From positions 2,542,001 through 2,606,000 of the forward strand of contig NZ_CP097218.1 of NCBI RefSeq assembly GCF_023373525.1: a stretch of DNA of 64,000 nucleotides. The letters are read 5' to 3'. Source of the stretch: Brachybacterium kimchii. GTDB taxonomy: Bacteria > Actinomycetota > Actinomycetes > Actinomycetales > Dermabacteraceae. Numbering within the stretch: position 1 is the stretch's first letter; the number at the start of each line of letters is the position of its first letter. Of the stretch, positions 1 through 64,000 are shown piece after piece. The notes beneath the pieces are model-generated. The model did not search any database, was not told the origin of the DNA, and was given only the letters and a program-made list of their open reading frames with translations. Made by a program: the position numbers and the translations under genes.

Positions 1-52
1 GCATCCCCGCGTGCGCGCCGCGGCGCGACGCGCGCTGGACCAGCCCGGCTGA
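1..52 (+). CDS. possible 3' end of a gene entering from the left edge
   Basis: One frame is open from the window edge to a TGA at 50-52 and would encode about 16 C-terminal residues rich in Arg and Ala. The stretch is too short to identify, and high-GC DNA often stays open by chance, so this is only a possible gene end. The gene on the other strand ends at 151, which would make the two convergent. Confidence 0.25.
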   Translation, partial: HPRVRAAARRALDQPG

Positions 53-150
53 CCTCCTCGGTGCGGCGGCGCTCCACGCGACCCGACCGGACGTTCCCGC
101 GGGAACGTCATTCGGGCCCGATCCGTCAGATCGATGGGCGTCGGTGCGCC

Positions 151-786
151 TCAGCGCTCCGGCAGGTCGTAGGTCCGCCGGATGCTCGAGCCGAGCTCCC
201 GGATGTCAGCGCCGTAGACATGGATGGAGATCGCGGTGCCCTCCCCCGCGTTCCAGACCCGATGGAGGTCCCCGGGCGGGGCGAAGCCGTCGGCGCTGCC
301 GTTCGGGTTGGTCACCTCCGCGATGCGCACGAGGCGCAGGCCGTCCTCCGGGTCCGGCATCTGGCCGTCGGCGAGGTGCACCTCGTCCCCAGCGGCGTCC
401 TCGACCCGGTACCGGATCTCGGCCTCCTCGCCCTCGTAGACGCCGACCACGCACCAGGAGATGTGGTCGTGCACGGGCGTCTGCTGCCCGGGGAGCCATA
501 CCAGCGCGACGATCGAGAAGCTGCCGTCGGGCTCGACGTGGACGATGTTCTGCCGGTAGCGCTCGGGGTCCGCGACGCGGGCCTCCGCCGGCAGCAGGTC
601 CGGCACGGCGAGGTGCCGCTCCAGGGTGCGGGTCACGCGCCGTGACGTCTCGGCGGCGTCGCCGCTGGGCGCGACCGCCTCGCGGATCTCGCCGATCAGA
701 CGCCGGAGGGAGGGCGGGCAATCCTGCGGCGCACGATCTTCTGGCGCGCCTTCCGGTCGGACCGCCGAGGTCTCCTGCGTACTCAT
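151..786 (-). CDS. cysteine dioxygenase-type thiol dioxygenase (cupin)
   Basis: 211 residues, the usual size for bacterial cysteine or 3-mercaptopropionate dioxygenases, which use mononuclear iron and O2 to turn a thiol into a sulfinate in the cytosol. The metal ligands expected for the family are visible: HDH at 106-108 in the first cupin motif and His175 in the second (DLHRVWNAG). The later His189/Tyr191 pair (SIHVYG) fits the family's conserved C-terminal part. The start is preceded by a GAAGGGAC-like ribosome site. It is divergent from a DszC/SfnB-like monooxygenase, so a role in sulfur metabolism is likely. The exact thiol substrate cannot be read from sequence. Confidence 0.85.
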   Translation of the reverse strand: MSTQETSAVRPEGAPEDRAPQDCPPSLRRLIGEIREAVAPSGDAAETSRRVTRTLERHLAVPDLLPAEARVADPERYRQNIVHVEPDGSFSIVALVWLPGQQTPVHDHISWCVVGVYEGEEAEIRYRVEDAAGDEVHLADGQMPDPEDGLRLVRIAEVTNPNGSADGFAPPGDLHRVWNAGEGTAISIHVYGADIRELGSSIRRTYDLPER

Positions 787-1126
787 CGGCCCGTCCCTTC
801 TCCGAGTGCGCTCCTGCGGGCAGGCGGCGCACGTCCATCAGCGGTCTTCGACCAGGTTATCGAGCACCCGGCGTCGACCGCACGCTCGGCGAACCCCCGA
901 TGTCGAGGGGGTGACGAGCGCGTGGACGGCACCGACGGGGCCGTCGACGACGCCGGCCCGCGCCATTCCGGCGCGCGAGCGCGCCCGACCTCGCGCGAGA
1001 ACGCATGCGACGCGGTGGGAACCCGCGCGAACCCATAAGTCCTGACAGGCTCACGCCTTAGCTGTCCTATGTAGCGTGCGTGGGGAAGCACCACCCGCAC
1101 CCGCACCACGACGAAGGAGCTGGCCC
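787..1126. other. divergent intergenic region
   Basis: About 340 bases between two divergent genes with no credible coding sequence. It should hold the promoters of both. A tentative plus-strand promoter is listed separately. I see no known riboswitch core. Confidence 0.5.
1042..1070 (+). promoter_or_regulatory. tentative promoter of the DszC/SfnB-like gene
   Basis: CTGACA and TCCTAT separated by 17 bases, 57 bases before the ATG at 1127. The -35 box matches five of six consensus bases and the -10 box only three. TATGTA at 1068 is an alternative -10. Confidence 0.3.
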
Positions 1127-2410
1127 ATGACCACGACCGAAGCACCCGCGGCAGCATCGCCCGCAGGCACGCACCCGTCCCCGCCCGCCGACCCGGACTC
1201 CCCTGCCCCCACCTGGACAGCGCACCCGACCACCACCGAGGGCTGGCTGGAGCGGGCCCAGGAGGTCTCCGACCTCCTGGCAGCCGATGCCGTCGCGCGC
1301 GACCGCGCGAACCGGAGTCCCTTCCGGGAGGTCGAGCTGCTGAAGTCCGCCGGCCTGCTGACGCTGCTGGGCCCGCGCGAGTTCGGCGGCGGAGGCCAGA
1401 CCTGGGAGACCGCGTACACGGCGGTCCGCATCGTCGCGCGCGGCGACGGCTCCATCGGCCAGCTGCTCGCCTACCACTTCCTGTGGTTCTGGACCGCGGA
1501 GCTCGTGGGGACCGATGAGCAGCGCGCGGCCTTCGCGCGGTCCGCGACCGAGGGGAACTGGCTGATCGGCGGGGCCGTCAACCCCCGCGATGACGACCTC
1601 ACGGTCACCGACGAGGGCGAGGAGCTGGTCTTCACCGGCCGCAAGTCCTTCTCCACCGGCGGCGTCGTCTCCGACGTGACGATCCTCGAGGGAGTCCTGG
1701 AGGGCACCGGGGACCACGTCTTCACCGCCGTGCCCACACGCCAGGAGGGCATCGACTTCGCCGGCGACTGGGACAACCTGGGGCAGCGCCTCACGGAGTC
1801 CGGCTCCGTGCGGATCACGGACGTGCGCGTCCCGTGGGCCGACGCGCTCGGCTACGTCGACAAGCAGTTCCACGGTCTGGTGTACGCCACCCTCAACGTG
1901 CCCGCGATCCAGCTGGTGTTCACGAACTTCTACCTGGGGATCGCCCAGGGCGCCCTCGAGCGCGCCGCGGCCTACACGCGGGAGAAGACCCGTGCGTGGC
2001 CCTTCGGAGGGGACGACAAGGCGTCGGCCGACGAGGAGTGGTACATCCTCGAGGGCTACGGCCAGCTGGCCTCGAAGCTCTGGGCCGACGAGGCCCTCAT
2101 CGACCGCACCGGCGCCACGATCAGCGAGGTCCTCCACGCCCCGCGGGAGGAGCTCACCGAGCAGCGGCGCGGCGAGATCGCCGTGCAGGTCGCCGCCTCC
2201 AAGCTGCGCATCGCCGAGGACGGCCTCGAGGTGACCTCCAAGATCTTCGAGCTCACCGGGGCGCGCGCCTCCTCGAACTCCGTGGGCCTGGACATCTACT
2301 GGCGGAACCTCCGCACCCACTCGCTGCACGACCCGCTGCCCTACAAGAAGCGCGAGGTGGGCGAGTACGCGCTCGCCGGCCGCATCCCGGAGCCCACCTG
2401 GTACACGTGA
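1127..2410 (+). CDS. acyl-CoA dehydrogenase-fold flavin monooxygenase (DszC/SfnB-like)
   Basis: 427 residues with the N-terminal helical, middle beta and C-terminal helical domains of the acyl-CoA dehydrogenase superfamily. The long hydrophilic N-terminus, the segment FSTGGVVSDV near residue 180 and the ending WRNLRTHSLHDPLPYKKREVG resemble the flavin-dependent monooxygenases (dibenzothiophene monooxygenase DszC, SfnB) that oxidise organosulfur compounds with reduced flavin from a partner reductase. The ATG at 1127 is chosen because GAAGGAG precedes it; the frame is open 17 codons further upstream. The neighbouring thiol dioxygenase supports a sulfur-scavenging role. A plain acyl-CoA dehydrogenase is less likely from the neighbourhood, but the substrate is unknown. 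Confidence 0.75.
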   Translation: MTTTEAPAAASPAGTHPSPPADPDSPAPTWTAHPTTTEGWLERAQEVSDLLAADAVARDRANRSPFREVELLKSAGLLTLLGPREFGGGGQTWETAYTAVRIVARGDGSIGQLLAYHFLWFWTAELVGTDEQRAAFARSATEGNWLIGGAVNPRDDDLTVTDEGEELVFTGRKSFSTGGVVSDVTILEGVLEGTGDHVFTAVPTRQEGIDFAGDWDNLGQRLTESGSVRITDVRVPWADALGYVDKQFHGLVYATLNVPAIQLVFTNFYLGIAQGALERAAAYTREKTRAWPFGGDDKASADEEWYILEGYGQLASKLWADEALIDRTGATISEVLHAPREELTEQRRGEIAVQVAASKLRIAEDGLEVTSKIFELTGARASSNSVGLDIYWRNLRTHSLHDPLPYKKREVGEYALAGRIPEPTWYT

Positions 2411-2505
2411 GCAGCGCGCCCTCCGCCGCACCGGCGGGCGGATCCCGCCATGGCCCCGGCTCCCCCGGCCGAGGCCTCCCCGGCCGCGACTCCTTCGGCC
2501 GCGTC

Positions 2506-2511
2506 TACCCT
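2506..2511 (+). promoter_or_regulatory. -10 box suggesting a leaderless OsmC transcript
   Basis: TACCCT lies six bases before the ATG at 2518, the spacing at which transcription would begin on or beside the start codon. No ribosome-binding site is visible, so a leaderless mRNA is plausible. Confidence 0.35.
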
Positions 2512-2517
2512 GGGGCC

Positions 2518-3024
2518 ATGGCGGAAGCATCCGGACACTCCCCGACCGAGACGGCCACCACCGCGGGAGCATCCGCGTCCACGGCCCCCGACGCCCTCCC
2601 CGAGAAGTACACCCGCGCTCTCTACACCGCGCACGTGGAGAACGTCGGCGGCACGGCGGGCGAGGTCCGCGTCGAGAACGGACCCACGCTGCCCACGGGC
2701 GGTCCGTCGGCCGACGCCACCGGCTCGAATCCCGAGCAGTTCCTCGCGATGGCGTGGAGCACGTGCCTGGGCGAGACCCTCAAGGCGGTGCTGCGCGAGC
2801 AGGGGATCGACGCCGTCACCCATGTGCACGTCGAGGTCAGCCTGCACTTCGACCCCTCGGGCGGCTACCGCTTCGCGCCGCGCGCCCTGGTGAGCATCGA
2901 GGACGTGGGCGAGGACGAGGCCCGCCGTCTCGCGGAGGCCGCGCACGCGCGCTGCCCCGTCTCCCGACTCCTCGGCCGTGCCGATTCGGGTGCTCTCGAG
3001 GTCGTGCCGCCGCCCCGGGGCTGA
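2518..3024 (+). CDS. OsmC/Ohr-family protein
   Basis: 168 residues. The family reduces organic hydroperoxides with two redox cysteines. Here Cys83 (WSTCLGETL) and Cys146 (HARCPVSRL) occupy the expected places in the central helix and near the C-terminus. The first 30 residues are low in complexity. The gene follows the flavin monooxygenase by 107 bases in the same direction. Monooxygenase chemistry leaks peroxide, so a protective role is a reasonable inference. The sequence alone does not decide between the OsmC and Ohr subgroups. Confidence 0.85.
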   Translation: MAEASGHSPTETATTAGASASTAPDALPEKYTRALYTAHVENVGGTAGEVRVENGPTLPTGGPSADATGSNPEQFLAMAWSTCLGETLKAVLREQGIDAVTHVHVEVSLHFDPSGGYRFAPRALVSIEDVGEDEARRLAEAAHARCPVSRLLGRADSGALEVVPPPRG

Positions 3025-3075
3025 TCACCATCGCGGCGGCCGACGGGGCGCGGACCGCCGCGGGGCGACGGAGGA

Positions 3076-3957
3076 TCAGGGGCGCGCGTCGAGGATCTGC
3101 TGGGCGCGCGCGAGAGCGACGTCGACCCCCGCGCGGACCTCGGCGAGCCCCTGCGCGACGGGCAGCGCCCGCAGCTCGTCGGCGATGATCTCGACGCCCC
3201 AGAAGCCCGTCCAGCCCGCGTCGGTCATCGCCACCACGAAGCCCGCCATGTCGAGATCCCCGCGGCCCGGGAGGCAGCGCGGAGCGACGCCGTCGGCACC
3301 CACCGGCGCGTCACCGAGCTCGACCATGGCGACCGGGACGCCCTCCAGGAGCGCGGGCAGGAGCGTGAAGTCGTCGTCGCCGGATCTCGCGAGCTGGAAG
3401 ATGTCCACGGCGAGCCCGGCACGCGGATGGTCCACGGCACGGACGAGGTCGACCGCGTCGCCGAACATCGGCAAGTTGGTGTCCGCCATCGCCTCGAGCG
3501 CCAGGGTGACGCCGAAGGCGTCGGCGCGCTCGGCGACCCGGTGCAGATCCGCGGCGAAGGCCGCGGGGTCCGGCGCCTCGGAGCGATCGGCGCCGAGGTG
3601 GCATGCGCCGATCTTCAGGGCGGGGGCTCCGAGCTGCGCCGCGGCCTCGAGGAAGTCGTCGAGCTGGCGGTCCGAGGCCGCGCGAGCCGCGCCCTGTTCC
3701 CACCAGTCGCTGAGGAACTCGAGCTCGATGCGCTCGATGCCGGCGTCCTCGAGCTGTGCGCGCAGTCGGGGAAGGCCGATCGTGTCGCGCAGCTCCACGA
3801 GATCGGCATGCTGGATCCCCGCGCCTCGCCAGCCCGAGGCGGCGAGGGCCTCGATCCGCTCCGGGAGAGGCACGGGGCTGCGCTGATCCTCGTCACGGGG
3901 GCCGACGTCCCCCGCCCAGGTCCAGCAGGAGGCCAGCAGGTCGTGGTGGGTGCTCAT
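3076..3957 (-). CDS. sugar phosphate isomerase/epimerase family TIM barrel
   Basis: 293 residues of the xylose-isomerase-like (AP endonuclease 2) TIM-barrel family. Conserved acidic positions expected to bind a divalent metal are visible: a Glu in LALEAMADTN, an Asp in AVDIFQLARS and a Glu near the C-terminus in WGVEII. Members isomerise or epimerise sugars, inositols or hydroxypyruvate. The specific substrate cannot be told from sequence. The gene stands alone between an OsmC gene in convergent orientation and a candidate small RNA. Two further members of this family occur in the window, at 12883 and 20189. Confidence 0.75.
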   Translation of the reverse strand: MSTHHDLLASCWTWAGDVGPRDEDQRSPVPLPERIEALAASGWRGAGIQHADLVELRDTIGLPRLRAQLEDAGIERIELEFLSDWWEQGAARAASDRQLDDFLEAAAQLGAPALKIGACHLGADRSEAPDPAAFAADLHRVAERADAFGVTLALEAMADTNLPMFGDAVDLVRAVDHPRAGLAVDIFQLARSGDDDFTLLPALLEGVPVAMVELGDAPVGADGVAPRCLPGRGDLDMAGFVVAMTDAGWTGFWGVEIIADELRALPVAQGLAEVRAGVDVALARAQQILDARP

Positions 3958-4103
3958 GGGTTCTCGCCTCTCCGCGGCGGCAGCGCTGCGATGCGCACTG
4001 CCATGGATGCGTACGAGTGTACAAAGGTCGCGTCCGCCACCGCCCGGCCGCTCGCATAGGGAACCGACAGCTCGCGTTCAGCGCCTGCCAGGCTGGGACC
4101 GGT

Positions 4104-4225
4104 TAGGTATATCCCAGGTGCTGACGGAGCGGCGAGCCACTGAGGAGAGGCTCCCGCCTGACCCGCAGCACCGGGGAAAGGGATGGCCCCGGCCCGTGGG
4201 GACGGGCCGGGGCGCTTTCTGTTCC
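4104..4225 (+). ncRNA. candidate small structured RNA
   Basis: In the 311-base gap between two minus-strand genes, a TAGGTATAT stretch (4104-4112), usable as a -10 region, is followed by nested complementarity. GGTGCTG at 4117-4123 pairs with CAGCACC at 4166-4172. Inside it GCGG and GAGCC (4129-4132, 4134-4138) pair with GGCTC and CCGC (4149-4157) around a ten-base loop. A 12-bp terminator hairpin follows. The result would be a plus-strand transcript of about 105 bases. It does not match any riboswitch or RNA family whose core I can recall, and no plus-strand gene follows, which argues for a free-standing RNA. A strong -35 box is not visible. Confidence 0.45.
4186..4213. terminator. strong intrinsic terminator hairpin, possibly bidirectional
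   Basis: A perfect 12-bp stem, 4186-4197 against 4202-4213, with a GGGG loop. On the plus strand it is followed by GCTTTCTGTT and on the minus strand by CATCCCTTT. It can end the candidate small RNA and also the S9 peptidase transcript coming from the right. Confidence 0.65.
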
Positions 4226-4268
4226 GGGGGTTCTGCGACCGGGCCGGACCGTTCAGCCGTTCAGCCGT

Positions 4269-6329
4269 TCAGCCCAGCGTCGCGGGGCGGTCCCAGGCGA
4301 TGTCGCGCACGTGCTCGTCGAGGAACCCGAGGAACGTCTCGTACCAGACCTGTGCATTGCCGCGACCGGTGATCCAGTGCCCCTCGTCGGGGAAGTAGAG
4401 GAACCGGTGGCGGGTGCGGCCGTGCTCGTCGCGCGGCGTGGCGGAGAACTCGTGCAGGTCGTACCAGAGCGCGTGGCCCTGCGCGATCGGCACGCGGTAG
4501 TCCTTGTCGCCGTGGATCACGAGCATCGGCACCTGGATCTCGGCGACCGAGTCCTTGGGGTTGAAGCGGCGGTTCTGCTCGCGCATCGGCCGCTCCCAGC
4601 CGGCGTTGTCGGTGGTGCGGCCCATCGATGCCGTGTCCCACAGCGAAGCGTGGGTGACGACGCAGCGGAAGCGGTCACCGGTGTGCCCGGCCACCCAGTT
4701 CGCCATGTACCCGCCGTAGGAGCCGCCCGCGAAGGCGGTGCGCTCGGCGTCGATGTCCGCGCGGGCGATCGTCGCGTCCGCGAGCGCCATGATGTCGGTG
4801 AACGGGGCGCCGCCGAGCTCGTGCTGGCCGCGGTCGATCATCTCCTGTCCGTAGCCGGTGGAGATCGCCGGGTCCGGCAGCAGCACGGCATAGCCCGCGT
4901 CGACGAAGGGACCGGGGTTCCAGCGATAGGTCCAGGCGTTCCAGGATCCCCAGGGTCCGCCGTGCGCGCAGACGACCAGCGGGTGCGGACCCTCGCCCGC
5001 GGGCAGACGCAGCCAGGCGCGCAGCGCCGTGCCGTCCTGGGCGGTGGCCGAGACCTCGGTGAGGGCGCCGGGCTGCTCGAGGGCGTCGGCGGGGTGCGGC
5101 AGGTCCGTGATCTCCCCGCTCGCCAGGTCGATGCGCACGGGGTGCGGGGCGACGGCGATCCCGGAGGCCGAGGCGACGGCCGCACCGCCCGCGACGGCGA
5201 GCTGCGCGAAGGAGAGCTCCTGGTCCGGTCCGCCGGCGAGCCGGCGCCCGGCGGCGTCGCCGAGGCCGCCGATCCACACGGATCCGCGGCCCTCATCATC
5301 GCCCGCGCCCACGAGGGTGTCCCCGTCGACCCAGGTGAGATGGGGGTCCCGGTCCAGATCGGGCCAGATCTCGCGGCTCTCCCCGGTGGCGAGGTCGAGC
5401 ACCTCGGTGCGCGAGCACGCGGAGGCGGTCTGCGTCCAGGTGCGCTCGCGCGAGATCAGCACGCGCGTCCCGTCGGGGCTGAACTCGCCGGGCCAGAACT
5501 CGATCTCGTTCGTGGCGTCGCGCAGCAGCTGCGGGGCCTGCGTCCCCGTGAGGTCGAGCAGGTAGAGGCGGCCGACGCCCAGGCGGTCGTCGAGCGAGTC
5601 GGTCATCGCCGCGAGCGCGCGGTGGCCCTGCCGGTCCGCGCTCCACGCGCTCAGCCGCCCGGGCGGCATCTCCAGGTGCCGGAAGTGGAGGACCTGGCGG
5701 CGCGGGCCGTCGTCGTCAACGGCCGACGGGTGCTGGTCGGATGACGCCCCCTGACCAGCCTGGGCGGTCGCCGTGGCGGTGAAGAGGTCCTCGGGGAGGG
5801 CCGCGACGGCGAGCACGCTGCGGGCGGGGCCCAGGTCGTGGTCCCAGTGGCGGGTCGGGAAGCCGTCGTGGAGGGCGGCGCTGACCCCTGCCTTCGTGCG
5901 CTCGCGGGAGAGGCGGGCATGCTCTGCCTCGTCGGACGCCTGGGAGTGGACGTCGATCTCGGCGACGAGCACGCCGTCGGCGAGGTGCAGTCCCCCGAAG
6001 CCGCCGGGACGGGAGGCGACCTCCCGGGCCTCTCCGCGAGGGGGCAGGGCCCAGAGCTGGGCGTCGTCGGCCTCCTCGCCGTCCTCCCCCAGGCGCTGGG
6101 CGGTGAAGAGTGTGGCGCCGTCCTCGGCGAGGGCCACGGAGCCCACGGACGCGTTCCCCCGGGTCAGGGGAAGCAGGGTGTCCTCGAGGAGCTCCACGAG
6201 CGAGCTGCGGTAGGAGGTGCCCTTCGCGTCCGGGGCCGAGACCTTGGCGACGATCCTCCCGCCCGGCGTCGTCTCCAGTCCCGCGAGGCGGCGGGCGTCC
6301 AGCAGTGCAGTGATGCTCCGATGCGTCAT
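4269..6329 (-). CDS. S9 family (prolyl oligopeptidase-like) serine peptidase
   Basis: 686 residues: a variable N-terminal beta-propeller-type region and a C-terminal alpha/beta hydrolase domain, as in acylaminoacyl-peptidase-like S9C enzymes. The catalytic triad is readable: Ser537 in GGSYGG, Asp610 in HGDKD and His651 in EGHW. No signal peptide is present, so it should act in the cytosol on short or blocked peptides. The start at 6329 (MTHRSITALL) is chosen because alignable sequence begins there; the frame stays open far upstream without further support. The gene is divergent from the 6456 membrane protein. Confidence 0.85.
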   Translation of the reverse strand: MTHRSITALLDARRLAGLETTPGGRIVAKVSAPDAKGTSYRSSLVELLEDTLLPLTRGNASVGSVALAEDGATLFTAQRLGEDGEEADDAQLWALPPRGEAREVASRPGGFGGLHLADGVLVAEIDVHSQASDEAEHARLSRERTKAGVSAALHDGFPTRHWDHDLGPARSVLAVAALPEDLFTATATAQAGQGASSDQHPSAVDDDGPRRQVLHFRHLEMPPGRLSAWSADRQGHRALAAMTDSLDDRLGVGRLYLLDLTGTQAPQLLRDATNEIEFWPGEFSPDGTRVLISRERTWTQTASACSRTEVLDLATGESREIWPDLDRDPHLTWVDGDTLVGAGDDEGRGSVWIGGLGDAAGRRLAGGPDQELSFAQLAVAGGAAVASASGIAVAPHPVRIDLASGEITDLPHPADALEQPGALTEVSATAQDGTALRAWLRLPAGEGPHPLVVCAHGGPWGSWNAWTYRWNPGPFVDAGYAVLLPDPAISTGYGQEMIDRGQHELGGAPFTDIMALADATIARADIDAERTAFAGGSYGGYMANWVAGHTGDRFRCVVTHASLWDTASMGRTTDNAGWERPMREQNRRFNPKDSVAEIQVPMLVIHGDKDYRVPIAQGHALWYDLHEFSATPRDEHGRTRHRFLYFPDEGHWITGRGNAQVWYETFLGFLDEHVRDIAWDRPATLG

Positions 6330-6383
6330 GGCCAGCAATCCTGCCAGAGCGGGTGCGCGCGCGTGCGCGGCCCGCCCTGGTGA

Positions 6384-6426
6384 GTACGCTCTGTGCTGAC
6401 GAGGTGCCTGGGTACGCTCTGGGCTG
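6384..6426 (+). repeat. duplicated -10-like element, 28-bp spacing
   Basis: GTACGCTCTGTGCTG at 6384-6398 recurs with one change at 6412-6426. Each copy carries TACGCT, a usable actinobacterial -10 box. They lie 30-70 bases before the ATG at 6456 and may be tandem promoters for that gene. Confidence 0.4.
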
Positions 6427-6455
6427 GAGTGCCGCACGCGCCACGAGGGGGAGCC

Positions 6456-7514
6456 ATGACGCAGGGACCTGGATCGCCGCACGGACAGCCGTCGCCGTCC
6501 GGGCTTCCGCACCAGCCCGGGCAGCCTGGACAGCAGGGCCAGCCCGGCCAGCCCGCTTCGCCCCGACGCCCTGTCGGCCCCTGGATCGTGGGGGTCTGCG
6601 GGTGCCTCGTGCTGCTTCTCATCGCAATCGGCGGCGGAGCGCTCGCCGTGATCCTCAGCCAGCGCGGGGATGACGAGGCGTCGGCGGACCCCTCGGCGAC
6701 GTCCTCCTCCGACTCCTCCTCCAAGCCGCCGGAGACGCCTCCACCGTTCACTCCGGCCGACCCCTACGAGAAGCTCACGCTGAGCGAGCAGGAGACGCGC
6801 GAGGTCCTGCAGACGAACCCGCTCACGCGCGGCACCCTGCCGACCGCGGACCAGTGCGACCTCCCGAAGCTCGCGGCGAAGCACAGCGACGAGGAGCTCG
6901 AGGCCTTCCTCAACGCCGGCGAGTCGTGCCTGACGCAGGTGTGGTCCACCGCGAGCTCGGACCGCTCGATGCCGTGGGCGACGCCGAGCATCGTGGTCTA
7001 CAGCTGGCCCGACGTGCCGAAGTCCAGCTGCGAGAAGGACACCTTCGAGCGCGACTACCCGCGCGTGTGCAACCTCGACAACACCATCTACTGGCCCGCC
7101 GACTACGACGCCTCCGATTCCGAGGACCCCGCCGAGGACTACCCGGCCCACCTGCTGTGGGGCCTCGCCCTCGTGCAGCAGACGACTGTCATGTGGCAGT
7201 CCAGCATCGGCCTCTACTACCAGCACCTGGACGACGAGGTCGGCGACGACGAGAAGGCGCAGGACGAGGCGCACCGCCGCTATGTCCTGCAGAACCAGTG
7301 CATGGCGGCGGCGACCGTGATGCAGCTCCCCGACGGGGCCCGGCCGTCGGCCGCCCTGCAGAAGTCCGTGCTCGACGCCCCGGCGCGCAAGGACAACACC
7401 GACCCCACGATCTCCGAGGACTCGCAGGACGCCTGGATCCGCGCGGGCCTGGAGAGCGAGGGCGACCTCGGCGCCTGCAACTCCTGGACGGCCGAGACCT
7501 CCGACGTGAGCTGA
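6456..7514 (+). CDS. membrane-anchored degenerate relative of YpfJ-type zinc metallopeptidases
   Basis: 352 residues: a Pro/Gly/Gln-rich cytoplasmic N-terminus (1-40), one membrane segment (about 43-66), a Ser/Pro-rich linker and an extracytoplasmic domain. The domain keeps the order seen in neutral zinc metallopeptidases of the YpfJ/KPN_00456 type: a Cys-rich strand with CNLDNTIYW, a helix, then QNQCMAAAT where the family has an LQADCxAG-like motif. The HExxH zinc site is missing; LVQQTTVMWQ stands at the matching place. This suggests a non-catalytic descendant, perhaps with a binding role. The assignment is by eye and needs profile support. The ATG follows GAGGGGGAG. The gene is divergent from the S9 peptidase. 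Confidence 0.6.
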   Translation: MTQGPGSPHGQPSPSGLPHQPGQPGQQGQPGQPASPRRPVGPWIVGVCGCLVLLLIAIGGGALAVILSQRGDDEASADPSATSSSDSSSKPPETPPPFTPADPYEKLTLSEQETREVLQTNPLTRGTLPTADQCDLPKLAAKHSDEELEAFLNAGESCLTQVWSTASSDRSMPWATPSIVVYSWPDVPKSSCEKDTFERDYPRVCNLDNTIYWPADYDASDSEDPAEDYPAHLLWGLALVQQTTVMWQSSIGLYYQHLDDEVGDDEKAQDEAHRRYVLQNQCMAAATVMQLPDGARPSAALQKSVLDAPARKDNTDPTISEDSQDAWIRAGLESEGDLGACNSWTAETSDVS

Positions 7515-7586
7515 GCCGGTCGGCCGCGCGCCGCAGCAGACGTCGGCCGGGAGCCGCCACGTGCCGCCGACCGCCGTCGGCGCACT

Positions 7587-7653
7587 CTTCGATGTCGCCC
7601 CGTGAGACCTCAACGGCCATATGGGGTCGAGACCTCATGGAGAGACATCGAAG
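7587..7653. repeat. 67-bp imperfect inverted repeat
   Basis: CTTCGATGTC at 7587-7596 is the exact complement of GACATCGAAG at 7644-7653. Between the arms the nonamer GAGACCTCA appears twice, at about 7604 and 7630. No U-tract follows on either strand, so it is not an ordinary terminator. It could be a short mobile or REP-like unit, or a bulky protein-binding site. Confidence 0.55.
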
Positions 7654-7778
7654 CGCACGCGCACCCACCGCCTCCACGCCCACGGCCCGAAGCACGCGTC
7701 CCGGGTACACCTGAACCCGCAGGTCAGAGCCCCCGCTGTGTCCGACCATCCACCGCCCTTGCCGCCGCCTTCAAAGTA

Positions 7779-7792
7779 GTTTAATGTTGAAC
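7779..7792. promoter_or_regulatory. operator-like palindrome before the luciferase-like gene
   Basis: GTTTAATGTTGAAC, 14 bases with GTTnAA/TTnAAC half sites, lies in an AT-rich patch 31 bases before the next start codon. The form suits a MarR- or TetR-type repressor site. No such regulator gene is in the immediate neighbourhood. Confidence 0.4.
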
Positions 7793-7823
7793 CATCTTCA
7801 GACGCTGAGCCCAGGAGGCCGTC

Positions 7824-8978
7824 ATGCAGTTCGGAATCTTCACCATCGCGGACATCACGCCCGACCCCACCACGGGGCGCGTGCCCACCGAGCACGAGCG
7901 CCTCGAGCTCATGGTCGAGGAGGCGAAGCTCGCCGAGCAGGTGGGCCTGGACGTCTTCGCGATCGGCGAGCACCACAACCCGCCCTTCGTCACCTCCTCC
8001 CCCACCACGACCCTCGCGTACATCGGCGCGCAGACGAAGGACCTCATCCTCTCGACCGCGACCACGCTGATCACCACGAACGACCCGGTGAAGATCGCCG
8101 AGGACTACGCGATGCTCCAGCACCTCACGAACGGCCGCGTGGACCTGGTGATGGGGCGCGGCAACACGGGCCCCGTCTACCCGTGGTTCGGCAAGGACAT
8201 CCGCAAGGGCCTCGAGCTCGCGATCGAGAACTACGACCTGCTGCACCGCCTGTGGCGCGAGGACGTCGTGGACTGGCAGGGCGAGTTCCGCACCCCGCTG
8301 CAGCAGTTCACCTCGACCCCTCGCCCGCTCGACGGCGTGGCGCCCTTCGTGTGGCACGGCTCGATCCGCTCCCCGCAGATCGCCGAGCAGGCCGCCTACT
8401 ACGGCGATGGGTTCCTGCACAACAACATCTTCTGGCCCATGAGCCACACCAAGCAGATGGTGCAGCTGTACCGCGAGCGCTATGAGCACTACGGCCACGG
8501 CAAGGCCTCGCAGGCGATCGTCGGGCTCGGCGGCCAGGCCTTCATGCGCAAGAACTCCCAGGACGCGATCGCGGAGTTCCGCCCCTACTTCGACAATGCG
8601 CCGGTCTACGGCGGCGGCCCCACGATGGAGGACTTCACGAAGCAGACGCCGCTGACCGTCGGCTCGCCCGAGCAGGTCGTCGAGCGCTACCTGGGCATGG
8701 CCGACGCCGTCGGCGACTACCAGCGCCAGCTGTTCCTCATGGACCACGCGGGCCTCCCCCGCCAGACCGTCCTCGAGCAGATCGAGCTGCTGGGCACCGA
8801 GGTCGTCCCCGTCCTGCGCCGCGAGCTCGAGGCGCGTCGCCCGGCCGACGTCCCCGAGGGGCCGACGCACGCCGCGATGGTCGCGGCGCGAGACGCCGAG
8901 AACGGCGCCTTCGATGCGTCGTACCGTTTCGAGACGGGCGACAACTGGACCGGTCTGCGCGCCGAGGACCGCGGCTGA
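7824..8978 (+). CDS. luciferase-like (LLM class) flavin-dependent monooxygenase
   Basis: 384 residues of the bacterial luciferase-like TIM-barrel family, which use reduced FMN or F420. The N-terminus (FGIFTIADIT), the EHHNPPF segment near residue 50 and the MGRGNTGPVYPWF segment near residue 115 are typical of the subgroup annotated after Corynebacterium CE1758. AGGAGG precedes the ATG. It is followed after 76 bases by an NADPH-dependent FMN reductase, the usual partner of the subgroup, so the two probably form a two-component system in which the reductase supplies reduced flavin. The substrate is unknown. Confidence 0.85.
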   Translation: MQFGIFTIADITPDPTTGRVPTEHERLELMVEEAKLAEQVGLDVFAIGEHHNPPFVTSSPTTTLAYIGAQTKDLILSTATTLITTNDPVKIAEDYAMLQHLTNGRVDLVMGRGNTGPVYPWFGKDIRKGLELAIENYDLLHRLWREDVVDWQGEFRTPLQQFTSTPRPLDGVAPFVWHGSIRSPQIAEQAAYYGDGFLHNNIFWPMSHTKQMVQLYRERYEHYGHGKASQAIVGLGGQAFMRKNSQDAIAEFRPYFDNAPVYGGGPTMEDFTKQTPLTVGSPEQVVERYLGMADAVGDYQRQLFLMDHAGLPRQTVLEQIELLGTEVVPVLRRELEARRPADVPEGPTHAAMVAARDAENGAFDASYRFETGDNWTGLRAEDRG

Positions 8979-9054
8979 CGCGGACCGGCCGTCGCATCCC
9001 GTCGTCCGTCCACCCGTCGTCCGTCGCTCCGCCACCTCACCGAAGGAGGCCACC

Positions 9055-9762
9055 GTGCCCCGCGCCTACCGCGTCCTGACCCTCACCGCGGGCCTGTCGA
9101 CCCCGAGCTCGACCCGCATGCTCGCCGACCAGCTCACCGCCGCCGCGCGCACCGCCCTCGAGGCCTCGGGGACCGAGGTCGAGGCCTCCACGATCGAGCT
9201 GCGCGAGCACGCCCATGACCTCACCGATGCCCTGCTCTCGCACTTCCCCGGCGAGCGCCTGCGCCCCGTGGTCCAGGCGATCAAGGAGGCCGACGCGGTG
9301 ATCGCGGTGACCCCGATCTTCAACGTCGGCCCGTCGAGCCTGTTCAAGCTGCTCATCGACGCGCTCGACAAGGACCTCTGGCGCGGCAAGCCCGTGCTGC
9401 TCGGCGCGACCGCCGGGACGGCCCGCCACTCCCTGGCACTGGACTTCGCGATCCGGCCGATGTTCTCGTACCTGCGCGCGGAGATGGTGCCGACGGCCGT
9501 GTTCGCGGCCTCGGCCGACTTCGGCGGCGCCTCGGCCGCCGAGTCCTCGCAGGATCCGCTGGCCGAGAGGGCGCACCGCGCGGGCGGGGAGCTCGCGGCG
9601 ATGCTGGGCGCAGGCGTCGGGCGGGCGGACGGGCCCGGCGGGACCGACGACGGCTCGGAGAGCACCGACGGGGACGGCGACGCCGGCTCCGCCGACGGCG
9701 CTCCGGCGCTCGACGCGGAGTTCTCGGACTTCGTGCCGATGGGGCGGCTCCTCGGGCACTGA
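9055..9762 (+). CDS. NAD(P)H-dependent FMN reductase, partner of the luciferase-like enzyme
   Basis: 235 residues with a flavodoxin-like fold of the NADPH-dependent FMN reductase family (CE1759-like). TAGLSTPSST near the N-terminus fits the phosphate-binding loop for FMN, and VTPIFNVGPSSLFK contains the usual isoalloxazine-side loop. The GTG at 9055 is chosen because GAAGGAGG precedes it by five bases. A Gly/Asp/Ser-rich insertion at about 185-220 is likely disordered. The gene directly follows the luciferase-like monooxygenase and should supply it with reduced FMN. Confidence 0.85.
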   Translation: MPRAYRVLTLTAGLSTPSSTRMLADQLTAAARTALEASGTEVEASTIELREHAHDLTDALLSHFPGERLRPVVQAIKEADAVIAVTPIFNVGPSSLFKLLIDALDKDLWRGKPVLLGATAGTARHSLALDFAIRPMFSYLRAEMVPTAVFAASADFGGASAAESSQDPLAERAHRAGGELAAMLGAGVGRADGPGGTDDGSESTDGDGDAGSADGAPALDAEFSDFVPMGRLLGH

Positions 9763-9877
9763 CCGCACCGGGTTCCGGGCATTCCGCCCGCCCGGCGGAG
9801 GTCGGGACGACGCATCCTCCGCGAGGCCTCCTCACGCCCGGTAGCGTGGGCGGAGACCGCCGCAGCCAGGAGGAACC

Positions 9878-10741
9878 ATGCACGCAGCCCGCCTCACCGA
9901 CTCCCTCTGCTACCACGGCGAGGGCCCGATCTGGTCGGCGAGCTGGGGCGCGGGCGGCGCGCTGCGCTTCGTCGACATGCTCGCCGGGTCCTTCCTCGAG
10001 CTCGATCCCGCGAGCGGTGGCATCACCCGCACCGAGGTGCCGAGCCCGGTGGTCGCATGCGTGCGGCCGCGCCGCGGCGGCGGGGCGGTGCTCGCCCTCG
10101 AGAAGGGCTTCGGACTCCAGGACCCCGACGGCACGATCACCGCGCTGCCCGCCCTGTGGGAGGAGCCCGTGCGGATGAACGAGGGGACGGTCGCGCCCGA
10201 CGGCACCTTCTGGTGCGGCTCCATGGCCTATGACCGCGCCGAGGGAGCGGCCTCGATGTGGCGGCTCGGCACCGACGGCGCGGCGATCCGCGCATGGGGC
10301 GACGTCACGATCTCCAACGGGCTGGCGATGCCCCCCGACCACGCGCACGCCTACTACGTGGACACCCCCACCGGCCGCGTCGACGTGCTGGACTGGGACG
10401 AGACCGCGGGGTTCGTCGACCGACGCACCTTCCGCGACCTGGACGACGAGGACGGCCACCCCGACGGCCTCACCGTCGATGCCGAGGGCCGCGTGTGGGT
10501 CGCGATGAACGGCGCCGGACGGGCGCTGTGCCTCGAGGCCGACGGCACCATGGCCGAGCGCATCGAGGTGGGTGCCCGCCAGGTCACCGCCTGCACCTTC
10601 GGCGGCGAGAACCTCACGACCCTCTACCTCACCACCAGCAGGGAGAACCTCCCCGAGGGCGAGGATCCCGCGGCGGGGTCCCTGTTCGCGGTCGAGCCGG
10701 GAGCCCGTGGCATCGATGAGGAGCTGGTGTTCGGTGGGTGA
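9878..10741 (+). CDS. SMP-30/gluconolactonase-family lactonase
   Basis: 287 residues of the six-bladed beta-propeller SMP-30/LRE family, calcium- or zinc-dependent enzymes that hydrolyse sugar lactones. Expected metal-site residues are present: Glu near residue 15 (YHGEGPIW), Asn in the MNEGTVAPDGTFWCGSM segment, Asn in ISNGLA and Asp in HPDGLTVD. AGGAGG lies before the ATG. It heads a run of four overlapping genes with an unknown protein, a sirtuin and an isomerase/epimerase, which suggests a sugar-acid or polyol pathway. The substrate lactone cannot be read from sequence. Confidence 0.85.
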   Translation: MHAARLTDSLCYHGEGPIWSASWGAGGALRFVDMLAGSFLELDPASGGITRTEVPSPVVACVRPRRGGGAVLALEKGFGLQDPDGTITALPALWEEPVRMNEGTVAPDGTFWCGSMAYDRAEGAASMWRLGTDGAAIRAWGDVTISNGLAMPPDHAHAYYVDTPTGRVDVLDWDETAGFVDRRTFRDLDDEDGHPDGLTVDAEGRVWVAMNGAGRALCLEADGTMAERIEVGARQVTACTFGGENLTTLYLTTSRENLPEGEDPAAGSLFAVEPGARGIDEELVFGG

Positions 10742-11858
10742 GGCCGACGTCGCCGCCGCCCTCACCCGCGGCCCGCGCGGGCTCCGCACCCTGCTCGAGT
10801 TCGCGCTGCGCAGCGAGGACGCGGCGATGGGCGATGACGTCGGCCCGCTCGCGGTGCTGGTGCACGACGCGGCGCACCATCGGGACGACTCGAGCTTCGC
10901 CGCGATGATCACCGAGGAGGGCCGCGTGGTCCCGAATCTCGAGGTGCCCGATCCGGGGATGGACGAGGTCGCCGACGCACTCGACTCCGTGGTGCTGCTG
11001 CTGGAGCCGTCGCATGACCTGATGCTTCGCTGCGTCGCCGACGCCGTGACCGAGGCCCGCTACTGGCAGGCGCCGGCGGGATCCGATGCCGTCGCGATGA
11101 CCGCCCCCGTGCGCAGAGCGCTCCACCGCGTCGCCGATCGCCTGGCGAGCGAGCGCTCCGTGCGGGACTGGTGGTCCGACATGGATGCCGATCATCAGGT
11201 CCACGTGCTGTGGATCGACCCCGACGCGCCCGAGAGCTTCGTCGGCCGCGCGCCGCGTCCTTCGGTCGAGGATCTCCGTGCGGACGCTGCCCGCAGCGGC
11301 GACGTGGCCATGTGGGAATCCGCGCCCACCTCTTTCCGTGCGATGACCACCGGTCGTTGGCCTGACGGGACGCCCACACATCTCTGGCTCGTCGAGGACG
11401 AGCAGGGCTGGACAGAGGCATTCGCCGACCCGGTCGAATCTGCCGCCGGACGCGACGTGCTCGAGATCCGCTCGGCGCAGGACTGGGTCGCGCTGTGCCG
11501 CCGCCATCCGCAGGACGTCACGCGGATGCGCCGCGAGACCTGGGGACCGGCGTCCGGGCACGAGGGGGCATGGGTGCAGCCGAGCTGGGCTGCGATTTCG
11601 AGGACGCACGACGCAGTCCACCTCGGCCTGGGCGCCTACCTCGATCTCGCCGGGCGCGCCATCGACGTCGACGGCCGGTCCGCCACGATGGTCGCCGGCT
11701 GGCATCCGGACGCGACGTACTGGTTCCGCGAGCCGCCGGACCCGATCGGCGCGCCCGAGCCATGGCGCTTCGTCGACACGGAGGCCGGTGCCGGGGGCGA
11801 CGATCTGGCGTGGATGCGCGCCGAACATGCCGCCCGCTTCCGGACGGTGGGCACGTGA
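10734..11858 (+). CDS. uncharacterised protein between lactonase and sirtuin
   Basis: 374 residues if the GTG at 10734 is used; this start overlaps the lactonase stop by eight bases. I do not recognise the family. No signal peptide or membrane segment is visible. The protein is rich in Asp, Trp and Arg. The last third (WVQPSWAAISRTHDAVHLGL, then an AGWHPDATYWF block) has a conserved-domain look with many aromatic residues. Codon use is slightly less GC-biased than in the neighbours. Its stop overlaps the next start (GTGA), so it is probably translationally coupled to the sirtuin. Confidence 0.7.
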   Translation: MGEADVAAALTRGPRGLRTLLEFALRSEDAAMGDDVGPLAVLVHDAAHHRDDSSFAAMITEEGRVVPNLEVPDPGMDEVADALDSVVLLLEPSHDLMLRCVADAVTEARYWQAPAGSDAVAMTAPVRRALHRVADRLASERSVRDWWSDMDADHQVHVLWIDPDAPESFVGRAPRPSVEDLRADAARSGDVAMWESAPTSFRAMTTGRWPDGTPTHLWLVEDEQGWTEAFADPVESAAGRDVLEIRSAQDWVALCRRHPQDVTRMRRETWGPASGHEGAWVQPSWAAISRTHDAVHLGLGAYLDLAGRAIDVDGRSATMVAGWHPDATYWFREPPDPIGAPEPWRFVDTEAGAGGDDLAWMRAEHAARFRTVGT

Positions 11859-12886
11859 GCGCGGGCCGCGCCGGTCCCGCCGCGGACGTCGGCCGCTGGT
11901 TCTCGACCGGCTCGCGCAGCGCGGACACGGGAGCCGACTCCGGGCACCACTCGTTCCGCACCCACGCCCGCGACCGCCCCTGGGGCCCCGCGGACCCCTC
12001 GCTCTACGGCCTGCTGAGCACTCCCGAGGAGGTGCTCGGCGCCCTCGATGTGCTGCAGCGCGGTCCGGTCACCGTGCTGACCGGGGCCGGGCTGTCCACG
12101 GAGTCGGGGCTTCCCGACTATCGCGGGCCGCGCGCGGTGCCGCGCACCCCGATGACGTACCAGGAGTTCGTCCGCTCCGATCTGTCGCGGCGCCGCTACT
12201 GGGCGCGCTCGACGGTCGGCTGGACCCAGTTCGGCACCGCCCGGCCGAACCGCGGGCACCGCCTGCTCGCCGCGCTCGCCGCGCCCCTCGAGGTCACGGG
12301 CGTGATCACCCAGAACGTCGACCGCCTGCACGAGGAGGCGGGGTCGGACCCGGTCGTCGACCTGCACGGACGCCTCGACGTGGTGCGCTGTCTGGACTGC
12401 GACAGGACCATCTCTCGCGACTCCCTGCACTCGCGCCTGCTGGGGATGAACCCCGACATCGCCGCACGCCTCGAGGACCTCGCCCGGGACGCCGCCCAGG
12501 CACCGGACGGCGACGCCGAGGTGGATCGCACGAGCCGCTTCCGCTACCCGCCGTGCTCACTGTGCGGCGGGATGCTCAAGCCCGACGTCGTGTTCTTCGG
12601 GGAGAGCGCACGGCGCGAGATGGTCGCCGACGCCTTCGCGCTGCTCGAGCGCTCGCGCGCCCTGCTCGTGCTCGGCTCGAGCCTCACCGTCATGTCCGGC
12701 CTGCGATTCGCCCGCCAGGCCCTCGCTGACGGCAAGCCCGTGGTGATCGTCAACGACGGCCCGACCCGGGCCGACGACCGCGCGACCGTCCGCGTCCACG
12801 GCCGCGTCGCCGACGTGCTGGGCGCCTGGGCTCTGGAGCTCGGGATGCCGAACCACCACCGACACGCGAGGAGACTCGATCCATGA
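11855..12886 (+). CDS. Sir2-family NAD-dependent protein deacylase
   Basis: 343 residues with all sirtuin landmarks: GAGLSTESG (77-85), PDYRG (87-91), TQNVDRLH (152-159), catalytic His171 in LHG, and a zinc site from Cys179/Cys182 and Cys234/Cys237. Such enzymes remove acyl groups from lysines with NAD+, releasing nicotinamide and O-acyl-ADP-ribose. The N-terminal 50 residues are an extra, weakly conserved extension. The start GTG overlaps the upstream stop by four bases (GTGA) and the stop overlaps the next ATG (ATGA). The gene is thus in the middle of a sugar-type operon, an uncommon place for a sirtuin. Confidence 0.9.
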   Translation: MSAGRAGPAADVGRWFSTGSRSADTGADSGHHSFRTHARDRPWGPADPSLYGLLSTPEEVLGALDVLQRGPVTVLTGAGLSTESGLPDYRGPRAVPRTPMTYQEFVRSDLSRRRYWARSTVGWTQFGTARPNRGHRLLAALAAPLEVTGVITQNVDRLHEEAGSDPVVDLHGRLDVVRCLDCDRTISRDSLHSRLLGMNPDIAARLEDLARDAAQAPDGDAEVDRTSRFRYPPCSLCGGMLKPDVVFFGESARREMVADAFALLERSRALLVLGSSLTVMSGLRFARQALADGKPVVIVNDGPTRADDRATVRVHGRVADVLGAWALELGMPNHHRHARRLDP

Positions 12887-13665
12887 TCCGTCCCGGCCTC
12901 TGCTCCATCACCTTCCGCGACCTCTCGCCGCAGGAGGTCGCCGATCGCGCCGCGCACGCCGGCCTCGCCTGCATCGAATGGGGCGGGGACGTGCACGTCC
13001 CGCCCGGGGACACGGAGAGCGCCGAGCGGGTCCGGCTCGTCACCGAGCAGGCGGGGCTCTCCGTCGCGTCCTACGGCTCCTACCTTCGATTCGACGGCGA
13101 CGAGGCCGGCCATCTCGCGAGCGCGGACGCGGTGCTCGCCTCCGCCCGCGCCCTGCGTGCACCGCGGATCCGCGTGTGGGCGGGCGGCACGGGCTCCCGT
13201 CAGAGCTCGGCCTCGCAGCGGGCCCTGACCACCCGGCGCATCCGCGAGTTCGCGATGCGTGCGGGCGAGCACGGGATCGACCTCGGCCTCGAGTTCCACG
13301 GCGGGACGCTCACCGATGAGATCGGGTCGACCATGCGCCTGCTCGACGAGGTCGCCGCGGAGAACGTGCGAACGTACTGGCAGCCGCACCAGGACATGCC
13401 GGACGGCGACGCCCTGCAGACGCTGCGCACCGCGCTGCCGCGCACGTCGACGATCCACGTGTTCTCGTGGTGGCCCGGCGCCACGCGCCTGCCGCTCGCG
13501 GAGCGCGCGGACCTGTGGCGCGCGGCGTTCTCGACCCTGCAGGCCGAGGGCTCGGACCGCGACGCCCTGCTGGAGTTCGTCCCGGACGATGACCCCGCGG
13601 TGCTCGACCACGAGGCGGCGACGCTCCGCGAACTGATCGAGGAGGGGCGAGCCGCCGCGCGGTGA
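12883..13665 (+). CDS. sugar phosphate isomerase/epimerase family TIM barrel
   Basis: 260 residues of the xylose-isomerase-like family. Metal-binding acids are visible in CIEWGGDVHV near residue 30, LGLEFHGGTL near 140 and LLEFVPDD near 230. The ATG overlaps the sirtuin stop (ATGA), so the two are co-translated. As last gene of the lactonase run it probably handles a sugar or sugar acid produced there; the substrate is unknown. Confidence 0.8.
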   Translation: MIRPGLCSITFRDLSPQEVADRAAHAGLACIEWGGDVHVPPGDTESAERVRLVTEQAGLSVASYGSYLRFDGDEAGHLASADAVLASARALRAPRIRVWAGGTGSRQSSASQRALTTRRIREFAMRAGEHGIDLGLEFHGGTLTDEIGSTMRLLDEVAAENVRTYWQPHQDMPDGDALQTLRTALPRTSTIHVFSWWPGATRLPLAERADLWRAAFSTLQAEGSDRDALLEFVPDDDPAVLDHEAATLRELIEEGRAAAR

Positions 13666-13687
13666 GTAGCGGCGGGGCATTCGTCCT

Positions 13688-15115
13688 TCAGTGCGAGATC
13701 TCCTCGAGAACGCGGTCCTTGGTCTCGGTCGCCCACTTCGCCACGACGACGGCGGCGATCGCCGCGATCGCGGCGAAAATCCCGCAGACGAGTCCGAGAC
13801 CACTCGTGACCAGTGATCCGACCATGACGGGGCCGATCATGGAGGCGATCCGCAGCCAGGACGTCGCCGCACCGACTCCCACGGCACGGATCCTCGTCGG
13901 GTAGATCTCCGGTGTGTAGAGGTACAGGCCGATGCTCGCTGCCCCCGCGGCGAGATAGGCGAGCGACCCGAAGACGAGCACCTGCCACGGCTGCTGGGCG
14001 CCGAGGAGCGCGAGGACGCCCATCATCACGGCGGAGCCAGCGAGCGAGAGGATGAAGATCCTGCGACGCCCCAGCAGGTCGATCGTGAACGCGCAGATCG
14101 CGGCCCCCAGGAACGCGCCGAGGTTGCCGATCAGGGCGTAGTTCAGCGAGGTCTCGAGCGGCAGCCCGAAGTGCCCGCGGTACAGGGAGGGCAGCCACGT
14201 CCCGATCCCGTAGTAGACGATGTAGGTGGCGAACCAGATCAACCAGACCGTCAGGGTGCGACGGCGGTAGTCGGGTCCCAGGAGCTCGCGCATCCGTCCT
14301 CGGGCCTCGCGGATGCCGATGCCCAGCGGCTCCGGGTCATCCAGGGCCCGACCGGCCCGCACCACGGCGCTCTCGATCCGGAGCATCTGTGCGTCGGCGG
14401 CCTCCTCGCGACCGCGGGCGGCGAGCCAGCGCGGAGATTCGGGCACCACCCGGAGGATCGGCAGGATGAGCAGGACAGGCAGCGCTCCGACGAGGAACAT
14501 GCCCTGCCATCCGAAGGCCGGCACCACGAACCTGCCCACGACGGCGCAGAGAACGACTCCCACGGAGAAGATCAGCTCGAACAGCAGCACGAAGCGACCG
14601 CGGCCCTTCGCCTTGGTGATCTCGTTGATGTAGACAGCGCCGATGGGGACCTGCCCGCCCAGGCCGACTCCCTGCAGGAGCCGCATGAGCAGCAGCATCC
14701 AGAAGCCCGTCGACAGTGCGCACAGCACGGAGAAGACCGAGAACACGCCGATGGCCAGGGCCATCGCGCGCGTACGTCCGAAGCGCTCGGCAACGCCCGA
14801 GATCAGCAGTGCACCGATCAGCTGGCCGAGGTACCCGATCGAGATGAGCGCCGCGATCTGCGTCCCCGTAAGCCCCCACATCGGGGTGAGCACCGGCAGC
14901 ACCTGTGCGATCGCCAGGGCATCGAAGGCGTCGAAGAAGGTTCCGGTGCCGATGAGCAGACGGATCTTGACCTGCCACCGGCTGAGCGGAAGGCGCTCGA
15001 GCCTGCTGGCGACGTTCGATGGCGTCCCTGCACTGCGCCATGGCGTGTCGCCCGCTGCGTCCTCGCTGCGGGAGCCGGGTCCGCCGGCCCCGCCCTCCGT
15101 GGAATCGATCGTCAT
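13688..15115 (-). CDS. MFS transporter, sugar porter/metabolite:H+ symporter type
   Basis: 475 residues with about twelve membrane segments. The family signatures are present: ERFGRTRAM after the second segment, PESPRWLAARGR before the central loop and LLGRRRIF after the eighth. The domain type takes up sugars or organic acids by proton symport. ATG at 15115 is preferred to the one at 15127 because GGAGG lies five bases before it. It is divergent from a 2-hydroxyacid dehydrogenase with shared operator-like sites between, so it may import that enzyme's substrate or a precursor. Confidence 0.85.
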   Translation of the reverse strand: MTIDSTEGGAGGPGSRSEDAAGDTPWRSAGTPSNVASRLERLPLSRWQVKIRLLIGTGTFFDAFDALAIAQVLPVLTPMWGLTGTQIAALISIGYLGQLIGALLISGVAERFGRTRAMALAIGVFSVFSVLCALSTGFWMLLLMRLLQGVGLGGQVPIGAVYINEITKAKGRGRFVLLFELIFSVGVVLCAVVGRFVVPAFGWQGMFLVGALPVLLILPILRVVPESPRWLAARGREEAADAQMLRIESAVVRAGRALDDPEPLGIGIREARGRMRELLGPDYRRRTLTVWLIWFATYIVYYGIGTWLPSLYRGHFGLPLETSLNYALIGNLGAFLGAAICAFTIDLLGRRRIFILSLAGSAVMMGVLALLGAQQPWQVLVFGSLAYLAAGAASIGLYLYTPEIYPTRIRAVGVGAATSWLRIASMIGPVMVGSLVTSGLGLVCGIFAAIAAIAAVVVAKWATETKDRVLEEISH

Positions 15116-15180
15116 GCGAGCCTCCATCGCCTCGTCATCCCATAGCGCCCGCCAGACCGTGCATCTCACGGAGACACCGG

Positions 15181-15218
15181 ACGGAAGGCGCTTTCCGCTG
15201 GAGTGGGACACTACTCCC
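15181..15218. promoter_or_regulatory. two operator-like palindromes in a divergent region
   Basis: GGAAGGCGCTTTCC at 15181-15194 pairs at 12 of 14 positions and resembles LacI-family sites. GTGGGA at 15201-15206 with TCCCAC at 15213-15218 forms a second inverted repeat. Both lie between the divergent MFS transporter and hydroxyacid dehydrogenase, so one repressor could control both genes. Confidence 0.4.
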
Positions 15219-15298
15219 ACGGCACAGTGGCCGTCCACCTGAGGACAACGGCCGCCACGACCCGGGTCCCGACGTCTCGAGGAACGAGCATCCACCCC

Positions 15299-16291
15299 AT
15301 GAAAGTCCTGCTCGCGATGCCCGATGGGCTGCAGCACCGCATGTTCGACCGCGACCAGCTGGAGCGCCTGGCCGCGCTCGCGGACGTCGACGTCGAGCGC
15401 ACCGCGCCCGATCTCTCCGCCCTCGACGATGCCGAGCTCGCTGCCGTCGACGTGCTCCTCACCGGCTGGGGCTCGCCGCTCGTCGACGCGGCGGCGCTCG
15501 CGCGCATGCCGCGCCTGCGCGCGATCGTGCACACCGCCGGCACCATCCGCCTCGTCGTCTCCGAGGCCGTGTGGGAGCACGGCGACATCGTCGTCACCTC
15601 CGCGACCGAGGCGAACGCCGTGCCCGTCGCCGAGTTCGCGCTCGCGCAGATCCTCCTGGCCGGCAAGCGCACGCTGGCGCAGGCGGCCCGGCATCGGGAG
15701 GTGCGCGATCGGCGCCGGGAGCCTCCGGTGAGCGACCGCGTGGGGAACTTCCGTTCCGTCGTGGGCCTCGTAGGCGCCTCGCGCATCGGCCGCCTCGTCG
15801 CCGAGCATCTGCGTCGCTTCGACCTCGAAGTGCTCATCAGCGACCCCATCGTGAGCGCCGAGGAGATCGCGGCGCTGGGCGGACGCAAGGTCGAGCTCGA
15901 CGAGCTGTTCGCGCGCAGCGACGTGGTGAGTCTCCACGCCCCGGACGTCCCCTCCACCCAGGGCATGGTCACGGCACGGCTGCTCGCCTCGATGCCCGAG
16001 GGGGCGACGTTCCTGAACACGGCGCGGCCCGCCCTCGTGGATCGCGACGCGCTGCGCGCCGAGCTGCTCAGCGGACGGATCAGCTCCGTGCTCGACGTCG
16101 ACGACGACCTCCCGGCCGACGACCCGCTGTGGGATGTGCCGACGGTGCTGATCACCCCGCACATCGCCGGTTCGCAGGGCAACGAGCTGCGCCGCATGGG
16201 CGAGTCCGCGCTCGAGGAGGTGCGCCGCCTCGCTGCGGGCGAGCCGCCGCGATTCCCCGTGGATCCGCAACGGCTCGCCGTCAGCGCCTGA
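15299..16291 (+). CDS. D-isomer-specific 2-hydroxyacid dehydrogenase family protein
   Basis: 330 residues. Members reduce 2-keto acids or oxidise 2-hydroxyacids with NAD(P)H. The dinucleotide loop is VGLVGASRIGRL near residues 155-166, the catalytic Arg sits in NTARPALVD and the catalytic His in TPHIAGS. The usual Glu region reads DVDDDLPADDP, with Asp where many relatives have Glu, which could affect activity. The start gives a normal N-terminus (MKVLLAMPDG). It is divergent from an MFS transporter. Confidence 0.85.
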   Translation: MKVLLAMPDGLQHRMFDRDQLERLAALADVDVERTAPDLSALDDAELAAVDVLLTGWGSPLVDAAALARMPRLRAIVHTAGTIRLVVSEAVWEHGDIVVTSATEANAVPVAEFALAQILLAGKRTLAQAARHREVRDRRREPPVSDRVGNFRSVVGLVGASRIGRLVAEHLRRFDLEVLISDPIVSAEEIAALGGRKVELDELFARSDVVSLHAPDVPSTQGMVTARLLASMPEGATFLNTARPALVDRDALRAELLSGRISSVLDVDDDLPADDPLWDVPTVLITPHIAGSQGNELRRMGESALEEVRRLAAGEPPRFPVDPQRLAVSA

Positions 16292-16335
16292 GCATGCTCA
16301 TTCGCTGACCATGCTCAGGCCCTGACCGTGGTCAG
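16286..16335. terminator. double hairpin between convergent genes
   Basis: An 11-bp stem, 16286-16296 against 16310-16320 with a 13-base loop, is followed by CTGACC-GT-GGTCAG at 16322-16335. The two hairpins span the stops of the converging hydroxyacid dehydrogenase and GH3 genes. No clear U-tract follows, so termination strength is uncertain. Confidence 0.5.
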
Positions 16336-18680
16336 CCCTTGTTCACGCGGTCGAGCATCTCCTGGAGCTGCTCGCGGCTGAACCCGCCGAGGCCGGTGAA
16401 GCGGCCGACGGGGATCTGCTCGGCCATCTTCAGCATCTCGGGGTCCGCGAACAGCCCGCTGTCGCCGAGCAGCGAGCCGAGCGCCTTCTCTCCACCGGGA
16501 AGCGCACGGATCTCGAGCGGCGTCGAGGTCATCGTCATCACCGGGCGGGGCTCGTCGCCCGCGATCTCGACGTCGGCCGCCGCACGCAGATCCCGGCTCG
16601 AGGCCCCCACCCCGACGCGGTAGGTGCCGCTCTCGACGACCCAGCCGCCGGCCGCGGGACTCCAGTACTGCAGGTCCTCCGCGGGGATCGAGATCCCCAC
16701 GCGCCGGGACTCACCGGGCGCGAGCTCGACCTCGGCGAAGCCCTTGAGCTCGCGCGGGGCGCGGGTCACGCGGGAGTCCGGCACGGAGACGTAGGCCTGG
16801 ACGATCTCGCGGCCCGCGCGGTCGCCGGTGTTCTCGACCGTCACCTCGACCTCGATGCCGCCCCCGGCCGAGGCGGTCACCACCAGATCGCTCTGCGCGA
16901 AGGTCGTGAAGCTGAGGCCGTGGCCGAAGGGATAGGCGACCTCCGCGTCCACGGCGTCGAAGCCGCGGTATCCCACGAACAGGCCCTCGCCGTAGCGCAC
17001 GTGCGAGTCCTCGCCCGGGAAATGCAGGTACGAGGGGGTGTCCTGGAGGCGCAGGGGGATGGTCTCGGCGAGGCGGCCCGAGGGGTTCGCGCGGCCGAAG
17101 AGGATGTCGGCCGTGGCCTCGCCGCCGCCCTGGCCCAGCAGCCAGCCCTCGAGCAGGGCGTTGACGCCGCGCAGCGCCTCGGGCAGGCGCACCACGGAGC
17201 CGTTCGAGAGGACAACGACCACGCGCTCGGCGACCTCCCGGACCTCCTCGAGGAGCTGCAGCTGGGCTGCGGGCAGCTCGATGTCGGTGCGGTCGAAGCC
17301 CTCGGACTCGACGTCCTCCCCGAGGCCCAGGAAGAGCACGGCGGTGCGGGCGCCGCGCGCGAGCTCGACGGCCTCGGCGCGCAGGGATTCGGAGCTCGGG
17401 GCAGCGTCCGTCTCCCCGTCGGCCGCGCCCGGGACGAAGCCGCGGGCGAACGGCACGTCCTCGCCGGCGATCGCCCGGATCGCGCCGAGCGCGTCGGTGA
17501 GCCGGGTCGGGTTCACGTGCGAGGAGCCGGCCCCCTGGTAGCGCGGGGTCTGCGCGAAGTCGCCGATGACCACGAGTCCCTCGGCGTCGGCCCCTGCCCC
17601 TGCGCCGGCCACCGTGCCCGCGCTGTCCCCCGGCTCGGCGAGGGGCAGCGTGCCGTCGTTCTCGAGGAGCACGAGCGCGCGGCGGGCCGCCTCGACGGCG
17701 ATGCGATGGTGCGACTCGGCGTCGTAGGCCGCGTCGGGGTCGGCCGCGGCGAGCGCGCGGCGCAGCAGTGCGACAGCCTTCCCGGCGGCGCGGTCCAGGG
17801 CCTCCTGGTCCACGTCACCGCGCGCGACGGCCTCGCGCAGGTCCTGCTCGCCGAAGGGGTCTGCGGGCATCTGCAGGTCCAGGCCCGCCTGCACGGACGC
17901 GGGACGGTCCTCGACCGCTCCCCAGTCGGAGACCACGAGCCCCTCGAAGCCCCACTGCTCGCGCAGGATCTCGGTGAGCAGGCGGCGGTTCCGGGCGACC
18001 GGGGTGCCGTCCACGCTGTTGTAGGAGCACATGACGGTCCACGGCTGGGCCCGCGTGACCACCGTGCGGAAGGCGCGCAGGTAGATCTCGTGCATGGTGC
18101 GCTCGTCCACGTCGACGTCCACGCGCATGCGGTCGGTCTCCTGGTTGTTCAGCGCGAAGTGCTTCACCGAGGTGCCGACGCCGCGCTCCTGCATGCCGTC
18201 CACGAAGGCGGTCGCGAGCTCGCCCGACAGGTGCGGATCCTCGGAGAGGTACTCGAAGTTGCGTCCGCACAGCGGCGAGCGCTTGATGTTCATGCCCGGG
18301 CCCAGCACCACGGAGACACCGCCGGCGAGGGCCTCCTCGGCGATCGCCCCGGCGACGGCGGCCGCGCTCGAGCGGCTCCAGGTCGAGGCGAGGCCGACGG
18401 CGGGCGGGAAGCAGGTGGCCTCGACGGAGTCGTTGAGCCCCAGGTTGTCGGCCGCGCCGGACTGCTGACGCAGTCCGTGCGGTCCGTCGCTCACCTGGAT
18501 CTGCCCGAGGCCCAGGGAGGGGGCGTCGTGGAGGTGCCAGAAGTCGGCTCCGCCGGTGAGGGCGATCTTCTCCTCCTGGCTGAGCGCGGAGACATCGGCC
18601 GACGGGTCGGCAGACCGGGCGGAGGGGTTCCGGGGGTCGGAGGGCGTGTTCTGGGGGTCGGAGGGGGTGCTCTGGGTCAT
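16332..18680 (-). CDS. glycoside hydrolase family 3 beta-glycosidase
   Basis: 782 residues in the usual order: GH3 N-terminal barrel, GH3 C-terminal sandwich and a fibronectin-like C-terminal domain. The nucleophile should be Asp252 in VVSDWGAV. KHFALNNQ at 173-180 and GPGMNIKRSPLCGRNFEY at 127-144 are family motifs. There is no signal peptide, so it should cleave imported oligosaccharides in the cytosol, releasing glucose or xylose from the non-reducing end. The ATG at 18680 follows AAGGACC. The N-terminal 25 residues are Pro/Ser/Asp repeats. It is divergent from an APC permease. Confidence 0.9.
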   Translation of the reverse strand: MTQSTPSDPQNTPSDPRNPSARSADPSADVSALSQEEKIALTGGADFWHLHDAPSLGLGQIQVSDGPHGLRQQSGAADNLGLNDSVEATCFPPAVGLASTWSRSSAAAVAGAIAEEALAGGVSVVLGPGMNIKRSPLCGRNFEYLSEDPHLSGELATAFVDGMQERGVGTSVKHFALNNQETDRMRVDVDVDERTMHEIYLRAFRTVVTRAQPWTVMCSYNSVDGTPVARNRRLLTEILREQWGFEGLVVSDWGAVEDRPASVQAGLDLQMPADPFGEQDLREAVARGDVDQEALDRAAGKAVALLRRALAAADPDAAYDAESHHRIAVEAARRALVLLENDGTLPLAEPGDSAGTVAGAGAGADAEGLVVIGDFAQTPRYQGAGSSHVNPTRLTDALGAIRAIAGEDVPFARGFVPGAADGETDAAPSSESLRAEAVELARGARTAVLFLGLGEDVESEGFDRTDIELPAAQLQLLEEVREVAERVVVVLSNGSVVRLPEALRGVNALLEGWLLGQGGGEATADILFGRANPSGRLAETIPLRLQDTPSYLHFPGEDSHVRYGEGLFVGYRGFDAVDAEVAYPFGHGLSFTTFAQSDLVVTASAGGGIEVEVTVENTGDRAGREIVQAYVSVPDSRVTRAPRELKGFAEVELAPGESRRVGISIPAEDLQYWSPAAGGWVVESGTYRVGVGASSRDLRAAADVEIAGDEPRPVMTMTSTPLEIRALPGGEKALGSLLGDSGLFADPEMLKMAEQIPVGRFTGLGGFSREQLQEMLDRVNKG

Positions 18681-18849
18681 GGCGGTCCTTCCTGCGGCGG
18701 GACGACGCGGGCCGACGGCGCGCTGCGCGCGGCTCCTGCGGATCGTGGTGATCGCACAGTACGTCCTGCGGGCTCGTCGGACCCCGAGCACTCGTAGCAT
18801 GGCCGGACTCGTCGTCCCCGACCCGTCCCCGACTCCCCCGGAGGCCACC

Positions 18850-20277
18850 TTGGCTGAACTGAAGAAGTCCCTCGGCCTGCCCTCGCTGATCGCGCTCGGC
18901 GTCGCCGGGGTCGTCGGCTCCAGCTGGATCTACACCTCCTCCTCGTTCTTCGCGGACCTCGGTGCGGGCGGCATGATCATCGGCCTGCTGATCGGCGCGG
19001 CCCTCGCCGCCTGCGTGGCCCTCGCCTACGGCGAGATGACCAGCGCCGTGCCCCGCGCGGGCGGCGAGGTCGTGTGGGGGTACACCTCGCTCGGACGCTC
19101 GGCGGGCTTCGCGACCGGCTGGTTCCACATCGGCGCCTACATCTCCTCCCTCGCCTTCTACGTCACCGCGTTCGGGACGCTGCTGGCGAAGTACGTCCCG
19201 GCGATGGACGCGATCCCCCTGTACTCGGTGGGCGGCGCGCCCGTGACGCTGCCCGTGCTCGCCGCGGGTCTCGCCCTGACCCTGGTGATCTTCGGGCTCA
19301 ACTGGTTCGGGGTCTCGCTCGGCGCGCAGATCCAGGTGGTGCTGTTCGGGGCGATGCTGCTGATCGGCGCGGCGCTCGTCATCGGCGCTCTCGTGGTCGG
19401 GTCCCCCGCGAACCTGTGGCCGATGTGGACCTCGGAGCAGCCGCCGGTCGCCTCGACCCTGCGGATGGTGGTCCCCGGCATCACCTACGTGGTCGGCTTC
19501 TCCCTGGTGGCCGTGCTCGCCGAGGAGTCGAGCCTGTCCCCGCGGCGCGTGGGCCGCGCGGTCGTCGCCACGGTCGGCTGCGCCGCCGCGTTCTACACCG
19601 CGGTGCTGCTCGCGACGGCGTACGTGGGCCCGTGGGAGGACGTCGCCGGCATGGACCTCGGGACGATCGACGCCTTCACCGCGGCCGGGCTGCCGCTGCT
19701 GGGGCTCGGCGCCTTCCTCATCGCCGTGCTGGGCCTGATCACGAGCTTCCTGGGGCTGTTCGTCGCCTCCAGCCGCGTGGTGCTCGCGCTCGCCCGCTCG
19801 CGTCTGCTCCCCCACGGCCTCGCGAAGGTCGACGAGCGCTCGGGCGTGCCCCGGCGGGCGCTGCTGTTCATCCTCGTGGTCACCGTGCTGCTCGGCCTGC
19901 TGGGTCCGGGCGCGATCATCTGGTTCCTCGACGCCGGCGGCGTGTTCCTGGGCGTCGTGTGGTTCCTCGTGGTGCTCGCGAAGTACCGTCTGCCGCGCGT
20001 CTACCCGGGGCTCGACCGCACCTACCGGGCCCGGCCCGCGTTCCTCCCGGCCGTCGGCGCGCTCGGCGCCGTGCTCGTCATCGTCTTCACCCTGGTGCCC
20101 GTGCCGGGCGTCGAGATGTCCCTGCAATGGCCGCAGGAGTATCTGATCCTCGCCGCCTGGGTGGTGCTGGGCGCGGTCCTGTTCGTCCTCACCCCGCGGC
20201 CGACGGACCCCAAGCGGGCGTTCGACGAGATGGTCGGCTCTCTCGCGGGGACCCTTCGGCAGGCGAGGCGGGACTGA
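18850..20277 (+). CDS. APC-family amino acid/polyamine permease
   Basis: 475 residues with about twelve membrane segments. The first segment has GVAGVVGSSW, the unwound-helix glycine motif of the APC superfamily, and the second contains a PRAGGEVVWGY-type signature. It should import an amino acid or amine across the membrane. TTG at 18850 is chosen because CGGAGG lies five bases before it; an ATG at 18799 in the same frame lacks a ribosome site and overlaps a TAGCAT -10-like box. Its 3' end overlaps the convergent isomerase gene by 89 bases. Confidence 0.8.
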   Translation: MAELKKSLGLPSLIALGVAGVVGSSWIYTSSSFFADLGAGGMIIGLLIGAALAACVALAYGEMTSAVPRAGGEVVWGYTSLGRSAGFATGWFHIGAYISSLAFYVTAFGTLLAKYVPAMDAIPLYSVGGAPVTLPVLAAGLALTLVIFGLNWFGVSLGAQIQVVLFGAMLLIGAALVIGALVVGSPANLWPMWTSEQPPVASTLRMVVPGITYVVGFSLVAVLAEESSLSPRRVGRAVVATVGCAAAFYTAVLLATAYVGPWEDVAGMDLGTIDAFTAAGLPLLGLGAFLIAVLGLITSFLGLFVASSRVVLALARSRLLPHGLAKVDERSGVPRRALLFILVVTVLLGLLGPGAIIWFLDAGGVFLGVVWFLVVLAKYRLPRVYPGLDRTYRARPAFLPAVGALGAVLVIVFTLVPVPGVEMSLQWPQEYLILAAWVVLGAVLFVLTPRPTDPKRAFDEMVGSLAGTLRQARRD

Positions 20278-21040
20278 GGGGATCGGCCGCGCGCACCACG
20301 GCGAGCGCGGCCGGCAGCTCCTCGGAGAGGTCGTCCCACGAGCACTCGATCGTCACGTCGGCCGTGCAGCCTCCGCGGCGCAGGGCCTCGAGGAACGCGG
20401 CGATCGGCCAATCGCCCCGCCCCGGCGGGGTGCGGCCGCTGTCGGCGACGTGGATGTGGCCCACCCGGGAGGCGTGGGCCTCGACCGTGGACAGCGATTC
20501 GCCCTCGTGCTGTACGTGGAAGAGGTCGGCGACGACGCGCATGTGTTCGAGGCCGTGAGCGTCGAGGAAGCGGGCGGCCTCGGCGATCGTGTGGATCAGG
20601 TCGGTCTCCTCCCGGCGGAGGGGCTCGAGGATGATCTCGAGGTCCCGCTGCTCCGCGAGCTCCGACGCGAGGCGGAGGACCTCCGCGAAGCGCGCCTCGC
20701 CCTCCTCTCGCAGCACGTCGGGCCCGATCGTGCGGGCGGCGCCGCTGCCCAGCACCACCTTCGCGCCGGGTCGGGCGATCGCCGCGACGGCGTCGAGCGC
20801 CGTGGTGAGGTATGCGCGGACGGCTGCGAGCGGCACCGAGGGATCGGAGACCCGCAGGGTCGAGGGCACCAGCACGGCGCACGAGCCGATGGGCTCCACG
20901 GGGGCGACCTCCGCGGCGCGCCAGACCCCGGGAGAGGCCTCGACGACGAGCCCGCCGACGACCGTCGGCTCGAGGTGGTCGGCCCCGGCGCGCAGGGCCG
21001 CGGGCTGCTGGGAGATGTCTGCGATGACTCCGTGGGGCAC
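20189..21040 (-). CDS. sugar phosphate isomerase/epimerase family TIM barrel
   Basis: 283 residues of the xylose-isomerase-like family. A Glu in IILEPLRRE near residue 140, an Asp in VVADLFHV near 175, HIHVADSG near 205 and a Glu in VTIECSW near 240 form the expected metal and substrate site. GTG at 21040 is chosen because GAGGAG precedes it by five bases. It is divergent from the first sugar ABC importer operon, with a LacI-type site 43 bases upstream, so it probably processes that imported sugar. The 3' end overlaps the convergent APC permease gene. Confidence 0.75.
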   Translation of the reverse strand: MPHGVIADISQQPAALRAGADHLEPTVVGGLVVEASPGVWRAAEVAPVEPIGSCAVLVPSTLRVSDPSVPLAAVRAYLTTALDAVAAIARPGAKVVLGSGAARTIGPDVLREEGEARFAEVLRLASELAEQRDLEIILEPLRREETDLIHTIAEAARFLDAHGLEHMRVVADLFHVQHEGESLSTVEAHASRVGHIHVADSGRTPPGRGDWPIAAFLEALRRGGCTADVTIECSWDDLSEELPAALAVVRAADPLSPASPAEGSPRESRPSRRTPAWGPSAAG

Positions 21041-21082
21041 GGGGACTCCTCGTCGATCGTGCGTGCCGGGATGAAGGGATCC

Positions 21083-21094
21083 TGACACGTTTCA
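21083..21094. promoter_or_regulatory. LacI-type operator before the isomerase gene
   Basis: TGACACGTTTCA, 12 bases with ten palindromic positions around a central CG. A weaker similar site, TGCAACCGCTTTCCA, begins at 21159. Both lie between the divergent isomerase gene and the first ABC importer operon. Confidence 0.4.
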
Positions 21095-21329
21095 ACCCTG
21101 CAGGGCCAGCATCCCGGGGACATTCGGAGGATCTGGCGATCCGTCGCTGACAACACTGTGCAACCGCTTTCCAGCAGGGGTGAGCGTCCTCACACTCGTC
21201 CGACATCAGTGCACTTGCACGCATCGAGCGCCGACCCCGCACCGGAGCGGGCGACCGCGATGCCGCCCCGCAGGCCGCACGACAGCCCGGACGGCGCGAG
21301 GACGCGACCGTCGCACAGCGAGGAGCCTC

Positions 21330-22634
21330 ATGTCCCTCACCCGCCGCACCCTGCTCGCCGCCTCCGGCGCCGGTGCCGTCGCCGTCGGCGGCGCCGCCTG
21401 CGGATCCGGCGGGGCGATGGATCCCTCCGTGCCCCTGGACATCGACGTCGCCGACGCCGACCTCTCCGGGTCGATCGCCCTGCTCACCCCGGATTTCGTG
21501 GGCGATGACCGCGCAGTGCTCGACGACGACGTCATCGCTCCCTTCGCGAAGCGGACCGGCGTCGACGTCTCCGTCGACCAGGTCGACTGGAACAAGCTCA
21601 ACGAGAAGATCTCCACCGGCATCGCCGGCGGCATCATCGCGGACGTCATCATGACCGGGGTCGGCTGGACCCAGCCCTTCGCCGAGAAGGGCATCTTCGC
21701 CGAGATCCCCGCCGACTTCATCGAGGGCCTCGGGTACGACGAGAGCGTGCTCGTGTCCACCCGCTACGACGGCCGGTACTACTCCCTCCCGCAGGCCCTG
21801 GACCTGCGCTTCATCGGCTTCCATCCCGAGCTGCTCGAGAAGAGGGGCATCGACTCCCCGCCCGAGTCGCTCGACGAGCTCGCCCAGGCGGCCGAGGAGC
21901 TCACGGGCGACGGCGTGGTGGGCCTGGACTTCCTCTCCGGAAGCGCCGGCAGCGCACGGCAGGCCTTCGTGTTCCTCCTCTACGCCTTCGGCGGCACCAT
22001 GTTCAGCGACGACGGGATGGCGCCCCGGCTGCACGAGGAGCCCGGACGGCTCGCGCTGCAGTGGATGCTCGACTGCATGGACACCGGCGCGATCGACTAC
22101 TCGATCCAGGCCGCGGAGGGGCAGCCCTCGCCGTTCCAGCAGAAGACGGCCGCCATGTCGCTGGTCTCGACCGGGAACTGGCCCACCTGGCAGACGATGA
22201 CCCCGGACCTGTGCGAGAAGGGCGCGGTGGGGACGTTCCTGCTCCCCAGCGGCGTCGACGCCGACCCGGTGATGTTCCAGGGCGGCACCTTCATCTCGAT
22301 CTCGAGCCTGTCGAAGAACAAGGACGCCGCGGCCGCGTTCATGAAGCACATGCTCGACCCCGACATCCTCGGCAAGGCGAGCGCCGCGACCGGCAAGGTG
22401 CCGCCCACGCCCGACATCCCCGAGACCGACGGCATCCGCAGCAATCTGCTGATGACCTTCGGCCTCGACAACCTCCCCTACGCGGGGGCGACCGAGGGCG
22501 GCTCCGCCGCCTACATGGAGGTCAGGGGAAATCTCGACGGCATCGTCGAGACCTGCCTGACCGGCAGGGCCACGGTCGACCAGACCCTGGCCGACATGAA
22601 GAAGCTGTGCGACGGCGCGATCAGCAGGATCTGA
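21330..22634 (+). CDS. sugar ABC transporter substrate-binding lipoprotein
   Basis: 434 residues of the family 1 extracellular solute-binding proteins. The N-terminus has twin arginines (TRRTLLA, 5-11), a hydrophobic stretch and a lipobox ending at Cys24 (VGGAAC), so it is probably exported by Tat or Sec and lipid-anchored outside the membrane. The rest has the two-lobed pattern with aromatic residues typical of sugar binding (WNKLNEK, YYSLPQALD, STGNWPTW). It heads an operon of two permeases and a DUF624 protein. The ligand is unknown; the ATPase is not encoded here. Confidence 0.9.
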   Translation: MSLTRRTLLAASGAGAVAVGGAACGSGGAMDPSVPLDIDVADADLSGSIALLTPDFVGDDRAVLDDDVIAPFAKRTGVDVSVDQVDWNKLNEKISTGIAGGIIADVIMTGVGWTQPFAEKGIFAEIPADFIEGLGYDESVLVSTRYDGRYYSLPQALDLRFIGFHPELLEKRGIDSPPESLDELAQAAEELTGDGVVGLDFLSGSAGSARQAFVFLLYAFGGTMFSDDGMAPRLHEEPGRLALQWMLDCMDTGAIDYSIQAAEGQPSPFQQKTAAMSLVSTGNWPTWQTMTPDLCEKGAVGTFLLPSGVDADPVMFQGGTFISISSLSKNKDAAAAFMKHMLDPDILGKASAATGKVPPTPDIPETDGIRSNLLMTFGLDNLPYAGATEGGSAAYMEVRGNLDGIVETCLTGRATVDQTLADMKKLCDGAISRI

Positions 22635-22644
22635 GGACCGGACC

Positions 22645-23601
22645 ATGACGACCACCGCCCCCACCGCGTCCACGGGCCGCACGGCCCCCGCCGCGAGTCC
22701 CCCTGCACCCGAGACGCGGCGACGCCGCTCCGTGCGCACCGCCGAGAAGCGCTGGGGGCTGCTGCTCGCGGCACCGGCGACGCTGCACACGCTGATCTGG
22801 ATCGGAGCGCCGATCGTCGTCGCGATCGTCCTCAGCTTCACCGCGTACGACATCATCCACGCCCCGGAGTTCTCCGGGCTCGAGAACTACGCGACGATCT
22901 TCACCGACGGATTGTTCTGGCTCTCCGTGCTGCACAACGTGATCATCGCCGCCGTCGGGATCCCCATCTCGATGTTCCTCGCGCTCGTGTTCGCCACGAT
23001 GCTCAACCGGGCCCTGCCGGGCCGCGGCGTGTTCCGGGTGATGATCTTCCTGCCCCACATCACCGCCACCGTCGCCGTCGCGATGATCTGGCTGTGGATC
23101 TACAGCCCGTCGCAGAGCGGCCTGATGAACGTGGTGCTGGGCCTGGTCGGGATCAAGCCGCTGCCCTTCCTCACCAATCCCGATCTGGCGCTGGGCAGCG
23201 TCATCCTGGTGACGATCTGGCAGGGCATCGGGCTGAAGATGCTCATCTACCTGGCGGCGCTGCAGGGCGTGGACGAGCAGATGTACGAGGCGGCGGACCT
23301 GGACGGCGCGAACTTCGTGCAGAAGTTCTTCCGCATCACCGTGCCGATGCTGAAGCCGGCGACCTTCTTCATCCTGGTCACCTCGCTGATCTCGAACTTC
23401 CAGACCTTCGACCTCATCTACATCCTCACCGAGGGCGGTCCCGCGAACTCGACCTCCGTGGTCACCTACCGCATCTACCAGACGGCATTCCAGGAGTTCC
23501 GCGTGGGGCTCGCCAACGCCCAGTCGGTGATCCTGCTGCTGATCCTGGTGGTGCTCGCGTTCCTGTCCCGCCGCATCGTCGGAGGCACCGATGACGACTG
23601 A
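22645..23601 (+). CDS. sugar ABC transporter permease (MalF type)
   Basis: 318 residues with six membrane segments after a charged N-terminus of about 35 residues. The EAA loop that contacts the ATPase reads YEAADLDGANFVQKFFRITVP near residue 215. It begins ten bases after the binding-protein gene and its stop overlaps the next permease start by 11 bases. Confidence 0.92.
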   Translation: MTTTAPTASTGRTAPAASPPAPETRRRRSVRTAEKRWGLLLAAPATLHTLIWIGAPIVVAIVLSFTAYDIIHAPEFSGLENYATIFTDGLFWLSVLHNVIIAAVGIPISMFLALVFATMLNRALPGRGVFRVMIFLPHITATVAVAMIWLWIYSPSQSGLMNVVLGLVGIKPLPFLTNPDLALGSVILVTIWQGIGLKMLIYLAALQGVDEQMYEAADLDGANFVQKFFRITVPMLKPATFFILVTSLISNFQTFDLIYILTEGGPANSTSVVTYRIYQTAFQEFRVGLANAQSVILLLILVVLAFLSRRIVGGTDDD

Positions 23602-24526
23602 TCACGCCCCGAGCATCACCGGCACCGCCCCGTCCGCGACGCGCGCACGGGACCACAGCCTGCGACGCCGCAAACGCACGTCGAACGCGCTGGTCCTGGC
23701 GTTCCTCATCGTCGCCTCGGTGATCATGGCCGCGCCGTTCCTGTGGATGGCGGTCTCCTCGATCCGCGACCCCACGGAGCTCGCCCAGGTGCCGATGCCG
23801 CTGATCCCGAAGGATCTGCGGCTCGAGAACTACAGCGAGGCGCTGGGCCGGGCGCCGTTCGCGACCTATGCGCGCAACAGCCTGATCCTCGCGACCGCGG
23901 CCGCGGCGCTCAACGTGGTCTTCGCGTCCGCATGCGGGTACGCCCTGGCCAAGCTGAGGTTCCGTCTCGCGCCGGCCGTGTTCGGCTGGATGGTCGCGTG
24001 CATCATGATCCCGTTCTACGCGACGGTGATCCCGGTCTTCCTCATGGTGCGCCACATGCCGCTGTTCGGCGGGAACACCCTCATGGGCGTGGGCGGGACG
24101 GGCTGGATCGACACCTGGTGGGCGCTCATCGTCCCCGGTGCCGTCTCCCCGTTCATGGTGTTCCTCTTCCGCCAGTTCTACGTCTCCACGCCGTCAGAGC
24201 TCATCGAGGCCGCTCGGCTGGACGGGGTGAGCGAGTTCGGGATCTTCACGCGGATCATCACCCCGCTGATCCGGCCCGGGCTGCTGACCGTGGCCCTGCT
24301 GAGCTTCGAGGCGGGATGGAACAACTTCCTGTGGCCGCTGCTGGTGACGACCTCCGACGAGCTGCGCGTCATCCAGGTCGGGATCGCCTCCTTCCGGCAG
24401 GAGGCATCGACGGACTGGCACCTGCTGATGGCGGGGACGACGCTCGCTGCGGTGCCGATGATCGTGCTGTTCCTGATCTTCCAGAGGTACTTCGTGCAGG
24501 GCTTCGCCTCGTCGGGGATCAAGTGA
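23591..24526 (+). CDS. sugar ABC transporter permease (MalG type)
   Basis: 311 residues with six membrane segments. The EAA loop reads IEAARLDGVSEFGIFTRIITP near residue 205, and the C-terminus ends in FVQGFASSGIK, a common ending of this permease type. The start lies inside the upstream permease gene, after GGAGG, so translation is probably coupled. Confidence 0.92.
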   Translation: MTTDHAPSITGTAPSATRARDHSLRRRKRTSNALVLAFLIVASVIMAAPFLWMAVSSIRDPTELAQVPMPLIPKDLRLENYSEALGRAPFATYARNSLILATAAAALNVVFASACGYALAKLRFRLAPAVFGWMVACIMIPFYATVIPVFLMVRHMPLFGGNTLMGVGGTGWIDTWWALIVPGAVSPFMVFLFRQFYVSTPSELIEAARLDGVSEFGIFTRIITPLIRPGLLTVALLSFEAGWNNFLWPLLVTTSDELRVIQVGIASFRQEASTDWHLLMAGTTLAAVPMIVLFLIFQRYFVQGFASSGIK

Positions 24527-25158
24527 CGTCGGCACCGGCGGGCGAGGCCCGGGGACTGCTGCGGTTCTTCGTGGTCCCCGGCGCGCTGATCGCGACGAAC
24601 TGGGCGGCGCTGCTCGGTGCGCTCACCGTGATCGGCCTGGTGCCGGCGCTCGCGGCGGCGACGCACACGACGGGCCGCCTGCGCGAGCACCCCGACGCCG
24701 CCTTCCGCTCGACGCTCTCCCGTGCTCTCGGCACGCTGCGGCGGGACGCCCCGACGTCGGTGCTCGCCGTGCTGGTGATCCTCGCGACCGGCTTCGACGC
24801 GCTGTTCGTCGCATCCCTTCCCAGCCCATCCCGGGTGTTCGTGGTGGGGGTCCTGATCCCGCCCGCCTGGGCGACGATCGCGTGGATCTCCGCCTACGTC
24901 CAGGTGGCGTCCGAGGCCGGGAGCGCGAGCTGGTTCGAGGTCGCGCGCGAGGCCATGGGACTGTGCGTCTCCCGTCCGCTGCGCGCGGCGCTGGCCCCCG
25001 CGGCGATCATCGCCCTGTCACCGCTCTGGCTGCTGGCGCCGCTCACGATCGCGTGCGGCTTCTCGGTCCCGCCTATGGTCGTCGGGGCCCTGTGGGGAGC
25101 ATGGGGTGCGGAGTCCCGAGAACCGCGATCATCTGCACGTCCTCGCGTCAGAGGATGA
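24523..25158 (+). CDS. DUF624 (YesL-like) membrane protein
   Basis: 211 residues with about five membrane segments. The N-terminal segment with an early NWAALL motif and the second half fit the DUF624/YesL family, found beside sugar ABC importers in Firmicutes and actinobacteria; its biochemical role is unknown. GTG at 24523 overlaps the permease stop (GTGA), so it belongs to the operon. Confidence 0.7.
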   Translation: MTSAPAGEARGLLRFFVVPGALIATNWAALLGALTVIGLVPALAAATHTTGRLREHPDAAFRSTLSRALGTLRRDAPTSVLAVLVILATGFDALFVASLPSPSRVFVVGVLIPPAWATIAWISAYVQVASEAGSASWFEVAREAMGLCVSRPLRAALAPAAIIALSPLWLLAPLTIACGFSVPPMVVGALWGAWGAESREPRSSARPRVRG

Positions 25159-25171
25159 GAAGTTCTCGGGA
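25114..25171. repeat. inverted repeat between convergent genes, terminator-like
   Basis: TCCCGAGAAC at 25114-25123 is complementary to GTTCTCGGGA at 25162-25171, with 38 bases between. It spans the 3' end of the DUF624 gene and the short gap to the convergent esterase. No U-tract is present. Confidence 0.4.
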
Positions 25172-25202
25172 TCCAGTCCGGTTCAGCGACGCCCGGACAC
25201 GC

Positions 25203-26240
25203 TCACAGCTCCCGCATGATCTGGGCCATCCGGTCCATCGACTCGCCCGCCTCGCGCAGGCCCACGCGGTTCAGATGCCCGTGGCAGACGCCGCGGCGCA
25301 CCACGTGCTCGACGTCGACGTCGGCCTGCGCGAGCTGGTCGGCGTAGGCGCGGGAGCTGACCCGCAGGTCGTCGAACTCGTCGGACTCGATGTACGTGCG
25401 GGGAAGGGCCGCGAGGCGCTCGGCGGAGGCGAAGGCGGGGAACACGGTGGCACCGGCCTGCTCGGGGTCCCCGCCCACATAGGCGGCGCGCATGATCTGC
25501 ATCGTCTCCGGCGGGAAGCGCAGCACGGGCGGGGTGACGGCGAGCGCCGCCTCCTCCTCGGCCGTGGGTTCCGGGAGCGAGGCGTGGGCGACGGGGTACA
25601 TGAGCAGGGAGGCGGCGAGCGGGATGCCCTCCTCGGTGAGGCGCAGGGACGCGGCGGCCGCGAGGTTGCCGCCCGCGCTCGCACCGCCCAGGGCGATCCT
25701 CAGCGGGTCGGCGCCGAGCTCGTCGGCGCTCTCGCGGGCCCAGTGCACCACGGCGCACACGTCGTCGCCGGGCACGGGGGCATGCACCCCGCCCCGCGAT
25801 CCGCCGACGCTGCGCGCGGGGTTCCCGCCCAGCTCCGGGGGCTCGTCGCACAGGCGGTAGTCGACGGACACCACGACGGCGTCGGCCCTGCCGGCGACGC
25901 CGCGCGCGACCTGATCGGCCTCGGGCATCTCGAGGTCGCCGTGCATGAAGGCCCCGCCGTGGCACCACACCAGCAGCGGGCGCGCCGAGAACGACGGCCC
26001 CTGCGGGGTGTAGACGCGCACCGGCACGGGACCGTGCGGTCCCGGGACCTCACGATCGAGCGTCCCGACCGCCCATTCCTCCGCCTCGCCGTAGGGGGCG
26101 TCCCAGGCGGTGCGGACCTCCTCGTCCACCTCCTCCCAGCCGGCCGCGTCGCCGAGGTCGCGCATGCGCCGTGCCATCTCTCCGTGAGGAGACTGGATGG
26201 ACGCCGGGGAGGGGGTCTCGGACGGTAGGTCGGCGGGCAT
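25203..26240 (-). CDS. alpha/beta hydrolase fold-3 esterase (HSL family)
   Basis: 345 residues of the hormone-sensitive-lipase-like carboxylesterases. The oxyanion motif is HGGAF near residue 90, the nucleophile Ser is in GASAGG near 170, the Asp is expected in the ESDEFDDLR region and the His in CHGHLN near the C-terminus. There is no signal peptide. It is the second of two hydrolase genes reading away from the rhamnose transporter genes, so removal of acetyl or other ester groups from imported plant oligosaccharides is plausible but not shown. Confidence 0.85.
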   Translation of the reverse strand: MPADLPSETPSPASIQSPHGEMARRMRDLGDAAGWEEVDEEVRTAWDAPYGEAEEWAVGTLDREVPGPHGPVPVRVYTPQGPSFSARPLLVWCHGGAFMHGDLEMPEADQVARGVAGRADAVVVSVDYRLCDEPPELGGNPARSVGGSRGGVHAPVPGDDVCAVVHWARESADELGADPLRIALGGASAGGNLAAAASLRLTEEGIPLAASLLMYPVAHASLPEPTAEEEAALAVTPPVLRFPPETMQIMRAAYVGGDPEQAGATVFPAFASAERLAALPRTYIESDEFDDLRVSSRAYADQLAQADVDVEHVVRRGVCHGHLNRVGLREAGESMDRMAQIMREL

Positions 26241-26378
26241 CAGTGCTCCGATCGGTCGGGAGGAAGCGCTCGCGCAGGCCGACGGACGGGCACCGCTGCG
26301 AAGCCTGGAGGAGCTTCGATCCTTTCACATCGAGGACTCCGCACGGGGGCGGCGGCGAGGCTGCGGACGGTGCGGGGA

Positions 26379-27308
26379 TCAGCCCAGCGCGTCCAGGAGG
26401 AGATCGACGGACTCCTCCCCCACGAGGCGATGACCTGCATCGGTGGTCACGAGCCGAGCTCCGCTGCCGGCGTCGCGGGATCGCTCCCGGTGCTGCTCGA
26501 GCCGCGCGAACGAGGCCCGGGCGGCGGCGATCGGGAACAGCGGGTCCGCCTCCCCCGCTTCGAGGATCAGCGCCCGCGGCGCGACGAGCGCGGCGATCTC
26601 CGCCATCTCCAAGGCAGGCAGCAGGCCCGGCACGACATTGCAGGGGCAGTGCGGGATCGCGGCGATGCTCGAGGCGAAGGATGAGAAGAAGTTCGCGACC
26701 AGGGCCGCGGGGATGCGGAGGTCGAGCGCCGCGAGGAGCAGCGCGACGGCACCCCCGCCGGAGCCGCCGACGACCCCGACCCGGTCCGGGTCGACGCCGG
26801 GCTGCGCCCGCAGGGCCGAGACCGCGGCCGAGGCGTCCGCGACCCGTGCACCGAGCACGGGGCTGCCGTGCAGGAGATGCCGGGCGGCGTCGACCGCGCA
26901 GCTGCTCTCGGCGGGGCCATACGGCGCGGCGCCCGGCGCGGGCGGCGTGCGCCGCTGTCCGAAGGAGATCATCTCCGGCACGAGCACCGTGACGCCCCGG
27001 TCGACGAGACGCCGGGCGATCGCCCCGTGGTACCCGTCGCCCTCGCCGACGAGCGCGTGCATCCCCGCCCCGTGTCCGGGGACGAGCACGACGGCAGCTC
27101 CGCTCCCGCGCCCGGGCGCGGGGCGAAGCAGGAGCGCGGGGAACGGGTCCCTGCCCTCGGGGGCCACCTGCACGGCCGCGGATTCGCCGGGAACCAGGCC
27201 CGCCGCGGGGGCGAGCGCGCCCGGGCGATCGCAGCCGAGCAGGGCGCGGAGACGGGCGCGCGCGGCCTCGTCCGGATCCGAGGGCGGTGCCTGCGTCGTC
27301 TGCGTCAT
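26379..27308 (-). CDS. alpha/beta hydrolase (dienelactone hydrolase/acetyl esterase-like)
   Basis: 309 residues. Nucleophile Ser in GVVGGSGGGA near residue 175, Asp in EAGEADPLFP near 250 and His in TTDAGHRLV near 295 form a triad in the right order. GHGAGMH near residue 82 may provide the oxyanion hole. ATG at 27308 is preferred; an ATG at 27380 in the same frame would overlap the promoter of the divergent MFS gene. It shares a 200-base divergent region, with a LacI-type operator, with the rhamnose operon, which points to co-regulation. Confidence 0.75.
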   Translation of the reverse strand: MTQTTQAPPSDPDEAARARLRALLGCDRPGALAPAAGLVPGESAAVQVAPEGRDPFPALLLRPAPGRGSGAAVVLVPGHGAGMHALVGEGDGYHGAIARRLVDRGVTVLVPEMISFGQRRTPPAPGAAPYGPAESSCAVDAARHLLHGSPVLGARVADASAAVSALRAQPGVDPDRVGVVGGSGGGAVALLLAALDLRIPAALVANFFSSFASSIAAIPHCPCNVVPGLLPALEMAEIAALVAPRALILEAGEADPLFPIAAARASFARLEQHRERSRDAGSGARLVTTDAGHRLVGEESVDLLLDALG

Positions 27309-27384
27309 CACCGCCCCATCTTCCCGCCGCCGGCCCTCCGTGGGGCAGCCGCGGGGCCGAAGCGTGCGGACCGGCCGCACCCGC

Positions 27385-27414
27385 TTGACGAATGAATCGT
27401 TTCAGATCTACGGT
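27385..27414 (+). promoter_or_regulatory. rhamnose operon promoter with LacI-type operator in the spacer
   Basis: TTGACG at 27385-27390 and TACGGT at 27409-27414 are separated by 18 bases. TGAATCGTTTCA at 27393-27404, with ten of twelve palindromic positions around a central CG, lies wholly inside the spacer. A repressor bound there would block RNA polymerase directly. It serves the MFS gene at 27515 and may also affect the divergent hydrolases. Confidence 0.6.
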
Positions 27415-27514
27415 GTGCATCGCCGGCCCACCATGGCCCCGCCCGCAGCACGGAGATCGCGCCGCGGACCGCACCCTCGACCGGCCCCGCAGCACGACGA
27501 AGGAGTCAGCGCTC

Positions 27515-28855
27515 ATGCCCATCGGCCGACCCAAGCCACTGACCGGCTGGAAGGCGACCGCGGCCGTCTCGATGTCCAACTACATCGACTCCGGCTCGAT
27601 CATCGCGATCGCCACGTCCCTGGGGTTCTGGGGAGCCGCCTACTTCCCGGACGACAGCGGCCGCATCGCCGGACTGCTCGCCGCGTTCAGCTCGAACGCC
27701 TTCGGCGCCGCCGTCGGCGCGCTCATCGGCGGCCCGCTCTGCGACAAGTACGGCCGCAAGTTCATCTACACCTACGACCTGCTGCTGTACGCGGTCGGCG
27801 GCCTGATCGCGACGTTCGCGATGAACCTGCCGATGCTCTTCGTCGGCTTCATCGTCATCGGCCTCGCGGTGGGCGCATCGGTGCCCGCAGGCTGGACGTA
27901 CATCGCGGAGTCCGCGCCCACGCACCAGCGCGGGCGCCACATCGGCGCCACCCAGCTCGCGTGGTCCGTCGGCCCGTTCATCGGCTTCGGCCTCGCCGCA
28001 CTGCTCTCGCCCCTGGGTCTGGTGGGCAGTCGGATCATCTTCGCGCACCTCGTGGTGATCGCCCTGGTCACCTGGTACATCCGACAGGGCCTCTACGAAT
28101 CCGAGGCGTGGCAGAAGTCCAAGGGCGGACAGCAGGCCAAGGCCCCGTCGATCTGGACCTCCCTGCGCGGCCTGTTCAGCCGCAAGGCCAACATCACGGC
28201 CCTGCTGTTCCTGGTGGCGATCTACACCTTCTGGAACCAGGCGGCGAGCCAGAACGGGATCTTCCTGCCCACGATCCTCTCCTCGATGGGCTTCGGGACG
28301 CTCGCCTCAGACCTCTTCTCGATGCTCACCTGGGCGTTCGTCATCATCGGCACGATCGTGTTCATGGTGTTCGTCGACAAGGTGTCCTACCGCTGGTTCT
28401 TCCTCGTCGGCGGGGCGATGGCCGTGGTCTCGTGGGTCGTCCTCGTCTTCGGCCCGTCCACCGCGGCGGCCACCGCCTTCGGCTACGCGATCCTGTGGGG
28501 GCTCTCCTCCGGCCCGTCGGCCCAGGCCTTCTACTCGGTGTGGTCCCCCGAGCTGTTCGCGACGCCGTACCGCGCCGGGGCCCAGGGACTGGTCTTCTTC
28601 ACCGTCCGCGTCGCCTCGGGGATCATCTCGCTGGTCTTCCCCGTGATCCTGATGGGTGCGAACGGTCTGCTCATCGACGGGCTGATCCTCATCGCCTTCC
28701 TGCTCGCCTCGACGCTGATCGGCACGATCTTCGCCCCGCGCACCCAGGGCAAGGAGCTGCGCGAGATCGAGATCGAGCGCTACGGCGAGGTCGTCTCGGC
28801 CGGGCTGCTCGATGCCGAGGCGGGACGTCCCCGGGCCGACGACGAGGGGCGCTGA
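27515..28855 (+). CDS. MFS transporter, first gene of the rhamnose operon
   Basis: 446 residues with about twelve membrane segments. CDKYGRKF after the second segment is the MFS loop 2-3 signature. The ATG follows GAAGGAG. It leads a run with a second transporter, rhamnose isomerase, aldolase/dehydrogenase and rhamnulokinase, so uptake of L-rhamnose or a rhamnose-containing compound is likely. It has the same length as the next gene and resembles it in the first segment (SNYIDSGSII against ASYIDAAAIV), suggesting an old tandem duplication. Confidence 0.8.
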   Translation: MPIGRPKPLTGWKATAAVSMSNYIDSGSIIAIATSLGFWGAAYFPDDSGRIAGLLAAFSSNAFGAAVGALIGGPLCDKYGRKFIYTYDLLLYAVGGLIATFAMNLPMLFVGFIVIGLAVGASVPAGWTYIAESAPTHQRGRHIGATQLAWSVGPFIGFGLAALLSPLGLVGSRIIFAHLVVIALVTWYIRQGLYESEAWQKSKGGQQAKAPSIWTSLRGLFSRKANITALLFLVAIYTFWNQAASQNGIFLPTILSSMGFGTLASDLFSMLTWAFVIIGTIVFMVFVDKVSYRWFFLVGGAMAVVSWVVLVFGPSTAAATAFGYAILWGLSSGPSAQAFYSVWSPELFATPYRAGAQGLVFFTVRVASGIISLVFPVILMGANGLLIDGLILIAFLLASTLIGTIFAPRTQGKELREIEIERYGEVVSAGLLDAEAGRPRADDEGR

Positions 28856-28898
28856 CGATGCTCCACCACGACCTCCGCCCGATCCCGGGAGCCCGGTC

Positions 28899-30239
28899 AT
28901 GAACGTCGACGCCGCTCCCGAGCGCGCTCCCCGCCCGTGGCACGTCGCGATCGTCTGCGGCATGGCCTCCTACATCGACGCCGCCGCGATCGTGAGCTCC
29001 GGGATCGCCCTGGTGATCTACCAGCAGGCGATCGGTCTGACGAACGGCCAGGTGGGGATCCTCTCCGGTCTGCTCACCTTCTGCATCGCGATCGGCGCGA
29101 TCACGGGCGGTCGACTGGGCGACCGGCTCGGCCGACGGCACGTCTTCATCGCCACGATGGCGATGGTGGTCCTCGGGGCCGTGCTCCTCGTCCTCGCGGG
29201 CACCTTCACCAGCCTGCTGCTGGGGACCGTGCTCGTGGGGCTCGGCACCGGCGCCGACCTGCCCGTCTCGCTCGCCACGATCTCCGAGGCCGCGACCGAC
29301 GCGAACCGTGGGAAGCTGCTCGGCTTCTCCCAGGTCCTGTGGACCGCGGGCATCCTGGGGACGACGGCCACCTCCGCGGTGGTGGGAGGAATGGGGCACC
29401 TGGGCGGGCAGATCATGTTCGCCATGATCGGGGTGATCGCGCTCGTGGTCCTCGCGCTGCGGCTGACGATCCCGGAGTCCCGCTCGTGGCAGGACGCCCA
29501 CGCCGAGCGCCTCGCCGGGGCCGACACCGTCCGCGCCCGGCGCACCGGCCTGAGGGACCTGCTGACCGAGCGCCTCTATCTCGTGCCCTTCGCCGCGATC
29601 CTGGTGTTCTACTCGCTCACCAACATCGGCGCGAACACGGGCGGGCAGTTCGGCACCTGGATCGCGGTGAACGTCGTGGGTGTCTCGGTGCAGCTGAACT
29701 CCCTGATCAGCCTGGTGCTGTTCCCCGCCGGGTTCCTCTGGGCGTTCCTGTTCATGCGGATCGTGGACACGCCGCACCGCATGACCTGGTTCCTGGTCGG
29801 CGCCGTGGCGCTGGTGGTCTCCTACCTGCTGCCCGCCGTGCTGGGCTTCTCCCTGCCGGTCTGGATCATCATGCAGATCGTCAACGGCTTCGGCGGCGGC
29901 TTCGCCTTCGAGGCCATCATGAAGGTCTGGTCCCAGGAGTCCTTCCCCACGCTCATGCGCTCGAGCGCACAGGGCACCACGATCGCCGTGGCGCGCGTGA
30001 TCGCGGCCGTCGCCGGCATCCTCACCCCGTCCCTGCTGTACGCGAACCCTCGCGCCTTCTACGCGGGGATCGCCGTGGTGGTGCTGATCGGCGTGGTCGT
30101 CGGCCACCTCGTGTTCCGATCCCGCCGCGCGAACCTCTTCGACGTCGAGGCGAAGGACCTCGGCGAGGCGCAGGAGGAGCTGATGGAGCAGGGGCTCCGC
30201 GCCGCCGCGCCGGCCGGCCGCAGTTCCGGACCGCCCTGA
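28899..30239 (+). CDS. MFS transporter, second of a tandem pair
   Basis: 446 residues with about twelve membrane segments and the loop signature GDRLGRRHV. It begins 43 bases after the first transporter of the pair, with which it shares the start of the first segment and total length. Both probably import sugars of the same operon; a division of labour between the monosaccharide and a glycoside is possible. The end of the gene carries a hydrophilic Ala/Gln-rich tail. Confidence 0.8.
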   Translation: MNVDAAPERAPRPWHVAIVCGMASYIDAAAIVSSGIALVIYQQAIGLTNGQVGILSGLLTFCIAIGAITGGRLGDRLGRRHVFIATMAMVVLGAVLLVLAGTFTSLLLGTVLVGLGTGADLPVSLATISEAATDANRGKLLGFSQVLWTAGILGTTATSAVVGGMGHLGGQIMFAMIGVIALVVLALRLTIPESRSWQDAHAERLAGADTVRARRTGLRDLLTERLYLVPFAAILVFYSLTNIGANTGGQFGTWIAVNVVGVSVQLNSLISLVLFPAGFLWAFLFMRIVDTPHRMTWFLVGAVALVVSYLLPAVLGFSLPVWIIMQIVNGFGGGFAFEAIMKVWSQESFPTLMRSSAQGTTIAVARVIAAVAGILTPSLLYANPRAFYAGIAVVVLIGVVVGHLVFRSRRANLFDVEAKDLGEAQEELMEQGLRAAAPAGRSSGPP

Positions 30240-30340
30240 TCACGGCTCCGCCCCCGTCGTCCCGATCCCCGATCCCGACCCACCCGCTCGATCCACCCGT
30301 TCACCCCGCCCGACCACCCCACCCGCGAAGGAGACACCCC

Positions 30341-31519
30341 ATGCCGCAGCTGACCGCCCTCCCCGACCCGATCGCCCGCGACCTCGCCGACTTCTCGATC
30401 GAGGTGCCCAGCTGGGGTTACGGGAACTCCGGCACCCGCTTCAAGGTGTTCACGACGCCCGGCACCCCGCGCGACCCGTACGAGAAGATCGCCGACGCCG
30501 CCCAGACGCACGCCTTCACCGGCTCCGCCCCGCGGGTCTCCCTGCACTACCCCTGGGACCGGGTCGAGGACTTCGGGACGCTGGCCGACTACGCCCGTGA
30601 GCAGGGCGTCGAGATCGGCATGATCAACTCCAACACCTTCCAGGACGACACCTATAAGTTCGGCTCCCTCACCCACGGCGACAAGGCCGTGCGCCGCCAG
30701 GCGATCGACCACCACCTCGAGTGCATCGACGTCATGCGGGCGACGGGCTCGAAGGAGCTGAAGATCTGGCTGGCCGACGGCACGAACTACGCCGGCCAGG
30801 ACTCGATCCGGGAGCGCCAGGACCGCCTCGCCGAGTCCCTGAGCGAGGTCTACGGTGGCCTCGCGGACGACGAGCGGCTCGTGCTCGAATACAAGTTCTT
30901 CGAGCCGGCGTTCTACCACACGGACGTCCCGGACTGGGGCACGAGCCTGCTGCACTGCCTCGCCCTCGGCGAGAAGGCGATGGTCGTGCTCGACACCGGA
31001 CACCACGCGCCCGGCACCAACATCGAGTTCATCGTCGCCCAGCTCCTGCGCCAGCAGCGCCTGGGCGCCTTCGACTTCAACTCCCGCAACTACGCGGACG
31101 ACGACCTCATCGTGGGCGCCGCCGACCCGTTCCAGCTCGTGCGGATCCTCTTCGAGATCGTCCAGCAGGACGCCCACCGGCCGGAGTCGGGCGTGAACTT
31201 CATGCTCGACCAGTGCCACAACCTGGAGTCGAAGATCCAGGGCCAGATCCGCTCCGTGATGAACGTGCAGGAGGCCCTGGCCAAGGCGCTGCTCGTGGAC
31301 CGCGAGGCCCTCGCCGACGCCCAGCGCCGCAACGACGTGCTCGAGGCGAACGGCATCCTCATGGACGCCTTCTGGACCGACGTCCGCCCGGCGCTCGCGA
31401 CCTTCCGCGAGGAGCGCGGCCTGCCCGCCGACCCCTTCGCGGCGTTCCGCGCGAGCGGCTACGAGGAGAAGGTCGCCGCCGAGCGCGTGGGCGGCGACCA
31501 GATGGGCTGGGGCGCCTGA
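30341..31519 (+). CDS. rhaI: L-rhamnose isomerase
   Basis: 392 residues. It resembles the RhaI type of L-rhamnose isomerase (Pseudomonas stutzeri and actinobacterial forms) rather than the longer enterobacterial RhaA. The barrel motifs include VSLHYPWD near residue 70, IGMINSNTFQDD near 90, WLADGTNYAGQD near 145 and VLDTGHHAPGTNIEF near 220, with the acids and histidines for two divalent metals. It converts L-rhamnose to L-rhamnulose in the cytosol. GAAGGAG precedes the ATG. The aldolase and kinase genes follow directly. Confidence 0.9.
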   Translation: MPQLTALPDPIARDLADFSIEVPSWGYGNSGTRFKVFTTPGTPRDPYEKIADAAQTHAFTGSAPRVSLHYPWDRVEDFGTLADYAREQGVEIGMINSNTFQDDTYKFGSLTHGDKAVRRQAIDHHLECIDVMRATGSKELKIWLADGTNYAGQDSIRERQDRLAESLSEVYGGLADDERLVLEYKFFEPAFYHTDVPDWGTSLLHCLALGEKAMVVLDTGHHAPGTNIEFIVAQLLRQQRLGAFDFNSRNYADDDLIVGAADPFQLVRILFEIVQQDAHRPESGVNFMLDQCHNLESKIQGQIRSVMNVQEALAKALLVDREALADAQRRNDVLEANGILMDAFWTDVRPALATFREERGLPADPFAAFRASGYEEKVAAERVGGDQMGWGA

Positions 31520-31577
31520 CCCCTCGCCCGTCGGCCGGACCCGATCTCCCCTCCGCATCCTCGACAGGAGAATCTTC

Positions 31578-33620
31578 ATGACCACTGCTCGCGAGACCAT
31601 CGACGCGCTCCTGGAGCGCTCCCACCAGCTGGGCGCGGACCCGCGCACCACGAACTTCGCCGGCGGCAACACGTCGGCCAAGGGCACCGACACCGATCCC
31701 GTGACCGGCCAGGACGTCGACCTGCTGTGGGTCAAGGGCTCCGGCGGCGACCTCGGCACCCTGCAGGAGAAGGGCCTGGCGGTGCTGCGCCTGGACCGCG
31801 TGCGCGCGCTGCGCGACGTCTACCCCGGCGTGGAGCGCGAGGACGAGATGGTCGCAGCGTTCGACCACTGCCTGTTCGGGAAGGGCGGCGCCGCGCCCAG
31901 CATCGACACCGCGATGCACGCCCTCGTCGATGCCGCCCACGTGGACCACCTCCATCCCGACGCGGGCATCGCGATCGCGACCGCTGCGGACGGCGAGCGC
32001 CTGACCCGCGAGATCTTCGGCGACGCCGTGGTGTGGGTGCCGTGGCGGCGGCCCGGCTTCCAGCTGGGCCTCGACATCGCGGCCATCAAGGAGGCGAACC
32101 CGCAGGCCATCGGCTGCATCCTGGGCGGCCACGGCATCACCGCCTGGGGCGAGAGCTCGCAGGAGGCCCAGCAGAACTCCGAGCGGATCATCCGCGAGGC
32201 CCAGGCATATCTCGACGAGCGCGGCACCGCCGATCCCTTCGGCGCGCACGACGCGGCCCGCGAGGCGCTGCCCGAGGACGAGCGCCGCGCGAAGGCCTCG
32301 GCGCTGTTCCCGGTGATCCGCGGGCTCGCCTCGACCGATGCGCCGATGATCGGGCACTGGACCGACACCGAGGACGTCCACGAGCTCCTCGCCGGGGAGA
32401 AGCTCGCGGCCCTCGCCGAGCTCGGCACGTCGTGCCCCGATCACTTCCTGCGCACGAAGGTGAAGCCGCTGGTCCTCGATCTCCCGTCGGACGCCTCGAC
32501 CGAGGAGCAGGTGGCGCGCCTGCACGAGCTGCACGAGGCCTACCGCGGGGACTACGCCGCCTACTACGCGCGCCACGCCTCGCAGGACTCCCCCGCCATG
32601 CGCGGCGCGGATCCGGCGATCGTGCTGGTCCCGGGCGTGGGCATGTTCTCCTTCGGGGCCGACGCGCAGACCGCACGGGTGGCCGGCGAGTTCTACGTCA
32701 ACGCGATCCGGGTGATGCGCGGGGCCGAGTCCGTCTCCACCTACGCGCCGATCGACGAGGCGGAGAAGTTCCGCATCGAGTACTGGGCGCTCGAGGAGGC
32801 GAAGCTGCAGCGCCGCCCGAAGCCCAAGCCGCTCGCGACCCGCGTCGCGCTCGTGACCGGCGCCGGATCCGGGATCGGGAAGGCGACCGCCGAGCGGCTC
32901 GTCGCCGAGGGCGCGTGCGTGGTCATCGCCGACCTGAACCTGGAGAACGCCCAGGCGGTCGCCGAGGAGCTCGGCGGTCCGGACCGCGCCGTGGCCCTGC
33001 GGGCGGACGTGTCGGACGAGGCGTCCGTGGTGCAGATGGTGGCCGACGCGGTGCTCCCCTTCGGCGGCATCGACCTGATCGTCAACAACGCCGGGCTCTC
33101 CCTCTCCAAGCCGCTGCTCGAGACGACGGCGAAGGACTGGGACCTCCAGCACGACGTGATGGCGCGCGGCAGCTTCCTGGTCTCCCGCGAGGCGGCCCGG
33201 GTGATGATCGAGCAGGCCATGGGCGGGGACATCATCTACATCTCCTCGAAGAACTCGGTGTTCGCGGGGCCCAACAACATCGCCTACTCGGCGACCAAGG
33301 CCGATCAGGCCCACCAGGTGCGGCTGCTCGCGGCCGAGCTCGGCGGCCACCAGATCCGCGTCAACGGCATCAACCCCGACGGGGTGGTGCGCGGCTCGGG
33401 GATCTTCGCGGGCGGCTGGGGTGCGAGCCGCGCCAAGGTCTACGGGGTCAAGGAGGAGGAGCTGGGCGAGTTCTACGCCCAGCGCACCCTGCTCAAGCGC
33501 GAAGTGCTCCCCGCGAACGTCGCGAACGCCGTGTTCGCGCTGACCGCGGGCGACCTCTCCCACACCACCGGTCTGCACATCCCCGTCGACGCCGGGGTCG
33601 CGGCCGCGTTCCTGCGATGA
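31578..33620 (+). CDS. bifunctional rhamnulose-1-phosphate aldolase/short-chain dehydrogenase
   Basis: 680 residues, the size of the RhaEW-type fusion. The N-terminal part (about 1-400) is a class II aldolase domain with zinc-site histidines in HVDHLHPD near residue 120. The C-terminal part is a short-chain dehydrogenase with TGAGSGIG at 427-434 and the catalytic Tyr570/Lys574 pair (YSATK). The first domain should split L-rhamnulose 1-phosphate into dihydroxyacetone phosphate and L-lactaldehyde; the second should oxidise the lactaldehyde to lactate. AGGAG precedes the ATG. The stop overlaps the rhamnulokinase start. Confidence 0.9.
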   Translation: MTTARETIDALLERSHQLGADPRTTNFAGGNTSAKGTDTDPVTGQDVDLLWVKGSGGDLGTLQEKGLAVLRLDRVRALRDVYPGVEREDEMVAAFDHCLFGKGGAAPSIDTAMHALVDAAHVDHLHPDAGIAIATAADGERLTREIFGDAVVWVPWRRPGFQLGLDIAAIKEANPQAIGCILGGHGITAWGESSQEAQQNSERIIREAQAYLDERGTADPFGAHDAAREALPEDERRAKASALFPVIRGLASTDAPMIGHWTDTEDVHELLAGEKLAALAELGTSCPDHFLRTKVKPLVLDLPSDASTEEQVARLHELHEAYRGDYAAYYARHASQDSPAMRGADPAIVLVPGVGMFSFGADAQTARVAGEFYVNAIRVMRGAESVSTYAPIDEAEKFRIEYWALEEAKLQRRPKPKPLATRVALVTGAGSGIGKATAERLVAEGACVVIADLNLENAQAVAEELGGPDRAVALRADVSDEASVVQMVADAVLPFGGIDLIVNNAGLSLSKPLLETTAKDWDLQHDVMARGSFLVSREAARVMIEQAMGGDIIYISSKNSVFAGPNNIAYSATKADQAHQVRLLAAELGGHQIRVNGINPDGVVRGSGIFAGGWGASRAKVYGVKEEELGEFYAQRTLLKREVLPANVANAVFALTAGDLSHTTGLHIPVDAGVAAAFLR

Positions 33621-35233
33621 GCCCGGGAGCTCGAGCGTTGAGCCCGGGAGCAGAGTCCGACGGGACGCGCCCGCGGGCAGACGGGGCCGACGGACCGCGC
33701 CCCCGGGCAGACGGCCGCCCCCTCGCCCTGGCCGCGATCGACCTTGGCGCGACCTCGGGACGCGTGATGGTCGGTCTGCTGCGCCCGTCGCCCTACGGCA
33801 CGACCGATGGCGGGGAGGGCGACAGCGACGACCCGACCGGCCGCCTGGAACTGCACGCCGCGCATCGCTTCGAGAACCGCCTCGGACGACGCGACGGCCA
33901 TCTGAGCTGGGACATCGACGCCCTGTGGGAGCAGGTGCGGCAGGGGCTCACTGCCGCCGAGCATCTCGCGCGGGAGCTGGGCGCGGACGGCATCTCGTCT
34001 ATCGGCGTGGATTCGTGGGCCGTCGACTACGCCCTCGTCGGGCCCGACGGCGAGCGGATCGGCGAGGTGATCGCGTATCGCGACGAGCGCACCGACGGCG
34101 CCGCGGAGAGCGTCGCCCGCCGCGTCGACGTCGGGCGGCAGTTCGCGCTGACCGGCATCGCCCAGCAGCCCTTCAACACCCTGTACCAGCTCGCGGTCGA
34201 CGATCGCCTCGGCAGCGCCCCCGCCGGCACGCCGGCATTGCTGGTCCCGGACCTGCTCACCTTCCTGCTCACCGGCGAGCGCCGCACGGAGCTCACGAAC
34301 GCCTCGACCACCGGGATGCTCGCAGCCGGTGAGAACGCGTGGTCCCCCGAGATGCTCGAGGCCGCGGGCGTGGACGAGGGGCAGTTCGCCCCGCTCATCA
34401 GGCCCGGGGAGCGCGTCGGCCCGGTCCGCAGCGACCTCGCGCGCGAGCTGGGAATCGGCGAGGTGCCGGTGATCGCCGTCGGCTCCCATGACACGGCCTC
34501 GGCCGTGCTCGCCGTTCCCGCCGCGGACGACGGCCCCGTCGCCTTCATCTCCTCGGGCACCTGGTCGCTCATCGGCCTCGAGCTCGAGTCGCCCGTCCTC
34601 ACCGAGAGAGCGCGCGAGGCGGGGTTCACGAACGAGCGCGGCGTCGACGAGACCTTCCGCTTCCTCAAGAACGTCGCGGGGATGTGGCTGGTCAGCGAGT
34701 CGATCGCGCAGTGGGAGGAATCCGGGGCGCGCATCGACCTCGACGACCTGCTCGCCGCCGCGGCCGCGGTCCCCGGCGACAGGTTCCGGATCGACCCGAC
34801 GGACCCGTGCTTCCTCGCCCCGGGCCGGATGGCCGACCGCGTGGCCGATGCCGCCCGCGTGATCGGCGGGGACGAGGAGCGCCCGCGCACCCCGGCCCAG
34901 CTGGTGCGCTGCATCCTCGAATCCCTCGCCGAGACCTACCGGGACGAGCTGCACGCGGCGTGCCGGCTGGCACGCCGCCCGCTGCCGGAGCGCCTGCACG
35001 TGGTGGGCGGCGGCAGCCGGAACCGCCTGCTCAGCCAGCTCACCGCGGACGCCCTGGGCATCGAGGTCGTCGCGGGTCCGATGGAGGCGACCGCACTGGG
35101 GAACCTCACGCTGCAGGCCCGGGCCCTCGGCGCGATCCCCCACCGCCCCGGCTCGATCCGCGAGCTGGTCCGCGCGAGCGTGGAGCTGGAGGTGTTCGCG
35201 CCCGGAGAGAGGTCGGGGACGAGCGCTCGGTGA
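33617..35233 (+). CDS. rhaB: rhamnulokinase
   Basis: 538 residues of the FGGY carbohydrate kinase family. The ATP-site motif is AAIDLGATSGRVMVG near residues 36-50, VDSWAVDYALVG follows, and the C-terminal half has HVVGGGSRN. It phosphorylates L-rhamnulose to the 1-phosphate, the substrate of the upstream aldolase. The ATG overlaps the aldolase stop (ATGA). An extra N-terminal stretch of about 30 residues, with PRADG twice, precedes the conserved domain; a later start (TTG at 33638) is possible. Confidence 0.88.
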   Translation: MSPGARALSPGAESDGTRPRADGADGPRPRADGRPLALAAIDLGATSGRVMVGLLRPSPYGTTDGGEGDSDDPTGRLELHAAHRFENRLGRRDGHLSWDIDALWEQVRQGLTAAEHLARELGADGISSIGVDSWAVDYALVGPDGERIGEVIAYRDERTDGAAESVARRVDVGRQFALTGIAQQPFNTLYQLAVDDRLGSAPAGTPALLVPDLLTFLLTGERRTELTNASTTGMLAAGENAWSPEMLEAAGVDEGQFAPLIRPGERVGPVRSDLARELGIGEVPVIAVGSHDTASAVLAVPAADDGPVAFISSGTWSLIGLELESPVLTERAREAGFTNERGVDETFRFLKNVAGMWLVSESIAQWEESGARIDLDDLLAAAAAVPGDRFRIDPTDPCFLAPGRMADRVADAARVIGGDEERPRTPAQLVRCILESLAETYRDELHAACRLARRPLPERLHVVGGGSRNRLLSQLTADALGIEVVAGPMEATALGNLTLQARALGAIPHRPGSIRELVRASVELEVFAPGERSGTSAR

Positions 35234-35240
35234 GGACCGC

Positions 35241-35813
35241 TCAGGCCCTCCGCCACGCCTGACGCGCGAACACCGACGCGTAGGCGGCCGTGCAGGCGGC
35301 GAGGGTGAGACCGGCGAGGGCGCGTCCGGCGGCCGGGTCGAGGTCCCCGTGCAGGACGAGCACGATCGCCATACCCGCTCCCAGGCAGCCGACCACAGCG
35401 GCGACGACGTGCAGCATCTGGTCCTGGACCAGGCGGAACAGCGCGAAGTGCGCCGCGACGATGAAGGCGACCGCGGGCACGACCAGGGCGCCGTGGCCGG
35501 TCCTGCCCAGCAGCACGCAGACGAGCGGGATCAGGAGCACCTCGAGGCCGGCGAAGATCCCGGCCGCGCGCCCGGAGACGAGCCCTCCGTGTTCCCTGTC
35601 GCGCTGCGCGGACCGGGGTCGGCCGATCGCGCTCCGCGGGGCCCGTCGGCCTCGGACCAGGCCGACCGCGCCCATGATGACGGCGAGCACTCCGAGCACC
35701 ATGCCGATGACCGCGATGATGGGGAGCGTCTCCAGGGCGTTGGAGGACCAGGCGGTGGTCATGAGTCCCATGAAGACGGTGAGGCCGGCGAAGACGCGTC
35801 GTTCGGTGGTCAT
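35241..35813 (-). CDS. uncharacterised small membrane protein
   Basis: 190 residues with about five hydrophobic segments separated by a basic loop at 55-75. I do not recognise a family. It lies between the rhamnulokinase gene, with which it converges leaving seven bases, and a LacI regulator gene read in the same direction. There is no sign that it takes part in sugar use. Confidence 0.7.
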   Translation of the reverse strand: MTTERRVFAGLTVFMGLMTTAWSSNALETLPIIAVIGMVLGVLAVIMGAVGLVRGRRAPRSAIGRPRSAQRDREHGGLVSGRAAGIFAGLEVLLIPLVCVLLGRTGHGALVVPAVAFIVAAHFALFRLVQDQMLHVVAAVVGCLGAGMAIVLVLHGDLDPAAGRALAGLTLAACTAAYASVFARQAWRRA

Positions 35814-35901
35814 GGGTCGATCCTGCCGACCGGACGGGCGCGCCGGATCCGCCCCCTGTCACTCCCGGCCCATGACAACCGTCATCGAGGTGCGGCCCGG
35901 C

Positions 35902-36945
35902 TCATCCCCGCGATGATCCGCGCCTGACCAGCTCCGGGCTGAAGCGCACGTGCCGGTCCACGGCGTCGTCGCCCGCGCTGATCTTCTCCTCGAGCAGGGC
36001 GAGGGCGGTGCGGCCCATGAGTTCGGAGGGCTGGGCGATGGAGGTCAGCGGGACCACGGTGCTGCGGGCGAAGGCGATGTCGTCGTAGCCGACCATCGCG
36101 ATCTCGTCGGGCACGGCGATGCCGGCCTCGTAGGCGAAGGCCTGCATCATGCCGACGGCCACGAGGTCGTTCACGCAGAACACGCCGTCGGGCCGGTCCT
36201 CGGGGGAGCGTTCGGCGATCTCGGAGCCGGCGGCGCGCCCGGCCAGGACGGTGAGATCGTCGGCCTCGATGAGCTCGAGCTCGAGCCCTGCCTCGGTGGC
36301 GGCGGCCTCGGCGCCCTCGATGCGGGCCGAGACCTGGTGGAGGTCCCCGCGGGCGAAGACCATGGCGGGGCGTCGCGCACCGCCTTCGATGAGGTGGGCG
36401 ACGGCCAGGCGCCCTCCCTCGACGTCGTCCACGGAGACGGTCGAGCCGCCGGCGCCCCCGCCCGAGCGCCCGTCCGCCCCTCGTTCCCCCTCGTCCTCGA
36501 CCATCACCACGGGGGTGCCGCGATCGACGATCGAGCGGACCAGCTCGCGGTCGGTGCCTGCGGAGGCGAGGAGGATGCCGCGCACGCGCTGCTCCTCGAA
36601 GAGGGAGAGGTAGAGCTTCTCGCGCTCGGCGCTGTTGCCCGAGCTGCCCACGATCACGGCGAGCCCGGAGTCCTCGGCGGCGGCCTCCATGCCGTGCACG
36701 AGGTCCGCGTAGAAGGGGTTCGTCGAGTCCAGGACGATCGCGCCGACGGTCCGCGAGCGGCCCATCTTCAGCAGGCGCGCGGCGTCGTTGCGCACGTACC
36801 CGAGGTCGGCGATGGCCTGCTCGACGCGGGCCCGACGGTCCGCGGAGACGATGTCGGGCCGGTTCAGCACGTTCGAGACGGTGCCCACGGACACCCCGGC
36901 CGCACGGGCCACGTCCTTCATGCCGACCGGTCGCGAGTTCACCAC
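35902..36945 (-). CDS. LacI-family transcriptional regulator, probable rhamnose/rhamnoside repressor
   Basis: About 347 residues. The N-terminal helix-turn-helix reads MKDVARAAGVSVGTVSNVLN, followed by the hinge helix (AARLLKMGRSRTVGAI) and a periplasmic-binding-protein-like sensor domain. No ribosome site is seen before the ATG at 36921; instead TAGCGT at 36958-36953 lies seven bases before two in-frame GTG codons (36945 and 36942), so a leaderless transcript starting there is likely. It is divergent from the GH78 rhamnosidase with a LacI-type site between, and next to the rhamnose operon, whose operator shares the CGTTTCA half site. A rhamnose-derived inducer is an inference. Confidence 0.85.
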   Translation of the reverse strand: MVNSRPVGMKDVARAAGVSVGTVSNVLNRPDIVSADRRARVEQAIADLGYVRNDAARLLKMGRSRTVGAIVLDSTNPFYADLVHGMEAAAEDSGLAVIVGSSGNSAEREKLYLSLFEEQRVRGILLASAGTDRELVRSIVDRGTPVVMVEDEGERGADGRSGGGAGGSTVSVDDVEGGRLAVAHLIEGGARRPAMVFARGDLHQVSARIEGAEAAATEAGLELELIEADDLTVLAGRAAGSEIAERSPEDRPDGVFCVNDLVAVGMMQAFAYEAGIAVPDEIAMVGYDDIAFARSTVVPLTSIAQPSELMGRTALALLEEKISAGDDAVDRHVRFSPELVRRGSSRG

Positions 36946-36998
36946 GGCCCAGACGCTACCCCACGGCGCGCCCGTCGGCCCCCGCGCCGGCCCACTCT

Positions 36999-37010
36999 TG
37001 CAACGTTTCA
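36999..37010. promoter_or_regulatory. LacI-type operator before the GH78 rhamnosidase
   Basis: TGCAACGTTTCA, palindromic at ten of twelve positions around CG, lies between the divergent LacI regulator and rhamnosidase genes. TTGCAA at 36998-37003 could be a plus-strand -35 box, though the -10 region 17 bases on is weak. Confidence 0.5.
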
Positions 37011-37116
37011 TCAACCGTGATGGACTTGCGTCGCACCGCGCCGCGCACGGCTCCGCGCCGCCCGCGCCGCGCACTCCGCACCCCTGACACCGTCGTCCTC
37101 CGCAGGAGCAGCCCTC

Positions 37117-39432
37117 ATGTCCTCCGCCCCCTCCCCCGCCGACATCCTCGCGGAGTCCCTCGCGATCACCGCACCCGTGGACACCGGCCGCCTGCCGGTG
37201 CTCAGCGGCGCCCTGGCCCTCGCGCAGGACGCCGATCAGGTCACCCGCGCCACCCTCCACGCGACCTCCCACGGCGTCTACGAGGCCACGCTGAACGGGC
37301 TCCCGGTGACGGACTCGCTGCTCAACCCGGGGTGGACGGTCTACGAGCGGCGCCTCCAGGTCGCTGCCTTCGATGTCACGGACCTCGTCCACGAGGCCCC
37401 GATCGAGGACCCGGACGCCCCGGCACTGCGCCTGGACGTGACCCTCGCGGGCGGCTGGTGGCGCGGCGACCTGGGCTTCGAGAACGCCGACGCGAACTAC
37501 GGCGACGACCTCGCGCTGCTCGCCGTCCTCGAGGTCGTCTTCGCGGACGGCACGGTCCAGCGCCTGCGCACCGACGAGTCCTGGGCCTCGCGCCTGACGG
37601 GCATCGAGCTCGCGAACATCTACCAGGGACAGCGCGAGGACCGCCGCCTCGCCCTCTCGGCCCCCGAGCCGGTGCGCGTCGTCGAGATCGACCGCTCGAC
37701 CCTGATCCCGCAGGCGTCGCCGCTGATCACCCGCCACGAGACCCTCGCGCCGCAGCGGATCTGGACCTCGCCGTCGGGCCGGACGCTGCTGGACTTCGGG
37801 CAGAACCTCGTCGGCTTCCTCCGCTTCTCGGTCACCGGTCCCGCCGGCACCGAGATCACGCTGCGCCATGCGGAGGTCCTCGAGCACGAGGAGCTCGGCA
37901 CCCGTCCCCTGCGCGGCGCCGAGGCGACCGACCGCATCGTCCTTTCCGGGGATCCCGAGGGCGAGTTCTTCGAGCCCACCCTCACCTTCCACGGCTTCCG
38001 GTACGCCGAGATCACCGGCTGGCCCGGCGAGCTCGCCGCGGAGGACATCGAGGCCGTCGTGGTCGGCTCGGACATCACCCGCACCGGCTGGTTCGAGAGC
38101 TCCCATCCGGGGGTGAACCAGCTGGTGAGCAACTCCGTCTGGTCGCAGCGCGGGAACTTCCTCGCCGTCCCCACGGACTGCCCGCAGCGCGACGAGCGCC
38201 TGGGCTGGACCGGCGACATCGCCGCTTTCGCCGCGACCGCCGCCTTCCAGTTCGACGTCGCCGACTTCCTGCACGCCTGGCTGCTGGACCTCGCCGCGGA
38301 GACCGAGGCCAACCCCGACGGCTGGGTCCCGTTCGTGATCCCCGACCTGCTCAAGCTCGCCCACCACGACCCCGAGGTCGAGGCCGCGGGATGGGCCGGG
38401 GCGACTGCGATCTGGGGCGACGCCGCGGTCTGGGTGCCCGAGGCCCTCTGGAACGCCTACGGCGACCTCGAGCGCCTGCGCGAGGAGTACCCGGGTATGG
38501 TGCTGCACCTGCGCAGCGTCGAGAAGGCGCTCTCCCCGAGCGGCCTGTGGGACACGGGCTTCCAGTTCGGCGACTGGCTGGACCCGGACGCCTCCCCGCA
38601 CGCCCCCGCCGACGCGAAGGCCGACAAGGGCGTGGTCGCGACCGCGTGCCTCGTGCGCTCCGCGCGCTTCGCGAGCCGCGCAGCCCACCTCATCGGCCGC
38701 GAGGAGGACGCCGCCCACTGGCAGGACCTCGCCGATCGCGTCCTCACCGCGTTCACCGACGCCTATGTGCACGAGGACGGCACGATCACCTCGGACTGCG
38801 CGACCGTCTACGCGCTCGCGATCTCCTTCGATCTGCTCGCGCCCCGGACCCGCGAGAGGGCCGGCGAGCGCCTGGCCGAGGTGGTGCGCGCCGCCGAGTA
38901 CCGCGTCTCCACCGGCTTCGCCGGAACCCCCTTCGTCACCTGGGCGCTCTCGGAGACGGGGCACGTCGAGGACGCCTACCGCCTGCTGCTCGAGGAGGAG
39001 TGCCCCTCGTGGCTCTACCCCGTCTCGATGGGTGCGACGACGATCTGGGAGCGCTGGGACTCGATGCTCCCCGACGGCTCCATCAACCCCGGCGAGATGA
39101 CGAGCTTCAACCACTACGCGCTGGGCGCGGTCGCCGACTGGATCTACCAGGTCGTCCTCGGCATCCGCGCCGCGGAGCCCGGCTACCGGCGCGTGCGCAT
39201 CCAACCGGTCCCCGGCCCGGGCCTCGACTGGGCGCGCGGGGCCCTGGACTCACCGGTCGGCCGCATCGAGGTCTTCTGGAGCACCGAGGGGGCCGACGGC
39301 CCAGCGACCGACGGTCCGGCGGCCGACGGGGGCTTCCGACTCGAGGTCACGATCCCCGAGGGGATCCTCGCCCAGATCGTCCTGCCCGACGGCCGGGTCG
39401 AGGAGGTCGTGGGCGGCTCTCACACGTTCTGA
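37117..39432 (+). CDS. alpha-L-rhamnosidase, glycoside hydrolase family 78
   Basis: 771 residues in the GH78 order: N-terminal beta domains, the concanavalin-like domain, the six-hairpin barrel from about 290 and a C-terminal beta domain. The barrel has the family signature PQRDERLGWTGD at 356-367, with the acidic residues of the active site, and WERWD near 644-648. It inverts the linkage when releasing terminal alpha-L-rhamnose. There is no signal peptide, so it should act on imported rhamnosides. GCAGGAG precedes the ATG. It is divergent from a LacI regulator; its 3' end overlaps the next regulator gene by 13 bases. Confidence 0.9.
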   Translation: MSSAPSPADILAESLAITAPVDTGRLPVLSGALALAQDADQVTRATLHATSHGVYEATLNGLPVTDSLLNPGWTVYERRLQVAAFDVTDLVHEAPIEDPDAPALRLDVTLAGGWWRGDLGFENADANYGDDLALLAVLEVVFADGTVQRLRTDESWASRLTGIELANIYQGQREDRRLALSAPEPVRVVEIDRSTLIPQASPLITRHETLAPQRIWTSPSGRTLLDFGQNLVGFLRFSVTGPAGTEITLRHAEVLEHEELGTRPLRGAEATDRIVLSGDPEGEFFEPTLTFHGFRYAEITGWPGELAAEDIEAVVVGSDITRTGWFESSHPGVNQLVSNSVWSQRGNFLAVPTDCPQRDERLGWTGDIAAFAATAAFQFDVADFLHAWLLDLAAETEANPDGWVPFVIPDLLKLAHHDPEVEAAGWAGATAIWGDAAVWVPEALWNAYGDLERLREEYPGMVLHLRSVEKALSPSGLWDTGFQFGDWLDPDASPHAPADAKADKGVVATACLVRSARFASRAAHLIGREEDAAHWQDLADRVLTAFTDAYVHEDGTITSDCATVYALAISFDLLAPRTRERAGERLAEVVRAAEYRVSTGFAGTPFVTWALSETGHVEDAYRLLLEEECPSWLYPVSMGATTIWERWDSMLPDGSINPGEMTSFNHYALGAVADWIYQVVLGIRAAEPGYRRVRIQPVPGPGLDWARGALDSPVGRIEVFWSTEGADGPATDGPAADGGFRLEVTIPEGILAQIVLPDGRVEEVVGGSHTF

Positions 39433-40412
39433 GACGGCGCGGGCGGCGCGGTGGTCCCGCGCAGCACGAGCTCGGTGGGCAGGAGACGGTGCAGCGGCGC
39501 CACGGCGTCGTCCGCTCCGCGGTCGAGCAGCGCATCGATCGCGGCCTCGCCGATCTCGGCGCGCGGCACGCGCACGGTGGTCAGCCCGGGCGCGAGCATG
39601 CCCGCGAACTCGATGTCGTCCCAGCCGATCACGCTGAGCGCACCCGGGACGTCGACGCCCCGGGTGCGCAGGTGGTCGACGAGCCCGAGCGCCATCACGT
39701 CGTTGTAGACGAGCACCGCGCCCACGCCCGAGCCGAGCACGGCCTCGGCGGCCTGCGCGCCTCCCTCGGCCGTCGGCGGGAAGCGCCCCAGGTCCACCTG
39801 CTCCATGCCTGCCCGGCAGGCCAGCGCGATCGCCCGACGCCGATCGGCGTCCGAGCGGCTCGCCTCGGGGCCGCCCACGTAGCCGATGCGCGTGTGCCCG
39901 AGCTCCGCGAGGTGCCGCACGGCCGCGCCCACCCCGGGCTCGGGATCCGCGAGCACCCCCGGGAGGCCCGGATCGGTGCGGTTGACCAGGGCGAGGCGGG
40001 TGAGGCCCGCGGCCTCGCGCAGGCTCGCCTCGTCCATGCGGCTCGAGCACAGCACGATCCCGTCGACCTGCTGGGCGAGCGTCCGCACGAGCGGCAGCTC
40101 GCCCTCGGGCTCCTCCTCGGCGTCGGCCAGCAGCAGCTGCACGCCGCGCTCGCGGGCCCGCGCCCGCGCCCCCTTGAGCACCGCCGGGTAGAAGGGGTTG
40201 AGCAGGTCGGGGACGACCACCCCCACCACGTCGCGCCTGCCCGTGACCAGCGCGCGAGCGGTGGAGTTCGCGACGTAGCCGAGCTCCTGGGCGGCCTCGA
40301 GGATCCGCGTGCGGGTCGCCGCTCCCACCATGTCGGGGCGCTGGAAGGCGCGGGAGGCGGTCGCGACCGAGACCTGCGCCCGCGCGGCGACCTCCCGCAG
40401 CGTCGCGACCAT
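39420..40412 (-). CDS. LacI-family transcriptional regulator, probable uronate repressor
   Basis: 330 residues: helix-turn-helix (LREVAARAQVSVATASRAFQ), hinge helix (NSTARALVTGRRDVVGVV) and a sensor domain of the sugar-binding type with DDIEFA near the end. GGGGGAG precedes the ATG. It is divergent from uronate isomerase and shares with it a region holding two LacI-type palindromes, one on its own likely -35 box, which suggests autoregulation. The inducer may be a uronate or its keto form; that is inference from position. Confidence 0.85.
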   Translation of the reverse strand: MVATLREVAARAQVSVATASRAFQRPDMVGAATRTRILEAAQELGYVANSTARALVTGRRDVVGVVVPDLLNPFYPAVLKGARARARERGVQLLLADAEEEPEGELPLVRTLAQQVDGIVLCSSRMDEASLREAAGLTRLALVNRTDPGLPGVLADPEPGVGAAVRHLAELGHTRIGYVGGPEASRSDADRRRAIALACRAGMEQVDLGRFPPTAEGGAQAAEAVLGSGVGAVLVYNDVMALGLVDHLRTRGVDVPGALSVIGWDDIEFAGMLAPGLTTVRVPRAEIGEAAIDALLDRGADDAVAPLHRLLPTELVLRGTTAPPAPSQNV

Positions 40413-40491
40413 CGGCTCCCCCTTCGTGCTCGCCCGTCCTCGTGCCGCCTCGAAGCGTCGCGGCCTCGGCGTCGAGGCGGCGGCATCACCG

Positions 40492-40564
40492 TGCAACCGT
40501 TTCGAGGGCGGTGGGCGCACGGTCACTATATAGTCGTTCGAGCCCCGCGTTGCAAACGATTGCA
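40492..40564. promoter_or_regulatory. divergent promoter region with two LacI-type operators
   Basis: TGCAAACGATTGCA at 40551-40564 is palindromic at 12 of 14 positions; a weaker TGCAACCGTTTCGA lies at 40492-40505. Between them is CACTATATAGT, with TATAGT readable as a -10 box on both strands. For the minus strand, TTGCAA at 40555-40550 lies 19 bases before it, so the better palindrome covers the regulator's -35 box. Confidence 0.5.
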
Positions 40565-40676
40565 TCCCGGTGGGCCGCACGCCCGGGCACCCGTCCGGAA
40601 CCGCCCCGGAGGCGGAGCCGGATCCGAGCCCGGAGCCCCTGCGCTCCCGTCGTCGCCATCTCGAGGAGGAGACCCC

Positions 40677-42104
40677 ATGACCACGCCGCTCACCCTGCAC
40701 CCCCATCGCGCGCTGCCCGCGGACCCGGCGGTGCGGGACATCGCCGTGCGGATCTACGAGCAGGTCGCGGGTCTCCCGCTGATCTCGATGCACGGGCACG
40801 TGGAGGCGCAGGCCTTCGCGGAGAACACACCGTTCGCCGATCCCGCCCAGCTGCTGATCGTGCCCGACCACTACGTGACCCGCATGCTCGCCTCCCAGGG
40901 CATCTCCTACGACGCGCTGGGCCTCGCGCGCAGCGACGGCGGCGCGGTCGAGACCGACTCCCGGAAGATCTGGCGCACGTTCTGCGAGAACTGGAAGCTC
41001 TACCGGGGCACGCCGTCGCGCTACTGGATCGAGCACGAGCTGGTCGAGGTCTTCGACGTCCACGAGATGCCGTCGGCCGAGTCCGCGGACCGCATCTACG
41101 ACCAGATCGCCGCGGTCGTCGCGAGCGACGACTTCCGTCCCCAGCAGCTCCTGGACCGCTTCGACATCGAGATCATCTCGACCACGGACCCCGCGACCTC
41201 CGACCTCGCCTTCCACGCGAGCATCGCGGAGCAGGGCCTCGGCGAGCGCGTGGTGCCGACCTTCCGCCCCGACGCGGTCTTCCAGATCGGCGGCCCCGCA
41301 TGGACCCGCGAGGTGGATGACCTCGCCGCGGTCTCCGGCATCGACACGGGCGACTTCTCGGGCTTCCTCGACGCGATCCGCGAGCGCCGCCGGGCCTTCG
41401 TCGCCGCGGGCGCTCGCGCCTCGGACCACGGGCACCTGCGGGCCGACACGACGCCGATGGATCCGGCCGACGCCGCGGCGCTCTATGCGCGCGTGCGCGC
41501 CGGGGAGCGGCCCAGCCGCGAGGAGGCGTTCGCCTTCGAGGCCCACATGCTGTTCATGACCGCCGAGATGTCCTGCGAGGACGGCCTGGTCATGCAGATC
41601 CACCCCGGGGTGCTGCGCGATCACCACTCGGGCGTGCTGGAGACCTACGGCAAGGACAAGGGCTACGACATCCCCGTGCCCGTGGACTACGCGCGCGGCG
41701 TGCAGCCCATGCTCGACCGCTTCGGCCGCGACCCGCGCTTCCACTGCATCCTGTTCACGATCGACGAGACCGTCTACTCGCGCGAGCTCGCCCCGATCGC
41801 GGGCACCTACCCCTCGGTGCGCCTGGGCGCCCCGTGGTGGTTCCTCGACTCGCCCGACGGCATGCGCCGCTTCCGCGAGCTCGCCACGGAGACCGCCGGG
41901 TTCTACAACCTGTCGGGCTTCGTCGACGACACCCGCGCCTTCGCCTCCATCCCCGCGCGCCACGACCTCTCGCGCCGCGTGGACGCCGGCTACCTCGCGA
42001 ACCTGGTCGCCGAGCACCGCCTGGGCGAGGACGAGGCCACCGACGTCGCGATCGACCTCTCGACCACCCTCCCCCGCGCGGCCTACCCGCCCATCGCCCA
42101 CTGA
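40677..42104 (+). CDS. uxaC: uronate isomerase
   Basis: 475 residues of the amidohydrolase-fold uronate isomerase family. The metal-site motif ISMHGHVEA near residue 38, WRTFCENWKLYRGTPS near 100 and DIEIISTTDPA near 165 are characteristic. It converts D-glucuronate to D-fructuronate and D-galacturonate to D-tagaturonate. GAGGAG precedes the ATG. A fructuronate-reductase-like gene follows after 73 bases, and a tagaturonate epimerase gene lies in the nearby minus-strand operon. Confidence 0.92.
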   Translation: MTTPLTLHPHRALPADPAVRDIAVRIYEQVAGLPLISMHGHVEAQAFAENTPFADPAQLLIVPDHYVTRMLASQGISYDALGLARSDGGAVETDSRKIWRTFCENWKLYRGTPSRYWIEHELVEVFDVHEMPSAESADRIYDQIAAVVASDDFRPQQLLDRFDIEIISTTDPATSDLAFHASIAEQGLGERVVPTFRPDAVFQIGGPAWTREVDDLAAVSGIDTGDFSGFLDAIRERRRAFVAAGARASDHGHLRADTTPMDPADAAALYARVRAGERPSREEAFAFEAHMLFMTAEMSCEDGLVMQIHPGVLRDHHSGVLETYGKDKGYDIPVPVDYARGVQPMLDRFGRDPRFHCILFTIDETVYSRELAPIAGTYPSVRLGAPWWFLDSPDGMRRFRELATETAGFYNLSGFVDDTRAFASIPARHDLSRRVDAGYLANLVAEHRLGEDEATDVAIDLSTTLPRAAYPPIAH

Positions 42105-42177
42105 GCCGGCGCCGCGCGGCCGCCCGCGCGGCGCCGCCGCACCCTCGCCACCGCACCGCTTCCTGGAGGTCAGCACC

Positions 42178-43500
42178 GTGAGCACCCCGTCCACCCCCGC
42201 CGCCGCGGCATCCGCCGCCGGCGCCGCCCCGTCCGCGGGCGGCCGCCTCGTCCACCTGGGCATCGGCAACTTCTCCCGCGCCCACACGCTGCCGTACACG
42301 GCGGACGCCGGCGCGGGCGAGGACGCCTGGCGCGTCAGCGCCTTCACCGGCCGCTCCCCCGCGATCGCCGAGACGCTCGAGGCGCAGGGGAACCGCTACG
42401 GGCTCGTCGTCCGCGAGGCCGACGGCGACCAGGTGCGCCTGCTGGACGTCCTCGACGAGGTCCGCCCCGCGTCCGACATCGAGGCCCTGCAGCGCCTGAT
42501 CGCGGATCCCGAGGTCTCCGTGGTGACGCTGACGATCACCGAGAAGGGGTACGCGGCGGGCGACGACCCTGCCGTCTCCGCCCCCGCGCGCCTCGCGCTC
42601 GGCCTGCGCGCACGCCGCGAGGCCGGCGTCGAGGAGCCGATCGCCCTGGTCTCGTGCGACAACCTGCCGGGCAACGGAGAGGTGCTGCGCGAGGCCGTGC
42701 TCTCCGCAGCCGACGCGGACACCCGCGGCTGGTTCGAGGACCACGTGGACGTCATCTCCACGATGGTCGACCGGATCACCCCGGCCGCGAGCGCCGAGGA
42801 CCAGCGGATCGTCGAGGAGGCCACGGGCTTCGCCGACCGCGCGACCGTGGTCACCGAGCCCTTCACCGAGTGGGTCGTCCAGGACGCGTTCCGCGGGCGC
42901 CGCCCGGCCTGGGAGACGGCGGGCGCGCAGCTCGTCGAGGACGTCGAGGTGCACGAGAAGCGCAAGCTGCGTCTGCTCAACGGCGCCCACTCCCTCATGG
43001 CCTACGCGGGCCAGCTCGCCGGTCACGAGCGCGTGGACCAGGCGATCTCCGACCCGGCCGTGCGCGCCCTGGTCGATGCCCTCTGGGCCGACGCCCGCGC
43101 GACCCTCCCCCTGCCCGCCGCGGAGCTCGACGCCTACACGGCAGCGCTCGTCGAGCGCTTCGAGAACCCGCGCATGGCCGACGCCCTGGACCGCATCGCG
43201 GCCGACGGCTCGGTGAAGCTCACGGTGCGCGCCCTGCCCGTGATCGCCGACCGCGGCGGCCCCGCGCAGGCGTCCGGCGCCCTCGCGCTCGTCGCGGCCT
43301 GGACCGCCTTCGTCACCTGGCGCGTCGCCACCGGCACCTCGTTCTCGGATCCGCGGGCCGACGAGATCTCCGAGGCCGCCCGCCTCGAGGATCCGACGGC
43401 GCGCGTGCGGGCCCTGCTCGACATCGTCATCGACGGCGGCGCTCCGCAGGATCTCGTGGACGCGGTCGTCGCCGCCGAGGGGACGCTGCCCCGGGCCTGA
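42178..43500 (+). CDS. mannitol dehydrogenase-family protein, probable fructuronate reductase
   Basis: 440 residues of the polyol-specific long-chain dehydrogenase family. The NAD-site motif is LVHLGIGNFSRAH near residue 24, SCDNLPGNG lies near 160 and the catalytic KLRLLNGAHS near 260, with the lysine as general base. Next to uronate isomerase, reduction of fructuronate to mannonate (UxuB role) is most likely; tagaturonate reductase or mannitol dehydrogenase activity cannot be excluded. GTG start after TGGAGG. The gene ends 12 bases before the convergent GH106 gene. Confidence 0.8.
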   Translation: MSTPSTPAAAASAAGAAPSAGGRLVHLGIGNFSRAHTLPYTADAGAGEDAWRVSAFTGRSPAIAETLEAQGNRYGLVVREADGDQVRLLDVLDEVRPASDIEALQRLIADPEVSVVTLTITEKGYAAGDDPAVSAPARLALGLRARREAGVEEPIALVSCDNLPGNGEVLREAVLSAADADTRGWFEDHVDVISTMVDRITPAASAEDQRIVEEATGFADRATVVTEPFTEWVVQDAFRGRRPAWETAGAQLVEDVEVHEKRKLRLLNGAHSLMAYAGQLAGHERVDQAISDPAVRALVDALWADARATLPLPAAELDAYTAALVERFENPRMADALDRIAADGSVKLTVRALPVIADRGGPAQASGALALVAAWTAFVTWRVATGTSFSDPRADEISEAARLEDPTARVRALLDIVIDGGAPQDLVDAVVAAEGTLPRA

Positions 43501-43512
43501 GGCCCTTCCCCC

Positions 43513-46194
43513 TCAGCCTCGCAGGATCCGAAGCACCGGCACCTCGTGCAGGCCCCGGTGGACGTCTTCGAGGGCGCGATCGAGGTCCTGCAGCGCGAAC
43601 CGCTCGCCGTACAGCCTCCGGGACTCCTCGACCATCGGTCCCACATGCGGGTCGACGGCCGAGGCCCCGGCCGCGGTGGTCAGGACCGTCAGCCGCAGCC
43701 GGTGCGTCCCGGGGCGCAGACGATCGGTGAGATCGAGGCGGTGCGGTGCCCGCCAGATGATCCCGGCCCGCTCGCCGTCGACCTCGACCACGGCGATCTC
43801 TTCCACGGGCGGGCGCACCTCCGCGCGGAAGCCGTGCGCGCCGTCCGGCCGAGGCATCGGCGCGCACGGCCCCAGGTCGAGCTCGACGCGCGCACCGGCC
43901 GGCACCTGCTCCGCCCCGATCTGGACCTCGATCTCGTAGACGCCGCATGAGCGTTCGGGCGCCAGCTCCCCCTCCCAGCTGTGCGGCAGGGTCACCTCGC
44001 GCTCCGCGTCCTCCGCGCTCGTGAAGGTCCACGGCCCCGCGAGGGCGAGCTGCGCGTGTGGCTCCGCCCGCGACGCGGTGCCTTCGAGCGACGCCGCGTC
44101 ACCGTGCGCGTCGGTCCGGGCCGGCGTGCCGTCGCTCCCGACCAGCACGAGCGCCTGGTACGAGTGCAGCTCGAGGGTGATCGCCCCGTCGTCGACGCCG
44201 CCCCCGACCTCGTCCCCGCCACCGGCCTCGCCCTCCGCCCCGGCCGAGGACCGATCCCCGAGTGCGCGGCGTCCTCCGTCATCCGGATCGAGGACCTCCC
44301 AGTGCGCCCTGGGCGTGCGCGGGGTGATCGCGACGCGGCGCACCGTGCCCCCGGTGTTCGCCACCAGGTACAGGTCCCCGTCGTCCAGCCTGCGATGCAC
44401 CGTCCCGATCTCACCGCCGTCGCCGCGGAGGGACACGTCGGGCGGGAGAGCGGAGCGCAGGGCCGCGCCGAACTCCGCCTCGGCGACCTGCTCCTGCGCG
44501 GGGCACGCCGGCGCCTCGACGGCGATCACGGTGCCGCCGGCCGCGCGCACCGCGTCGAGCCATGCGCGCGTCGTCTCCGGCATCCGGGTCGACCGGGCGA
44601 CCACGACCACGGGGTAGGCGTTCGGTGCGAGGGTCTCGAGCGCGGGGTCGTCCACCAGGTCGAAGTCCCAGCCTCCCGTGCGGATCGCCGCCGGGATTCG
44701 GGGGCCGATGAGGTCGCGCGTGGCCTTGAACAGGTCGAAGCCGCCGGCGTGGGCGGTACGGGCGTCGTCGGCGGGCACCAGCACGGCCACGTCGGCGACC
44801 CGCTCCCCGCGCCGCAGAGCGCCGCAGAGCCGGGCGAGCGAGGTGGTGAGCTCCGGCATCGCGGGCCACCACGGACTGCGGTCGTCCAGCGCCCCGGCGG
44901 CGTAGAAGCGCCAGCCCAGTCCCGGCGCCTCGGGCGGCGAGTACGGCCAGCCGTGGCCGACGAACCGGGTGATGCCCGAGAGCAGGTGGTCGTGCGCCTC
45001 GGCGCGCAGGTCCAGCGGCGTCGCGCGGAAGGAGGGCGAGTGCACCCACGTCCACACCTCGCTCGAGACCACGCCGTGCCCCAGCAGGTGCGCGGCGGAG
45101 GACGCCCAGCGGCAGGCGGTGATCTCCTTCCAGCCCGCACCCTCCCCCTCGACGAGGTCGGCCGAGCGGTACGCGCTGAGCGTCACGGGCGGCTCGCCGT
45201 AGGCCTGGACGCGGAACGGGACGCCGTGGTCCGCGGCCCAGTCGCGGCAGACGGCCAGGAAGTTCTCCTCGACGAGCTCGCCGAGGGTGCGGCCCATGTC
45301 GACCCGCAGCTGCGCGGTGTCGGGTCCCTCGCCGCCGGCCTCCTCGGTGACGAGGCGGTGCAGCACGGGCACGGGGTCGTAGCCGCGGCGCCGCGCGAAC
45401 TCCTCGGGCAGCCGCGGCGTCCAGCCCGCCTCGTACACCTCGAGGCTGTCGCAGAAGACCGAGCCCAGCAGCGCGGCGGGCACGGCGCCGAGCAGCGCCT
45501 CGCCCACGACGTCGAGATGGTGGCGGGTCGCGTCGGCGCTGAGGTGGTCGAGCACGGGCCCCTCTGCCCCGGCCGACGACCGTTTGACCTGCTGCCCGGT
45601 CACCTCCGACCAGGCCAGCAGCACGGTGCGCGGCCCGAGCCCGGCGGGGATCCGCAGCGCCTCGGCGTCCGTCGCCGTCGGCACGTGCACCCACTGCGTC
45701 GGCGCCGTGCCCTCCCCGACATAGGCGCCCACGAGACCGTCGCCCGGCCAGGAGAGACGCGCCGGGACGTCCAGCGGTGCCGGGGAGATCTCGCGGCGCT
45801 CCCAGCGCAGACGCCGCGAGGCGTGCTCGGGTCCGATGTGGGGTCCGCCGAACGACCAGCCGCTGCCGAGCGTCACGTCCAGCCGCAGGCCGAGCTCCCG
45901 CGCCCGCTCGGCGGCGTGGCGCAGGGCCGCGAGCATCCGCGGCGAGCCGAAGCGGTCCGCCGTCTCCCGCAGCGGGTGGACGAAGGCGACCTCGGCGCCG
46001 CCGAGGCCGGCGGCGGCCATGGCCTCGAGCTCGCGGTCGATCTCCCCGAGCTCCTGGTCGGGCCCGAACCACCACCAGCGCATCATCGGCCGGTCGGCGG
46101 GGTCCGGGTCCCGCCACCCGCTGCGCAGCGCGGAGACGGTGCCGGCTTCCGCGCCCGCCGTGCCTGCTCCGGTGCCCGGCCCGGCCCCGCTCAC
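43513..46194 (-). CDS. glycosyl hydrolase, GH106-like alpha-L-rhamnosidase
   Basis: About 893 residues. The start of the catalytic barrel, RPMMRWWWFGP near residue 35 followed by GLGGAEVAFVHPL and LGSGWSFGGPHIGPEHASR, is typical of GH106 rhamnosidases. A galactose-binding-like beta-sandwich forms the C-terminus (from about 730). No signal peptide is present. The GTG at 46194 lies 12 bases after the UxaE stop and has a weak ribosome site, so translation may depend on the upstream gene. It is last in the ABC importer operon and should release rhamnose from imported rhamnosyl-uronates or flavonoid glycosides. Confidence 0.75.
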   Translation of the reverse strand: MSGAGPGTGAGTAGAEAGTVSALRSGWRDPDPADRPMMRWWWFGPDQELGEIDRELEAMAAAGLGGAEVAFVHPLRETADRFGSPRMLAALRHAAERARELGLRLDVTLGSGWSFGGPHIGPEHASRRLRWERREISPAPLDVPARLSWPGDGLVGAYVGEGTAPTQWVHVPTATDAEALRIPAGLGPRTVLLAWSEVTGQQVKRSSAGAEGPVLDHLSADATRHHLDVVGEALLGAVPAALLGSVFCDSLEVYEAGWTPRLPEEFARRRGYDPVPVLHRLVTEEAGGEGPDTAQLRVDMGRTLGELVEENFLAVCRDWAADHGVPFRVQAYGEPPVTLSAYRSADLVEGEGAGWKEITACRWASSAAHLLGHGVVSSEVWTWVHSPSFRATPLDLRAEAHDHLLSGITRFVGHGWPYSPPEAPGLGWRFYAAGALDDRSPWWPAMPELTTSLARLCGALRRGERVADVAVLVPADDARTAHAGGFDLFKATRDLIGPRIPAAIRTGGWDFDLVDDPALETLAPNAYPVVVVARSTRMPETTRAWLDAVRAAGGTVIAVEAPACPAQEQVAEAEFGAALRSALPPDVSLRGDGGEIGTVHRRLDDGDLYLVANTGGTVRRVAITPRTPRAHWEVLDPDDGGRRALGDRSSAGAEGEAGGGDEVGGGVDDGAITLELHSYQALVLVGSDGTPARTDAHGDAASLEGTASRAEPHAQLALAGPWTFTSAEDAEREVTLPHSWEGELAPERSCGVYEIEVQIGAEQVPAGARVELDLGPCAPMPRPDGAHGFRAEVRPPVEEIAVVEVDGERAGIIWRAPHRLDLTDRLRPGTHRLRLTVLTTAAGASAVDPHVGPMVEESRRLYGERFALQDLDRALEDVHRGLHEVPVLRILRG

Positions 46195-46205
46195 CGCGCG
46201 CCCGT

Positions 46206-47681
46206 TCAGCGCGCCGGCACGGCGGCGAAGGGGGCGAGGTGGCGGGAGATGTGCGGGACGAGCACCTGCGTGTACCGGTCGTGGTGGGCGCGCAGATCCG
46301 CCGCGAAGCGCCCGCGCAGCGGGGTCCCGTCGGGGAGGTCCGCGGTGAGGGAGTCGCCGTAGCCCACGTGCAGGATCTGCCGGGCGTCGTCGCTGTCCCG
46401 CACGAGCTCGACGAGGGCCTCCGCGCCCAGGCCCGTGAGGTCCGTCGGGGTGCGGTCCTCGTGCGCGGAGACCTGGTAGGAGGCCTTCGCCCGCGCGTAG
46501 GCCTCCCGCGAGATGCCCCAGACGGCGGCGAACAGCTCGGGGTCCGCCGCGGCGATGACCTCGAGGGCGCACAGGTAGGAGGTGCCGGAGGTCTTCAGGT
46601 GGACGAGGCCGTCGGTGGCCTCGAGGGCGAGCGGGTAGATCGAGAACTTGTCGGACCCGGAGTGCAGCGAGATCTTGTAGCCGCCGTGCAGCTCGCCGAT
46701 CGCGTGGTGGACCTCGAGGTTGCGTCGCAGCTCCTCCCGGTCGCCGCGGAACTCGAGGCCCTTCTCGAAGCCGTCGACGTAGCGGGGGGCGAAGGAGAAC
46801 CAGGTGACGCCGAGCCTCTCGAGCTCGGTCGCGAGGTAGTGGTGCTCGAAGAAGGAGGTCTGCCAGGCCGTCTCGTCGACCGCGATCTCGACCTCGACGG
46901 CGGGCTCGCCGCCGTGCGCGGCGCGCGCGGCCTCGGGTGCGTGCGCGAGCAGGTGGCGGTGCAGGCGCGCGGCCTCGGCGACCGCCCCGCCGTACTTCAC
47001 GGCCGCGGTGAGGATCTCCGCGTCCGACGGCGCGATCCGCTCCCCCGCGGCCTCGATGTCGAGGCCGCGGTAGCGGGCGAGGAGGTCGGTCCGGGTGTCC
47101 TCGAGCGCCTCCCAGGGCAGGTCGTCGACCTGCTGCTCGGTGATGCCGCCGGTGACGTCCTGGACCATGTCGCCGGGATCGAGGGTGAACATGCGGAACC
47201 CGGCATCGAGCCCGCGGTCGATGCCCTCGGTGGTCTTGATGTGGTCGCAGTCGGCCCCGTAACCGCGCTCCCATCCGGCTTCGACCAGGCCGAACACCGC
47301 GTCGTCGAGGACTTCCCTCGCGCTGCGCCCGAGCCGGTCCATCTCGCGGATCGACTGCTGGGCGAGCACGGGGAGGACTCCCCCGCCGGCCTCCGCGAAG
47401 GCGCGCGCCTGCCCGGCGGTCGCGAGGCCGGTGCGGTCCCCGGTGCCGACCGAGGTGCGGTGCCCGCTCACGAGCCGCGGGCGCAGCGCCGGCACCGCCG
47501 CCCGCAGGGCGAGCGCGTTGGCGTGGCTCGCCGGCCCCTCGAGGACCATCCCGTCGGCCGTCTCGGAGACGGTCCCCTCGAACGCGGTCAGGTCCGCGCG
47601 GCGGGCGGCGCGCAGCAGCAGGCTGCTCTTCTCGCGGCTGCGGACCACATCGGCCTGCAGGGCAGCGGTGTGCAGGGTCAT
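46206..47681 (-). CDS. uxaE: tagaturonate/fructuronate epimerase (UxaE family)
   Basis: 491 residues. Motifs of the UxaE family are clear: GYGADCDHIKTTEG near 138-151, SLHSGSDKFSIYP near 340 and HLKTSGTSYL near 367. UxaE epimerises D-tagaturonate to D-fructuronate at C3, letting galacturonate enter the fructuronate-mannonate route without separate altronate enzymes. The start overlaps the upstream dehydrogenase stop by four bases. Together with uronate isomerase and the fructuronate-reductase-like gene it completes that route as far as mannonate. Confidence 0.85.
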   Translation of the reverse strand: MTLHTAALQADVVRSREKSSLLLRAARRADLTAFEGTVSETADGMVLEGPASHANALALRAAVPALRPRLVSGHRTSVGTGDRTGLATAGQARAFAEAGGGVLPVLAQQSIREMDRLGRSAREVLDDAVFGLVEAGWERGYGADCDHIKTTEGIDRGLDAGFRMFTLDPGDMVQDVTGGITEQQVDDLPWEALEDTRTDLLARYRGLDIEAAGERIAPSDAEILTAAVKYGGAVAEAARLHRHLLAHAPEAARAAHGGEPAVEVEIAVDETAWQTSFFEHHYLATELERLGVTWFSFAPRYVDGFEKGLEFRGDREELRRNLEVHHAIGELHGGYKISLHSGSDKFSIYPLALEATDGLVHLKTSGTSYLCALEVIAAADPELFAAVWGISREAYARAKASYQVSAHEDRTPTDLTGLGAEALVELVRDSDDARQILHVGYGDSLTADLPDGTPLRGRFAADLRAHHDRYTQVLVPHISRHLAPFAAVPAR

Positions 47682-48952
47682 CGGGATTCTCCTCCGGTGG
47701 GATCGGGTGCGCGGTGGCGCGGGGGCGCGAGGGCCGACGCGGTGGTCTCGTGCACCGCGTCCGGGTCGGCGAAGGGCGCGCCGATGCGGCTGAACGGCGC
47801 GCCGGCGTGGAGCGCCCGGCCCATCCAGTCCTCGACGTCGCGGACGACGGGGTGGGCCGCCTCGCCCTCGCCGACCCAGGTGACGTGCTCAGGGGCGATG
47901 GGCCGCGGGTCGGGCCCGCTCTGGGTGGCTTCGAGGACGGTGGTGAAGGCCTCGGTGCTCTCGAGCGGGGAGAGCAGCGGCGCGGACGAGTCCTCGCGGC
48001 CGTCGAGAGGGTCGGGGCCGTCGCGATGGTCGAGGCGATCGAGATGGTCGAGGAGGTCCACGAGCAGATCCCTGCGATCGAGGGACTCCTGCGTGCGCAC
48101 CCCGGAGGCGTCGGCGAGCTCGAGGCGATCCAACGTGTACTCGAGGCGTGCGCGCCCCTTCTCCCCGCGGATCTCGATCCAGGGGTCGCTCTGCGAGGGC
48201 GCGGTGGTCACGAGCGCCGCCTGGACGAAGGGACCGGGGCCCACGGGGTCCACGCGCAGGTAGGTGGTGTCGTCGGCCTCGATGTCGTGGGCGCGGCGCA
48301 GCTCGGTGGTGATCCGCGCGATGTCGCTCGTGCGGGAGATGCCCGCGATCTGCAGGGCGAGGTCGACGGCGTGGGCGAGGGGGTTGGTGGCGACGCCGTC
48401 GGCCACTCGCCGGCCGTCCATGCGGCGCCTGCCCGACCAGGGGCTGCGCGCGTAGTAGGCGCGGTCGCGCATCCAGGCGCCGAAGGCGTCGACGCTGCGC
48501 ACCTCGCCCAGCGCGCCGAACGCGAGCAGCTCCCGCATCCGCGCGGCCCCTCCCCCGCCGCGGGCCTGGAAGCCGACCTGCACGACGCGTCCGGCCTCGC
48601 CCGCGGCGCGCAGCAGGTCCTCGTGATCGCCGAGGGAGGGCACGGGCGGCTTCTCGAGGTAGAGGTGGCAGCCGGCGGCGAGGCCCTCACGGGCCAGGTC
48701 GGCGTGGGTGGTGATCGGCGTGGCGATGATCAGCACCTCGGGTGCCTGATCGGCCCCCTCGAGCAGTGCTGCGAGGCTCGGGAACCACGGGGCGCCGATC
48801 CCCGGCTCGGGCTCGGCGACGTCGACGACGCCCACGAGGCGGATCCGCCCGCTCTCGCGCAGCGGCGCCATCTGCCGCAGGTGCACGGCGCCGAAGCCCC
48901 GCGTGCCGATCAGCGCGAGTGGCAGCGCCGCCCGCGCCTCCCCCGCGCTCAT
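47678..48952 (-). CDS. Gfo/Idh/MocA-family oxidoreductase
   Basis: 424 residues with an N-terminal Rossmann domain (LALIGTRGFGAVH), the EKP motif near residue 100 (LYLEKPPVPS) and the C-terminal beta-sheet domain. Such enzymes oxidise or reduce sugar hydroxyls with NAD(P). Both ends overlap neighbouring genes by four bases. The fully overlapped position suggests a step on the same sugar as the second Gfo/Idh/MocA gene, but the substrate is unknown. Confidence 0.82.
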   Translation of the reverse strand: MSAGEARAALPLALIGTRGFGAVHLRQMAPLRESGRIRLVGVVDVAEPEPGIGAPWFPSLAALLEGADQAPEVLIIATPITTHADLAREGLAAGCHLYLEKPPVPSLGDHEDLLRAAGEAGRVVQVGFQARGGGGAARMRELLAFGALGEVRSVDAFGAWMRDRAYYARSPWSGRRRMDGRRVADGVATNPLAHAVDLALQIAGISRTSDIARITTELRRAHDIEADDTTYLRVDPVGPGPFVQAALVTTAPSQSDPWIEIRGEKGRARLEYTLDRLELADASGVRTQESLDRRDLLVDLLDHLDRLDHRDGPDPLDGREDSSAPLLSPLESTEAFTTVLEATQSGPDPRPIAPEHVTWVGEGEAAHPVVRDVEDWMGRALHAGAPFSRIGAPFADPDAVHETTASALAPPRHRAPDPTGGESR

Positions 48953-50307
48953 CGACCGATCCCCATGAACTCCTCGACGTCGACGGCCTGCCCGGTCTCG
49001 ATCGAGGCGTTGCCGCAGATGCCGATGGAGATCGCGCGCAGACCGTCGTGCCAGTCGGCCGCGCGGCCCAGCGGATCGGTCCCCTCACCGTGAGCGCGCC
49101 CGCGGAAGACCTCGGCGAGCATGAGCGCGTCGCCGCCGCCGTGCGCCCCCTCCCCCTGCGCGATCTCGATCTCCTGGGCGGTCTCGAAGTGTCGCTGCAG
49201 GACGAGTCTCTCGCCGGCGCGGCGAGCCCCCTCGCCCTCGTCGTCCACGCGCACGGCGCTCGGGTCCACCACCGCGTCGCCCTCGGTCGCTCCGTCGCTC
49301 TCGCCCCGCTCCCGGGTGTTCGTGAGCACGGCCGTGCGCTCGACGACCTCGAGCTCGACGCGCCCCTCGGTGCCGTTGACGGCGACCCGGTAGCCCTCCC
49401 AGGGGCTGTGGGCGTTCAGCGCGTAGGTCAGGGTGAGGCCGCTGTCGAAGTCGACGATCGCCGTGAGGTTGTCCTCGGTGGTGACGCCGGGCGCGAAGAC
49501 GTCCTGGTCACGGCGGTATCCGTCGTGCTGCTCCTGGTCGAGGTAGAGCTCCTTCAGGCGTGGATCGCTGCGCAGGTCGAGCTCGAAGGGACCGTGCGGA
49601 CCGTCGTGCGTACCGCGCTCGGCGGCCGGCCCCTCTCCCCTCTCCTGCGCCGCCCGATCGCCGTAGAAGCGCACGCCGCCGCGCGCATAGACGGTCCGCG
49701 GCTGCGCGTCGATCCACCAGGAGGCGAGATCGAAGTGGTGGGAGGCCTTGTGGACGAACAGGCCGCCCGAGTTCGCCTTGTCGCGGTGCCAGCGCCGGAA
49801 GTAATCGGCGCCGTGCGCGGTGTCCAGCACCCACTCGAAGACCATCGAGACCGGCGTGCCGATGCGACCGTCGGCGATCACCTCGCGCAGGGCGCTGTTG
49901 CGCGGCGAGTAGCGGTAGTTGAAGGTGACGGTCACGCTGCGGCCGGTGCGGCGCACGGTCTCCTCGATCATCCGCGCCTTCTCCGCGTCGATCGTCAGCG
50001 GCTTCTCGACGACGACGTCGGCCCCGGCCTCGAGGCTGCGCACGATGTGCTCGGCATGGAAGCGGTCCATGGAAGTCACGATCATGCGCTCGATGCCCTG
50101 CTCGGCGATCACGTCCTCGAGGTGCTCGGGACCGACGGCGGGGACGCCCTCGAGCGCCTCGTAGTGCTCGCGGTACCACTGCATGCGCCCGGGGTTCGTG
50201 TCGAACAGGGCGACGAGCTCGGCGACGTCGGCGTGGGGGCCGGTGATCGCGTCGATGTACATCTGGCTGCGATGGCCGGTGCCGATCAGGCCGTAGCGGG
50301 TGCTCAT
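48949..50307 (-). CDS. Gfo/Idh/MocA-family oxidoreductase
   Basis: 452 residues with N-terminal YGLIGTGHRSQMY, EKPLT near residue 98 and a C-terminal domain starting near 130; the DKANSGGLFVHKASHHFD segment carries the Lys and His of the usual active site. An Asp/Glu/Gly-rich insertion lies near 350-375. GAAGGAG precedes the ATG. It lies 58 bases after the ABC permease and overlaps the next dehydrogenase gene. Only moderately similar to its neighbour, so the two probably carry out different steps, for instance oxidation and reduction around a keto-sugar. Confidence 0.85.
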   Translation of the reverse strand: MSTRYGLIGTGHRSQMYIDAITGPHADVAELVALFDTNPGRMQWYREHYEALEGVPAVGPEHLEDVIAEQGIERMIVTSMDRFHAEHIVRSLEAGADVVVEKPLTIDAEKARMIEETVRRTGRSVTVTFNYRYSPRNSALREVIADGRIGTPVSMVFEWVLDTAHGADYFRRWHRDKANSGGLFVHKASHHFDLASWWIDAQPRTVYARGGVRFYGDRAAQERGEGPAAERGTHDGPHGPFELDLRSDPRLKELYLDQEQHDGYRRDQDVFAPGVTTEDNLTAIVDFDSGLTLTYALNAHSPWEGYRVAVNGTEGRVELEVVERTAVLTNTRERGESDGATEGDAVVDPSAVRVDDEGEGARRAGERLVLQRHFETAQEIEIAQGEGAHGGGDALMLAEVFRGRAHGEGTDPLGRAADWHDGLRAISIGICGNASIETGQAVDVEEFMGIGR

Positions 50308-50365
50308 GCGGGCTCCTTCGGGACGTCGGGAACGGAATGGGCCGCGCGCGGCGGACGGCTCCCGC

Positions 50366-51322
50366 TCATTTGATCCCCGTCGTCGCGAATCCGCGGATCA
50401 GGAATCGCTGGCCGAGGAGGAAGACGATGAACAGGGGGACGAGCGAGAGGACGGACATCGCGAACATGGCGCCCCAGTCGGAGGTGCCCTGGGAGTCGAG
50501 GAAGGCGCGCAGGGCGAGGGGGACGGTGAAGTTGTCCGGCGTCGTCAGGTAGATGAGGGAGCCGAAGAAGTCGTTCCACATCCACATGAACGTGAAGATC
50601 ACGGTGGTCGCGATCGCGGGCGTCATGAGCGGCAGGATCACGCGGAAGAAGATGCGGAAATGTCCGCAGCCGTCGATGCGGGCGGCCTCGTCGAGCTCAC
50701 GGGGGATGCCCCGGATGAACTGGACCATGAGGAACACGAAGAACGCATCGGTCGCGAGGAACTTCGGGAGGATGAGCGGGAGCATCGTGTTCACCCACCC
50801 CGTCTGGGAGAACATGATGTATTGCGGGACGATGACCACGTGGATGGGGAGCATCAGCGTCATCAGCATGACCGCGAACGCGATGTTCCGGCCCCAGAAC
50901 TTGAGGCGGGCGAAGGCGTAGGCGGTGAGGGAGCAGGCGATGACGTTCCCGATCACGCAGCCCAGGACCAGCAGGGTCGAGTTGATGAGGTAGTGGGAGA
51001 ACGGCTGGGACAGGGCGTTCCATCCGTTGACGTAGTTCTCGGTGTTGAAGCTGATCGGGAGCAGACCGGGATTGCGGAAGATCTCGGTGTTGGGGCGCAG
51101 GGAGCTGACGATCATCCACAGCAGCGGATAGATCATGACCAGCGAGGCGATGATCAATATCGCGTGGCGAACGATCGGTCCTACGCGCCGGGTGCGGCGG
51201 GGACGTGCCCCTGGCTGGTCGCCTGTGCGGTGGCCGCGGCCGGCCGACGCGGCGGCAGTGCCGGCGCCGGCGCCGGCGCCTGCGGGACGGGAGGGGCCGC
51301 TGGTGGTGAGTTGATCAGTCAT
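50366..51322 (-). CDS. sugar ABC transporter permease (MalG type)
   Basis: 318 residues with six membrane segments after an Ala/Gly/Arg-rich N-terminus of about 50 residues. The EAA loop reads LDEAARIDGCGHFRIFFRVILP near residue 218 and the C-terminus ends in RGFATTGIK. The start overlaps the stop of the upstream permease by eight bases. Confidence 0.92.
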   Translation of the reverse strand: MTDQLTTSGPSRPAGAGAGAGTAAASAGRGHRTGDQPGARPRRTRRVGPIVRHAILIIASLVMIYPLLWMIVSSLRPNTEIFRNPGLLPISFNTENYVNGWNALSQPFSHYLINSTLLVLGCVIGNVIACSLTAYAFARLKFWGRNIAFAVMLMTLMLPIHVVIVPQYIMFSQTGWVNTMLPLILPKFLATDAFFVFLMVQFIRGIPRELDEAARIDGCGHFRIFFRVILPLMTPAIATTVIFTFMWMWNDFFGSLIYLTTPDNFTVPLALRAFLDSQGTSDWGAMFAMSVLSLVPLFIVFLLGQRFLIRGFATTGIK

Positions 51323-52253
51323 CGTAGAACACCCAGAACTTGGAGACGAAGAAGTTGATGACGGTGAAGATCGCGACGATGACCAGGAGCAGCCAGGCCA
51401 TCGCGGAGGCGTAGCCCATGTCGAACTGGGTGAAGCCCTTCTGGTAGAGGTACAGCGTGTAGAAGAGGGTGGAGTCGGAGGGACCGCCGGTGCCCCCGGA
51501 GACGACGAACGCCTGGGTGAAGGACTGGAAGGCGTTGATCACCTGCAGGACCAGGTTGAAGAAGATGATCGGGGTCAGCAGGGGCAGGGTGATCGCGGTG
51601 AAGCGCCGCCACCGGCCGGCGCCGTCGACCTCGGCGGCCTCGTAATACATCTGAGGGATCTGGCGCAGGCCCGCGAGGAAGATGATCATCGGGGAGCCGA
51701 ACGTCCACACGTGCAGCAGGATGATCGTGCCCAGCGCGGTGGAGGGGTCGGAGATCCAGCCGGGCAGGTTCGTGAAGCCGAGCATGCCCCCGATCTGGTT
51801 GACCAGCCCGCCGGTGCCGAACATCTGGCGCCACAGGATCGCGATCGCGACCGACCCGCCCAGCAGGGAGGGCAGGTAGAAGATCGAGCGGTAGAACGAG
51901 AGCCCCTTGATGCCCTCGTTGAGCAGGACCGCGAGCGCCAGGGCGAGGGCGAGCTGGAGGGGCACGCCCACGACCACGTAGATCAGGGTGACCTTGAGCG
52001 AGGTCATCAGCCGGGCGTCGTGGAACATGTCCACGAAGTTCTGCAGGCCGATCCACTTCGGGGCGGCCAGCAGGCTGTAGTCCGTGAACGAGAGGTACAG
52101 CGAGGCGATCATCGGGATCAGGGTGATCCCGAGCAGGCCCAGCAGCCACGGCGCCATGAACACCAGGGCCGGTTTGTTGTCCGGATGCTTCTCACGCACC
52201 CCGCCCCGTCCACGGCCCTTCGCCATGGACGTGAGCTCACCGATAGCACTCAT
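51315..52253 (-). CDS. sugar ABC transporter permease (MalF type)
   Basis: 312 residues with six membrane segments; the EAA loop YYEAAEVDGAGRWRRFTAITLP lies near residue 215. ATG at 52253 is chosen because AGGAAGG lies seven bases before it; an in-frame GTG directly precedes it. It begins 48 bases after the binding-protein gene. Confidence 0.92.
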   Translation of the reverse strand: MSAIGELTSMAKGRGRGGVREKHPDNKPALVFMAPWLLGLLGITLIPMIASLYLSFTDYSLLAAPKWIGLQNFVDMFHDARLMTSLKVTLIYVVVGVPLQLALALALAVLLNEGIKGLSFYRSIFYLPSLLGGSVAIAILWRQMFGTGGLVNQIGGMLGFTNLPGWISDPSTALGTIILLHVWTFGSPMIIFLAGLRQIPQMYYEAAEVDGAGRWRRFTAITLPLLTPIIFFNLVLQVINAFQSFTQAFVVSGGTGGPSDSTLFYTLYLYQKGFTQFDMGYASAMAWLLLVIVAIFTVINFFVSKFWVFYDD

Positions 52254-52300
52254 CACTCATCCTTCCTCGAGAGGTCCTCACCGTCCGGTCCGGGACCGGT

Positions 52301-53602
52301 TCAGACGGTGATCGCCGACGTGAGCTGATCCAGCAGGTCCTTCCCGGCGGTCTTAGTGTCGGTGCGGCCGAACAGGAGGTCCTCCCCGCACCGCGTGAGG
52401 ATGTCCTCGAACTGGCCGCCGCCCTGCGGCGTGATGACGGGGGCGTCGCCCAGCTCGTCCGCGATCGACTCGATGAAGTCGACGGCCTTGATGTCGGCGT
52501 CGGTGAGGTCGTCCGCGATGGCCTCGCGGACCGTCAGGTTGGCGGGCACGCCGCGCTCGGCGAGCAGCAGCTTGCCCGCGTCCTCGCTGTTGACGAGCCA
52601 GTCGACGAAGGCGACGGCCTGCTCCTCGGCGGTCGTCTTCGCGGAGACCGCGAAGTACATCGAGGCCTTGTACCAGAGCTGCGCGTCGGCGGCCTTGCCG
52701 GTCATCGACGGCATGCGCAGCACGTGCACCTTCCCGCCCGCGGCGGTGTCGTAGGCGACGACCTGATTGGACCAGGCGACCTGGAGGGCGCACTTGCCGG
52801 TGGCGAACAGGGACTGGTCCACGGACTGGCCTGCCTCCTCCACCGACACGGACGCGTCGGGCGCGGCCTTCGTCTCCTGCAGGGACTTCGCGTACGCGAA
52901 GAACTTCTCGGCATCCTCGGCGGCGAAGCCGGCGCCGTCGGCCGCGTACTGGTCCTTGCCTAGCTGGCGCATGTACACCTGGAAGGTCGCCTGGACCAGG
53001 CCGATCTGCTGGAGCCCGTAGACGCCGTCGTCGGTGGCCTTCGTGATGTCTGCGGCGAGGGATGCGAGGTCGTCCCAGGTCCAGGTGGTGTCGTCGGGCA
53101 GGTCGATGCCCGCGTCCTCGAACACGGCGGCGTTCGCGAGCAGCACCGGTGCGTTGATGCCGGCGTTGATGGCGAGAAGCCCCTTGTCCGGCACCTCGCC
53201 CGCCACGACGGAGCTGTCCTCGAAGTCGCCCGTCTCAAGACCGGCCTTCTCGAGGTCGAGCAGCGCGCCGCGGTTGCCGTACTCGCTGAGGTACTTCTCG
53301 TCCATCTGGACGACGTCCGGCATGTCGCCGCCGGCGACCTGCGTGGCGAGCTTGTCCCAGTAGCCCGACCAGTCGGCCGGCTCGGCGGAGATGCTCAGAT
53401 CGGGCTCCGCCTTGCCATAGGCGTCGATGGCGCCACGGGTGGCCTTGTCGCGCACGGCGTTCCCCCACCACATGAACCGGAGGGAGGAGGAGCCGTCGCC
53501 GCCCGAGGTCTCCGAGCTCGAGCGGTTGGGGCCGCAGGCGGCCAGGGTCAGCGCCGTGGGGACGGCGAGGGTGAGGGCGAGGGCTTCGCGTCGGGTGTGC
53601 AC
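52301..53602 (-). CDS. sugar ABC transporter substrate-binding lipoprotein
   Basis: 433 residues with a signal sequence and lipobox (LTLAAC, Cys about 22). The mature protein begins with a disordered Ser/Gly linker and then LRFMWWGNAVRDKAT. GTG at 53602 is chosen because GAAGGAG precedes it and it puts the signal peptide at the right place. It leads the operon of two permeases, two dehydrogenases, UxaE and the GH106-like enzyme. A close paralogue, which I judge to be about 60% identical by eye, lies directly upstream. No ATPase gene is present. Confidence 0.9.
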   Translation of the reverse strand: MHTRREALALTLAVPTALTLAACGPNRSSSETSGGDGSSSLRFMWWGNAVRDKATRGAIDAYGKAEPDLSISAEPADWSGYWDKLATQVAGGDMPDVVQMDEKYLSEYGNRGALLDLEKAGLETGDFEDSSVVAGEVPDKGLLAINAGINAPVLLANAAVFEDAGIDLPDDTTWTWDDLASLAADITKATDDGVYGLQQIGLVQATFQVYMRQLGKDQYAADGAGFAAEDAEKFFAYAKSLQETKAAPDASVSVEEAGQSVDQSLFATGKCALQVAWSNQVVAYDTAAGGKVHVLRMPSMTGKAADAQLWYKASMYFAVSAKTTAEEQAVAFVDWLVNSEDAGKLLLAERGVPANLTVREAIADDLTDADIKAVDFIESIADELGDAPVITPQGGGQFEDILTRCGEDLLFGRTDTKTAGKDLLDQLTSAITV

Positions 53603-53983
53603 GTGATCTCCTTCGATCAGGGCTTCTGCGCGGTGGGTGGGTGACATGGGTGGATGTCCGGTGAGCGGGTCGTTCGCGTTCGACGCCGCTGAGTGGGAAC
53701 GGTGCCGGAGCCGGCGGGCGGAGTCTTCGTGGTGCGTTCCGCGGAATGTGCGGGGCCGGTTCCGACGGCTGCGCGGGGGTTCTGCGGAGGATCAGCACGG
53801 TCCGCGGCGACCGTGCGATCGGCAGATTCTAAGCAGAGGGGACCGTCCGAATGCAAACGTTCTCATCCGCCGGGAAGACGCGGTCACCCTGACCTGGGAG
53901 AGCGCTGTCCAGCCGGTCATGGCGCAAGGCCGACATACCGCCCGTCATCCGACCCGCACCAGGGGCCACCACGATCATTCGGC
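53603..53983. other. intergenic region between paralogous binding-protein genes
   Basis: 381 bases without a credible gene. It contains a promoter with a LacI-type operator for the downstream operon, listed separately. I see no clear terminator for the upstream paralogue. Confidence 0.5.
53826..53865 (-). promoter_or_regulatory. promoter and LacI-type operator of the second ABC operon
   Basis: On the minus strand TTGCAT (53856-53851) and TAGAAT (53831-53826) are 19 bases apart, and a TG precedes the -10 box. The palindrome-like TGCAAACGTTCTCA (plus-strand reading, 53852-53865) overlaps the -35 box. The ORF start lies about 220 bases further on. Confidence 0.5.
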
Positions 53984-55288
53984 TCATCCGAGCTGCCCCT
54001 CGGCTTCGGTGACGGCGGTGCTGCTCGCGTCGGACGGCTTCGCCCGCCCGAAGAGGACGTCCTCCATGTGCCTGCCGAGGGCGTCGTTCACGGCGCTGCC
54101 GCCCGGAGGGGTGATCACCGGCGCATCCCCCAGTTCGTCGGCGATGGCCTCGATGAAGTCGACCGCCTTCAGGTCGGAGTCGGTGAGGTCGCCCTCGATG
54201 GCCCTGCGCACCGTGAGGTTCGCGGGGACGCCCCGCTCCGCGAGGAGGATCTTCCCTGCGTCGGTCGAGTTCACGAGCCAATCGACGAATGCCATGGCCG
54301 CCCCCTGCTGCGCGGACCTGGCCGCGACCGCGAAGTACATCGAGGCCTTGTACCAGAGCTTCACATCGGCGGACTTCCCCGTCATCGACGGCATGCGCAG
54401 CACCTTCACCGTGCCGCCGAGCGCCGTGTCGTTGCTGACCACCTGGTTCGACCACGCGAGCTGGAGACCGCACTTGCCGGTGGCGAACAGCGTCTGATCG
54501 ACGGACTTCCCCGTCTCCTCGACGGCGACCGAGGCCCCGGGCGCCGCCCCGGTGTTCTGGAGCTCGAGGGCGAACTCCATCCACTGCTGCAGCTGTGCGG
54601 CCGTGAAGCCGAGGCCCTCGTCAGCGAACTTCTCCGCTCCGAGCTGGCGGAGGTAGACGCTGAGTGCGGGATCGCCGGCGGCGCCGAGCTGCTGCACGCC
54701 GAAGGTGCCGTCGGGAGTCGCCTTCGTGATCGCGGCGGACATGTCGACGAGCTCGTCCCAGGTCCATGAGCCGTCGTCGGGGAGGTCCACGCCGGCCGCG
54801 TCGAAGACATCGGGATTGGCCAGCAGCACCGGGGCGTTCACGCCCGCGTTCAGCGCAAAGAGCCCGTCGTCGACCATGCCGGCGTCCAGTGCCGACGGAT
54901 CGAACTCGGAGGTGTCCACGTCGGTGTCCTTGAGGTTCAGGAGGATGCCCCGACTGGAGTACTCGCTGAGGTAGGACTCGTCCATCTGGATGAGGTCGGG
55001 CACGTCCCCGCCGGCCACCTGGGTGGCGAGCTTGTCCCAGTAGCCCGACCAGTCGGTGGGCTCATCGGAGATGCTCACCTCGGGATGCGCGGAGTGATAC
55101 GTCGAGATGGTCTTGCGCGTGGCCTTGTCGCGCACGGCGTTGCCCCACCAGGCGAAACGCAGCGTGCCGGAGTCTGAGGCGCCGGATCCACCGGACGAAC
55201 CGCCAGGAGCGTTCGGACCGCAGGCGGCGAGGCCTCCCAGGCTCGCCAGAGCCAAGGGCGCTGCGAGGACGGTGCGACGTGAGGGCAT
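53984..55288 (-). CDS. sugar ABC transporter substrate-binding lipoprotein, stand-alone paralogue
   Basis: 434 residues. Twin arginines (PSRRTVLAA), a hydrophobic stretch and lipobox GLAAC (Cys about 23) mark a lipid-anchored binding protein. Long blocks are the same as in the 52301 gene, for example DWSGYWDKLATQVAGGD and LRMPSMTGK, so the two arose by duplication. It has its own promoter and is not followed by permeases of its own; it probably feeds the same permease pair with a different or overlapping ligand range. AAGGAG precedes the ATG. Confidence 0.88.
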   Translation of the reverse strand: MPSRRTVLAAPLALASLGGLAACGPNAPGGSSGGSGASDSGTLRFAWWGNAVRDKATRKTISTYHSAHPEVSISDEPTDWSGYWDKLATQVAGGDVPDLIQMDESYLSEYSSRGILLNLKDTDVDTSEFDPSALDAGMVDDGLFALNAGVNAPVLLANPDVFDAAGVDLPDDGSWTWDELVDMSAAITKATPDGTFGVQQLGAAGDPALSVYLRQLGAEKFADEGLGFTAAQLQQWMEFALELQNTGAAPGASVAVEETGKSVDQTLFATGKCGLQLAWSNQVVSNDTALGGTVKVLRMPSMTGKSADVKLWYKASMYFAVAARSAQQGAAMAFVDWLVNSTDAGKILLAERGVPANLTVRRAIEGDLTDSDLKAVDFIEAIADELGDAPVITPPGGSAVNDALGRHMEDVLFGRAKPSDASSTAVTEAEGQLG

Positions 55289-55412
55289 GGCGATCTCCTT
55301 CGATCTTCGCCGCCAGGTGCGGCGCAGCTGACGATCCACGTGAGCCCGGCGATCTTCGGGACAGCTGCGCGACGGGAGGCCGCGGCGTCGTGAAGCCATC
55401 CGCGCCGCATGC

Positions 55413-55431
55413 GCGGGAAGCGCTCTCCCGC
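55413..55431. repeat. inverted repeat in the leader of the binding-protein gene
   Basis: GCGGGA and TCCCGC arms flank the seven bases AGCGCTC. The core resembles LacI-family sites with an AGCGCT centre. It lies downstream of the promoter, about 125 bases before the start codon. Confidence 0.4.
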
Positions 55432-55465
55432 GTCCTGGAGTACCCCGCTCACTGAATCGAGGACG

Positions 55466-55494
55466 AGCGTATGCGCAACTCTGAAACGTGTAAA
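55466..55494 (-). promoter_or_regulatory. promoter with overlapping LacI-type site
   Basis: TTTACA (55494-55489) and TACGCT (55471-55466) on the minus strand, 17 bases apart. The -35 box runs into CGTTTCA, giving the LacI-like TTTACACGTTTCA. It drives the stand-alone binding-protein gene. Confidence 0.55.
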
Positions 55495-55709
55495 GCCCTC
55501 GATGCCGAATCGTGACCGCACCCCGTACGGCCACGCAGACCGCCTCCACGCGATGCACCAGGGAGCCGTCAGAGCACTTCCGGGCGCTCGACGGGGGCCG
55601 GCGCCAGAGCCGCCACGCGTCCAGCCTCGAGAGCCCGCTCGCCGGACCAGGCTCGCCGGCGGCACACAAGCCACCGACAACACACGGGATCGGGCTATGG
55701 ACGCGGAAA

Positions 55710-55789
55710 AGGGTTGTGGCTCGTCACCGCGCTCCACCCGAACCCGATCAATCGAGTCCGAGGAGCAGCTGGCAACGAGCCACAACCCT
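55710..55789 (-). terminator. rRNA operon terminator with a 15-bp stem
   Basis: AGGGTTGTGGCTCGT at 55710-55724 is complementary to 55775-55789. On the minus strand the second arm is followed by TTTTCC. The loop of about 50 bases is unusually long for an intrinsic terminator. Confidence 0.65.
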
Positions 55790-55802
55790 CTCCACAAAAA
55801 AT

Positions 55803-55919
55803 GTCCGGCGGCGTCCTACTCTCCCACACCCTCCCGAGTGCAGTACCATCGGCGCAGAAGGGCTTAGCTACCGGGTTCGGAATGGAACCGGGCGTTTCCC
55901 CAACGCTATGACCGCCGTA
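55803..55919 (-). rRNA. rrf: 5S ribosomal RNA
   Basis: About 117 bases with the actinobacterial 5S pattern on the minus strand: a 5' end beginning ACGGCGGTCATAGC, the internal GGTTCCATTCCGAACCCGG and a 3' end complementary to the 5' end (GCCGCCGG). It is the last gene of the operon, about 110 bases after 23S. Ends are estimated to a few bases. Confidence 0.93.
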
Positions 55920-56031
55920 ACACCACGAGACAACACCAACCCACCACACCCCCACACAAAGAAGGGGCCCGGGGGTTGTTTCCCGAGAACCACACAGTAG
56001 ACGCGAGCACAGCACACAATTCTCAAAATTT

Positions 56032-60988
<4,957 letters not shown>

Positions 60989-61058
60989 AAATGAAAAACT
61001 ATAATCCCGACAAAACAAACGACTAGCACATTCATATAAATCTGCTACATCATCCGTC

Positions 61059-61118
61059 ATGCCAAAACAAAAAATTTGGCATCAACAAACAGACACGCTA
61101 TTGAGATCTCAAACAACA
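61059..61118 (-). promoter_or_regulatory. rRNA leader: hairpin and antitermination element
   Basis: ATGCCAAA at 61059-61066 pairs with TTTGGCAT at 61075-61082. Just upstream, on the minus strand, TGTTGTTTGAGATCTCAATA (61118-61099) resembles the boxA-type leader motif repeated in the operon's spacers. The region from 60990 to 61170 is much richer in A+T than the rest of the window outside rRNA. Confidence 0.5.
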
Positions 61119-61172
61119 CGCGCACTCAGCGATCCGCACCCTTCCGGGCCTTCTCTCCGAGGCAACCCCTAA

Positions 61173-61202
61173 AGCTTAGGAGCAACCGGTTCTCCATGTC
61201 AA
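61173..61202 (-). promoter_or_regulatory. rRNA promoter, proximal
   Basis: TTGACA (61202-61197), a perfect -35 box, 18 bases, then TAAGCT (61178-61173). About 185 bases before the 16S gene. Confidence 0.65.
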
Positions 61203-61329
61203 CTCGGCACCCTGTGATCTGGGCTACCGCCGAAACTGACTATTAGATTAACCGGAGCGCCCGATCCATCCGAGAAACCAGAAACAACATTTCCGATCCC
61301 CCGAACCTGTCGGCCGGGCACGAGGTAAT

Positions 61330-61358
61330 AACTTACGCACCCCGAGCCCCCACGTCAA
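61330..61358 (-). promoter_or_regulatory. rRNA promoter, distal
   Basis: TTGACG (61358-61353), 17 bases, then TAAGTT (61335-61330). With the proximal promoter it forms a tandem pair about 155 bases apart. A 13-base perfect palindrome, CCACGTGACGTGG (61391-61403), lies 33 bases upstream. Confidence 0.6.
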
Positions 61359-61390
61359 CTCCACAGCCCCTGGTCAGAGCGTGTTCTGCA

Positions 61391-61403
61391 CCACGTGACG
61401 TGG
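61391..61403. promoter_or_regulatory. perfect palindrome upstream of the distal rRNA promoter
   Basis: CCACGTGACGTGG reads the same on both strands around a central base. It could bind a regulator of the rRNA promoter or lie in the 3' region of the glycosyltransferase transcript without function. Confidence 0.35.
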
Positions 61404-61466
61404 GGCGCTCGGCCCCGTCCGGGCCTGAGGGCCCGCACGGTGCCCTCGGGTCCTGGGCACGTGTGC

Positions 61467-62828
61467 CTACCGGACACCGCCTCCGTGCCCGGTGCCGGCG
61501 TCGTGTCCCTGCGTGGCGCCTTCCCTGCGCCAGCGGCGCATGACGCCGAACTTGGTGACCGTCGCGATCACCATCGACCCGCCCAGGATCACCGTCTGCA
61601 CGGCGGTGGGGGCCTGCGGCCACGTGCTGTCGAGCAGCAGGAGTGCGCCGGCGCTGAGCGCCCAGGTGAGCACGAGCAGGGCCAGGCCCTGGAGCTGATG
61701 CCACAGGGCCCCTTCGCGCTCACGGATCCCGAAGGTCCAGGAGCGGTTGGCGCTCGTGTTCACGATGGTCGCGACCAGCAGCGCGAGGACGTTCGCCGCC
61801 TGGGCCCCCATGCCGAGCAGTCCGTGCAGGGCGGCGAAGCCCGCGAGATGCAGCAGCGTGCTCGCGACTCCTACCGCGGCGAAGCGCATCACCTGGCCGC
61901 CGGTCTGCCCCGAGGGCATGGTCCTTCCCAGCCGGCGGCGGATCCCATCGACCCCGAGCTCCCCCGAGCGCAGCGAGCGTCGGACGCGCAGCACGCCCCG
62001 GATGTCGTCGAGGGCCGTCCCCACCACATCCACCCGGGAGTCGGGGTCGTCGTACCAGTCGACGGGCACCTCGTGGATGCGCAGCCCGCTGCGCTCGGCG
62101 AGCACCAGGAGCTCCGTGTCGAAGAACCAGGCGGGGTCCTCGACGAGGGGCAGGATCTCCCGGGCGACGTCGGCGCGGATCGCCTTGAACCCGCATTGCG
62201 CATCGGTGAAGCCGGCGCCGAGCGCGACCGACAGCCCGGCGTTGTAGCAGCGGGAGATGAACTCGCGCTTGGTCCCCCGCACCACTCGTGACGAGCGGTG
62301 CAGGCGGGTGCCGATGGCGAGGTCCGAGTGCCCCGACATGAGTGGCGCGACGAGGGGCCAGAGGGCGTCGAGGTCCGTCGAGAGGTCGACGTCCATATAG
62401 GCGAGGACGAGCGCGCCCGACGCGGACCAGGTGGACTTGAGCGCGCGCCCGCGTCCCTTCCGGTCCAGGTGGACGGCGCGCACCCGATCGGGCATGCGCT
62501 CCTCGAGGTCGGCGGCGATCTCCCGCGTGCCGTCCGTGCTGCCGTTGTCGGCGACCGTGATCCGGAACGGGTACGGGAAGGTCGAGCGCAGGTGCCGGTC
62601 CAGGCGCTCCACGCACGCCTCGATCGTGTGGCGCTCGTTGAGGACCGGGACCACCACGTCCAGCACCGTCGTCCCGGGCTCCGCGCTCACCAGGGGACGG
62701 GCCTGGGGCTGGTCCTGGGGTGTCTGCGCCGAGGGGTCGTGGCCCCCGACGCGGGAGCCCGGGACGGTGTCCGCGTCGTCGGCCCCGGCGGAGAGGCCGC
62801 CCGCGCTTCGTGCGAGGTCCAGGGTCAT
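61467..62828 (-). CDS. GT2 glycosyltransferase fused to a GtrA-like membrane domain
   Basis: 453 residues. The first part (about 50-290) is a family 2 glycosyltransferase of the dolichyl- or polyprenyl-phosphate mannose synthase type, with VVPVLNERHTIEAC, VADNGSTDGT and MDVDLSTD (the metal-binding DxD) near residue 148. The second part (about 320-440) has four membrane segments of the GtrA family, ending in FGVMRRW. The enzyme should load a sugar from a nucleotide donor onto a polyprenyl phosphate, with GtrA helping to flip it. The ATG overlaps the stop of the upstream GT39-like gene (ATGA), so the two are coupled and probably glycosylate an envelope component. Confidence 0.88.
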   Translation of the reverse strand: MTLDLARSAGGLSAGADDADTVPGSRVGGHDPSAQTPQDQPQARPLVSAEPGTTVLDVVVPVLNERHTIEACVERLDRHLRSTFPYPFRITVADNGSTDGTREIAADLEERMPDRVRAVHLDRKGRGRALKSTWSASGALVLAYMDVDLSTDLDALWPLVAPLMSGHSDLAIGTRLHRSSRVVRGTKREFISRCYNAGLSVALGAGFTDAQCGFKAIRADVAREILPLVEDPAWFFDTELLVLAERSGLRIHEVPVDWYDDPDSRVDVVGTALDDIRGVLRVRRSLRSGELGVDGIRRRLGRTMPSGQTGGQVMRFAAVGVASTLLHLAGFAALHGLLGMGAQAANVLALLVATIVNTSANRSWTFGIREREGALWHQLQGLALLVLTWALSAGALLLLDSTWPQAPTAVQTVILGGSMVIATVTKFGVMRRWRREGATQGHDAGTGHGGGVR

Positions 62829-64000
62829 GACGCCTCCTGGGTGCTCGTGGAGCTCGAGACGGGCTGGGTGAGGTCGTAGAACGTGGAGTCGCCGATGGTG
62901 ACCTCCTTGTAGTTCTCGCTCGCCCACTCGACGATCTCGCTCGCGGAGTCCGAGCCGCCGTTCTGCTGGCCGAAGCCGCTGCTGGCGAGCAGGTAGTGGA
63001 TCTGGCCGTCCTCGACGTACTGCTGGAACTGCTCGAGGGTGGGGCTCGGGTCGGATCCGTTGAACCCGCCGATGGCCATCACCGGCTCCTCGCTCGCCAG
63101 CTGCATGCCCGCGGCGCTCTGGCTGCCGACGGCCGCGGCGACCCAGGTGTACTGATCGGCGTCGGCGGTGAGGGCGTCGACGACGTCCTGGTCGGGCTCG
63201 GTGGCATCGAGCAGTCCGCTCATGCCGCCGCCCCCGCCTCCGCCGGGACCGCCGCCCATGGCTCCCTCGGCTCCGCCGGCCGACGGCATCTGGCCCTGCT
63301 GGGACTGCTGCCCCTGGCTCGACTGGCCCTGCTGGGACTGGGAGGACTGGCCGGGAGGAGTACCCATTCCGCCCTGGCCGGTCTGGTTCTGACCGTTCTG
63401 ACTCTGTCCCGTCGTGCCCTGGCCGGTCTGGCCCTGGCCGGTCTGCCCGGTCTGGCCCTGGCCGCCGGGGAAGCCCTGGCCTCCGCCCTGGCCTCCCGGG
63501 CCTCCGCCCATGCCGCCGGGCCCGCCGCCCATGCCGCTGGAGACCGTCGGCCCCGCGGTGATGATCGAGCCAGTCTTGGCCGTGGTCACCGTGCTCACCG
63601 CGTAGGCGGCCTGACCGGCGCCCGCGCTCACGATCGCGCTAGCCAGCAGGGCAGCGAGCAGCGCCCTGCCCATGCGGTGGGCGAAGAGCACGCCGAGCGC
63701 GGCGAGGATGCCCGTGGCGAGCACGAGGATCGCGAGCCACTGCCCGTACTCCGTCTGGCGCTGGAGGAGCACGAAGCCCCAGACGCCGGTGGCGAGCGCG
63801 GCGAGCGCGAGCCCGATCCTGGCGAGCCAGGTGCTGCGGCGCTGCCACAGCTCCCCCGCTCCGGCGCCGACCATCACGGCGATCGCCGGCGACAGGGCCA
63901 CCGTGTAGTACTGGTGGAAGATCCCGGCCATGAAGGAGAACGTCAGGAAGGTGGCGAGGAACCACCCGCCCCACACCATGTGGGAGGCGCGGCGCATATC
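62825..64000 (-). CDS. GT39-like (YkcA/YkcB, ArnT-type) mannosyltransferase, C-terminal part
   Basis: The gene enters from the right edge; 391 or so C-terminal residues are visible. Three or four membrane segments come first (FHQYYTVALSPAIAVMVG, then the TM block), followed by a Gly/Gln/Pro-rich low-complexity stretch of about 105 residues and a globular extracytoplasmic domain (from about residue 260 of the visible part) with EPVMAIGGFNGSDPSP and GQIHYLLAS, typical of the C-terminal domain of YkcA/YkcB-like transferases. Such enzymes use polyprenyl-phosphate sugars as donors. It is co-transcribed with the GT2-GtrA gene, which may make that donor. Confidence 0.82.
   Translation of the reverse strand, partial: DMRRASHMVWGGWFLATFLTFSFMAGIFHQYYTVALSPAIAVMVGAGAGELWQRRSTWLARIGLALAALATGVWGFVLLQRQTEYGQWLAILVLATGILAALGVLFAHRMGRALLAALLASAIVSAGAGQAAYAVSTVTTAKTGSIITAGPTVSSGMGGGPGGMGGGPGGQGGGQGFPGGQGQTGQTGQGQTGQGTTGQSQNGQNQTGQGGMGTPPGQSSQSQQGQSSQGQQSQQGQMPSAGGAEGAMGGGPGGGGGGGMSGLLDATEPDQDVVDALTADADQYTWVAAAVGSQSAAGMQLASEEPVMAIGGFNGSDPSPTLEQFQQYVEDGQIHYLLASSGFGQQNGGSDSASEIVEWASENYKEVTIGDSTFYDLTQPVSSSTSTQEAS

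Follow-up and report, generated by a model that had tools for sequence, protein, structure and literature searches.

Between a TIM-barrel gene (positions 3076–3957, minus strand), whose start faces the element described here, and an S9 peptidase gene, also on the minus strand, whose stop codon lies at 4269, the analysed window (a stretch of 64,000 nucleotides of Brachybacterium kimchii DNA) carries a compact structured element on its plus strand. Since both flanking genes are on the minus strand, no plus-strand gene lies close behind the element, as a sequence-only reading of this DNA had already pointed out. The nested stems and the perfect terminator hairpin described in that reading were both recovered. 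The minimum free energy (MFE) and centroid folds agree on a nested hairpin at 4117–4172. It is built from an outer stem (4117–4123, GGTGCTG, with 4166–4172, CAGCACC), a short third helix that joins the stems in the fold and had been missed before (4125–4127 with 4163–4165), and an upper stem with one bulged base (4129–4132 and 4134–4138 with 4149–4157). An asymmetric internal loop of 5 nt occupies 4158–4162, and the apical loop segment, ACUGAGGAG, lies at 4139–4147. A G-rich linker, GGGGAAAGGGAUG (4173–4185), leads into an intrinsic terminator (4186–4223) consisting of a perfect 12-bp stem (4186–4197/4202–4213), a GGGG loop (4198–4201) and the tail GCTTTCTGTT; the T tract after the hairpin at 4186–4213 is weak. 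A complete set of rRNA genes (16S, 23S and 5S) is found near the end of the window (55803–60987, minus strand).

The likely 5′ end of the RNA is at about 4115–4117 and not at 4104, because 4103–4108 forms a putative −10 region. With the 5′ end placed by this −10 element, the 3′ end by the terminator, and the aligned family taken into account, the predicted product is an sRNA of ~108 nt at 4116–4223 on the plus strand. The segment 4104–4225 folds with an MFE of −77 kcal/mol, compared with −54.6 (sd 4.2) for dinucleotide shuffles (z −5.4), and none of 200 such shuffles was equally stable. Twelve copies folded singly each yielded the nested hairpin, linker and terminator, with z values from −3.7 to −7.9. 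Predictions leave four bases of the apical loop open; the linker is mostly unpaired when folded without the 3′ U tail, and with the tail included it is partly paired to it.

The host genome holds two copies of the RNA, the second of which (G000:C1:3513598-3513694, minus strand) shares 81% identity with the 3′ part of the query in a DNA search. With the window copy as query, DNA searches located the element in 34 of 58 genomes (the host counted), all of the same genus, and with another copy as query they gave matches in 42 of the 47 genomes of the host’s family, including a weak, terminator-only match in G059 that was rejected as a copy. A covariance model built from 45 copies and run over the 47 family genomes identified the RNA in 43 of them, representing five of six genera, with 50 matches in all. 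A second match in G007 was discarded as essentially terminator only, with ~50 model positions skipped, leaving 49 copies. The four family genomes without a match are three fragmented assemblies of the host’s own genus (520–750 contigs) and the sole g26 genome. Two copies are present in six genomes: G000, G017, G029 and G035 combine a window-type copy with the common copy, and G005 and G030, both Brachybacterium, have tandem copies. The tandem copies are at L025:1298-1621 (G030) and L036:1089-1548 (G005), each with an upstream block of its own.

To look past the family, the model was run on 396 sampled genomes of the order and matched 35, of which 33 belong to the family. The matches outside it (G176 and G191) were rejected, as ~50 model positions were skipped and essentially the terminator alone was aligned. 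No convincing match outside the family was therefore obtained in this 396-genome sample, for which stricter filters applied and nine candidates were scored per genome, so that weak distant relatives could escape. As far as sampled, the RNA family appears to be restricted to the host’s family, Dermabacteraceae. Within it, the window-type copy keeps the loop, the linker and the terminator and differs from the common copy on both sides of several stem pairs. The two most divergent copies, from genus g27 (L122 and L123), retain the closing stem, the linker and the terminator, have a different upper hairpin, and carry neither the apical loop sequence nor the CAG repeats of the promoter; the stretch upstream of these two copies, CTAAGGTAACATTCTGATAAC, is a different one that both have in common.

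Conservation of the fold was assessed in alignments A1 and A2, which comprise 45 of the 49 copies (omitted were the window-type copy of G017, whose RNA sequence does not differ from that of the window copy, a near-duplicate in G001 and the two divergent g27 copies), and in alignment A3, which comprises 48 of the 49 and omits the G017 copy. A3 was fitted to the model and leans towards the structure, so figures for both kinds of alignment are given. Across the 48 copies of A3, 93.5% of the cells are paired, against at most 48.1% in slid versions of the alignment, and two-sided changes occur in 23 of the 32 pairs, amounting to 152 cells compared with 43 (sd 5) in shuffles. A plain MAFFT alignment of 45 copies gives a similar picture, with 91.3% of cells paired, where slid versions reach no more than 50.9%, and two-sided changes in 20 of 32 pairs (125 cells compared with 39, sd 6, in shuffles). 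Such changes are present in all four helices, those of the nested hairpin included. In the terminator, all 12 pairs form in every one of the 48 aligned copies, and 7 of the 12 show two-sided changes.

Compensatory changes in both alignments are what conserved structure in an intrinsically terminated sRNA would lead one to expect. The sequence-only reading had named a lack of stem conservation in relatives, together with a missing plus-strand transcript, as what would speak against it; the stems are kept, with compensatory changes. The strand of the putative transcript can be judged from the mismatches tolerated: the cells of the terminator stem contain 6 G-U and 0 A-C combinations, which fits transcription of the plus strand, and for all helices together the numbers are 48 G-U and 33 A-C, a weaker strand signal. 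Covariation over 48 copies, the G-U bias of the terminator stem and the gap-free promoter block described below thus bear out the earlier proposal of a structured small RNA with its own terminator.

The constant parts of the molecule are G-rich, namely the apical loop CUGAGGAG, the linker GGGGGAAAGGGAU and the GGGG loop of the terminator. In the alignment of 45 copies, the UGAGGAG of the apical loop is invariant (45 of 45, from four genera), and most of the linker and the GGGG-containing terminator loop are invariant or nearly so. The linker is nearly unchanged in g27 as well, and because these copies keep the linker and not the loop, it is the most widely kept single-stranded part of the RNA.

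A conserved promoter block precedes the RNA at 4057–4108. Its most distinctive feature is a putative activator site of three (C/T)AG units spaced exactly 11 bp apart (4057–4059, 4068–4070 and 4079–4081, plus strand), followed by a putative −10 element, TTAGGT, at 4103–4108, whose first T is present in 44 and whose last T is present in all of 45 copies. Among 97 upstream columns aligned for the 45 copies, eight are invariant (41–42, 52–53, 62–64 and 91). Seven of these are the bases AG, AG and CAG, and the eighth (T91) is the last T of the −10 element. The 51-column block from column 41 to column 91 is free of gaps in all 45 rows, and mean identity rises from 0.42 further upstream to 0.71 in the repeat region. 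A simple consensus scan of 3950–4300 in the window copy returned no recognisable sigma-70 −35 element. Taken together, these sequence patterns strongly support both the gene and its promoter.

The block seems to be reserved for this RNA. In the host genome the full pattern occurs twice, solely before the two RNA copies. A stricter signature was located 23 times in a set of 38 genomes, spread over 23 of them and each time exactly 5 nt before a covariance-model match, with no occurrence of the reversed control; because the signature was derived from the same promoters, their recovery is circular, and it is the exclusivity that is informative. This signature is not carried by the window copy and misses some promoters, the RNA being present in 35 of the 38 genomes.

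Phased 11-bp repeats that overlap the −35 position are typical of activators of the OmpR/PhoB type. Direct repeats with a period of ~11 bp near the −35 position are what we observe, except in the two g27 copies, and the activator of the RNA gene is thus probably an OmpR/PhoB-type response regulator. Regulation through a Pho box is unsupported, since GTTCAYC-type 11-bp repeats are found before the host pstS gene and not before the RNA copies. The pstS-upstream repeat, GTTCATCTGACGTTCAC (L128 near 2728–2744, minus strand), has an 11-bp period and is of the kind known as the actinobacterial Pho box, in line with the Streptomyces Pho-box consensus.

The earlier label of ‘unassigned’ holds at the level of catalogued families. 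When the whole window was searched against Rfam 15 at the gathering threshold, only three rRNAs were returned and nothing at the element, and six other loci of the RNA (L002, L019, L071, L072, L076 and L122) likewise gave no match at that threshold. A match to ClpQY_promoter at L071 (24 bits against a cut-off of 42, E 0.0013) covers the terminator end only and was rejected. A literature search on Brachybacterium small RNA and Dermabacteraceae sRNA found no relevant title. The suggestion of a new RNA class stands in part: the sequence family is new, but its build is ordinary, a stem-loop, a linker and a terminator being a common architecture among bacterial sRNAs. The element is very probably a real regulatory RNA, apparently uncatalogued.

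The surroundings of the copies bear on how such an RNA might act. A crude GC3-based gene caller places a convergent gene next downstream in 38 of 48 copies, which argues that the RNA is not a leader; judged by sequence alone, this neighbour, the promoter block and the terminator outline a gene with a promoter and a terminator of its own. That the RNA serves as a leader, riboswitch or attenuator for a gene behind it is very unlikely, although a stem-loop followed by an intrinsic terminator does resemble an attenuator and the GGGG of the linker could act as a competing partner for the terminator CCCC: a same-strand downstream gene was called in just 10 of the 48 copies, 5 of the 10 calls are open reading frames overlapping the terminator itself, and no riboswitch was matched at the gathering threshold. 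The same crude calls place the hairpin between converging genes at most loci, as would be expected if the element were only a terminator working in both directions, or part of a 3′ UTR, and not an RNA gene. This reading leaves the covarying 5′ hairpin, the constant loop and the gap-free promoter block unexplained, and we consider it highly improbable. Hardly credible is a short protein-coding gene starting at the AUG in GGGAUGGCC and reading MAPARGD...; an ATG does follow a purine run in the window copy and in most aligned copies, but it is absent from L073–L075, from L122/L123 and from one of the L036 tandem copies, and the changes in the terminator arms are compensatory changes of pairs.

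One and the same uncharacterised convergent gene lies next downstream of 27 of the 48 copies, from three genera and with the two tandem pairs counted twice, which suggests that the locus beside it is the ancestral place of the RNA. This gene (for example at L071:2078-2860 and L072:2356-3288, both minus strand, 260 and 310 aa) lies tail to tail with the RNA and has a C-terminus reading ...VKRVFGIDIR/IRRVFGIDLR (...RRVFGIDLRR or similar); two versions of its product had no Pfam or NCBIfam match. Its recurrence speaks for an antisense or 3′-end interference role, in which overlapping 3′ ends would control the mRNA of the convergent neighbour. We nevertheless hold this to be improbable, because the neighbours differ and the RNA is still conserved (the window copy adjoins the S9 peptidase gene, and the second host copy adjoins a DUF2306 gene and a sodium/bile-acid symporter gene), and because the constant parts are the loops and the linker rather than any part that a neighbour would dictate. 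The fact that neighbours change while promoter, loops and terminator are conserved argues for action in trans.

Candidate targets were sought as exact complements of ~10 nt, a length that seeds of 6–8 nt would escape. In the host genome, an exact complement of ten linker bases is present nowhere but at the two RNA genes. Across four genomes, complements of the linker showed no enrichment (9 other sites compared with 8 for the reversed control), and complements of the loop were fewer than in the control (12 other sites compared with 25). Close to start codons, linker complements were found 18 times in 15 of 38 genomes, compared with 4 for a reversed control, which is no model of true ribosome sites; the RNA gene itself accounts for 4 of the 18. 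Among these start-proximal sites in the 38 genomes, one 133-aa gene recurs in four genomes and another gene in two, and none is genus-wide. Pairing with rRNA, the tail of the 16S included, was no better than for shuffled oligonucleotides.

Individual sites are as follows. The 133-aa gene has at least 9 linker-complementary bases just before its ribosome site in G014, G016, G024 and G028 (L174, which is the L142 site, L166, L172 and L181); in L142 this site overlaps the end of an upstream coding sequence, and its conservation may reflect coding. In one genome only (G032, L146/L171), CATCCCTTTCCC, complementary to twelve bases of the linker, lies ~25 nt before an mscL-like start codon. The case for mraZ as a target is weak: in two species the complement precedes it by 316 and 327 nt and falls within a repetitive CCCTCCACC region. 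The names mraZ, mscL and 5′-nucleotidase were assigned from the protein sequences and are presumptive.

The reading we favour, with a probability of roughly 0.55, is that of an independently transcribed sRNA of ~108 nt, which is switched on by an OmpR/PhoB-type regulator and works in trans via its G-rich segments. The sequences show the conserved element with its structure, strand and copies, and the promoter block with its exclusivity; that the RNA is transcribed, what kind of activator it has and that it acts in trans are what we infer. The activator, probably of OmpR/PhoB type, would bind the three 11-bp-phased repeats, which would replace a −35 element, and so switch the RNA on. The transcript would then fold into the nested hairpin, the G-rich linker and the terminator hairpin, and the exposed G-rich loop and linker would act in trans, most likely through base pairing with mRNA stretches rich in C. 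Pairing of this kind through short seeds is preferred here over the capture of a protein, since no mode is commoner among such sRNAs. Against the favoured reading speak the target searches described above, which found no conserved target, the linker, which can itself pair in part with the U tail, and the g27 copies, which lack the loop and the CAG repeats.

The main rival, held tentatively, is a decoy RNA that is transcribed in the same way but works by capturing or guiding a protein specific for single-stranded G-rich sequence instead of pairing with mRNAs. It would account for three exposed G-rich elements (the GAGG loop, the GGGGAAAGGG linker and the GGGG terminator loop, the last kept in 47 of 48 copies) that are near-invariant while the stems vary, and complementary sites are not enriched. 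However, seeds of 6–8 nt would pass unseen through 10-nt searches, no candidate protein has come forward, and g27 has lost the apical loop while retaining linker and terminator. A related and more speculative view, which we regard as doubtful, takes the sRNA to be the sole output to which one signalling system is dedicated, no other place in the 38 genomes having yielded the complete three-repeat operator. The RNA would work through its three exposed G-rich elements, as a counterpart of the C-loop 6C RNA, and possibly by capturing a protein instead of by seed pairing.

The sRNA family is ordinary in kind and, apparently, new in identity, with a private promoter. A near-universal sRNA coupled to a private, strictly spaced operator would offer a clean experimental handle, in that the operator could serve as bait for the regulator and the G-rich elements as bait for the partner. 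The 48 sequences constitute a ready seed alignment for a new RNA family.

Among characterised systems, the promoter invites comparison with OmpR/PhoB operators, which share with the block upstream of the RNA direct repeats of 11-bp period. M. tuberculosis PhoP is reported to bind 7-bp direct repeats with a 4-bp spacer (PMC4832192). The block before the Brachybacterium RNA differs from OmpR/PhoB operators in having three units with a short CAG core. Of the RNAs, F6 (RF01791) is a mycobacterial sRNA, likewise short and actinobacterial, and one Brachybacterium copy matches it below threshold on the correct strand; at 23.3 bits against a cut-off of 46 (E 0.025), and confined to the terminator end (L019, 1512–1551), this match was rejected. 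6C RNA (RF01066) was rejected as well, its scores of 17.5, 19.1 and 19.1 bits falling short of the cut-off of 47 and all lying on the opposite strand. A search for RF01066 in the host genome gave no match at E 0.001, with 150 of 3119 candidates scored and a control recovering 1 of 14 genomes below the cut-off, so that the absence of 6C from this genome is unproven. 6C RNA is reported to measure ~100 nt by Northern blot in Corynebacterium, to have two stem-loops with homopolymer-rich loops and to occur in many genera of Actinomycetales (PMC4046766). The Brachybacterium RNA resembles it as an actinobacterial sRNA of ~100 nt with two stem-loops and homopolymer-rich loops. The loops of 6C are rich in C, whereas those of the Brachybacterium RNA are rich in G, which makes the latter closer to a mirror image of 6C.
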